The notes under the pieces were generated by a model, which did no database searches, was not told where the DNA came from, and worked only from the letters and a program-made list of their open reading frames with translations. Both the position numbers and the translations under genes were made by a program. Source: Candidatus Aminicenantota bacterium (GTDB lineage: Bacteria; Acidobacteriota; Aminicenantia; UBA2199). Taken from it: a DNA stretch of 33,949 nucleotides. Of the stretch, positions 1 through 33,949 are shown piece by piece. The stretch covers positions 1-33,949 of the forward strand of contig JALHTJ010000225.1 of NCBI GenBank assembly GCA_022865785.1, given 5' to 3'. Numbering within the stretch: position 1 is the first letter of the stretch; the number at the start of each line of letters is the position of its first letter.

Positions 1-1
1 C

Positions 2-160
2 TTCGTCCGCAAAAAATTATCGGCCCTGGCCATGCCCCAGGAGATCGAGTTCGTGCCCGGCCTGCCCAAGACGCGCTCAGGCAAGATCATGCGCCGTGTG
101 CTGCGCGCCCAGGAGTGGGGCGAGGAGATCGGCGACATCTCGACTTTGGAGAACGATTGA
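2..160 (+). CDS. acs: Acetyl-CoA synthetase, C-terminal end (partial)
   Basis: The last 52 codons of an acetyl-CoA synthetase run in from the left edge. The enzyme activates acetate with ATP and CoA through an acetyl-adenylate. The visible part holds the conserved C-terminal motif [15 protein letters not shown], whose Lys in SGKIMRR is the catalytic lysine (the one acetylated by Pat/AcuA) in this family. The ending GDISTLEND matches the usual GDTSTLAD-type tail. The gene is intact to its stop as far as visible. Its 3' end is the left boundary of an A/T-rich island and is repeated twice inside that island. By hand alignment it differs from the copy at 4889-5047 at 19 of 159 bases. Confidence 0.93.
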
Positions 161-178
161 TCTAATGAAAAAAACGGA

Positions 179-199
179 GGGGGTGGAATTCGGACCCCC
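179..199 (+). terminator. G/C hairpin behind acs (possible terminator)
   Basis: GGGGGT at 179-184 can pair with ACCCCC at 194-199 around a 9-base loop, 18 bases after the acs stop. A T-rich stretch follows only some 20 bases later, so an intrinsic terminator is possible but not clear. Confidence 0.3.
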
Positions 200-424
200 C
201 TGACCAACGGCCTCCCAGTTTATTTTATTAGGTTCCCTTTAAATAAGTACTTATATTCAAAGCAACGAAGGCATTAAAATAAAACGCATCTCCAGAATAG
301 TGGCCGATCAAGACTATATTTTTTTTCAATGCAAAAAATATATAAATTCATTCATCTCATGAATCCGGTATTGCCAAAAATAACCGTTAATAAACCGACT
401 TGAGTTTTAAATAATATATTTCAA

Positions 425-508
425 CCCTGGCAGCCTACCCAATAAAGAATCATCTTTACTGGGTAGACGACAGCACCTCTCACCCCCATTTAAATTAGGG
501 GGCCAGGG
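425..508 (-). ncRNA. 84-base three-way-junction structured element
   Basis: An outer stem CCCTGGC (425-431) with GCCAGGG (502-508) encloses two hairpins. The first is a 14-bp stem with one G-T-type mismatch (435-448 with 453-466, loop ATCA). The second is a C5/G5 hairpin (483-487 with 498-502, competing with the outer stem for its last base). It starts 10 bases after the stop of the minus-strand Ntn-hydrolase gene. It may be the transcript's terminator or 3' structured end, or a separate small RNA; the strand is inferred from the neighbours. The rest of the gap 161-518 holds only the hairpin at 179-199, an ATAAGTACTTAT palindrome at 243-254, and a small ATTCAT/ATGAAT hairpin at 350-364. Confidence 0.4.
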
Positions 509-518
509 AGTTGCCAAA

Positions 519-1337
519 TTAAATTGTTGTATCAATCGACTGTTCTTTTGCATAACTTTTTCTCTTTCTAATTCTTCCAGAACATATTTCAAAATTTCTA
601 TTTCTCCATTCTATTACATCAATATTTTCTGAAAAAGAAATACGCATTCCATTGTAGTATCTGTTTCGTTTATGGAGAATTCCAAAGGCAAATCCACTTT
701 TCTCCGGCTTTCTATACAGACCAACTAGTTGAGCTACCCCCCCACTTTTTTTATCTGTCATTTTCTCTAATACAACAGAAAAGGTGTGAAAAACATTTCT
801 TGTAGTATTTGCATTTAAACCTTTTATACGCCCCCCATACTCTCTGTTAAAATCTGAAGCACCGGAACCCATAACATCAATTAAACCTGATATGACAGGA
901 AGTTTTAAAGCCTTAACTTGATAACTTTTATCCTTTTTCCAAATAAATTTGTATGCATAAAAGTCTGGATATCCCTTTTCAATAATATCTCTACAAATGT
1001 AAAGTATTTCAAATGAATTTAAAATTTCACTTTTGGGATAATGTTTAATTTCTTCAATTAACTTTTTTTTAAATTTATCAAATCTAGTTCTAGGGCCATC
1101 ATTTTCATCATATAAGATTTTTTTGTCAATCAATTCAATAATGGAAGGAATAACCATTGAAGGAAATAAAACATCACCACAAAATCCAATTATGTCGGGG
1201 AATTCATTTGAAAAAAAAGTTTTCCGGCAACTATCATAAAAATTTAGATTTCCCCAAGAAACCCTACTATCGCTAGCAATATATGCGGATGTATACCCAT
1301 GAGTATCTTTACCTATCCATGATACAACCAGTGTCAT
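519..1337 (-). CDS. HslV/proteasome-beta-like Ntn hydrolase
   Basis: The 272-residue protein begins MTLVVSW, resembling the MTTIVSV start of HslV, where Met removal exposes the catalytic Thr. The proteasome-fold landmarks follow in order: Thr2 (nucleophile candidate), Asp23 in ASDSRVS, Lys39 in CRKTF (HslV Asp17/Lys33 equivalents), Gly54 in GFCGD, and GSG at 156-158. It is longer than HslV (about 175) through a middle insert and a basic C-terminal tail. No ATPase partner (HslU, ClpX, AAA) lies nearby. The start ATG follows a weak GGGTGAT site. It is the last gene of the minus-strand run RT-TIR-Ntn. The fold call is good; the substrate and a protease role are inferred. Base composition is markedly A/T-rich. 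Confidence 0.6.
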   Translation of the reverse strand: MTLVVSWIGKDTHGYTSAYIASDSRVSWGNLNFYDSCRKTFFSNEFPDIIGFCGDVLFPSMVIPSIIELIDKKILYDENDGPRTRFDKFKKKLIEEIKHYPKSEILNSFEILYICRDIIEKGYPDFYAYKFIWKKDKSYQVKALKLPVISGLIDVMGSGASDFNREYGGRIKGLNANTTRNVFHTFSVVLEKMTDKKSGGVAQLVGLYRKPEKSGFAFGILHKRNRYYNGMRISFSENIDVIEWRNRNFEICSGRIRKRKSYAKEQSIDTTI

Positions 1338-1451
1338 ATATCACCCACTCTTTTATAATTTTTTTATACTAATAACATTCGACACACAGAAGCCCCCAAA
1401 CGATTTTCCATCTTGCTTGAGTACAATTTCCACTTCAAATAAACTCCATTA

Positions 1452-2564
1452 CTATAATTCTGAGTCATCTATAATTCCAGCTCGCTCAAGTAACTCAAGT
1501 ATACGTTCGATCCTTACTGGCGGATCAGTATGCAAAGGGAAAACAACTCGGATTGAAACCGGAAATGACATCTTAGTCGGAAATACAGGCATGGCTCCTG
1601 GAGTAACACGAAGTTCAGTCAATGCAAATAATGCATTCTCATATTCATAAAGATTTCCATGCTTATCTGAAATTTGAACTCCAAAGGCTGAAAGTCTTGA
1701 TGAAATTTTATAATTTGCAGTAAGTGCCCGAATCTCTTTGCGTAGAATAATAGAAAACCAAAAATATTCTGGGGATTGATTATAAATGGCATTTACTAAA
1801 GCAGGTAATAACAGTAATATTTTATCCAGAACAATAGGATCTACCGTTATCGAAACACTTGATGAGTTTTTATTTATATTTCGGTTGAGTTTCAATAAAA
1901 TGCCACTCCCGTGCATCGTTACTTCATCAATCAGCGAAATCGTTATATTTGCGTTCTTGAATACCTCTTTGATCGCCTCTTCTGGACTTGCGATTGCTTT
2001 AAGACTAGATCCATCAGGCGCTTGGTTGATCACAGTAGGGAAGTCAATTTCGATTCGGTCGACAAATCGGAGAGTTGATGAGAATGGGACGAGATGCATA
2101 GCATTTAGACTAGTCAGTTCAAGATAATCTTTCTCGTTAAAATCTTCGCGGAAATTAAGTTGATATTGTTGGTTTATGACAGCAATGAGATTATTGAGCC
2201 CATCGTGTGAACGAATATTAAAACCTTGTAGCAGACTCAGAGGCGGCCGAAGAGTTTCAATTGATGCGGAATTGATCCCAATCGGAATCACGCGGACACC
2301 GCGTGAATATGCATATCCAGATTCAAAATAGAGCCAAGAGGAGGTAACTGATGCTGGCGATACGGCAGTAAACATTATAGTCGCAGCTTGCAGTGCAGAC
2401 TCAATACCATGAATCCAATTTGTCCCAAAAGGAATGCTTTGTCCATCACTTGATAAAAAAAACTTCACAACACCAGCGGTTCGAGCATCGAGTTTACGTT
2501 TCAACAATTCTAGATATGCCACGTCCTTGGAAGAATGGCTTATAAATACAGTCGGTTTTTTCAT
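1452..2564 (-). CDS. TIR-domain protein (putative NAD-cleaving effector)
   Basis: The 370-residue protein has an N-terminal TIR domain (about residues 4-140). It shows the opening VFISHSSKD, a FFLSSDG box 2-like loop, and the SSWLYFESGYA segment whose Glu81 fits the catalytic glutamate of NAD-hydrolysing bacterial TIR domains (W-x3-E). The C-terminal 220 residues match no family I recognise and may sense a trigger or oligomerise. Bacterial TIR proteins with this Glu usually deplete NAD or make cyclic ADP-ribose signals in anti-phage defense. The gene has its own promoter-like sequence in the 170-base gap behind the reverse transcriptase, and the Ntn hydrolase follows 114 bases downstream. The ribosome site (GGAA) is weak. 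Function is inferred from the TIR family. Confidence 0.82.
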   Translation of the reverse strand: MKKPTVFISHSSKDVAYLELLKRKLDARTAGVVKFFLSSDGQSIPFGTNWIHGIESALQAATIMFTAVSPASVTSSWLYFESGYAYSRGVRVIPIGINSASIETLRPPLSLLQGFNIRSHDGLNNLIAVINQQYQLNFREDFNEKDYLELTSLNAMHLVPFSSTLRFVDRIEIDFPTVINQAPDGSSLKAIASPEEAIKEVFKNANITISLIDEVTMHGSGILLKLNRNINKNSSSVSITVDPIVLDKILLLLPALVNAIYNQSPEYFWFSIILRKEIRALTANYKISSRLSAFGVQISDKHGNLYEYENALFALTELRVTPGAMPVFPTKMSFPVSIRVVFPLHTDPPVRIERILELLERAGIIDDSEL

Positions 2565-2615
2565 GCTTGTTCCATAATCATATGAATAATCACTTTGCTC
2601 ATTACTTACTTTAAA

Positions 2616-2645
2616 ATTATGCGCCTAAGCCTGACATACTGTCAA
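2616..2645 (-). promoter_or_regulatory. Promoter of the TIR gene
   Basis: On the minus strand TTGACA (2645-2640), an 18-base spacer and CATAAT (2621-2616) give a near-consensus sigma-70-type promoter, with a start expected about 45 bases before the TIR ATG. It implies TIR and Ntn can be transcribed independently of the reverse transcriptase gene. Confidence 0.55.
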
Positions 2646-2655
2646 GTTTGGCTTA
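2626..2655. promoter_or_regulatory. Nested inverted repeat over the TIR -35 box
   Basis: TAAGCC (2626-2631) pairs with GGCTTA (2650-2655), and inside it TGACA (2632-2636) pairs with TGTCA (2640-2644). The inner repeat overlaps the -35 hexamer, so a repressor operator is a reasonable reading. No regulator gene is in this cassette. Confidence 0.4.
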
Positions 2656-2734
2656 AACCCATTTAGTTCCTCACTTTTCCAACGCGAATATTCAGCTGCG
2701 TTGCGTTACTCAATCCCCTTATGCTTTTTATCAT

Positions 2735-4834
2735 TCATGGCATAAGCGCCTCAAAATCCGTATATGTAGTGCGAAGCCGCCCCACAAACTGATCCCGTTC
2801 CCTGACCTTTAGGTACTGGGACTGCCCTGCTGTCTTTTTCTCGTAGGGATGAGACACAGGGAGAGCATTCCGGCGAGCGTTCATCACACGGAAGCAGTCT
2901 CCAATAGTCGGGCATTTTTTGGAAAATGATTTGCTCGCATCCAGCGTAACACCAAAATCAACTAATTGCCCATTCTTGTCGATAATTGTGCAAGCAGCCG
3001 GGTGTTTTATTGTTGCCAGATGTCTCTGAAGTGCTAAGAATATGGTCTGGTTGAAGGAGTTCTGACAAGCGAGCCAAAACGAACGACCGCTGGCGAAAGT
3101 CGCCTCGGCTTGTTTCAGAAGGCCTAGCGCGTGGACATATTCATTTAAAAGCAACTTGCACCATGACTTTACGGGCGGTGTACCATAGCGTGCAAACAGA
3201 ATCTCAGCGATTGGATCTACTTTAGCTCGTGGCGCAGAGATTACGCCCAACTCGTTAAGTGTGTTGACTACTTGGGTTGGCAGATCTTTGACGGTTAAGT
3301 TGAAGCTCGATGGTGTCAGTCCGCGCTCATGCAACATGGAGCAGACTGACAGCCCAGGCTCCGGGGTGCTACGACTAAGGAACATCCCGACGACCTCTCC
3401 CTTGCCAAAGGCATTGTTCGGCAAAACTGGCCCCAGAAAAGATTGAAGTAGAGGTGGCTGATACTTCAAGAATCTGCTTAGGTGAGCCAATGTTATTTCA
3501 TCCGATACACACAAGAAATGACAGGCCCCCCAGAGTTCAACAAAGTTTTCTGCCGACTTGTTCTTCGCGATATTTATAGCCCGGCTGATTAGTGAGTTCA
3601 GATTCTGAGCTGTCATTGATCGTGGATCTTGGCAATACTTGGCTAGAACGTGCCACGCTTCTCCACGGATGTATGGATATGGATTCTTAGTGACAAGTTC
3701 TAGGCATAATCGCTCAATTGGTTTTCGATAATCGAACTTACCAAGATAGACAAAGAAGGCGTCTGCATGCTCGGGATGCCTTGGGATGAGACGCAGTACG
3801 AGGTTGAGTAGATAGCTGTCTGGTTCTGCTCTATATAAACTGTAACGAAGGCGCGTTTTGTCTGTAACCTGAATTGGTTTCCCTCCAACCGCAGAGAGAA
3901 ATGTTTTCCTGGCTTGATTTTTCCCTATTTTCTCTCCGCCTATTCCTTCATGCTGTGGATCCGATATACTTGGAAGCATCCCTAATGCCTCTTGAACATT
4001 CTTAGCACACTTAATGGCAAACTTGCCAGTTTGCGGAATTAAACCCCGTTCACGGCAAAGCCTTTCGAGCTCAATGAGATAAATGCGAACTTCATCCTCT
4101 GTAGCCCCGAACAGTCGAACATCATCAACGTACCGTGTATAGCCACGTCGTTTCTGGAGTTTAAGATCGATAGGTAGAAGAAAACATTCCGCAAGGAAGT
4201 CCGACGCAAGAGGTCCTTGTGGCAATCCATGGGCATGGTCGGAAGCTGCGTGAGCAGAACTCCAAGTTCGCAAACACATCCCAATCCAATTCAGATCACT
4301 GTTTGACGTACGCGGATATATAGTCCGTAATAAAAGCTCATGGGAGATAGTATCGTAAAAGGCCGCTAAGTCGAAATCGCCGACCCATTTCATACCTCCC
4401 TCAAATTGTTTCTTGATACGCCCCTGAAATGCTCTGTAAGTCTCTCGCCAACTCCGAAAGAAAAAAATGCTATCGGATTTTTCCAGGATATTGCTGAAGA
4501 CGACTTTAAATTGGAGAGGAACACGAAACTTTTGCAGCTGTTTGGCAGCCAGATTCGCGAATGCTTGGAGTACTATCTGGTCCTCAACATTCAGCAAAGT
4601 GAGCGGTCGATGGAGGCCAGATGATTTTGGGACAAAGATACGATCAGGATGCCGAGGCTTGAATGTACCGCCAAGTAATCTCTGGCGAAGATCCTTCAGG
4701 TTAGCATCATGGGCAACCTCATATGCATAATAAATGGATCGATAAAGCCTTTTGTATTGGTGATTACTACCGGTTGTGATCCGTCGCCATGCAAGCTCAA
4801 GATTCTGCTTACTTGCGAGCATAGCAATTTTCAT
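2735..4834 (-). CDS. Defense-type reverse transcriptase (UG/Abi-like)
   Basis: The 699-residue protein carries a reverse transcriptase domain in its first 300 residues. RPLTLLNVEDQIVLQAF (77-92) is the finger motif. DFDLAAFYDTISH (153-165) is motif A with catalytic Asp155, GLPQGPLASDF (203-213) is motif B, and RYVDD (234-238) is motif C. The remaining 400 residues are predicted mostly helical, with a repeat-like stretch around 330-450, and have no maturase (X) or HNH domain. That excludes a group II intron enzyme and resembles the UG/Abi (DRT) lineages with helical C-termini. No msr/msd-like RNA or DGR template/variable repeat pair is seen next to it. It stands first in a minus-strand run before the TIR and Ntn genes. 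The exact RT class cannot be assigned by eye. Confidence 0.85.
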   Translation of the reverse strand: MKIAMLASKQNLELAWRRITTGSNHQYKRLYRSIYYAYEVAHDANLKDLRQRLLGGTFKPRHPDRIFVPKSSGLHRPLTLLNVEDQIVLQAFANLAAKQLQKFRVPLQFKVVFSNILEKSDSIFFFRSWRETYRAFQGRIKKQFEGGMKWVGDFDLAAFYDTISHELLLRTIYPRTSNSDLNWIGMCLRTWSSAHAASDHAHGLPQGPLASDFLAECFLLPIDLKLQKRRGYTRYVDDVRLFGATEDEVRIYLIELERLCRERGLIPQTGKFAIKCAKNVQEALGMLPSISDPQHEGIGGEKIGKNQARKTFLSAVGGKPIQVTDKTRLRYSLYRAEPDSYLLNLVLRLIPRHPEHADAFFVYLGKFDYRKPIERLCLELVTKNPYPYIRGEAWHVLAKYCQDPRSMTAQNLNSLISRAINIAKNKSAENFVELWGACHFLCVSDEITLAHLSRFLKYQPPLLQSFLGPVLPNNAFGKGEVVGMFLSRSTPEPGLSVCSMLHERGLTPSSFNLTVKDLPTQVVNTLNELGVISAPRAKVDPIAEILFARYGTPPVKSWCKLLLNEYVHALGLLKQAEATFASGRSFWLACQNSFNQTIFLALQRHLATIKHPAACTIIDKNGQLVDFGVTLDASKSFSKKCPTIGDCFRVMNARRNALPVSHPYEKKTAGQSQYLKVRERDQFVGRLRTTYTDFEALMP

Positions 4835-4840
4835 TAACCC

Positions 4841-4869
4841 ATCTTATTCCCTTGCTACAATGTTTTCAA
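4841..4869 (-). promoter_or_regulatory. Promoter of the reverse transcriptase gene
   Basis: TTGAAA (4869-4864), 17 bases and TAAGAT (4846-4841) precede the ATG at 4834 by only 6 bases. Transcription would start about at the A of the ATG, so the message may be leaderless. Confidence 0.4.
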
Positions 4870-4888
4870 TAAATTCGACCACATGAAC

Positions 4889-5047
<159 letters not shown>

Positions 5048-5461
5048 AGGGTGACTACCATCAATCAGTCCGCGATACGGACCAGCCGGCCCTAGCTATT
5101 CGCCCTCGTAATTACGTGTTGTGGTGATGTCACAGGCAAGTCTCTCTTCTCCAAGAGCAGGTCGGTGTGCACCCCCGACCACCAGGAGGCGGCGAGGATA
5201 GAAATGTGAACTATTCATGAAAAACTGGCGCCGACAGACTGGTCGTCTGGTCATCATATAATGTTATTACCTCGAAAAATCACTAAGTTGTAGTCCCGCC
5301 CATCTGCGCTTTGAATCAGTATTGAAGCGTATAAGGTTCACACTTGTCAACTTAACCAATTAAACATTTCAAATTATTAACAACACTCCAGCGGACCATA
5401 ACTCTTCAATACCTTGTTTGGTGGCCCCAGGTTGATGTGAATAGACATATCAAACAACTTT
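5048..5461. other. Intergenic region between acs tail 2 and lpxC-like gene
   Basis: I see no convincing gene in these 414 bases. There is a GTCCG/CGGAC hairpin at 5068-5082 shortly after the acs tail, and a GGTCGG/CCGACC inverted repeat near 5160-5180. The right half is A/T-rich and lies behind the minus-strand lpxC-like gene. Confidence 0.4.
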
Positions 5462-6367
5462 TTATCCACTTACATCAAGCTCCTTCGAAATGAATCGAAC
5501 CAGTTCATGATTGAGCGAATGGCTCGGTCGAAAAACATTCAGACTTCCTTGGAGCGGCATCCGAAGCAAAGCTAAATCCCCGAGCAAATCGAGAATTTTA
5601 TGTCTAATTTCCTCATCATTGCCCCGTGAAGTAGTTAGCCGTCCATCTCTGTAAACAATCATATTCGAGTCGGTAATTCGTTCCATTTGGTGAATTTCAA
5701 ATCCGGGGAGTTTCTTACGTGTCGTTTCTTCATCTTTAAACGGACCGAAAGCAAAAGTCCTCGCCCAAGCTAAATGAAGACAAAACATCGTAGGCGTGTG
5801 CCAATAACGAAGTTGCTGCACACCAATCGGATGTGGAAAATCAATTGCCGCAGAGACTACCAAACCAGGGTCAGGTCTTACATAAATAGACGACTCACCG
5901 AGCTTAATATCGAAAGGTCTTTCAACTATTATACGCTGTTGTGATGTACCAGGCTGGGCAACAATCTCGGCCCGAGCGAGTATATCTGCAAAAGGAAGGG
6001 CACTACCATCGAGGAAAGGTATCAAGGCTTCAGCATTAGTTACCACAATTAAGTTAGATATACATAGACCATGTACCGCGGCGAGAAGGTGCTCGGGTGT
6101 TTTTATTGCAACGGAATCGGATGCACGAAGAGTAGTCGTATGTTGACCATGCTCTTTGTCAATTGGAATGAGACGGTCATACGTCGCCGGCACTGGATCT
6201 CGAAGCCCACTAACGTGAAAAACTATTCCGGTTCCGGGATCAGCAGGTCGGAATAAGACTGTTCCCTCCCCATCAATGAATGCAGCTTTCCCTTTAAGTG
6301 AGCGAATCTCTGCAATAGTGGTTTGAGGCTCATCCACCTGGCGGAGAGCTACACATCGTTTTATCAT
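5462..6367 (-). CDS. lpxC: LpxC-like UDP-3-O-acyl-GlcNAc deacetylase
   Basis: The 301-residue protein has the length and all visible signature residues of LpxC, the zinc deacetylase of the committed step of lipid A synthesis. They are TPEHLL (Glu92 catalytic, His93 zinc ligand), FLDGSALPF (118-126), ARTFAF (202-207), RHKILDLLGDL with zinc ligands His256 and Asp260, and SHSLN with His283. It is probably catalytically competent. Its place is odd: it lies on the minus strand inside a defense-type cassette with A/T-rich sequence, not in a lipid A or cell-division cluster, and no ribosome site is clear. It may be an imported second LpxC, perhaps giving inhibitor tolerance, or a relative with another substrate. 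Whether the host has another lpxC cannot be seen here. Confidence 0.85.
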   Translation of the reverse strand: MIKRCVALRQVDEPQTTIAEIRSLKGKAAFIDGEGTVLFRPADPGTGIVFHVSGLRDPVPATYDRLIPIDKEHGQHTTTLRASDSVAIKTPEHLLAAVHGLCISNLIVVTNAEALIPFLDGSALPFADILARAEIVAQPGTSQQRIIVERPFDIKLGESSIYVRPDPGLVVSAAIDFPHPIGVQQLRYWHTPTMFCLHLAWARTFAFGPFKDEETTRKKLPGFEIHQMERITDSNMIVYRDGRLTTSRGNDEEIRHKILDLLGDLALLRMPLQGSLNVFRPSHSLNHELVRFISKELDVSG

Positions 6368-6482
6368 GCGCTACGCCATACGTGCTTTGAGCATCCTCCG
6401 ACTCTTACCACCAAACGTACAACCTCAGTTGCGCCGCGAAGTGTTGTCCGCCACATGCTATTATTAACTCTTTTGCAATTCA

Positions 6483-6935
6483 TTACTCTACCTTAAATTG
6501 TTTCTTGCTTTTTATAATCCCCTCAAGATTCCTGATTTCAGCTCTCAGTTTTTCAAAATCTTTTTTGCTTTCGGCATATTCAATTTTATTTTCATTAACT
6601 ATATCAGATGTTATCTTTGCTTTTAAATTCACATTTTCTATTTGAAATCCAAGTGATTTTATTCTTTCCTCTTGGTATTTTAAAGTTGTAATACTTTGAT
6701 TATTATCAAAAATTTTAAATAGAATTGGAACAATGAGTGCTATTGCAGCAACTATTGCCATTATTCGTGTAAGGAAAATCATTTTTTTTGCTAATTTCTC
6801 ATAACTTAATGTTGCCCTTGCAGTCAATACTGCACTAACAAATGGCATTTCGCTTGGAATCGTACTTTGATTTAAATGATCTACGATAGATTCTATGTCA
6901 TCATTCAGATATTGATGTGCTGTTTTCCTAGCCAT
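6483..6935 (-). CDS. Small one-TM coiled-coil protein
   Basis: The 150-residue protein has one membrane segment (about residues 52-75, FLTRIMAIVAAIALIVPILF) after a polar N-terminus. A charged, heptad-like coiled coil follows to the Lys-rich end. A GGAG ribosome site stands before the ATG. TATAAT on the minus strand (7013-7008) suggests its own promoter. I recognise no family. It lies directly behind the CD-NTase/SLATT pair and could be an accessory membrane component, but nothing in the sequence proves it. Confidence 0.6.
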   Translation of the reverse strand: MARKTAHQYLNDDIESIVDHLNQSTIPSEMPFVSAVLTARATLSYEKLAKKMIFLTRIMAIVAAIALIVPILFKIFDNNQSITTLKYQEERIKSLGFQIENVNLKAKITSDIVNENKIEYAESKKDFEKLRAEIRNLEGIIKSKKQFKVE

Positions 6936-7090
6936 ATTTTATCTCCTCGCTTAAAGTTTATTAAAATCATCTCAAATCCCTTGAGCATCCTTAAACCTAG
7001 ATCCGTCATTATAACCGTCAATTCAAGACCCAATTCTAATGTTGAATATGAACATCGCTACGTTTCCCAGCGTATGATTCCACCAACTCG

Positions 7091-7672
7091 TTAGCCTCTC
7101 TTCAATTCCTTCGGAAGAAACGCATCGATCTCATCATCAGAAAAGGTCATATCTGCCAGTTGTTTGAGAGCTTCTTGAGCCTTCTTGTATGCCTGATATG
7201 TCGTACTGGGAGCTCCAGAGTAAACATTGTGCAATTCCTCAAGAATTGCATCTCGTTCCTTTTGCAGAGATTCTATTGGCTTTTCCCCCAAGCGAAGGTC
7301 AGTGATTAGGGATAGATACTTTTCCCGGATGATCCACAAATCAGCGCCTGCTTGCCGGTGTTTCTGAGATAATTCGCCCAAATCATAATTCTTCGTATAG
7401 GCATTGAGAACAAGCAAGGTAGTCGATATGACTATCCCCAAGACAGCACCGACTTGCCCACCTCCAAAAACAGCCGCGATGAACCCGCCAGTTGTCAGGG
7501 CTGCAAGGATGATCTGCCATAATTTGATCTGCGAGAGCCGAGAAAGGAGAATGTCGGCGCATTTCTCGTGGGTCTTGTGGGAGTAAACCACGCGCCCAAA
7601 GCACTCACGCAACTGGCCTTCAAGAATCGCCCGCGAGTTTGGCGTATCGTTAGTCTGGGAATGAGGTTCCAA
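7091..7672 (-). CDS. SLATT-domain two-TM effector
   Basis: The 193-residue protein fits the SLATT family: a conserved amphipathic start LRECFGRVVYSHKTHEKCAD (21-40), two membrane helices (about 52-70 and 74-92), and a charged cytoplasmic helical tail. SLATT proteins are predicted pore-forming effectors linked to nucleotide-second-messenger synthases. I chose a TTG start at 7672 because GGAGG lies 6-7 bases before it. The open frame continues upstream to 7873, but that part overlaps the CD-NTase in another frame and does not look like SLATT sequence. The gene therefore overlaps the CD-NTase end by 23 bases, indicating translational coupling and a joint function: the cyclase makes the signal and SLATT permeabilises the membrane. 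Confidence 0.78.
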   Translation of the reverse strand: MEPHSQTNDTPNSRAILEGQLRECFGRVVYSHKTHEKCADILLSRLSQIKLWQIILAALTTGGFIAAVFGGGQVGAVLGIVISTTLLVLNAYTKNYDLGELSQKHRQAGADLWIIREKYLSLITDLRLGEKPIESLQKERDAILEELHNVYSGAPSTTYQAYKKAQEALKQLADMTFSDDEIDAFLPKELKRG

Positions 7673-8531
7673 AGATCTCCCTCCATTTCTGTATTGCCGA
7701 CCACTCCTGTTTTGGAGAGGCCGTTTCATGAGCGATAGCCTCACAAGAGATGTTATAGCAGCGTGTAGCTTTCCATTGAAAAAGGCCCTTTCCATAGACA
7801 CACTGTTCACTCCCTGGGGCTTTCCAGTACTCCTGCTCTTTGTCCTGATCAGCCATAAATTGAAAGAAGTCACGGCACATTAAATCGTAGTAGAAGTAGG
7901 ATTTGTCCTTGTATTGCCATCCATCTATGAACTGATAGGCTAGTGTATCAATCAGAAGACCGCCAATAGGAACAACCCATTTCTTCTTCCAGGCCCGCAT
8001 CATTCGGCATAGAGGCACCAGATTCCCATTGCAGGCGTTGTTCCTAGTTCGAATGGCTTCGATCTCTGGTTTCGGGTTTGTAGTCTTCCACGATCCGCCG
8101 CCGTGTGAATCGGGATAGGTGAAACTTTCTAATTTATTTGTGAACACTGGTACTATCTCAAAGGAAATCTCATCATCGAACGCAATGATCACGACCTGTC
8201 CATCTGCGCCGATTCGTGAGGACGAGTATGTCTTTTGCATTGAACTACGTACAGCTTGGAGGAGTGCCGATTGCCCATTTCCCTCGTGTATGTCGTACTG
8301 GTAGTAGAGATCGGATGGCAACTCAAAGATCATATCCAGATCGCTAAAGCCTTGGATGGCAGTGTTCCGCCCATAGGACCCAACGTAGAGGCTGTGGGAG
8401 GTGTCAGAGGTAGTATCCCAGAAGTCCGTATTGAGTCGCTGGGTTATGGATTTATAACGGGAGGAGATTGTTCCGCCATCCTGCACTTGGATGTTTGCAC
8501 AAAAGTCGCTAAACCATTCTCCCAGTCCCAT
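7650..8531 (-). CDS. CD-NTase (SMODS-type cyclic oligonucleotide synthase)
   Basis: This 293-residue nucleotidyltransferase has GSYGRNTAIQGFSDLDM (51-67), with Gly51-Ser52 and the metal-binding pair Asp64/Asp66. A third acid lies in SFEIVPVF (about Glu125). A helical C-terminal half follows with the KPEIEAIRTRN and CRMMRAWKKKW segments typical of SMODS enzymes. Such enzymes make cyclic di- or trinucleotides on phage infection in CBASS systems. An AGGAGA ribosome site precedes the ATG. The overlapping SLATT gene is the likely effector, giving a short (type I-like) CBASS with no Cap2/Cap3 or HORMA/TRIP13 gene in view. The product nucleotide cannot be told from the sequence. Confidence 0.88.
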   Translation of the reverse strand: MGLGEWFSDFCANIQVQDGGTISSRYKSITQRLNTDFWDTTSDTSHSLYVGSYGRNTAIQGFSDLDMIFELPSDLYYQYDIHEGNGQSALLQAVRSSMQKTYSSSRIGADGQVVIIAFDDEISFEIVPVFTNKLESFTYPDSHGGGSWKTTNPKPEIEAIRTRNNACNGNLVPLCRMMRAWKKKWVVPIGGLLIDTLAYQFIDGWQYKDKSYFYYDLMCRDFFQFMADQDKEQEYWKAPGSEQCVYGKGLFQWKATRCYNISCEAIAHETASPKQEWSAIQKWREIFGTSFPD

Positions 8532-8578
8532 CTATTCTCTCCTGAGCCTATACTAACATAATTATTAATTAAAAACCA

Positions 8579-9154
8579 TTATCGTTTCAACTCCACTCTG
8601 TTCCGCATTGCATGTGTAAGTTCTTGAAGTACAACAGAAAATTCTGCAATACTTTTTACGGGAAGATTGATGGAAGGACCATGAACTACTTCGTTCCGAA
8701 CTGCACGTAATCGTGTGACGGCTTTTGCCTCATCATCTTTCAGTATTCCTTCTCTTTTCAAACCTTCAATCAATTGAGGCATTTGAAGTGGAACCCCTGG
8801 CTTTGCAATACCAATAGTCTCAGCGATTTTGGAAGCTTCCATCTCAAAAGGATGCCATGCTTCAAGAACTGCAGCGCGCGGCGACACTTCAGCAAGCGAT
8901 TTATAATATTCAATCTCATTTTTATGTTGCATGGAATTTTCAAGAAATACTTTCTGTGTTGTAGTTGATTCGATCTCAGCCTTCGCTTTTGCAACCTGAC
9001 TTTCGAATTCAAGCTCAATATTTTTTATTCGTAAACGTTTTAAATCGGGAAGGATCTGATTCAATGTACGGCGAAGCATTAGGACAATAGCCACAGCAGC
9101 ACAAGGCCAAGCAATAGCTTTGAAGAGTGATGCGATAAAATTTAACCAATCCAT
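8579..9154 (-). CDS. Membrane-anchored HEPN-like protein
   Basis: The 191-residue protein has an N-terminal membrane helix (about 10-28), a coiled-coil linker (about 40-90) and a C-terminal helical domain ending in RLRAVRNEVVHG. RNEVVH (153-158) fits the R-x4-H motif of HEPN ribonucleases and of the DUF4145-like branch. The start at 9154 is chosen because GGAGG lies 5 bases upstream; an upstream TTG at 9202 has no such support. It lies 47 bases before the CD-NTase on the same strand, so it could be its first operon partner. The HEPN call is by motif only; many such domains are non-catalytic. Confidence 0.62.
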   Translation of the reverse strand: MDWLNFIASLFKAIAWPCAAVAIVLMLRRTLNQILPDLKRLRIKNIELEFESQVAKAKAEIESTTTQKVFLENSMQHKNEIEYYKSLAEVSPRAAVLEAWHPFEMEASKIAETIGIAKPGVPLQMPQLIEGLKREGILKDDEAKAVTRLRAVRNEVVHGPSINLPVKSIAEFSVVLQELTHAMRNRVELKR

Positions 9155-9273
9155 TTCCACCTCCATAAAGCCAAATATTTGTAAACCTAAATTTAATTTC
9201 AATTCCTGTCACTAAAAACACCTTTTCTACTCATGGCATACAATGTTTAATTTCTTATTCCTCAACATTTTTT

Positions 9274-9303
9274 TGGGCGGGGCGAAGGGGGAATCGAACC
9301 CCC
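9274..9303 (-). other. tRNA T-arm/acceptor-like fragment (possible att remnant)
   Basis: On the minus strand GGGGG-TTCGATT-CCCCC (9303-9287) is a perfect T-arm with the invariant TTCRA loop, followed by a C/G-rich acceptor-like TTCGCCCC (9286-9279). No D-arm or anticodon arm is found upstream and no CCA is encoded, so it is not a complete tRNA. Such 3' tRNA or tmRNA ends are common integration scars. Confidence 0.45.
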
Positions 9304-9345
9304 TTGCGCTCGCTCCCATATCTAAATGGTTGATGTTCCACCGGT

Positions 9346-9441
9346 TCATGCATTCCCTTGTAGTATTGGAAACATGTCGCCAGACCGCCCCAGGAGCGCT
9401 GTCCCCGCCGCTACACAAATCAATAAGACATTTGATTTCAT
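9346..9441 (-). CDS. 31-residue membrane peptide ORF
   Basis: An ATG at 9441 with a full GGAGGT ribosome site 4 bases upstream opens a 31-codon frame. It encodes a Lys-Ser-Asn start, a hydrophobic stretch VLLICVAAGTALLG, and a short polar tail. It ends 43 bases before the tRNA-arm-like hairpin. The strong ribosome site is the main support. It may be a small toxin-like or membrane peptide, or chance. The remaining sequence of the gap 9155-9675 (9442-9675 and 9155-9273) shows no other gene. Confidence 0.35.
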   Translation of the reverse strand: MKSNVLLICVAAGTALLGRSGDMFPILQGNA

Positions 9442-9675
9442 ATTGACCTCCATTATCCACCTAATCTTGATAATGACTGATGCCATCACCCTGATTAAGA
9501 ACGAAGCCATCAACATGATTCCAAATAGGAATAACCATATCCCTTCGAAACTCCAACCTAAACATGGGCAACCTCAATACCTTGTTTACAATCATTGCAT
9601 AAATCCTTTTTAAAAGAAATGGAAAAATAGTTTTTCAACTTTCATTTATGGTTTTATCTAAATTTGTTGAAAAAA

Positions 9676-10368
9676 TCACAACCATCTTTCAGTCACCTCA
9701 ACGATCTTGCTGATTCCTAGATGACATTCATTTAAAAAATCTATTACCGAGAAGTTCTCACCAGTAAAATGAAAATCCACCCAGATTACTCTTTCTACTT
9801 TTTGTGAAGGATGTGGTACTGGCATTTGTGTTTTTGGGTCAACAGGTACACCTCCAATAAATACTCCCTGAGAAAACCTAACATTCCCTGGAATCCAATT
9901 AACCTCACCATTTGGAAACGATACATGAACCTGTTCGATTTCCGTCCTTGTTTGCGCTACCAAACTTCCATGCTTATTCTCATTGTTGATTTTATTAAAC
10001 ACTGCGAGCCAATGAAAGCCTTTATTATAAGGTTGTACACATTCCAAATATTCCCAAAAATCTGGCGAGGACCCTTTTAGCCCAGGAAACCATTTTGCAG
10101 TTTTAGTTTCAAAATCCATCTTTGTCGAAGAAATAGGAAAGTAGAACTTCGCTTTTGGATCAGCAGATAAGCAATATTTTTCTCGTATGTCATGAGCAAT
10201 ATAATCTAAAATTGACCTCAAGTTTTCGAAGAAGTTTTTAATATCAATAAGAAGACCAGTTGAGACCTGTTGCGCATTTAACGATATCGAATATGATTTT
10301 TTAATGGTTTTCAAATCGGATTCACACCTTAACAGAAGTGCTTTTATATCATTTTCACGTTTTCCCAT
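9676..10368 (-). CDS. Uncharacterised HEPN-like helical protein
   Basis: This 230-residue soluble protein has a helical first half with FFENLRSILDYIAHDIREKY (about 48-67) and a later INNENKHG stretch. Both are typical of a group of hypothetical proteins related to HEPN folds, followed by a beta-rich second half. I see no clear R-x4-H active site. The start has a GGAAGGA ribosome site. The gene overlaps the toxin gene end by 14 bases, so it is the third gene of the antitoxin-toxin unit. It might be a chaperone-like or effector partner. Function is unknown. Confidence 0.6.
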   Translation of the reverse strand: MGKRENDIKALLLRCESDLKTIKKSYSISLNAQQVSTGLLIDIKNFFENLRSILDYIAHDIREKYCLSADPKAKFYFPISSTKMDFETKTAKWFPGLKGSSPDFWEYLECVQPYNKGFHWLAVFNKINNENKHGSLVAQTRTEIEQVHVSFPNGEVNWIPGNVRFSQGVFIGGVPVDPKTQMPVPHPSQKVERVIWVDFHFTGENFSVIDFLNECHLGISKIVEVTERWL

Positions 10369-10756
10369 TGAATCCTTCCTTATAATTTTTAATCATTTTT
10401 TTTATTCTTGATAAATCAGCATTTTCCTTTATGCTTTTAAAATAGATTTCAATTAAATCAACGCGATTGGAATCTGAATAATAAGCATATACGACTCGTA
10501 TTCCTGACATTACCCCCTTACCTTTTAATGAGCGGCAGGCGAATTTTTTGGCCTTGAAAACAGGAGGGTGATCAAATCCAAGATCAGTCAGCCGGAAAAC
10601 CCCATTATTATCCATTTCCAGCTTGTGAAATGGGACCAATTGAGAGGAAATGAAGTTTTCCAGATCTTCTTTAAGAGTTGGAAACCTTTTTAAAAGCTTC
10701 TTCAGATCCTTTTTAAACTCAGGAAGTTCGACTATTTCTTTGAATTCATTCGTCAT
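10355..10756 (-). CDS. RelE/ParE-like toxin of a Panacea TA module
   Basis: The 133-residue protein (start at 10756 preferred; an in-frame ATG also exists at 10801 inside the antitoxin gene) has the RelE-like order. That order is an N-terminal helix pair ELPEFKKDLKKLLKRFPTLKEDLENF, then strands with CRSLKGKGVMSGIRVVYAYY and VDLIEIYFKS, and a basic C-terminal helix. It would act as a ribosome-dependent or free mRNA interferase, or a gyrase poison as in ParE. It overlaps the antitoxin gene by 11 bases, as is usual for such pairs. The fold is inferred from pattern and context. Confidence 0.65.
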   Translation of the reverse strand: MTNEFKEIVELPEFKKDLKKLLKRFPTLKEDLENFISSQLVPFHKLEMDNNGVFRLTDLGFDHPPVFKAKKFACRSLKGKGVMSGIRVVYAYYSDSNRVDLIEIYFKSIKENADLSRIKKMIKNYKEGFNGKT

Positions 10757-11531
10757 ATTGTCTGACTGAATAGGGTGCGGTTCGATAGAAAACGGCTTCA
10801 TAAGGGATTATTTTCCCTTTTTCAGTGGTCATCCAGGGGATATCGTTATGGGAATACTCACTAATCTGGGCGGCATTCCAATCGGCGAAACGACAAAGAA
10901 TCTTTTCAATCATGTTAATTTCATTGGCCATGAGTTTTGATAAATCGGCAGGCCGACGTGGAAGATATTTCGTCTGCGGAAAACTGAAGTATTCACTTTT
11001 TACTTTTTCGATTTCCTCTTCCTTGATCATACAGTCTACAATTTTCTTGAATTCCACTGGAGTCGGACCATGATGATTTTTCTGATAGGAGGCGCCGATC
11101 AATTGTTCTTCATACATCTCGTAATAGTCAAAATCGATAAAATAAAGGAGCTTGTATAATACCGTTTCGCCAACATTGGGCAACGAACCGACTCTGCCCA
11201 AAATATACAACAACACTTCCCTGAACTTTTCCAGATTCTTTTGCGGAACGGAAATTCTTATTTCATTTTCGATTGCCGTTGGAGATTTTTCCTTCACTGG
11301 TAGGCTGATTTGTGGTGTGATCTCCGGGTTGATCAAGTTTTCCAGGGTAATATTGAATTTTTTTGCAAGAAGCACCAATTCTTCGGCGGTGATCTTCCTC
11401 TCACCACTCTCGATCTGGGATATCGCTGATCGCGAAATACCGATAATGGCTGATAATTTATCTTGACTGATACCTTCAATCTCACGGAGCTGTTTAATAC
11501 GCTTCCCTAGATCGATATTCATTTTATTCAT
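10746..11531 (-). CDS. Xre-HTH plus Panacea (SocA/DUF4065) antitoxin
   Basis: The 261-residue protein has an N-terminal Xre helix-turn-helix (about 7-62: LGKRIKQLREIEGISQDKLS, SAISQIESGER). Then comes a linker and a Panacea domain (about 100-255) with its signature LLYFIDFDYYE and GASYQKNHHGPTP. Panacea domains neutralise very varied toxins, and here the fused HTH suggests the protein also represses its own promoter. A GAGGGA ribosome site precedes the ATG. A strong promoter with two direct repeats lies immediately upstream. It is first in the order antitoxin-toxin-HEPN-like. Confidence 0.87.
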   Translation of the reverse strand: MNKMNIDLGKRIKQLREIEGISQDKLSAIIGISRSAISQIESGERKITAEELVLLAKKFNITLENLINPEITPQISLPVKEKSPTAIENEIRISVPQKNLEKFREVLLYILGRVGSLPNVGETVLYKLLYFIDFDYYEMYEEQLIGASYQKNHHGPTPVEFKKIVDCMIKEEEIEKVKSEYFSFPQTKYLPRRPADLSKLMANEINMIEKILCRFADWNAAQISEYSHNDIPWMTTEKGKIIPYEAVFYRTAPYSVRQYDE

Positions 11532-11548
11532 ACTTCCCTCGCAACATT

Positions 11549-11577
11549 ATAATAACATTGGTTTGATTTTCTGTCAA
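11549..11577 (-). promoter_or_regulatory. Promoter of the Panacea TA operon
   Basis: TTGACA (11577-11572), a 17-base spacer and TATTAT (11554-11549) on the minus strand form a near-perfect sigma-70-type promoter 17 bases before the antitoxin ATG. Confidence 0.7.
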
Positions 11578-11599
11578 CTTCTTGTTTGATTTTCTATCA
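11561..11599. promoter_or_regulatory. Two direct operator repeats for the HTH antitoxin
   Basis: GTTTGATTTTCTGTCA (11561-11576) and GTTTGATTTTCTATCA (11584-11599) are 15/16 identical and 23 bases apart, about two helix turns. Each contains a TGAT-N5-ATCA-type dyad (one base off in the first). The first overlaps the -35 box. This fits autorepression by the Xre domain. Confidence 0.6.
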
Positions 11600-11639
11600 T
11601 TAATTTAGCCAATTTACTAGAGAGTCTTATGATGTTCAT

Positions 11640-11696
11640 TGCGCCCAGGAATAGGGCGAGGAGATCGGCGACACCTCGACCCTGGAGAACGACTGA
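11640..11696 (+). pseudogene. Third, decayed copy of the acs 3' end
   Basis: The last 19 codons of acs ([11 protein letters not shown] to the stop) reappear here. The Trp codon TGG has become TAG, Ile has become Thr and the first Arg has become Cys. By hand count it differs from 4889-5047 at 5 of 57 bases and from 2-160 at 7. It is the shortest and most damaged copy, fitting the oldest displaced acs end. It lies just upstream of the TA promoter and marks the right end of cassette 2. Confidence 0.82.
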
Positions 11697-11908
11697 GGCG
11701 TCACTCAGGAGATACTACCAGTAGTCTTGCATTTGTTTTTCCATTTTCAATCCGCTACAATGATTTCGGTATTAATGAGTGAGAAATTGAGAGATGAATT
11801 TTCCCGCATCCAAGCTTCCAAGCTTCCAAGGCCCATCAGCAGCATCTTAATTTTACCCAACTCAAGGATCGAGCGGATTGTTTGCTACGCGGAAAAGCGG
11901 AAGGCACT

Positions 11909-11968
11909 GGCCAACAACAGTATGCAGCAGACGGCGCTGTACGCCGCCGCTGATGCTGAATGTTGGAT
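11909..11968 (+). repeat. Integron attC-like recombination site
   Basis: The ends are GGCCAAC (11909-11915, 6 of 7 to RYYYAAC) and GTTGGAT (11962-11968, perfect GTTRRRY). Between them an imperfect foldback pairs CCAACA with TGTTGG, CAG (11918-11920) with CTG (11956-11958), CAGC (11925-11928) with GCTG (11949-11952), and CGGCG (11932-11936) with CGCCG (11942-11946). Unpaired bases separate these stems as in attC hairpins, and the 60-base length is typical. The remaining sequence 11697-11908 holds no supported gene, only a short TCCAAGCT tandem near 11814-11830. Confidence 0.68.
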
Positions 11969-11993
11969 GGCAATCGAATGCTAAGGAGATGTA

Positions 11994-13247
11994 ATGACAA
12001 GAGAAGAATGTCTATTTTGTGATGGGCATCTCGATACAACGTTAAGAGCCCACCTAGCTTCGATTGGCACCAAGGTTGATGCTATTCCCCGCGATCAGTT
12101 CATGAACGCCCAGGTGGAAGAAGTTATTGAGCACATATTATCCGAAATGATTGTTGAACCATTGGTCATCTATGAAGACCGTGCCGAAATGGAGCAACGT
12201 GAAACCAAGATAGATGTTAGTGAATGGCGGGACCGCAATCCATTTGGAGATCGCGGGCCGATCTATGTCGCGGGCGTTTCCGTCTCGGTATCGATCCCAT
12301 TTACTGGAGATTCCTCGCTTTGGAAGTTGAGACCCAACCAATGGCAGACTATCTATCCACATGCGCGCGTCCTTGCAGGCCGAAGCCAGAGCAATGGACA
12401 CATTCAGATCGATTTGGCCCAACCTGCTGATGAAACGAAAGAACGATTCAAGCAGCGCTTAGACGAAGAGCTGAAGACAATTCGGTTCTATGTGCAATCC
12501 CAGAATCAGCAAGTCAATTCCTTCAATGCCAACTTGCGTGGTCAAATCCTTGCGGTTGTCAATGCCCGGCGTGATCGGCTCAAGAAGCACGAGGGTTTGA
12601 ATGACTTCCTTGGCATTCCTTTAAAGCGAAAGGAAGGCGTTCCGGCAATTGAGCCAGTAAAGATCGAACGGAAATTAGTCCGCCCTTTACCGCCAACACC
12701 CAAGTCTGGGTACAAACCTGAACCCGGAATAACAGACGAAGATTACTCTTATATTCTCTCGGTGATTCGTCATGAAGGGCGAACCTTCGAAACGACACCT
12801 AAGACTTTCGCAGTTCATGAAGAGGAAGCGTTAAGAGACATACTTCTTGCGCACCTCAATGGACATTATAAAGGAGACGCCACGGGCGAGGCATTTCGCC
12901 GCAGCGGTAAAACCGATATTCGAATTGAAGATGGAAATAGGGCTGCCTTTGTGGCTGAGTGCAAGGTTTGGAAGGGACAGAAAGAACTTTCTCAAGCTAT
13001 CGATCAATTGCTAGGTTACTTGACCTGGCGTGATTGCAAGGCGGCGATCATCATTTTCAACAAGCACAACGCAAGATTCAGCAGAGTTATAGAAACTATC
13101 CCCACAGTTCTTGCAGCACACCGCTTCTTTAAACGCCGTATCGATGTTAAAGAGGCTGGCGAATGGCAATTCGATATGACCTCGGGGGAGGATGTAGGAA
13201 GACATGTCCGTGTCCATGTATTTGCGTTCAATCTATTCGTGGGATAG
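11994..13247 (+). CDS. PD-(D/E)XK nuclease-like cassette gene
   Basis: The 417-residue protein ends in a restriction-endonuclease-like domain (about 270-400). An acidic helix EEEAL lies near 278, GKTDI has Asp308, AECK has Glu322 and Lys324, and Gln338 sits in the next helix. This is the order of PD-(D/E)XK nucleases. The N-terminal 200 residues include a CLFCDGH start and a helical middle part (about 145-200), with no family I recognise. AAGGAGATGTA gives a good ribosome site. It lies between an attC-like site and half of another, so it reads as a single integron-type gene cassette. A DNA-cleaving defense function is likely but inferred. Confidence 0.72.
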   Translation: MTREECLFCDGHLDTTLRAHLASIGTKVDAIPRDQFMNAQVEEVIEHILSEMIVEPLVIYEDRAEMEQRETKIDVSEWRDRNPFGDRGPIYVAGVSVSVSIPFTGDSSLWKLRPNQWQTIYPHARVLAGRSQSNGHIQIDLAQPADETKERFKQRLDEELKTIRFYVQSQNQQVNSFNANLRGQILAVVNARRDRLKKHEGLNDFLGIPLKRKEGVPAIEPVKIERKLVRPLPPTPKSGYKPEPGITDEDYSYILSVIRHEGRTFETTPKTFAVHEEEALRDILLAHLNGHYKGDATGEAFRRSGKTDIRIEDGNRAAFVAECKVWKGQKELSQAIDQLLGYLTWRDCKAAIIIFNKHNARFSRVIETIPTVLAAHRFFKRRIDVKEAGEWQFDMTSGEDVGRHVRVHVFAFNLFVG

Positions 13248-13249
13248 AC

Positions 13250-13289
13250 GTCCAACAAAGCGCTGCAGGGGCCGGGGCAACAGCGGCCC
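13250..13289 (+). repeat. Truncated attC-like site
   Basis: GTCCAAC (13250-13256) is a perfect RYYYAAC end, 2 bases after the nuclease stop. It is followed by AAAGCGCTGCAG and a GGGCCG/CGGCCC hairpin (13269-13274 with 13284-13289). No GTTRRRY partner follows, so the site seems cut off where the core chromosome resumes at about 13,290. Confidence 0.5.
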
Positions 13290-13336
13290 GCTCCTGATCT
13301 AGCACCTTGAATGGGAAATCCTACCCGGTAGAGAAG

Positions 13337-14005
13337 TCACTCCAATAGTTTCTCGATCCTTCTTGCCGCGGCGAAGAGGTCGGGTTCCACCCAGTCGGCG
13401 GTGGTGAAGTCCTGGCCGCGGGTATAGTCGTTGGGTATGGCGATGACCGGGCAGCCGGCGGCCTTGCCGGCCAGGACGCCGTTGCGCGCGTCCTCGAGCA
13501 CGACGCACTCCCCCGGCGGCAGCCCCAGGCGGCGGCAGGCGATCAGGTAGATCTCGGGATCGGGTTTGCCGCGCTCGAGGCCGTCGGCCGTCTGCAGCAC
13601 GTCGAAATAACCGCGTATTCGCAGCGTGTCGAGCGCGATGTCGAGGAACTCCCGCTGGGCGCCGGTAGCGACCGCCAGCTTCAGCCTGCCGCTGAACGCA
13701 TCCAGTATCTCAATAAGGCCTGGCATGGCACCCAGGTCGTTTCTCATTTTTTCCAGCATCAGCCTGTTGCGCCAGGCGAAGAGATCCTCTGGTGAAGTTT
13801 CGATCCCCAGTATTTCGCGCAGCAGGCGCAGCGACTCAATGGGCTTGCGCCCCATCAGCGGCCAGAGCTGCTCATCGCGGATTTCTTTGCCATAGGCGGC
13901 GGCCATCTCGCGTTCGGCGGCGAAATAGAGGCGTTCGGAGTCGATCATCAGCCCGTCCATGTCGAATATCAAGGCCGACGGAGGCAAAAGCGGTTGGTTC
14001 AGCAT
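13337..14005 (-). CDS. HAD-family phosphatase / beta-phosphoglucomutase-like
   Basis: This 222-residue HAD hydrolase has all four motifs: DMDGLMIDSE (nucleophile Asp and the +2 acid), Thr in AVATGA, Lys in RGKPDPEIY, and EDARNGV. The helical cap after motif I places it in the beta-phosphoglucomutase-like subclass I. Substrates are small phosphate esters such as sugar phosphates and cannot be told apart here. It is the first core-type gene after the island and is GC-rich. A TATAAT box lies 5 bases before the ATG. Confidence 0.88.
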   Translation of the reverse strand: MLNQPLLPPSALIFDMDGLMIDSERLYFAAEREMAAAYGKEIRDEQLWPLMGRKPIESLRLLREILGIETSPEDLFAWRNRLMLEKMRNDLGAMPGLIEILDAFSGRLKLAVATGAQREFLDIALDTLRIRGYFDVLQTADGLERGKPDPEIYLIACRRLGLPPGECVVLEDARNGVLAGKAAGCPVIAIPNDYTRGQDFTTADWVEPDLFAAARRIEKLLE

Positions 14006-14010
14006 TGTAT

Positions 14011-14016
14011 ATTATA
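14011..14016 (-). promoter_or_regulatory. -10 box of the HAD gene
   Basis: Perfect TATAAT on the minus strand ends 5 bases before the ATG at 14005. No good -35 is seen. If used, the transcript would be almost leaderless. Confidence 0.35.
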
Positions 14017-14186
14017 CACGATCTCCATGTCTTTCGCATCGCCTCGACTCTCCCCGACCTCCACAAAGCCTGGATCGGAGTTTTTTTTTTAGCGGCCGCC
14101 CCATTGCTTTCCACGTTTCATTGATCGCCTCTTTTCTTCCCCGCGCGGCGATTGACAATGAAATTTTTTTCGCTCAGAATGACGGT

Positions 14187-14564
14187 ATGGAGAAATTGCA
14201 AGCACGGCTTCCCAAGCTGGTCGCCTTGGCCCGCTGGCTGGCGTTCCTGGTCATTGTAATCGTCTCGGGAGCCATGGCCTGGAAGGTCATCGGCATATGG
14301 CAGGCATCCCTGGGTCTGCTACCCAACCTGAACAACGCTATCGTGGGGATCACCGCGCCCTGGCATCCCTTCTACACTTTCCTGCTGACCTGCTTCCTCT
14401 GCGTCCTGGGCGCCGTGCCCATGCTGCGCGAACGCCGCAGCCTGTCCGTACCGCGCCTGGTCTTCGAACTGGCTTATACTATTTTGGCCTTGTACCTGTT
14501 GTACACCATCCACGAAGTGCTCTTTGCCTCATTTTCCACAGCCGTATCCGGGCCGCTGCTGTAA
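14187..14564 (+). CDS. Small membrane protein, three TM helices
   Basis: This 125-residue protein has hydrophobic helices at about 15-35, 58-76 and 90-113 and short polar loops. I recognise no family. The start is the first in-frame ATG outside the antisense HAD gene; its ribosome site is poor. It is codon-biased like the core genes, which supports it as real. Confidence 0.55.
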   Translation: MEKLQARLPKLVALARWLAFLVIVIVSGAMAWKVIGIWQASLGLLPNLNNAIVGITAPWHPFYTFLLTCFLCVLGAVPMLRERRSLSVPRLVFELAYTILALYLLYTIHEVLFASFSTAVSGPLL

Positions 14565-14594
14565 AAAACCGTCAACCGTTCATCGTATCAGGGA

Positions 14595-14616
14595 GGGCAG
14601 GCACTGGGGCCTGCCC
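14595..14616. terminator. Hairpin behind the small membrane protein gene
   Basis: GGGCAGGC (14595-14602) pairs perfectly with GCCTGCCC (14609-14616) around a 6-base loop. No T-run follows directly. It may help end transcription before the ACP promoter, or be an intergenic repeat. Confidence 0.35.
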
Positions 14617-14668
14617 CTACTCGTCACTTCTTCTTCCATATACCATATATCATACCCCTCTTTTCCCC

Positions 14669-14697
14669 TTGACATTCCCCGCGTTTCCATGTAAAAA
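14669..14697 (+). promoter_or_regulatory. Promoter of the ACP-KBL unit
   Basis: TTGACA (14669-14674), 17 bases and TAAAAA (14692-14697) precede an AGGAGA ribosome site and the ATG at 14729. Confidence 0.5.
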
Positions 14698-14728
14698 AAA
14701 CTATTGGCAATTCATTTAGGAGAAAAAT

Positions 14729-14980
14729 ATGTCCGAACTGAAAAAAATCGTCCTTGATTACGTAAAAAAAGAGTATTTGGAGGAAGATGACGACCGTGAA
14801 ATCACCTACGACTCGCCGCTGATCTCGGGCGGCATCGTCGACTCTTTTTCCATGGTTTCGCTGAAGAGATTCCTGGAAACCAAGTTCACCATCCAGATCC
14901 CCGACGCCAAGGCCAGCCCGGAAGCATTCGACTCGGTGGACAACATCATCCTCCTGCTCGAAGAATTCAACATCCGCTAG
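14729..14980 (+). CDS. Acyl carrier protein
   Basis: The 83-residue acidic protein is an acyl carrier protein: GGIVDSFSMVSL carries Ser39, the 4'-phosphopantetheine site (DSL/DSF motif), and the C-terminal helix LLLEEFNI is typical. It differs from housekeeping AcpP in the DSF variant and the GG before it. Only 7 bases separate it from the KBL-like gene, so it probably delivers the acyl group to that enzyme, as ACPs do for some serine palmitoyltransferases and other alpha-oxoamine synthases. Supporting signals are a good ribosome site and a promoter upstream. Confidence 0.88.
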   Translation: MSELKKIVLDYVKKEYLEEDDDREITYDSPLISGGIVDSFSMVSLKRFLETKFTIQIPDAKASPEAFDSVDNIILLLEEFNIR

Positions 14981-14987
14981 GCGCTCC

Positions 14988-16235
14988 ATGGCATTCAACA
15001 ACGATATTCGCAACATTTATCAAAAGGAACTGGCCGACATCCGCGCCGCCGGCATCTTCAAGGAAGAGCGCATCATCTGCTCCCCGCAGAATGCTGAGAT
15101 CGAGGTGGAATTTCCTGCCGGCGCCAGCCGCAAACATGTGATCAACATGTGCGCCAACAACTACCTCGGACTCTCATCCCATCCCGACGTGGTGGAGGCT
15201 GCCAGAAAAGGATTGGATTCCAGGGGTTACGGCATGTCCTCGGTACGCTTCATCTGCGGCACCCAGGACATCCACAAGGAGCTGGAAGCCCAGCTCAGCA
15301 ATTTCCTGGGCACGGAAGACACCATCCTTTTCCCCTCCTGCATGGACGCCAACGCCGGCGTCTTCGAAGCCGTCCTGAACGAGCAGGACGTGATGATATC
15401 CGACCGCCTGGTACATGCCTCGATCGTTGACGGCATGCGCCTGTGCAAAGCCAAGACCGATACTTTCAAGCATTCTGACATGGGGCACCTCGAGGAGAAA
15501 CTGCAGCTGCACGCCGCCGCCCGCGTCAAGCTGATCATCACCGATGGCGCCTTTTCCATGGACGGCGACCTGGCCAAGTTGGACCAGATCGTGACCCTGG
15601 CCGAAAAATACAACGCCCTGGTGTTCGTCGATGACTCGCACGCCAGCGGCTTCATCGGCAAGACCGGACGCGGCACCCACGAACACTGCGGCGTGCTCGG
15701 CAAGATCGACATCATCACCACAACCCTGGGCAAGGCCATGGGCGGCGCTTCCGGCGGCTGCGTTTCCGGTCGGCGCGAACTCGTGGAAATGTGCCGGCAG
15801 AAGGCCAGGCCCTACCTGTTCTCCAACACCATTCCGCCGGTGGTGGTTTCCGGGGCCATCGCCGTGCTCGACATTATCTCCAAAACCACCGAGCGCCGCG
15901 ACAAACTGGAAAGGAACACCTCCTTCTGGAGAAAGGGGCTGACCGAGGCCGGATTGATCATCAAGGAAGGCGAGACGCCGATCGTACCGGTGATGCTGTT
16001 CAACGCCAAACTCTCCCAGGATTTCGCCAACGAACTCTACGCTGAAGGAATCTACGCCGTGGGCTTTTTTTTCCCGGTGGTGGCCAAGGGCCAGGCGCGC
16101 ATCCGCACCCAGCTTTCGGCCGCCCACGAGCCACACCACCTGGACAAAGCCCTGGCCGCCTTTACCAAGGTCGGAGCCAAGTTCGGCATTCTGCACAAGA
16201 CCAAGCAGGAGATCATCGACCAATACGGTCTATGA
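14988..16235 (+). CDS. kbl: Glycine C-acetyltransferase (KBL) / alpha-oxoamine synthase
   Basis: This 415-residue PLP enzyme of the alpha-oxoamine synthase family is closest by eye to E. coli 2-amino-3-ketobutyrate CoA ligase: shared FKEERII, ANNYLGLSSHPD, RFICGTQDIHKELE, VDDSHASGF and KGQARIRTQ. Key residues are His144, Asp215 and the PLP lysine Lys249 in TTTLGKAMGGASGG. KBL splits 2-amino-3-oxobutyrate to glycine and acetyl-CoA in threonine breakdown. The tandem ACP suggests the reverse, lipid-type use instead: condensing an amino acid with an acyl-ACP. No threonine dehydrogenase is adjacent. The enzyme class is sure; the substrate is open. Confidence 0.85.
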   Translation: MAFNNDIRNIYQKELADIRAAGIFKEERIICSPQNAEIEVEFPAGASRKHVINMCANNYLGLSSHPDVVEAARKGLDSRGYGMSSVRFICGTQDIHKELEAQLSNFLGTEDTILFPSCMDANAGVFEAVLNEQDVMISDRLVHASIVDGMRLCKAKTDTFKHSDMGHLEEKLQLHAAARVKLIITDGAFSMDGDLAKLDQIVTLAEKYNALVFVDDSHASGFIGKTGRGTHEHCGVLGKIDIITTTLGKAMGGASGGCVSGRRELVEMCRQKARPYLFSNTIPPVVVSGAIAVLDIISKTTERRDKLERNTSFWRKGLTEAGLIIKEGETPIVPVMLFNAKLSQDFANELYAEGIYAVGFFFPVVAKGQARIRTQLSAAHEPHHLDKALAAFTKVGAKFGILHKTKQEIIDQYGL

Positions 16236-16254
16236 TGCCGGTCGGGACAGGCCC

Positions 16255-17289
16255 GTGACCCTAAGCGAAAAAATCGGCCAGATGCTGCTGATCGGTTTCC
16301 GCGGTTTGGAGGCCGACACTCATTCCCCCATTGTCCAGGACATCCTGGCCGGCCGCATAGGCGGCATAGTCCTTTTCGACCGCGATTTGGCCCTGAAAAG
16401 CGACCGGCGCAACATCCTTTCACCCCGGCAGCTTAAAGAACTGATCCGTTCTCTGCAAGCCGCCGCCGCCATTCCTTTGCTGGTGGCCGTGGACCAGGAA
16501 GGCGGGCAGGTGGCGCGGCTCAAAGAGAAATGCGGTTTCCCGGCCACGCTCTCAGCGCAGAGTCTGGGCGACCTCGACGACCCGGGAGAAACCCGTCGCC
16601 AAGCCGAAAAAATCGCCCGCGTACTGGCCGAAGCCGGAATCAATCTCAATTTCGCTCCGCTGGTCGACCTAAATGTCAATCCAACCAACCCTATCATAGG
16701 CAGATACCAGCGCAGTTTTTCCGCCGATCCTCATACGGTCACCCGCCACGCCTTGGCGGTGATCGAAGCCCAGAGCGAACACGGAGTTATCAGTTGCCTG
16801 AAGCATTTTCCGGGCCACGGCAGCTCGCGCCAGGATTCGCACTTGGGCTTCACCGATGTCAGCGCCACCTGGGAAGCGCTGGAACTTGAGCCCTATCGCG
16901 AGCTCATCAGCCGCGGCCGGGCCGAGGCCGTCATGACCGCTCATATCTTCAACCACGGCCTGGATCCCGAATTCCCGGCCACGCTTTCCCGGAAAACTAT
17001 CACGGGCCTGCTGCGGCAGGAGCTGGGCTTCGCAGGGCTGGTCATTTCCGACGACATGGACATGAAGGCCATCAGCGCTGAATACAGCAGGGAAAAAGCT
17101 TTGGAACTGGCGCTGGAAGCCGGCAACGACATCATCCTCATCGCCAATAACCTGTCCTACGATGAAAGCATAGCCACCCGGACGCGGGACATCATCCTCG
17201 GCCTGATTGCGTCCGGGCGCGTCAGTGAAGCACGCATCGATGATGCCTGCCGGCGCGTCATAAAACTTAAAAAGGCCAGCGCGCCCTGA
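16255..17289 (+). CDS. nagZ: Beta-N-acetylhexosaminidase, GH3 (NagZ-like)
   Basis: The 344-residue glycoside hydrolase family 3 enzyme matches NagZ (341 in E. coli) in length and motifs: VDQEGGQVARL (79-89), KHFPGHGSS (183-191, His of the Asp-His acid/base pair), and the nucleophile motif VISDDMDM (263-270). NagZ removes GlcNAc from anhydromuropeptides in cell-wall recycling. The frame opens with GTG at 16255, 19 bases behind kbl; there is no strong ribosome site, so translation may be coupled. No signal peptide is seen, in line with cytosolic action. Confidence 0.88.
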   Translation: MTLSEKIGQMLLIGFRGLEADTHSPIVQDILAGRIGGIVLFDRDLALKSDRRNILSPRQLKELIRSLQAAAAIPLLVAVDQEGGQVARLKEKCGFPATLSAQSLGDLDDPGETRRQAEKIARVLAEAGINLNFAPLVDLNVNPTNPIIGRYQRSFSADPHTVTRHALAVIEAQSEHGVISCLKHFPGHGSSRQDSHLGFTDVSATWEALELEPYRELISRGRAEAVMTAHIFNHGLDPEFPATLSRKTITGLLRQELGFAGLVISDDMDMKAISAEYSREKALELALEAGNDIILIANNLSYDESIATRTRDIILGLIASGRVSEARIDDACRRVIKLKKASAP

Positions 17290-17361
17290 GTGCGGCATGA
17301 GCGGATCGGACCAGGCATTTTATGCGTCTTTAGATTCAAGCATCCAGCCGCTAGGGGCGGA

Positions 17362-20300
17362 TCATTCCACTTTAGGCAATTCAACGGTAAATGTGCTGCC
17401 CTGGCCTATTTCACTTTCGGCCCAAATGCGTCCCTGGTGCCGGCGCACCAGTTGCTCGGCAATGGACAGGCCCAGGCCGGTCGAAGATTCACCGCCTGTG
17501 GGCCGGGCGCTCAAACGCTGGAATTTTCCGAACATTTTTTGCTTGTCTTCGGGAGTGAGTCCGGGACCTTGATCCTGGATGGCCACCCGCACCGTTTTTT
17601 CCAGACAGCGGACATTGACGGCAATGGAAGTTTTGCCGGGAGAAAATTTAATAGCGTTACTGACCAGGTTGTCGAAAATCTCCTTCAGCCATTCCGGATC
17701 ACCGTTGACCAGGCAGCCCGGTTCGATGTTGAGATCAATTTTTTGCTCTTTGTTCAGTATCTGGTTGGCAAATCCTTCGCTCACCTGCTCGAGCAAAGTC
17801 CCGATATCGACGACCTGCAGTTCCAGCTTGATATCACCGGTTTCAATGTGCGATATTTCCAGCATTTCGTTGACCAGAGCCAGCATGCGCTTTGAAGACT
17901 GGGAAATTTTCTCCGCCAAACGGACATTGGCCGGCAGTCCGGGATTCTGCCGGCAGATCAGTTCGGCTGAACCCATGATGGACATCAGCGGATTTTTCAG
18001 GTCATGCACAGCGATGCGCTGCATTTCATCCTGAAGCCTCTTGGCGGTGAGCAATTCATCGTTAACCCGGGAAAGTTCACCGGTCCTCTCCTTCACCAAC
18101 GTCGCCAATTCCCTTTCCCGCCGCTGCAAGAGGTTAAAACGCCATCTGAAAGCCAAAACGACCAGGAGCAGCACACTGAAAGCCGCAATGGCCCTGAACC
18201 AGATTGTCTGGAAGAAAAACGGCTGCAGCTCGAAGCGCAAGCTTGCCCCTTTCTGGTTCCATTTGCCGTCGTTGTTGCAGGCGATCACGCGAAAAGTGTA
18301 GAGGCCCGGCGGCAGGTTGGTGTAGGAAACCTGCCTCTGGCTGGTTTCCGCACTCCAGCCGCTGTCAAACCCCCTGAGCATGGTCTTGAAACGGTTTTTT
18401 TCGGGAATAAGAAAACTGAGGGCGGTAAAGGTAAACTCCAGCTTTTTGCGGCCGGGGCCGATGACCGGCGCTGCCCCCGGGTCGACTGGCTGACCTTCAA
18501 CGATCATTTTTTCAATTAGCACCGGGGGGATGCGCTCGTTGCGCTTGCGGTAATCTGGGTCGACCACCGTCACCCCCCTGATGGTCGGGAACCATAACTT
18601 CCCGTCCCGGGTTTTCCATCCTGCCGGCTGGGCCGGACCGCTGGACTCGATGCCGTTCATCCCTTCTGATCTACCGTAGGCAAGCGAATGGATCCGCTGA
18701 ATTTTGCCGTCGATGAAATCATTCAATTCCTTTTTACTGGCCCGGTAAACACTATTGTTGCAGTTCATCCACAGGTAACCGTGATCGTCCTCAAGGATCT
18801 GGAAAGCCACGTCACTGATCAGCCCGTCCCGGGAACCAATGGTACGGAACTGGCCGTTCTTGAAACGGATCAACCCACCGCTGTTGGTGCCGAGCCAGAG
18901 GGCCCCGTCGCCATCGGGATAGATCGCCCAGATGGCGTTCTGGGAAGTTCCGGATCGCGGCTGGTAAACAGTGAATTCCCCCTGCCGAAAGCGGTATAGG
19001 TCGCCATTGTAGGTTCCGACCCATACTGTGTCCTCGCGGTCCTGGCTGATGGCGTAAATGAAATCGTCGCTTAAACCGCTGCGCCGGCTGTAATTGATGA
19101 TGCGTCCGTCGGGGTGCAAAACATCGATGCCGCCGCCATTGGTGCCGGCCCAAATCGTGCCGTCGCGGGCAGCCAACACGGCACGCACGATGTCATTGGC
19201 CAGGCCATTGCGGGTCGAATACACTTTCACCTTACCGTTTTGCAGGCGGTGCAGCCCGCCGCCGTAGGTGCCGAACCAAATGGCGCCGTCGCTGGCTTGG
19301 GCGATGGACCAGATGCGCAGGTCGCGCAATCCTTGTTTTTTGCCAAAAATCTCAAATTTGCCGGAACGGAAGCGCACCAGGCCGCCGCCGATCGTACCGA
19401 TCCAGATTGCGCCATCCCGGTCCTGCATGACCGAACGCGTAGGATCGACCGGGAGACCGCTGCGCCGGTTATAAAAAAAATTGCGATCGTCCTTGAGACG
19501 GTTCAGACCGCCGCCGTACGTACCGACCCAAAGGCTGCCTTCATCGTCTTCGACCAGGGCCCGGATCGAATCGTTGCTCAGGCCGGATTGCCGCCTCAGG
19601 TTGCTGAACACTCCACGCTCAAACCGGTTCAGGCCGCCGCTATCCGAACCGACCCACAGCGTGCCGTTGCTGTCCTGGTAAATAACACGGATATCATTCC
19701 CGGACAATCCGTCCTTCTGGGAGTAGACATAGAAAACTCCCTCGCTGAACTTGACCAGGCCGGCACCGGCCGTGCCTATCCATAGGGTATCATCACGGCC
19801 AACGCAGAGTGACCAAATGGTATTGCCTGGCTTGCCGTTTGGCAGCGCATGATGACTAAAATAACCGGAACGATAACTGAAAAGTCCTGTGCTGGTACCG
19901 ATCCACATGGTGCCGTCTCGCCCGGCACAAAGGGCTGATATATAGTCCTGTTCCAGTCCATCTGCGACCGTGAAGCTAGTGAATACGCCATCCTGATAGC
20001 GGTTGAGCCCCTGGGTGGTGCCGATCCACAAGCCGCCCCGGGCATCGCAAGCCAGTGAAAGGATGAAATCGCTGGAAAGGCCGTCGTCAACGGTGAAATT
20101 ACGGAATTTGCCGCCGCGGCGGCAGAGCAGCCCGTTGGGCGTGCCGATCCACAAAGCCTGATCGGAGCCTTCGGCGATGACCATCATGCCGTTGTGGCGG
20201 ATTTCGGGGGTGTTGGATTTATCAAAAACAGTGAAGTGCAATCCGTCGAAACGAGCCAGTCCTTCATAGGTGCCGATCCACAGGTAGCCGTCCCGGGACT

Positions 20301-20499
20301 GAACCATGCTCAAAACTGAATTCTGGGGAATGTCACTGTTGTCGGTGGACCACAGATCAATTATATGATGGCTGATATCCTTCTGCGGATCCAGAGCCCA
20401 GGAAAACGCGGCGCTCAGAGTGAAAAAAGCAAAAACCAGCACCGCCCACTTCACAAAACAAACCGGGCGGCATGGTGAACAGGTTACAGTTTTGCTCAT
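17362..20499 (-). CDS. Two-component sensor kinase with periplasmic beta-propellers
   Basis: The 1045-residue protein has, in order, an N-terminal signal or anchor helix (about 12-36); some 13 Reg_prop repeats of the LWIGTxxGGLxRF type (about 55-630), forming two seven-blade propellers; a Y_Y_Y (Ig-like) domain with SYTNLPPGLYTFRV (about 690-755); a membrane helix (768-786) and linker coiled coil; and a histidine kinase core. The kinase shows HDLKNP with His832, an N-box DNLVSNAIKFSP, DQGPGLTPED and TGLGLSI. Unlike the Bacteroides hybrid systems it ends after the ATPase domain without receiver or AraC domains. No response regulator adjoins it. The ATG at 20499 is preferred to a TTG at 20547. 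The ligand is unknown. Confidence 0.9.
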   Translation of the reverse strand: MSKTVTCSPCRPVCFVKWAVLVFAFFTLSAAFSWALDPQKDISHHIIDLWSTDNSDIPQNSVLSMVQSRDGYLWIGTYEGLARFDGLHFTVFDKSNTPEIRHNGMMVIAEGSDQALWIGTPNGLLCRRGGKFRNFTVDDGLSSDFILSLACDARGGLWIGTTQGLNRYQDGVFTSFTVADGLEQDYISALCAGRDGTMWIGTSTGLFSYRSGYFSHHALPNGKPGNTIWSLCVGRDDTLWIGTAGAGLVKFSEGVFYVYSQKDGLSGNDIRVIYQDSNGTLWVGSDSGGLNRFERGVFSNLRRQSGLSNDSIRALVEDDEGSLWVGTYGGGLNRLKDDRNFFYNRRSGLPVDPTRSVMQDRDGAIWIGTIGGGLVRFRSGKFEIFGKKQGLRDLRIWSIAQASDGAIWFGTYGGGLHRLQNGKVKVYSTRNGLANDIVRAVLAARDGTIWAGTNGGGIDVLHPDGRIINYSRRSGLSDDFIYAISQDREDTVWVGTYNGDLYRFRQGEFTVYQPRSGTSQNAIWAIYPDGDGALWLGTNSGGLIRFKNGQFRTIGSRDGLISDVAFQILEDDHGYLWMNCNNSVYRASKKELNDFIDGKIQRIHSLAYGRSEGMNGIESSGPAQPAGWKTRDGKLWFPTIRGVTVVDPDYRKRNERIPPVLIEKMIVEGQPVDPGAAPVIGPGRKKLEFTFTALSFLIPEKNRFKTMLRGFDSGWSAETSQRQVSYTNLPPGLYTFRVIACNNDGKWNQKGASLRFELQPFFFQTIWFRAIAAFSVLLLVVLAFRWRFNLLQRRERELATLVKERTGELSRVNDELLTAKRLQDEMQRIAVHDLKNPLMSIMGSAELICRQNPGLPANVRLAEKISQSSKRMLALVNEMLEISHIETGDIKLELQVVDIGTLLEQVSEGFANQILNKEQKIDLNIEPGCLVNGDPEWLKEIFDNLVSNAIKFSPGKTSIAVNVRCLEKTVRVAIQDQGPGLTPEDKQKMFGKFQRLSARPTGGESSTGLGLSIAEQLVRRHQGRIWAESEIGQGSTFTVELPKVE

Positions 20500-20564
20500 G
20501 AAACCCGAATATACTACAAAACAAAAAAAAATAAAAGCGCTTTTCAAAGTTTATAACGGTCCCG

Positions 20565-20777
20565 GCCCGCAATATCCTGATCGCCACCGATGGCGTGTTC
20601 TTCATGGACGATGACATAGTCGACATTAGAAGCATCGTCGAACTGGCCGGCACCTATGACGCTTTGGTCATGGTAGACGACTCCCACGCCACCGGTTTTT
20701 TGGGAAAAACCAGCCCCAGTTCGATCGAGTACAACAACGTATTCACCAAGGTGGGCCGCAAACACGGCGTCATATAA
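20565..20777 (+). pseudogene. Fragment of a KBL-like alpha-oxoamine synthase
   Basis: An open stretch of about 70 codons reads as the middle of a KBL-type enzyme (ILIATDGVFFMDDDI, then YDALVMVDDSHATGFLGKT, equal to residues 182-225 of the intact copy at 14988). It has no N-terminal half, no PLP-lysine region and an unrelated tail. It shows no start of its own. It differs enough from the intact kbl here (for example DALVMVDDSHATGF against NALVFVDDSHASGF) to come from a second gene. It is a remnant left between the sensor kinase and ftsH. Confidence 0.75.
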
Positions 20778-20820
20778 AAAGCAGGACGGTTCTCAATCGC
20801 GACTCCCGGAGAAAAGCCAT

Positions 20821-20849
20821 TTTTCAAAAATCCATGAATGTGCTATAAT
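20821..20849 (+). promoter_or_regulatory. Promoter of the ftsH-cdaA operon
   Basis: TTTTCA (20821-20826), a 17-base spacer and a perfect TATAAT (20844-20849) stand 27 bases before the chosen ftsH ATG. The -10 box lies inside the longer open frame beginning at 20838, which argues against that earlier start. Confidence 0.6.
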
Positions 20850-20876
20850 GAAAAAAATGCACAAGGAAAAACAGAG

Positions 20877-22757
20877 ATGATGAACAAAATTACACAAAAG
20901 GCTCCGAAAGGTATCTTATTCTGGCTGATATCACTGGTGATCCTCATCATGCTATGGAACATGCTCAGTAACGTTTCCAACAGCAAGACCAAAACACTGA
21001 CATTTTCCGAATTCATGGACAAAGTCGAAAACGACCAGATATCCAGCGCCCAGATCGCCAGCAATGTTGTCAAGGGCGACATGAACCTGGAGGATGGGAC
21101 CGCTTACACCCGCTACGAGTCCACAATTCCCCTGGATTACCCCGATCTGATCAGCAAGCTGCGCCAACACAAAGTCAATATCGAAGTGGAAAAACTGAAT
21201 AAAAACGAGTGGTTGAGCATCCTCCTTTCCTGGGCGCCATTCGTAATCATCATTGTTTTCTGGATCATGATCATGCGCCAGCAGGGCGGCAACAAGGCCT
21301 TCAGCTTCGGTAAAAGTAAAGCCCGCATGTTCACCGGCGACAAAAACAAATTCACTTTCAAGGACGTGGCCGGGGTCGAGGAAGCCAAGGAGGAACTGGA
21401 AGAGATCATTGAATTCCTCAAGGAACCCAAAAAATTCCAGCGCTTGGGCGGCAAGATCCCCAAGGGCGTGCTGCTCATCGGGCCTCCAGGCACCGGTAAA
21501 ACCCTCCTGGCCAAGGCCATCGCCGGCGAGGCCAATGTCCCCTTTTTCTCCATTTCCGGTTCCGATTTTGTCGAGCTTTTTGTGGGCGTAGGGGCTTCCC
21601 GGGTGCGCGATCTGTTTGACGAAGGCAAAAAACACGCTCCCTGCATGATCTTCATCGATGAGATCGATGCCGTGGGCCGGCAGCGCGGCACCGGCTTGGG
21701 AGGCGGCCACGATGAACGCGAGCAAACCCTGAACCAGCTGCTGGTGGAAATGGACGGCTTCGACGCCAACGAAGGGGTGATCATCATCGCCGCCACCAAC
21801 CGCCCCGACATTCTCGACTCGGCCCTGCTGCGGCCGGGGCGCTTCGACCGCCGCATCGTCGTTTCCATCCCCGACGTCAAGGGCCGCGAAGAGATCCTCA
21901 AGGTGCACACGCGCAACACGCCTTTGGCCAAAGACGTCGACCTGCAGATACTGGGCCGCTCCACCCCTGGTTTCACCGGCGCCGATATCGCCAACATGGT
22001 CAACGAGGCCGCCCTGTATGCTTCACGCAACGGTAAAAAAAGCATCGCCATGGATGATTTCGAATACGCCAAGGACAAGGTGCTGATGGGCAGCGAAAGA
22101 AAAAGCATGATTATCTCCGAAGAGGAAAAACGGATCACCGCCTACCACGAAGCCGGCCACGCCCTGATCGCCTCCCTGGAAAAGGAAGCCGACCCCCTGC
22201 ACAAGGTTTCCATTATCCCCCGCGGCATGGCCTTGGGCCAGACACAGCAATTGCCGCTAAACGACAAGTACACCTACTCCAAAACCTACCTGGACGCCCA
22301 GCTTTCAGTGCTTTTGGCCGGACGCATCTCCGAGGAAATATTTCTCCATATGACCACTACCGGCGCCGGCAACGATTTCGAAAAGGCCACATCCATTGCC
22401 CGTAAAATGGTCTGTGAGTGGGGCATGTCGGCCATGGGACCGATCAGCTTCGCCAAGAAAGAAGACATGATCTTCCTGGGCCGCGACCTGATGTCCCACA
22501 ATGAATTCTCCGAGGAGACTTTGCAGATGATCGATGTCGAGATCAAAAAGATCATCGACCAGGCCTACGCCAGTTCCAAGAAGATCATTCTGGAAAACCG
22601 TGAAACACTGGAGATCATCGCCCAGGGGCTGCTGGAGAAGGAGTCCCTGACCTCGGACGACATCGCCGCCATCCTGGGCACTCAGAAGAAACCCGGCCGC
22701 CTGCAAACAAAAAAAAGGAAACCCAGGAACGGAAACAGCCAGCCAAACCAAAAATAG
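20877..22757 (+). CDS. ftsH: ATP-dependent zinc metalloprotease FtsH
   Basis: The 626-residue FtsH has two membrane helices (about 12-30 and 114-133) around a periplasmic domain. The AAA module follows with Walker A GPPGTGKT (202-209), Walker B MIFIDEID and the SRH ending RPGRFDRR, then the protease zinc motif HEAGH (424-428). It degrades membrane and regulatory proteins such as LpxC in enterics. The start is ATG 20877 with AAGGA 9 bases upstream; a second ATG follows at once. Genes cdaA, cdaR, glmM, pdxJ and a PHP protein follow with no gaps. In many bacteria ftsH stands with folP-glmM, so this is a variant of a known neighbourhood. Confidence 0.97.
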
Positions 22758-23516
22758 ATGATCATTGAAAACATCATCAATGCCTTTGCCAAATTCAATG
22801 TGCGGGATATTCTCGATATTTTCCTGATCTTCCTGCTGATCTATTACCTGCTGCTGCTGATCAAAGGGACAAAATCATACCAGATGGCTCTGGGGCTGAT
22901 GCTGATCGGCTTTTTCGCGCTGATCACCGACCTGCTCAAGCTCACCGCCTTCGCCTTTATTTTGAACAACTTCTTCACCTATCTGGTTTTTGCCATCATC
23001 GTTCTGTTCCAGGGCGAATTTCGCAAGATACTGGCCGAGATCGGCGGCAAGCTCAAAACCAAATTCATCCCCACCGACATCTCGCGTATCCGTGATGAGA
23101 TCGTCAATGCCGTTGTAGCCATGGCCTTGGGAAAGGTCGGTGCCTTGATCGCCGTGGAAAGAGAGATCAAGCTGAAATCCTATATCGACAAACACATCAA
23201 GATCGACGCCCTGATCTCCAAGGACATGCTGTTGACTATTTTTTCTCCCAACACCCCACTGCACGACGGAGCGGTGATCATTTCCGAAGGCCGCATCGCC
23301 GCCGCCAATTGTTTTTTTCCTTATCCACCGCTCTTGGAATTAACACCGGCCGGGGGCCGACACCTGGCCGCAATCGGCATCAGCCAGGAATCAGACTGCG
23401 TGGCCATCGTCGTTTCCGAGCAGACCGGGAAGATATCCCTGGCCGTCAAAGGTGAACTGATCCGCGGCCTGGATCGCGAAGGCCTGAAAAACAGGTTGAA
23501 ATTCCTGAAGATATAA
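22758..23516 (+). CDS. cdaA: Diadenylate cyclase CdaA (c-di-AMP synthase)
   Basis: The 252-residue protein has three N-terminal membrane helices (about 18-36, 43-60 and 66-86) and a DAC domain with LHDGAVII (DGA 170-172) and VVSEQTGKIS (Glu221). It condenses two ATP to c-di-AMP. The second signature, normally GTRHRAA, reads GGRHLAA (RHL at 201-203), and the PLS before it is replaced by PYP, so the ATP-contacting RHR triad is altered. It begins at the base after the ftsH stop and is followed by its regulator cdaR and by glmM, the classic cdaA-cdaR-glmM order. Family and context are certain; full activity is less so. Confidence 0.93.
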   Translation: MIIENIINAFAKFNVRDILDIFLIFLLIYYLLLLIKGTKSYQMALGLMLIGFFALITDLLKLTAFAFILNNFFTYLVFAIIVLFQGEFRKILAEIGGKLKTKFIPTDISRIRDEIVNAVVAMALGKVGALIAVEREIKLKSYIDKHIKIDALISKDMLLTIFSPNTPLHDGAVIISEGRIAAANCFFPYPPLLELTPAGGRHLAAIGISQESDCVAIVVSEQTGKISLAVKGELIRGLDREGLKNRLKFLKI

Positions 23517-23517
23517 A

Positions 23518-24192
23518 ATGCCAGAAAATATAAGGAAACTTTTTTTGAACAACCTGGGCCTGAAGACCAGCGCCCTGGTCCTGGCCGTATTTGTCTGGGC
23601 CAGCATCAGCGGCCAGGAAAAGACATTCTCAGAAAAAACACTGAAAGTTCCCGTGGAAATTTTCAATGTGTCCGCTAATATGGAAGTGGTCAGCCTGCGC
23701 CCGGAAGAAGTGACGGTTTCGCTCAAAGGCGCCAGCAAATTCGTCGCCGCCGCCACAACAGGAATCAACCCTATCAAGATCGATCTGAAAAACATCAATG
23801 AAAGCAGTAAGCTTAATTATTTCGCTGAGGATTACCTGGAAATTCCCACCGGCGTCCAACTCATCTCCATCCACCCGAAAATGATCGAGGTATACGTCGA
23901 GGAATTCGCCACCAGGGAAGTTCCGGTGAAGATTCGTTTCCGCGGCCGCCTGAAGCTGCCCCTGATTCTAAAAGAGGCCAGGGTCATCCCCGACCGGGTT
24001 ACGGTCATGGGCTACAAATCGCAGATCAACAATATAGACGTCGTCCTGACCGAAGAGGTGGACTTGAGTGAGATCGGAGCAAGCCTGACCCGCCGCATCG
24101 CCCTGAAACAAACCAAGGACATTTTAAAATTCCGGGATCACCGCGACGTGGAACTCCAACTGGAAATAGTAGACCGCAGTGCGAAAAAATGA
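23518..24192 (+). CDS. cdaR: CdaR/YbbR-like regulator
   Basis: The 224-residue protein has an N-terminal membrane helix (about 13-31, LGLKTSALVLAVFVWASIS) and two YbbR-type beta repeats (about 38-115 and 120-205), facing the outer side of the membrane. CdaR binds and tunes CdaA. Two repeats is fewer than the three or four usual in Firmicutes. It lies 1 base after cdaA and overlaps glmM by 4 bases (ATGA-type). Confidence 0.88.
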   Translation: MPENIRKLFLNNLGLKTSALVLAVFVWASISGQEKTFSEKTLKVPVEIFNVSANMEVVSLRPEEVTVSLKGASKFVAAATTGINPIKIDLKNINESSKLNYFAEDYLEIPTGVQLISIHPKMIEVYVEEFATREVPVKIRFRGRLKLPLILKEARVIPDRVTVMGYKSQINNIDVVLTEEVDLSEIGASLTRRIALKQTKDILKFRDHRDVELQLEIVDRSAKK

Positions 24193-25520
24193 AAGACAAC
24201 CTTTTTGGTACCGACGGTATCCGCTCCACGGCCGGGGCCTTTCCGCTGGACGAAGCCTCGCTGCTCAAGCTGGGCGCGGTGATCGCTCATCTGACCCCCG
24301 ATCCCGCCATTCTCATCGCCCGTGACACCCGCGCCTCGGGCGCGGTCATCGAAGCGCAGTTAAGCCAAGGCCTGGGCCGGCGCACCCGCATCGCATCAGC
24401 CGGCGTCCTGCCCACTTCGGGCTTGGCCTACCTGACCCGGAAGCTCCATTTTGACTTCGGCATCATGATTTCCGCTTCACACAATCCTTTCAGCGATAAC
24501 GGCATCAAGATCTTCAACCATCGCGGTGAAAAAATTTGCCAACGCCTGGAAAACAAGATCAGTGTTGATTTCCGGGCGAGAAAAAAAACAACCCCCGCCC
24601 GGCCGCAGGCGATTACGGCCATCGCCAACCGCTATTATCAGGATTTTCTATATGAGAACGGCAAGGACCTGGCCGAGCAAAAAATGAAAATCGCTGTGGA
24701 CTGCGCCAATGGGGCCGCCAGCTCGATAACCGCCCCGCTTTGCCGCCGCCTGGGACTGAATGCCGCCATCGGCCACGCCCGGCCCAACGGACTGAACATC
24801 AACGCCGGCTGCGGTTCGACCTTCCCGCGAGCCCTAAAAAAACTGGTGGCAGAAAAAAAAGCCGACCTGGGCATGGCCTTTGACGGCGATGCCGACCGGG
24901 TGATTTTCTCGGACCGCAGCGGGAACATTTTAGAAGGCGACCATGCCCTTTACATCATGGCTCGTTACCTGAATGATACCGAGCCCAGTTTCAATCGCAT
25001 GGTGGTCGGCACCGTCATGGGCAATCTCGGTCTGGAAAGAGCGTTGAACGCCATAGGGATCGAATTTCTGCGCAGCGGCGTCGGCGACAAGCACGTGTAC
25101 CGGCTGATGAAAAAAAAAGGCGCCATTCTGGGTGGTGAGCCGTCCGGACACATCATTTTGCGGCAGCGCCAGACGACCGGGGACGGTTTTTTGACAGCGC
25201 TTTTTTTTATGAAAGCCCTGGATTTTTTCCATTGCGGCGCCGATGATATCCTCAAGCAACTGCGTTTGTTTCCCCAGCAAACGGTCAACATTCGGATCAG
25301 GCGCAGGAAAGACCTGAAAACCTGGAAAACACTCAGGCAGGCTGCCAGGGAGTTTGAGAAACAAAACGGCGACCAGGCACGCTTGCTGATCCGATATTCG
25401 GGCACTGAAGCGATGCTGCGTATCATGATGGAAGCCCGGGACCGGAACGTCATCGAAAAAAATATGCCGATTTTCCAGTCATTGGTAGAAAATGAAATTG
25501 GAGACCAACATGAAACTTAG
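24189..25520 (+). CDS. glmM: Phosphoglucosamine mutase
   Basis: The 443-residue alpha-D-phosphohexomutase opens LFGTDGIRS. It carries the phospho-serine loop ISASHNPFSDNGIK (Ser97), the metal loop AFDGDADRV, the sugar loop GGEPSGHII and the phosphate loop RYSGTEAMLRIM. The GTDGIR start and operon with cdaA/cdaR mark it as GlmM, which makes glucosamine-1-phosphate for UDP-GlcNAc and is inhibited by or coupled to CdaA in other bacteria. Length is normal. The pdxJ start lies within its last codons. Confidence 0.95.
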   Translation: MKDNLFGTDGIRSTAGAFPLDEASLLKLGAVIAHLTPDPAILIARDTRASGAVIEAQLSQGLGRRTRIASAGVLPTSGLAYLTRKLHFDFGIMISASHNPFSDNGIKIFNHRGEKICQRLENKISVDFRARKKTTPARPQAITAIANRYYQDFLYENGKDLAEQKMKIAVDCANGAASSITAPLCRRLGLNAAIGHARPNGLNINAGCGSTFPRALKKLVAEKKADLGMAFDGDADRVIFSDRSGNILEGDHALYIMARYLNDTEPSFNRMVVGTVMGNLGLERALNAIGIEFLRSGVGDKHVYRLMKKKGAILGGEPSGHIILRQRQTTGDGFLTALFFMKALDFFHCGADDILKQLRLFPQQTVNIRIRRRKDLKTWKTLRQAAREFEKQNGDQARLLIRYSGTEAMLRIMMEARDRNVIEKNMPIFQSLVENEIGDQHET

Positions 25521-26223
25521 CGTCAATATCGATCACATTGCCACCATTCGCCAGGCGCGAATGACCAACGAACCGGACCCGGTTTACGCGGCGGTGCTTG
25601 CTGAAATGGGTGGCGCCGACGGCATCACGGTGCATTTGCGCCAGGACCGCCGGCATATCCAGGAAAGGGACGTCGAGATCCTGCGCCGGGTGATTAAAAG
25701 CAAATTGAACATGGAAATGGCCGTTTCCATGGAAATGGTCAAGATCGCCCTGAAATACAAGCCTGACCTCTGCACGCTGGTGCCGGAAAGCAAGGATGAA
25801 GTCACGACCAGCGGCGGGCTTGACGTGATCATGTTCGCCGACAAGATTCAGGAAGTAGCGGGCAATCTGTTGGCGGCAGGCATAGGCGTTTCATTGTTCA
25901 TTGATCCGGAGATCGATCAAATCAAGGCCTGCCACCGCCTGGGTATCCGCATCATCGAATTGAACACCGGCGACTACGCCAAAAATGCCGGTAACAGTTA
26001 CGCCCGGCTGGAACTGGAAAAAATCGGCAAAGCGGTGAATTATACCAAGAAACTGAACTTCACCCTGCTGGCCGGCCACGGACTTACCTATCAAAACATC
26101 CGTCCCATCGCCGCCATCACCGAGATCGAAGAACTGAACATCGGCCACTCCATCGTGGCCAATGCCGCTTTTCTTGGACTGAAGCAAGCCGTGGCCCGCA
26201 TGAAGGAGCTGCTCGTTTGCTGA
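25510..26223 (+). CDS. pdxJ: Pyridoxine 5'-phosphate synthase
   Basis: This 237-residue TIM-barrel enzyme makes PNP from 3-amino-2-oxopropyl phosphate and deoxyxylulose 5-phosphate. Signature parts are LSVNIDHIATIRQAR at the N-terminus, DGITVHLRQDRRHIQERD, the catalytic Glu in LVPESKDEVTTSGG, ELNTGDYA, and the phosphate site GHGLTYQNI with LNIGHSIVA. I start at ATG 25510, the usual M-K-L-S-V-N-I-D start, with GGAG upstream. The open frame from 25492 adds six unlikely residues. It overlaps glmM by 11 bases. Confidence 0.96.
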   Translation: MKLSVNIDHIATIRQARMTNEPDPVYAAVLAEMGGADGITVHLRQDRRHIQERDVEILRRVIKSKLNMEMAVSMEMVKIALKYKPDLCTLVPESKDEVTTSGGLDVIMFADKIQEVAGNLLAAGIGVSLFIDPEIDQIKACHRLGIRIIELNTGDYAKNAGNSYARLELEKIGKAVNYTKKLNFTLLAGHGLTYQNIRPIAAITEIEELNIGHSIVANAAFLGLKQAVARMKELLVC

Positions 26224-27890
26224 AAAAATTTTTCAAGGCCATTTTGGCCATCCTGGCCATCGCCATCGCTGTCACCGCTTACAACAGTTTCTCCTTTCAA
26301 AAAAGATTGAACAACCGCGCCCTTCCTTCGTATTACAAAAAAGGCGTTTATCACCTCCATTCTAATTTTTCCGACGGTTCCGGCGGCATCGAGGAGATCT
26401 GCCGGGCCGCCCAAAGCCAGAATCTGGATTTTGTTATTCTAACCGACCACGGCCGGCCCAACCTGCAGGCAGCGGCCGCCACAGCCTGGATCCATGACAC
26501 CCTGCTCATTGGCGCCTCGGAATTTTCGCTAAACTCCGGCCACCTGGCCGCAGCCGGCTTCCGCATCCCCGGATACATTTTCCCGCCCGAGCCGCAGGAA
26601 GCGATCGCTGAAGTCAACCGCGACCAGGGCGTAACGTTCATCTCCCACCCCCTAGACCGCAAGATCCCCTGGACCGACTGGCAGGTCCGCGGCTTCACCG
26701 GCATTGAAATACTGAGCCTGTATCAACAGGCAATGAAAAATATTTTTTTCAGCGTTGCGGTTTTTCCACTGCAGTACCTTTTCAATCCGGACAGCGCTTT
26801 GACATCGGTGATCACGTATCCTGAAAAGGAAATGCGCATCTGGGACCGCTTCAACCAAAAGGGCAAGTATTACGGAATATACGCATTGGATTCTCATGCC
26901 AAACTGCAAATCAGCAAAAAATTCCGTTTCCGTTTTCCTTCCTACGAATCCACGTTCCGCATATTGAATGTATACGTGAAAGTGCAGCGCGAACTGGAAA
27001 AGGATCCGCAGTCTGCTGCCGCGTCCATCATTGCCGCCATGCGCCGCGGCAATTTTTTCAGCGCCATCGAATCGCTGGCCGCGGCCAACGGCTTCGAAAA
27101 TTACTATCTTGAAAAAGACGGCCGCCAGGTGGAAATGGGGGGAAATGCCGAGGCCGGCGGCGGCGTGCTGGTTCTGAAATTGCCTTTCAATTTTTCGACC
27201 GACATCCTTATCAAAAAAGACGGGGGGAAATTCAAAACAATCCGCGACAACAACCGGCAGGAAATTGCCATTCCCATCAACCGGCCCGGGGTATATCGCT
27301 GCGAAATATCGCCGCATTCCGGCCCCGGCAGTGATCTGCCCTGGATCCTGGCCAACCCTATCTTCATCGCTCGCTCAAGGAATCCTGACAAGCCTGAGAC
27401 GATCACGCCCCGCCGTATCCTGGCCGGGCCAGGAGAATATTTCCAGATCGAAAAGAATTCCCTTTCTCAGGCAGCTATCCAGGTTGATGATCCGGGCTCC
27501 AGACTGCCGGTTATCCGCTTTACCTATGTCCTACGGCAAGAATCGCCCGCCATAAAAGACTTCTGGACAGCCATGGCCCGCAGGGAAAACCTCGATTTTT
27601 CAAATTATCGGGGTTTTGTTTTCGAAACCCGCGGCAGCCGTCCCATGCGTTTCTGGCTGCAATTTCGCAATGGCGAGGACCGGCTGGAATCCGCGTTCCA
27701 GCATTCATTCCTGGTCGGGGAAAACTGGCAGCGGATCGCGATCCCTTTCGCCCGTTTCCACCGTCTTTACGGCCCCGACGCTACAGCCGATCTAAAAAAA
27801 ATCAGCGCCTTTTTTTTCACGATCGACAATGGCAACTCCTACTCCGGCTCCCGGGGCGAGATCAGCTTGCGTTCTATCGGCCTGTATTGA
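26217..27890 (+). CDS. Membrane-anchored PHP-domain phosphoesterase
   Basis: The 557-residue protein starts at TTG 26217, 7 bases inside pdxJ; AAGGAG lies 8 bases before it. It has an N-terminal membrane anchor (about 5-21), then a PHP metal-hydrolase domain: YHLHSNFSDGSG (His46, His48, Asp53), ILTDHG, ISHP and DSHAK. The C-terminal third (about 430-557) looks like a jelly-roll sugar-binding module, with FVFETRGSRPMRFWLQFR and WQRIAIPFARF, as in CBM11/CIA30-like folds. It probably acts outside the inner membrane on a phosphoester, perhaps of a glycan or lipid. Substrate unknown. It is the last gene of the ftsH operon and converges with the GWxTD gene. Confidence 0.82.
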   Translation: MLKKFFKAILAILAIAIAVTAYNSFSFQKRLNNRALPSYYKKGVYHLHSNFSDGSGGIEEICRAAQSQNLDFVILTDHGRPNLQAAAATAWIHDTLLIGASEFSLNSGHLAAAGFRIPGYIFPPEPQEAIAEVNRDQGVTFISHPLDRKIPWTDWQVRGFTGIEILSLYQQAMKNIFFSVAVFPLQYLFNPDSALTSVITYPEKEMRIWDRFNQKGKYYGIYALDSHAKLQISKKFRFRFPSYESTFRILNVYVKVQRELEKDPQSAAASIIAAMRRGNFFSAIESLAAANGFENYYLEKDGRQVEMGGNAEAGGGVLVLKLPFNFSTDILIKKDGGKFKTIRDNNRQEIAIPINRPGVYRCEISPHSGPGSDLPWILANPIFIARSRNPDKPETITPRRILAGPGEYFQIEKNSLSQAAIQVDDPGSRLPVIRFTYVLRQESPAIKDFWTAMARRENLDFSNYRGFVFETRGSRPMRFWLQFRNGEDRLESAFQHSFLVGENWQRIAIPFARFHRLYGPDATADLKKISAFFFTIDNGNSYSGSRGEISLRSIGLY

Positions 27891-27923
27891 AAACTTTCAG
27901 CAGCGGAAAGCGGCAGCCCCTTT

Positions 27924-30074
27924 CTACTTGACCTTATCTTTTTGTCCGCCTTTGTTTTGCGAGGTCCGTGCCTTGATCTCGGTGACAATTCTGTCAACCT
28001 GCAGCTGCTTGCCATTCAAAGCCAGAGAGGCCTCAAAAGCCTTCAGGGCCTCGTCCATGTCGTTGAGCTTGAAAAAAGAGAAGCCGATCAAATTTAAAAC
28101 GCGGATGTCGCTGTTGTAGATTTTATTGGCTTTGAGCAGCTCGTCGAGGGCCGGCTCGAAGCGCTCCAGGCCGAACAGGGCGCTACCTTTGATCAGATGA
28201 TAATCAAAAGCGAATTTAGCGAATCTGCTGAGGTTCTCCACGGCAGCCAGCACCTGGGAATACTTCTTTAGCCTGTTAGCCAGAGTAAACTGGGCCACAT
28301 ACCCCTCCGCGAAATCGGGATTGTTCTGTACGCTTTTTGCAAAATACAGCTCCGCTTTCTCCAGGTTGCCTATCCCTTCGAACTGCTGGCCCTGGACATA
28401 GTTGAAAAAATAGGGATTGTCAACCATGACCTGCTTGTAGGTTTCGATCGGGTGGGCGATTTTCTGGATTGGGGAAATGGTAAAATCGGTTTTTTTGCTG
28501 TCCAGCAGGGCGCCACCCGGAGCGCGCAAACGCAGGGTCAATTCATAATAATCGGAACGCAGATCCTTTTTGTCGAGCGCCAGGATCATATGCATATCCT
28601 TGGCAAACGGCTGTTCATTCAATGATTGGCGTACGGTGCGGCTGAATTTGAACCTCTCATTCAGGCCGCGCAATTCAATCTCGACTTCACCCTTTTCCCA
28701 AACTTCCCGGGTCAGGTCATAGACACCGACCAGCAGGTGGGGAACATCGCTGAGACCGAAGGTCTTATCGATATCCACGGACAATACTTTATTGAAGAAT
28801 TTGTAGGTGTGAAAGAAATTGCTGTTTTCGATCTCCTGTTTGTAGCCGAGGATGGGGTTGGCCAGGTACGGCTTCTGTCCTGGATGGGGCACGTGAATGG
28901 CATGGTCAAAATAGGAGAATTCCTTGCCCACTGAGTTTTCAATGAACACAACCAACAGGTAATCTCCGGGGATCACCGGGAAGGAATCGTGGACCACTAC
29001 CCCCCCGCCCTCGAGGCCCTGGACCTTGTCTGGTGCGAAATAAAATTCGAAATTTTTGACATACTGATAAATGATCGTTTCGCCTTTGCGCAAACTGACG
29101 TTAAGGTTCAGGTTGAAAAAATACTTGTCCTTGTCTTCACTGAAACCCAGGGAGATCTTTTTCGGCCGCACGGAAACATTGACGAAATCACAGCCGTAGC
29201 GCTCGTCGCGGGTGACGGACACTAGATTGAAATTTTCAATGAAATTGGCCGAGGTTTCAATGTTGACGTATCCCTTGTATTTCAGGAAATTGGTAGCATA
29301 GGAAACATTTAGCCTTTTGATCGGCGACTCGTAAATGCTTGCCACAATGAAATTGTTGCGCAGGGAAGGCCGGTAATTTTCGGTCATTTCGTTGGGGATC
29401 ATGGATATGGCGGGGCCGGCCAGGGTCGGCGCCAGCTCGTATATTTTTTTGTAGATGGTTACGTAATCGTCCGTATCCATGGGCGAATCCTGAATAAGCA
29501 GCGAGGCCGGTCCGTCCAGGGCCGGGTTGTACAATTTCCATTCCCCGCCGCCATGCCGCTTGTAGAAGACGACGTTGAAATAAGTCGGCAATCCCAGGCT
29601 GGCGTCGCCGTAATAATACCAGACCTGCACCGGGTACAATCCCGCTTTCTCATCAAACCGTTCCTGGCTGTTGGCTTTGCCCAGGATCATGTAGATCCGC
29701 CCTTGGTCGGTCATCCAGCCCGGGCGCGTCGAGCCGCGCTTGAAAAAATCGTTGACGTAGGCAAAACGCGTTTCGATCTCGGTTTTGAATTCATTTGCAG
29801 GCGTGCCCGGGGTGGGATCGCGCTGCAGCCAGAAAATATTGATGAAGGCATCGCGGTCGCGGTCATTGGTCAGTTTTAAAAAAACCTTGCGTTCCTCCAC
29901 ATAGGTGATGTGGGTGATCATGTCAAGCCAGTTGCGGTATTTGGCATCCAGTTCTTTATAAACCGTTTTTTCTGCTTCAGCAAATTCACGTTTTTTACCG
30001 CGTTGCCCTTCCTGGCCGGCAGACCCGGCAGCCAGGAGGATTGACAAAACAATGAGATAAATTGCTTTTTTCAT
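27924..30074 (-). CDS. GWxTD-domain protein with C-terminal TPR
   Basis: The 716-residue protein has a signal peptide (MKKAIYLIVLSILLAAGSAG) and a GWxTD domain (about 40-160) with the naming motif GWMTDQGRIYMILG (119-132). A long beta-rich middle part resembles the family's usual repeats. TPR-like helices close it (about 585-705; YFAKSVQNNPDFAEGYV, ALKAFEASLALNG). GWxTD proteins are exported proteins of unknown function, frequent in Acidobacteria/Aminicenantes-type genomes. I place the start at 30074 because a signal peptide follows it and a near-perfect promoter ends 6 bases upstream. The open frame extends to 30317 through non-conserved sequence. The last residues are Lys-rich. Confidence 0.88.
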   Translation of the reverse strand: MKKAIYLIVLSILLAAGSAGQEGQRGKKREFAEAEKTVYKELDAKYRNWLDMITHITYVEERKVFLKLTNDRDRDAFINIFWLQRDPTPGTPANEFKTEIETRFAYVNDFFKRGSTRPGWMTDQGRIYMILGKANSQERFDEKAGLYPVQVWYYYGDASLGLPTYFNVVFYKRHGGGEWKLYNPALDGPASLLIQDSPMDTDDYVTIYKKIYELAPTLAGPAISMIPNEMTENYRPSLRNNFIVASIYESPIKRLNVSYATNFLKYKGYVNIETSANFIENFNLVSVTRDERYGCDFVNVSVRPKKISLGFSEDKDKYFFNLNLNVSLRKGETIIYQYVKNFEFYFAPDKVQGLEGGGVVVHDSFPVIPGDYLLVVFIENSVGKEFSYFDHAIHVPHPGQKPYLANPILGYKQEIENSNFFHTYKFFNKVLSVDIDKTFGLSDVPHLLVGVYDLTREVWEKGEVEIELRGLNERFKFSRTVRQSLNEQPFAKDMHMILALDKKDLRSDYYELTLRLRAPGGALLDSKKTDFTISPIQKIAHPIETYKQVMVDNPYFFNYVQGQQFEGIGNLEKAELYFAKSVQNNPDFAEGYVAQFTLANRLKKYSQVLAAVENLSRFAKFAFDYHLIKGSALFGLERFEPALDELLKANKIYNSDIRVLNLIGFSFFKLNDMDEALKAFEASLALNGKQLQVDRIVTEIKARTSQNKGGQKDKVK

Positions 30075-30080
30075 GCCCGA

Positions 30081-30109
30081 ATTATAATGGACCACCCCGA
30101 CAAAGTCAA
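30081..30109 (-). promoter_or_regulatory. Promoter of the GWxTD gene
   Basis: TTGACT (30109-30104), 17 bases and TATAAT (30086-30081) on the minus strand end 6 bases before the ATG at 30074. The predicted transcript would begin at or next to the start codon. Confidence 0.65.
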
Positions 30110-30155
30110 CGGGGGGAAAGGCCGCGGCGACTACCCGTGAGGCGGCGGGAAATGA

Positions 30156-30184
30156 TTGACTAATGTCATGGAATTTGTTAAAGT
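30156..30184 (+). promoter_or_regulatory. Promoter of the lysine-degradation genes
   Basis: TTGACT (30156-30161), a 17-base spacer and TAAAGT (30179-30184) precede the ATG at 30219 by 34 bases, with an AAGGA ribosome site in between. It stands back to back with the GWxTD promoter. Confidence 0.55.
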
Positions 30185-30218
30185 TAAAAATGGTCCATTG
30201 GCAGCCAAAAGGAAAACC

Positions 30219-31526
30219 ATGAAAAAAACGATCGCTATCCGCCGCGAAGATAAAAATGAATGGGAAAAAAGGGTGCCGCTTGTACCAGACGACGTGCGCT
30301 GGCTTAAGGAAAAGCACGGCATTCGCATCATTGTTCAGCCTTCAAAAATCAGGATCTTTTCCGATGAAGATTTCCGCAGCGCCGGAGCCGAGATCAGCGA
30401 AGACCTCACAGAGGCAAGCGTCATTCTGGCCGTCAAGGAGATCCCGGCTGCCCTGTTCGAGAAAAACAAAACCTACGTGTTTTTCTCCCACACCATCAAG
30501 GGACAGGCTTACAACATGCAAATGCTGAAAACCATGACCGACCTGCAGTGCAACCTGATCGATTACGAACGCGTTCTCGATGAAAAAAACCAGCGCCTGA
30601 TTTTTTTCGGCCGTTACGCCGGTTTGGCCGGCATGCTCGACACCATGCACGCTTACGGACAAAAATTACTGGCCCGGGGCATGATCACTCCCTTCGCCAA
30701 AATCCGCCAGGCCTACCAGTACGATTCTCTGGAGCAAGCCAAGGCCGAGATTACGGCCATCGGCAAAGAGATCGACGAGCACGGATTCCCGTCTGAACTA
30801 TGCCCGCTGGTGGTCGGTTTTGCCGGTTACGGCAACGTTTCACGCGGCGCCCAGGAGATTTTCGACCTGCTGCCGTACAAGATCCTCTCAGCCGAGGCCA
30901 TGGTCGAAATGTTCGAGAATTTTTCCAATGACAACCTGAACCTGTACAAGGTCGTGTTCAGCGAGGACGACCTGGTACGCGCCAAACAGGGAACTTTTGA
31001 CCTTCAGGAATATTACAGCCATCCGGAAAAGTACGAGTCGAAATTCGAAAACTACCTGCCCCTGCTCTCCATCCTGGTCAACTGCATTTACTGGACCGAA
31101 AAATACCCGCGCCTGGTCAGCAAACGCTACCTCAAGGATCGCACAATTCTGGAATCAAGCCTACGCCTCCAGGTCATCGGCGACATCAGCTGCGACATCG
31201 ACGGTTCCATCGAGATCACCCGCCAGGCCACCAAGCCCGACAACGCCTATTACACCTATTTCGCAGAAAACGACCGTTTTGAGGACGGCGTTCAGTCCCT
31301 GGGCGTGACAGTCATGGCCGTGGACAACCTGCCCTGCGAATTCCCCCGTGAATCATCAGTTGAGTTTTCCACGGTGCTGCGTGATTTTATCCCGGAGATC
31401 GCCGCCGCCGATTTCGGCCGCGATCACGAAAACCTGCATTTGCCTTTGCCCATTAAAAAAGCGCTGGTCCTGCACCGCGGTGATTTCGGCCCGGAATATC
31501 AATACATGAAGGATTTTTTAAAATAG
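30219..31526 (+). CDS. Lysine-ketoglutarate reductase (saccharopine-forming)
   Basis: The 435-residue protein resembles the N-terminal (LKR) half of animal and plant AASS/LKR-SDH and alanine-dehydrogenase-like proteins: KKTIAIRREDKNEWEKRVPL at the start, FFSHTIKGQ, RLIFFGRYAGLAGMLDT, the nucleotide-binding GFAGYGNVSRGAQEIF, and the GDISCDIDGSIE segment. It would join lysine and 2-oxoglutarate to saccharopine with NADPH. ATG 30219 is chosen for its AAGGA site; the in-frame TTG at 30156 is part of the -35 box. The saccharopine dehydrogenase gene follows after 9 bases, so the eukaryote-like fused pathway is split here. Confidence 0.85.
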   Translation: MKKTIAIRREDKNEWEKRVPLVPDDVRWLKEKHGIRIIVQPSKIRIFSDEDFRSAGAEISEDLTEASVILAVKEIPAALFEKNKTYVFFSHTIKGQAYNMQMLKTMTDLQCNLIDYERVLDEKNQRLIFFGRYAGLAGMLDTMHAYGQKLLARGMITPFAKIRQAYQYDSLEQAKAEITAIGKEIDEHGFPSELCPLVVGFAGYGNVSRGAQEIFDLLPYKILSAEAMVEMFENFSNDNLNLYKVVFSEDDLVRAKQGTFDLQEYYSHPEKYESKFENYLPLLSILVNCIYWTEKYPRLVSKRYLKDRTILESSLRLQVIGDISCDIDGSIEITRQATKPDNAYYTYFAENDRFEDGVQSLGVTVMAVDNLPCEFPRESSVEFSTVLRDFIPEIAAADFGRDHENLHLPLPIKKALVLHRGDFGPEYQYMKDFLK

Positions 31527-31535
31527 GAGAATTTC

Positions 31536-32861
31536 ATGAAAAAAATACTGGTCTTGGGAGCCGGCCTGGTTAGCAGGCCGGGAGTGAATTATCTGCTGCA
31601 GCAGAAGAACCTGTCGATCACGGTCGCTTCGCGCACGGTGAGCAAGGCCGAGAAACTGGTCAAAGGTCATGAGAACGGCCGGGCCCAGGCCGTTGATGTG
31701 GAAAATGACGAAGCCCTGGCCGCATTGATCAAGGAGCACGATATCGTCATCAGCCTGCTGCCCTGGATCCACCACGTCAAGGTGGCCGGCATGTGTCTGG
31801 AATACGGAAAAAGCATGGTGACCACTTCCTACGTCAGCGAAGGCATGAAAAAGCTGGACCAGCCGGTGCGGGAAAAAGGTCTTCTCTTTCTCAACGAGAT
31901 CGGCGTGGACCCGGGCATCGACCACATGTCGGCCATGAAGATCATCCACGCGGTCGCGGCCGAGGGCGGCAAAGTACTGCATTTCTTTTCTTATTGCGGC
32001 GGCCTGCCGGCCCCGGAGAACAACGACAACCCCTTCGGATATAAATTTTCCTGGAGCCCGCGCGGCGTCATACTGGCCTCGCGCAATTCAGCCCGTTTTC
32101 TGGAAAACGGCAAGATGGTGGAGATCGAAGGCAAGAACCTGTTCGTCGATCCCATAGTGGAAGAGATCGAAGGCCTGGGAAAATTCGAAGTCTATCCCAA
32201 CCGCGACTCGATGCCCTACCAGGAATTATATGGACTGCAGGAGGCGCTGACCGTCAAACGCGGCACCTACCGCAACCTGGGCTGGTGCGCGACTCTGAAG
32301 AAGATCGTTGACCTGGGACTGGTCGACGAAACCCCGCAGACCAACCTCAAGGGCGTGACCTTCAAAAAAATGACGGCCGACCTTATCGGCTGCCCGGAGG
32401 ACGTGAATGTCAAGGAGGCGACGGCCGGGAAACTCGGCATCGCCGTCGATTCAGAGATCATCCAGCGCCTGGAATGGCTGGGCCTTTTCAGCGACGAGCC
32501 CGTAGCCGCCTTCGACAACCGCCTGGATATCCTGAGCCAGCGACTGCAGGATAAACTCTATTACAAAGATGGCGAAAAGGACATGCTCATCCTGCGCCAC
32601 CGCTTCATCGTGGAGAACAAAGACAAATCACAGGACCTGATTACTTCCACTATGGTCGATTTCGGCATCCCCGGCGGCGATTCGTCCATGGCCCGTACCG
32701 TCAGCCTGCCAATAGCCATCGCCACGCGCCTGATCGCCGAAGGACGCATCACCATGAAGGGCGTACAGACCCCGGTCCATGCCGAGATCTATGAACCGGT
32801 CCTGGAAGAGTTGGAAACCCTGAACATCAAAATGGTGGAAAAGAGGATCCCCCAGAAATAA
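31536..32861 (+). CDS. Saccharopine dehydrogenase (glutamate-forming)
   Basis: The 441-residue protein opens with a Rossmann nucleotide site KKILVLGAGLVSRPGVNYL. It continues with VISLLPWIHHVKVAGMCLEYGKSMVTTSYVS and NEIGVDPGIDHMSAMKII, the hallmarks of the SDH half of LKR-SDH. It would cleave saccharopine to glutamate and aminoadipate semialdehyde with NAD. It is cytosolic and of normal length. AGGAG stands before the ATG. Its partner LKR lies directly upstream. Homologues also serve lysine synthesis in fungi, but the LKR pair indicates degradation. Confidence 0.92.
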   Translation: MKKILVLGAGLVSRPGVNYLLQQKNLSITVASRTVSKAEKLVKGHENGRAQAVDVENDEALAALIKEHDIVISLLPWIHHVKVAGMCLEYGKSMVTTSYVSEGMKKLDQPVREKGLLFLNEIGVDPGIDHMSAMKIIHAVAAEGGKVLHFFSYCGGLPAPENNDNPFGYKFSWSPRGVILASRNSARFLENGKMVEIEGKNLFVDPIVEEIEGLGKFEVYPNRDSMPYQELYGLQEALTVKRGTYRNLGWCATLKKIVDLGLVDETPQTNLKGVTFKKMTADLIGCPEDVNVKEATAGKLGIAVDSEIIQRLEWLGLFSDEPVAAFDNRLDILSQRLQDKLYYKDGEKDMLILRHRFIVENKDKSQDLITSTMVDFGIPGGDSSMARTVSLPIAIATRLIAEGRITMKGVQTPVHAEIYEPVLEELETLNIKMVEKRIPQK

Positions 32862-32867
32862 AATCCC

Positions 32868-33224
32868 TTGGATAAAAAAACCATTGGCCTGCAGGGGGAA
32901 CAGGCGGCCGCCGCCTACCTGAAGAACAAGGGCTATAAAATCATCCAGGCCAATTACCGGATGGCCGGAGCCGAAGTGGACATCATCGCCAGCACGGGCG
33001 ACATCCTGTGTTTCATCGAGGTCAAGACACGCAAGACCTGCGATTACGGCGCGCCGGAAGCGTTCGTCACCAGGGCCAAGCAGTTGAAGATCATCCGCGC
33101 CGCCAAGGTTTTTTCGACCCGCAAACCCTACCGCCAATACCGGGTGCGCTTCGACGTTGTCTCGGTCCTGCGCTCCACGGACGCCATGGCCTGCGACCAC
33201 CTGGAAAACGCCTTCGAGGAGTAA
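32868..33224 (+). CDS. yraN: YraN/UPF0102 family nuclease-like protein
   Basis: The 118-residue protein of the UPF0102 family shows GLQGEQAAAAYLKNKGYKII, AEVDIIASTGDILCFIEVKTRK (the D...ExK active-site order of restriction-like nucleases) and the closing RFDVVSV. Function is not firmly known; a role in DNA processing is suggested for the family. The frame opens with TTG at 32868, 6 bases after the SDH stop; no ATG gives the full family start. Confidence 0.9.
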   Translation: MDKKTIGLQGEQAAAAYLKNKGYKIIQANYRMAGAEVDIIASTGDILCFIEVKTRKTCDYGAPEAFVTRAKQLKIIRAAKVFSTRKPYRQYRVRFDVVSVLRSTDAMACDHLENAFEE

Positions 33225-33226
33225 CC

Positions 33227-33949
33227 ATGCCTGAACTGCGCAAGGATCCCATCACCGGCACCTGGGTCATCATTTCCGAGGAACGCAAAAAAAGACCGAA
33301 ATACTACGAAATAGTGGTGGACAAGGACATTTCCATTCCGGAGAACTGTCCGTTCTGCCCGGGCAACGAAGCCATGACGCCGCCGGAGACCTTCGCCCTG
33401 CGTCCCGACCATTCGCAGCCCAACGGCCCCGGATGGGAACTGCGCGTGGTGCCCAACAAGTTCCCCGCCCTGCGCGTCGAGGGGAGTTTGCGCAAAAGCG
33501 GCGAAGGATTATACGACAAAATGAGCGGCATCGGCGCCCACGAAGTTATCATCGAGACGCCGCGCCACCAGCACACCTGGTTCGACGGCGACCCGGCTCT
33601 GATCCGCAATACCCTGCTGGCCGCCAAGGCCCGCATCCTGGACCTTGAGCAAGACTCCCGTTTCAAGTACATCATGGTCTTCAAGAATTTCGGCCCCACG
33701 GCCGGCGCCACCCTCTCCCACTCCCACAGCCAACTCATCGCCCTGCCGGTAGTGCCGCTGCGCGTCCAGGAGGAGATCGACGGCGCCCGTGCCCACTTCC
33801 AGCTGAAGGAGCGCTGCATTTTCTGCGACATCATCCAGTACGAAAACGAAGCCGACCAGCGCCTGCTCATGGAGAACGAGCATTTCACCGTCCTGGCTCC
33901 CTACGCCCCGCGTTTTTCCTTCGAGCTGGCCGTGTATCCCAAGCGCCAC
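33227..33949 (+). CDS. galT: Galactose-1-phosphate uridylyltransferase (partial)
   Basis: The first 241 residues are in the window; the gene runs off the right edge. It starts MPELRKDPITGTWVII, has the zinc cysteines in CPFCPGNE, the WELRVVPNKFPAL segment, and the active-site histidine motif LSHSHSQLIALP (HSHSQ in place of the classical HPHGQ), followed by CIFCDII. GalT swaps UMP between UDP-glucose and galactose-1-phosphate (Leloir pathway). The HSHSQ variant and second CxxC are seen in the GalT-like branch that may use other sugar phosphates. GGAG overlaps the yraN end, 2 bases before the start. Confidence 0.88.
   Translation, partial: MPELRKDPITGTWVIISEERKKRPKYYEIVVDKDISIPENCPFCPGNEAMTPPETFALRPDHSQPNGPGWELRVVPNKFPALRVEGSLRKSGEGLYDKMSGIGAHEVIIETPRHQHTWFDGDPALIRNTLLAAKARILDLEQDSRFKYIMVFKNFGPTAGATLSHSHSQLIALPVVPLRVQEEIDGARAHFQLKERCIFCDIIQYENEADQRLLMENEHFTVLAPYAPRFSFELAVYPKRH

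Follow-up and report, generated by a model that had tools for sequence, protein, structure and literature searches.

Locus and catalytic core of the reverse transcriptase

The window, the whole 33,949-nucleotide stretch of DNA from a Candidatus Aminicenantota bacterium that was analysed, carries on its minus strand an intact open reading frame (positions 2735–4834) encoding a reverse transcriptase (RT) of 699 amino acids, matched by the PADLOC profile RT_UG19 over residues 3–695. The N-terminal part of the protein (residues ~1–290, positions 3965–4834) comprises the fingers and palm of the RT domain and contains RVT_1 (residues 101–277, E = 1.5e-14), the only Pfam domain found. The intact palm motifs mentioned in a preliminary description of this DNA were all located: the first catalytic aspartate, D155 (4370–4372), lies within the sequence DFDLAAFYD (residues 153–161), GLPQGP occupies residues 203–208, and YVDD, including the catalytic D237 and D238, occupies residues 235–238 (4121–4132). 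D155 and YVDD are invariant in four homologues. Two further regions are predicted in the remainder of the protein, a probable alpha-solenoid (residues ~300–550, positions 3185–3937) in the place of the aRep/HEAT-like domain of Class 1 DRTs and a C-terminal HEPN-like domain (residues ~555–699, positions 2738–3172).

The same description had proposed an Abi/UG-type enzyme devoid of maturase, retron and DGR components, and the searches bear this out. Pfam found RVT_1 alone and no maturase domain, and the group II intron RT model TIGR04416 scored 90 bits, below its cut-off of 300. A retron was rejected on the basis of the missing NAxxH and VTG signatures in the RT and the lack of any Rfam family match in the window. 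A DGR was rejected as well, with no template/variable repeat pair near the RT gene; within positions 1–14000, every long repeat is a duplicate of the acs 3' end.

A defence island at the 3' end of acs

The hotspot that holds the RT gene is flanked by acs and a gene for a HAD hydrolase, and within it the acs 3' end is repeated at positions 1–160, 4888–5047 and 11641–11696. The first copy (plus strand) forms the left boundary and includes a 141 bp overlap joining the window to contig C264, while the second (plus strand), 88% identical to the first, lies directly upstream of the RT gene and forms the right boundary of its cassette. Besides the RT, this first unit contains, both on the minus strand, genes for a TIR-domain protein (1452–2564; Pfam TIR_2, E = 7.3e-12) and for a protein of unknown family (519–1337) without matches in Pfam, PADLOC, NCBIfam or PHROG; the second unit holds a CBASS pair. 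The TIR gene has a promoter-like sequence, TTGACA-18-CATAAT (2645–2616, 11/12), and its product is probably an independent unit. The G+C content of the units is 31–48%, against 55% for the core.

Tandem acs 3' ends of 44–160 bp with different cargo between them are present in several genomes of the same genus (loci L044, L045, L046, L048 and L049). The copies mostly end at the stop codon, the cargo is defence or toxin–antitoxin-like, and no tyrosine integrase was detected among the cargo of the acs-tail hotspots examined. The region would appear to be an insertion hotspot, with the acs stop codon as the point of entry for cassettes.

Assignment to UG19 and distribution of relatives

The match to RT_UG19 is full-length, with an E-value of 5.9e-148 and 492 bits, and the runner-up PADLOC families scored far lower (UG21, 172 bits, E = 5.6e-51; UG32, 133 bits). 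UG19 was also the best PADLOC profile for the homologues. The UG19 model (PDLC03756) covers the same tail region, its positions 486–558 aligning to the C-terminal 139 amino acids, but it has 562 positions against 699 amino acids here, and some of the tail falls in columns that the model omits. In a phylogenetic tree of 21 RT domains, representing few UG groups and including AbiA only as short plasmid forms devoid of the HEPN tail, the RT domain and three other UG19 RT domains form one clade with a support of 100/100, separate from UG9, Drt8, AbiA, group II and RT-Cas1 enzymes. The profile match and this placement, which had been suggested as a check, rule out a new RT subclass, contrary to the earlier impression that the subclass was not evident by eye and might be novel. 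UG19 is a catalogued RT family, on which no study was found in the literature searched.

Homologues were identified in Nitrospirales (locus L002, ~70–71% identity), in Rhodanobacteraceae (L003, 68%) and, in two halves with 50% and 48% identity, in a further genome from the same phylum as the window (G088). No additional UG19 copy turned up in 142 genomes from the class to which the window belongs. The distance between these relatives and the lack of a second copy in the class suggest that the UG19 gene has spread horizontally. No relative with more than 60% identity was found on plasmids or in phages, and a search of viral contigs yielded nothing useful. Of the four UG19 genes, two are disrupted: the Nitrospirales copy contains an in-gene TGA stop (8010–8012 of its locus), and the G088 copy is interrupted by an insertion, called IS21-type by eye from its two transposition genes, with its halves on two contigs (L024, ~10800; L054, ~2210).

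Domain organisation of the C-terminal part

The C-terminus had been described as a single helical, repeat-like region of 400 residues. Its helical nature stands, but instead of one repeat array the models point to a solenoid followed by a distinct four-helix domain of ~145 residues. AlphaFold2 modelled the full-length protein poorly (mean pLDDT 45); residues 301–420 mostly reach a pLDDT of 60–85, with lower values beyond, and serial helices are predicted at ~305–550. In a Foldseek search the top matches were mostly HEAT/ARM solenoids, none of them significant. An alpha-solenoid at residues ~300–550 is probable according to these models. A HEAT-like helical domain characterises Class 1 DRTs, and those that have been studied synthesise DNA with no nucleic acid serving as template (PMC13174585); from the modelled solenoid, UG19 would be placed in this class.

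The final ~145 residues form a separate, highly conserved block in the homologues (L002, L003 and L054). This block contains the motif R655-NALPVS-H662 (2849–2872), which is identical at six of eight positions to RNSNPVSH, the HEPN motif of Lactococcus lactis AbiA (PMC11077055), and all four UG19 homologues retain its R, N, P, S and H. Among 323,558 words taken from all frames of the loci examined, 8-mers identical to the AbiA motif in at least six positions occurred in UG19 C-termini only. Given the length that we assume for AbiA, the two motifs are similarly placed near the C-terminus. The HEPN active-site motif is defined as R-x4-6-H at the end of helix 3, with N, D or H following R (PMC3710099). 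A model of the domain (mean pLDDT 57) has four main helices, the third of which spans domain residues 98–113 and includes R111; in this weak model the R-x6-H motif, with a polar residue after R, lies at the end of helix 3, as in HEPN domains. Pfam, PDB-sequence and Foldseek searches, carried out with 3–4 sequences and the weak model, revealed no likeness to a known HEPN fold or profile, and Pfam HEPN_AbiA_CTD did not match the UG19 tail. Taken together, a HEPN domain at residues ~555–699 is probable.

Comparison with Abi polymerases and proposed mechanism

The domain order of Lactococcus AbiA, RT followed by a helical and a HEPN part, is the same as that predicted for the UG19 protein. However, the RT domains of the two are not close, falling into separate clades with 100% support, and the 25 top-scoring PADLOC families for the window RT do not include AbiA. 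No full-length AbiA was available as a comparator in 297 genomes, where neither the AbiA-CTD nor the AbiA profile gave a match, and the HEPN motif is missing from the plasmid AbiA proteins found. AbiK and DRT4/UG15 combine an RT with a helical solenoid in a single gene, a layout that UG19 probably has as well, but a HEPN-like domain has not been described for them in the literature searched. The catalytic residues of AbiK, D163, D247 and D248 (PMC9508834), are spaced similarly to D155, D237 and D238, which lie 8–10 residues earlier in UG19. Sequence similarity to these enzymes is weak (AbiK, E = 2.9e-7; UG15, E = 0.005). AbiK and AbiA carry out untemplated polymerisation from a protein primer (PMC9508834, PMC11077055), and DRT4 is a single gene making random single-stranded DNA (PMC13213688).

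The anatomy of UG19 fits the set of Class 1, AbiK, AbiA and DRT4 enzymes; the most economical view is that it functions in a similar manner, and we consider it reasonably probable (about 60%) that UG19 is a single-gene antiphage polymerase of the Abi/DRT4 type with an AbiA-like three-part layout, making untemplated DNA from a protein primer. A role in phage defence would be consistent with both its family and its location, the gene being surrounded by TIR, CBASS and other defence genes in the window and neighbouring genes for a helicase and a methylase-like protein in G088. The RT domain and the solenoid would form a channel in which DNA is extended from a protein side chain, and an RNA template would not be used. 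Candidate primers are the invariant tyrosines Y27, Y35, Y36 and Y38; they lie in the N-terminal fingers, as does the AbiK primer Y44. Alternatively, priming might take place at S289 or elsewhere in the post-palm linker, where AbiA primes, although the priming tyrosine of AbiA has no conserved counterpart in this linker among the UG19 homologues. The HEPN-like domain could dimerise the enzyme, as in AbiA, where it holds the dimer and is required for polymerase activity (PMC11077055), and RNA binding or cleavage may be a further function. Upon phage infection, protein-linked DNA would accumulate or be stabilised, and phage replication or the cell itself would then stop.

With an AbiA-like layout and no RNA or protein partner in evidence, UG19 becomes a clear single-gene hypothesis. 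The HEPN tail has been named as the distinguishing feature of AbiA among the Abi polymerases (PMC11077055); if the domain is confirmed in UG19, a HEPN-like tail would occur in a second RT group, and the question of whether HEPN plays a structural or a catalytic role in RT-HEPN proteins could be addressed in a second lineage.

Search for partners and alternative explanations

The preliminary description had envisaged DNA synthesis either without a template or from a private RNA. Of the two, untemplated synthesis appears to be the best mechanism, while a private RNA was not found in the flanks. DRT10/UG17, DRT9 and DRT2 have a UG-type palm in common with UG19, but they require an adjacent ncRNA and, in the case of DRT10, also a SLATT protein, neither of which is evident as a partner here. 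Flank similarity among the four homologues was not above that of shuffled sequence. On its upstream side the RT gene lies only 53 bp from the acs-tail copy in the window and 15 bp from the preceding gene in G088, which leaves hardly any space for an RNA. Neither of the RNA locations put forward earlier held up: the segment 4835–5460 includes, at 4888–5047, the duplicate of the acs 3' end, for which reason an RNA partner in the upstream gap was rejected, and the segment 425–518 is two genes away from the RT and absent from other genomes of the genus. A very stable fold (z = −6.3) with a 16-bp hairpin is present at 422–515, just downstream of the gene at 519–1337; as an RNA partner it was rejected because it is remote and, within the genus, was found in this genome alone.

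An RNA-templated enzyme in the style of Class 2, with a small private RNA, encoded downstream (2565–2734) or elsewhere, as the template of the RT, is an unlikely alternative. It finds precedent in DRT2, DRT3a, DRT9 and DRT10, all of which are RNA-templated, and the downstream gap of 170 bp offers room for such an RNA. However, the predicted folding of this gap is unremarkable (z = −1.7); the gap is dissimilar among the four homologues, shrinks to 128 bp in G088 and contains the promoter-like sequence of the TIR gene, and a solenoid C-terminus is a trait of Class 1. As the coding DNA of the homologues is itself only 63–65% identical, a short, poorly conserved RNA could escape detection, and an RNA within the gene or one of up to ~128 nt downstream could still serve the enzyme.

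It is likewise doubtful that the HEPN-like domain acts as an RNase effector with the RT as its sensor or regulator, RNA cleavage being released when a phage stalls or alters DNA synthesis. The R-x6-H motif with N after R is the form tied to RNase activity (PMC3710099), and its R, N, P, S and H remain invariant while the overall identity drops to 48–55%. On the other hand, AbiA does not need its nearly identical motif for defence and showed no RNase activity (PMC11077055), and the acidic Ex3[KR] partner expected in helix 2 is not visible in the tail sequence. A combination of the two activities, in which UG19 would join an untemplated polymerase with an active HEPN RNase controlled by the covalent DNA product, seems more doubtful still; if true, it would represent a suicide switch that writes DNA and cuts RNA, distinct from AbiA, whose HEPN domain appears silent.

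Regarding protein partners, no gene recurs beside the UG19 RT across the four loci. The neighbours are a methyltransferase-like gene, small ORFs and intergenic sequence in the Nitrospirales locus, unrelated genes and an aldehyde dehydrogenase gene in the Rhodanobacteraceae locus, and genes for a large helicase and a methylase-like protein in G088; the TIR and CBASS/SLATT genes of the window, not being common to the homologous loci, were rejected as partners. That the RT product (DNA or RNA–DNA) activates the TIR NADase in one system is improbable, for although the TIR gene adjoins the RT gene on the same strand in the same acs-tail-bounded cassette and TIR-RT fusions are known among retrons (NCBIfam Retron_TIR model), it is not found beside the RT in the three homologous loci and has a strong promoter-like sequence of its own.

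Other genes of the island

The CBASS pair of the second unit (7091–8531) consists of a SMODS cyclase and a SLATT_4 effector with two transmembrane segments (SLATT gene, 7091–7873), encoded in overlapping frames. The adjacent gene at 8579–9202 is weakly similar to DUF4145 and HepT-like (HEPN) domains. The island also contains, at 5462–6367, a divergent LpxC gene (168 bits), the only lpxC found in the genome; in seven other genomes of the genus lpxC is located elsewhere and scores 243–262 bits, and the core copy may have been lost or left unassembled here. At the right end of the hotspot (11994–13247), a gene encodes the PADLOC candidate defence protein PDC-S54 (E = 2.8e-128).

Follow-up and report, generated by a model that had tools for sequence, protein, structure and literature searches.

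Integron gene cassettes have been described in several settings close to the locus reported here. attC sites that stand in line with a gene and have no intI nearby are known as CALIN, and IntegronFinder 2 by default requires two attC sites for such a call (excerpts of PMC9024848). Defence genes have been found as integron cassettes (Darracq 2025, Getz 2025 and Kieffer 2025, as cited in PMC12444791), and insertion of cassettes outside integrons, at attG, has been reported (Loot 2024, as cited in PMC12901181 and PMC12444791; excerpts of the citing papers in both cases). Going by these excerpts, all three situations (a cassette that lacks an integrase, a defence gene as cassette and insertion away from an integron) have been described before; what is new here is an example in a little-studied lineage, the Aminicenantes, for which a single literature search for integrons or attC sites returned nothing.

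The window, that is, the whole stretch of 33,949 bases that was analysed, lies on contig C125 of a Candidatus Aminicenantota genome (G000; 3.05 Mb, 355 contigs, 94.9% complete). Its FtsH shares 65% identity with the Aminicenantes record and at most 56% with six other records, which tentatively agrees with a host in the Aminicenantes. In a variable slot between acs and a HAD hydrolase gene the window holds what we take, with a probability of about 85%, to be a stranded piece of an integron cassette array that lacks an integrase. The features are as follows, with attC scores from the covariance model R1 described below:

11641 to 11697, forward strand: third and innermost of the partial acs 3'-end copies, at the left edge of the acs-HAD slot (blastn to congener locus L058, 96.5% over 57 bases)
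11751 to 11908, no strand assigned: stretch that separates attC 1 from the downstream flank of acs, a possible remnant of an upstream cassette (homology to L063 ends at 11750)
11909 to 11968, forward strand: attC site 1, intact (R'' GGCCAAC at 11909-11915, R' GTTGGAT at 11962-11968; R1 35.4 bits, DNA fold)
11963 to 13306, forward strand: gene cassette as deduced from attC anatomy, starting just past the G of GTT in attC 1 and ending on the first R' base of attC 2
11994 to 13247, forward strand: cassette gene, 417 aa, PDC-S54, with a PD-(D/E)XK-like motif (PADLOC E 2.8e-128; motif alignment)
13250 to 13312, forward strand: probably a decayed attC site 2 (perfect R'' box, GTCCAAC; R' box, CTTGAAT; R1 15.1 bits, E 0.055; 5'-half motif)
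13337 to 14005, reverse strand: HAD hydrolase, the core gene right of the slot (Pfam HAD_2; congener homologues)

The locus resembles a CALIN in its attC sites in line with a gene and the lack of a nearby intI but differs in carrying a single strong attC, the second being decayed; another contig of the same genome, C287, fits the usual definition. The initial annotation had called the locus CALIN-like, which is fair for one strong and one weak site 1.28 kb apart, although the label rests on the weak site because, in the excerpts of PMC9024848, the IntegronFinder 2 default needs two. With the defence cassettes, as far as they are covered in the excerpts, the locus shares a putative anti-phage gene as cargo, whereas its host is uncultured, its PDC-S54 cargo is a defence candidate and there is no active integron. 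With attG insertion, on the same partial sources, it shares a cassette at a non-integron chromosomal place but differs in having two attC sites.

The attC sites and the gene between them

R1 is a calibrated covariance model of 15 attC sites aligned without gaps, with the window left out. Its sources were annotated class 1 resistance integrons (L072, L076, L077 and L078), a Gemmatirosa array (L071) and three environmental sites; the Gemmatirosa stretch is unannotated and lies beside a tblastn match to IntI, and its attC sites came from our own scan. Seventeen sites were aligned at first, and catB2, which has different spacing, and L069, which has 59 bases, were dropped. Three of the 15 (L070, L024 and L030) are on records found via a pattern derived from attC 1, the pattern itself matching elsewhere on those records. 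Covariation backs the two-helix structure of the model, since 12 of 18 pairs vary on both sides (as many in 1 of 500 shuffles) and the covariation score was reached by none of 500 shuffles. Over the window, R1 returned just two matches with E up to 10, at 11909-11968 and 13250-13312, and with filters off over positions 1-14500 the next match scored 9.2 bits.

The first of these, attC 1, is a 60-base palindrome that aligns ungapped to the 60-column model with the spacing of the reference sites, and its score has an E value of 1.2e-7 (33,949 bases, both strands). Relative to the consensus boxes RYYYAAC and GTTRRRY, GGCCAAC shows one departure and GTTGGAT none, and the inner L boxes are paired, with an unpaired extra base and canonical spacing, as is the criterion for attC. 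At -18.6 kcal/mol (DNA fold), the bottom-strand structure is equalled by 0 of 200 shuffles, and the top-strand fold was matched by 3 of 200. Judged by its sequence, attC 1 is a canonical attC, which upholds the 60-base site with a perfect GTTGGAT end proposed in the initial annotation; as such it would be recombined by IntI in the form of its folded bottom strand. Rfam scans of the window returned nothing, and Rfam seems to be without any attC family.

Relatives of attC 1 were found well beyond the Aminicenantes. A 22-base core pattern of the site matched 14 genome contigs, and R1 gave E < 0.001 at seven of these places (L022, L024, L026, L028, L030, L033 and L034), in records of Dehalococcoidia, Thiohalocapsa, Aminicenantes, Planctomycetota (two), Eisenbacteria and Coprothermobacterota. 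L031, L032 and L027 gave partial R1 matches of 16-20 bits, that of L027 probably being a chance match in coding sequence, and R1 matched none of the pattern places of L021, L023, L025 and L029. In blastn, attC 1 aligns with L022, L024, L028, L030 and L033 at 80-89% identity over 47-61 bases. IntI was above the cut-off in two of the nine searched genomes with pattern matches, and the contigs of L028, L031 and L034 carry IntI-like fragments, two of them with stops. Since its relatives occur across these records, attC 1 is of a widely shared attC type. It had 0 matches in plasmids and phages, and neither the core pattern nor a second attC 1 pattern matched any viral contig.

The second match is weak by itself, at 15.1 bits and E 0.055 (15.2 bits and E 0.023 with filters off), and all 60 model positions align over 13250-13312. 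Its R'' box, GTCCAAC at 13250-13256, begins two bases past the stop codon of the 417-aa open reading frame and shows no departure from RYYYAAC; the R' box, CTTGAAT, is without the G of the conserved GTT, the base at the crossover point of attC sites. Pairing of the L'' arm is modest: when the downstream 60 bases were shuffled 20,000 times, an equally good partner turned up 449 times. The pattern RYCYAACAARNCGCTGCAG, representing the 5' half of the site and picked after a site in congener G007 was known, has two matches in 142 genomes of the class, the window site and that strong G007 attC, and its reversed control has one. The exact 18-base half of attC 2 occurs in three stretches of viral contigs, two of them with one identical context; tried as attC sites, none was convincing (best 12.8 bits). 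Against plasmids, the attC 2 region gave one weak Streptomyces match (E 0.02).

Chance is less likely for attC 2 because it starts two bases beyond the stop codon, on the same strand and with a full-length alignment, and decayed sites of this score do occur, as the arrays of G007 mix sites of 11.5-19.7 bits with strong ones. We therefore regard 13250-13312 as quite probably a decayed full-length attC. The perfect GTCCAAC half-site of the initial annotation is thus present as a box, but the site is uncut at 13289 and continues as a weak full-length alignment. The proposed cassette layout is supported, with the gene starting 26 bases past attC 1 and GTCCAAC following directly on its stop.

The cassette gene, which likely has its own ribosome-binding site, encodes a protein that matches the PADLOC profile PDC-S54 at full length (E 2.8e-128 over residues 1-414), PDC presumably standing for phage-defence candidate; no Pfam or NCBIfam model matched, and the term PDC-S54 was not found in the literature searched. 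Residues D308, E322-x-K324 and Q338 form a nuclease-like motif, whose GKxD, ECK and Q elements do not vary among six aligned homologues, and we take this pattern to resemble that of PD-(D/E)XK nucleases. The product is probably a putative anti-phage PD-(D/E)XK nuclease, as judged from profile and motif. Profile comparison with the PDB found nothing better than E 0.2, and a single-sequence structure model was unusable (mean pLDDT 39.8). Relatives of the protein are found in 26 plasmid and two phage records (about 25-35% identity among the 22 matches listed). Of the other genomes of the class, 3 of 141 have one, and none was confirmed in viral contigs. In G119, a PDC-S54 relative lies, by eye, downstream of a gene resembling a type I specificity subunit. 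No attC adjoins the PDC-S54 relatives at seven other loci; at one of these, an R1 match of 17.8 bits lies some 2 kb away.

attC sites and integrases in the genome, genus and family

No intI above the curated cut-off was found in the source genome, at its 94.9% completeness over 355 contigs, in agreement with the initial annotation, nor in any of the 16 genus genomes. The XerC/XerD-like proteins of the source genome were rejected as IntI, none being above the cut-off; such matches also appear in all 14 control genomes, and the two best skip model positions of about 184-240. One of these best proteins is encoded after a gene that by eye resembles trmFO. Among 34 family genomes, only G052 has IntI above the cut-off; there, on contig C581 (L118), an intact IntI of 457.7 bits has an attC of 29.3 bits within 1 kb. 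The G052 enzyme is a candidate for an integrase that could act in trans.

With E up to 0.1, R1 matched 8 of the 16 genus genomes, including five matches in the source genome and six in G007; at E 0.001 it matched 8 of the 34 family genomes. The five own-genome matches represent four distinct sites, because the contig ends carrying C196:3083 and C287:84 overlap by 141 identical bases. The covariance scan and genome-wide search suggested by the initial annotation thus gave a scored site with others in the same genome, contrary to the outcome that it named as refuting (no attC score and no other attC-like sites in the species). Contig C287 (L097) carries three attC within 3.2 kb on one strand, a CALIN under the definition of at least two attC within 4 kb and no intI near. 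Its neighbouring genes are of defence type, with matches to PDC-S31, RiboL-PSP HEPN, GmrSD_N/NsnA and AbiEi/AbiEii, and so is a neighbour on C196 (L098), a DUF3024/PDC-S43 protein. In G007, a genome 60% complete with no intI above the cut-off, attC arrays lie on two contigs (C72 and C71; L099 and L100), C72 bearing four sites of at least 25.6 bits with weaker ones of 19.7 and 15.2 bits.

The acs-HAD slot

A close HAD homologue is present in 8 of the 15 other genus genomes (protein 82-90% identical), and DNA homology to these eight loci begins at 13341, 13343, 13353 or 13365, or by eye at the HAD stop codon at 13337. Nothing in the comparison with these congeners marks a junction at 13290. Homology to the core resumes with the HAD stop codon, at about 13337-13341, and the earlier claim that the half-site ends exactly where core sequence resumes fails.

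The acs-HAD interval is a hot spot of the genus (L058-L065), near-empty in L058 and with varying cargo elsewhere. In L058, about 50 bases separate the acs stop from the HAD stop; by eye, a methyltransferase-like gene occupies the slot in L059 and L063, and further congeners have different genes there. R1 found no attC in the slots of the eight congeners. Remnants of the acs tail also occur in L065, ahead of HAD, and in L060, past the start of HAD.

In the window, three acs 3'-end copies (1-160, 4875-5047 and 11641-11697) flank successive islands. The first two enclose a TIR gene and a reverse transcriptase of the UG19 DRT family, and the second and third enclose LpxC, a CBASS-type cyclase with a SLATT effector and a Panacea/HTH gene. 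The LpxC homologue (5462-6367) is oddly placed for a lipid A enzyme, being within a defence-type island. No integrase was found among the island proteins scanned. The cassette lies outside the innermost acs-tail copy, immediately to its right, and of the two mobility routes that the initial annotation saw meeting at this spot the adjacency stands and nothing further. Window positions 11690-11910 gave only short weak matches in the 34 family genomes, and no cassette gene is recognisable upstream of attC 1.

Proposed origin of a probable stranded cassette

The stranded unit would comprise attC 1, the putative nuclease gene and attC 2. Horizontal transfer would have brought the cassette in, and an IntI that acted in trans or has since been lost would have placed it, either at a non-integron spot or as part of a larger array. 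An upstream cassette and the attC 2 R' box would then have decayed, so that excision may now be poor. The gene in cassette position, the attC array in the same genome, the empty slot of L058 and the attC core in unrelated phyla support this account; against it stand the weakness of attC 2, the lack of a recognisable upstream cassette gene, the seven loci with PDC-S54 relatives and no adjacent attC, the eight congener slots without attC, and the choice of the 142-genome pattern once the G007 site was known.

The hairpin at 11909-11968 is palindromic and GC-rich, as a REP-like or terminator repeat would be, but its R and L boxes, spacings and single extra base are those of a class 1 attC, ungapped, blastn found no second close copy in the genome, and relatives of the site occur within arrays and share contigs with IntI-like fragments; we consider a mere repeat very improbable. 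A reading in which only attC 1 is real, the gene arrived by turnover of the acs slot and the trailing GTCCAAC is fortuitous, leaving no closed cassette, could draw on the E value of attC 2, its L-arm pairing in the shuffles and the PDC-S54 relatives outside cassettes. It would, however, have to explain why the second-best match in the window falls two bases past the stop codon, in the correct orientation and at full length, with the third at 9.2 bits (14.5 kb), and why the 19-base 5' half fits a pattern with just two places in 142 genomes, and we judge it unlikely.

As a variant of the stranded-array account, single cassettes may have been inserted directly into the chromosome at attG-type sites by IntI in trans. 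The absence of IntI above the cut-off from the 16 genus genomes, the short empty slot in L058 and the activity described by Loot 2024 (as cited in excerpts of PMC12901181 and PMC12444791) are in keeping with this, but a single event would leave one attC and not two, and the intergenic DNA of the empty site is too diverged for mapping crossover points; we hold the variant only tentatively. Doubtful, in our view, is the broader proposal that, in a lineage whose sampled genomes are all devoid of intI, foreign integrases drop single defence cassettes directly into chromosomal hot spots, with the acs-HAD slot fed independently by acs-tail-bounded islands and by integron cassettes. A two-site stranded piece of an array is the simplest account.

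The locus adds a naturally occurring cassette that lies outside an integron, with a putative anti-phage nuclease as cargo, in an uncultured lineage. It suggests that PDC-S54 is worth a phage test and that cassettes can supply the defence islands of bacteria that have no integrase of their own.
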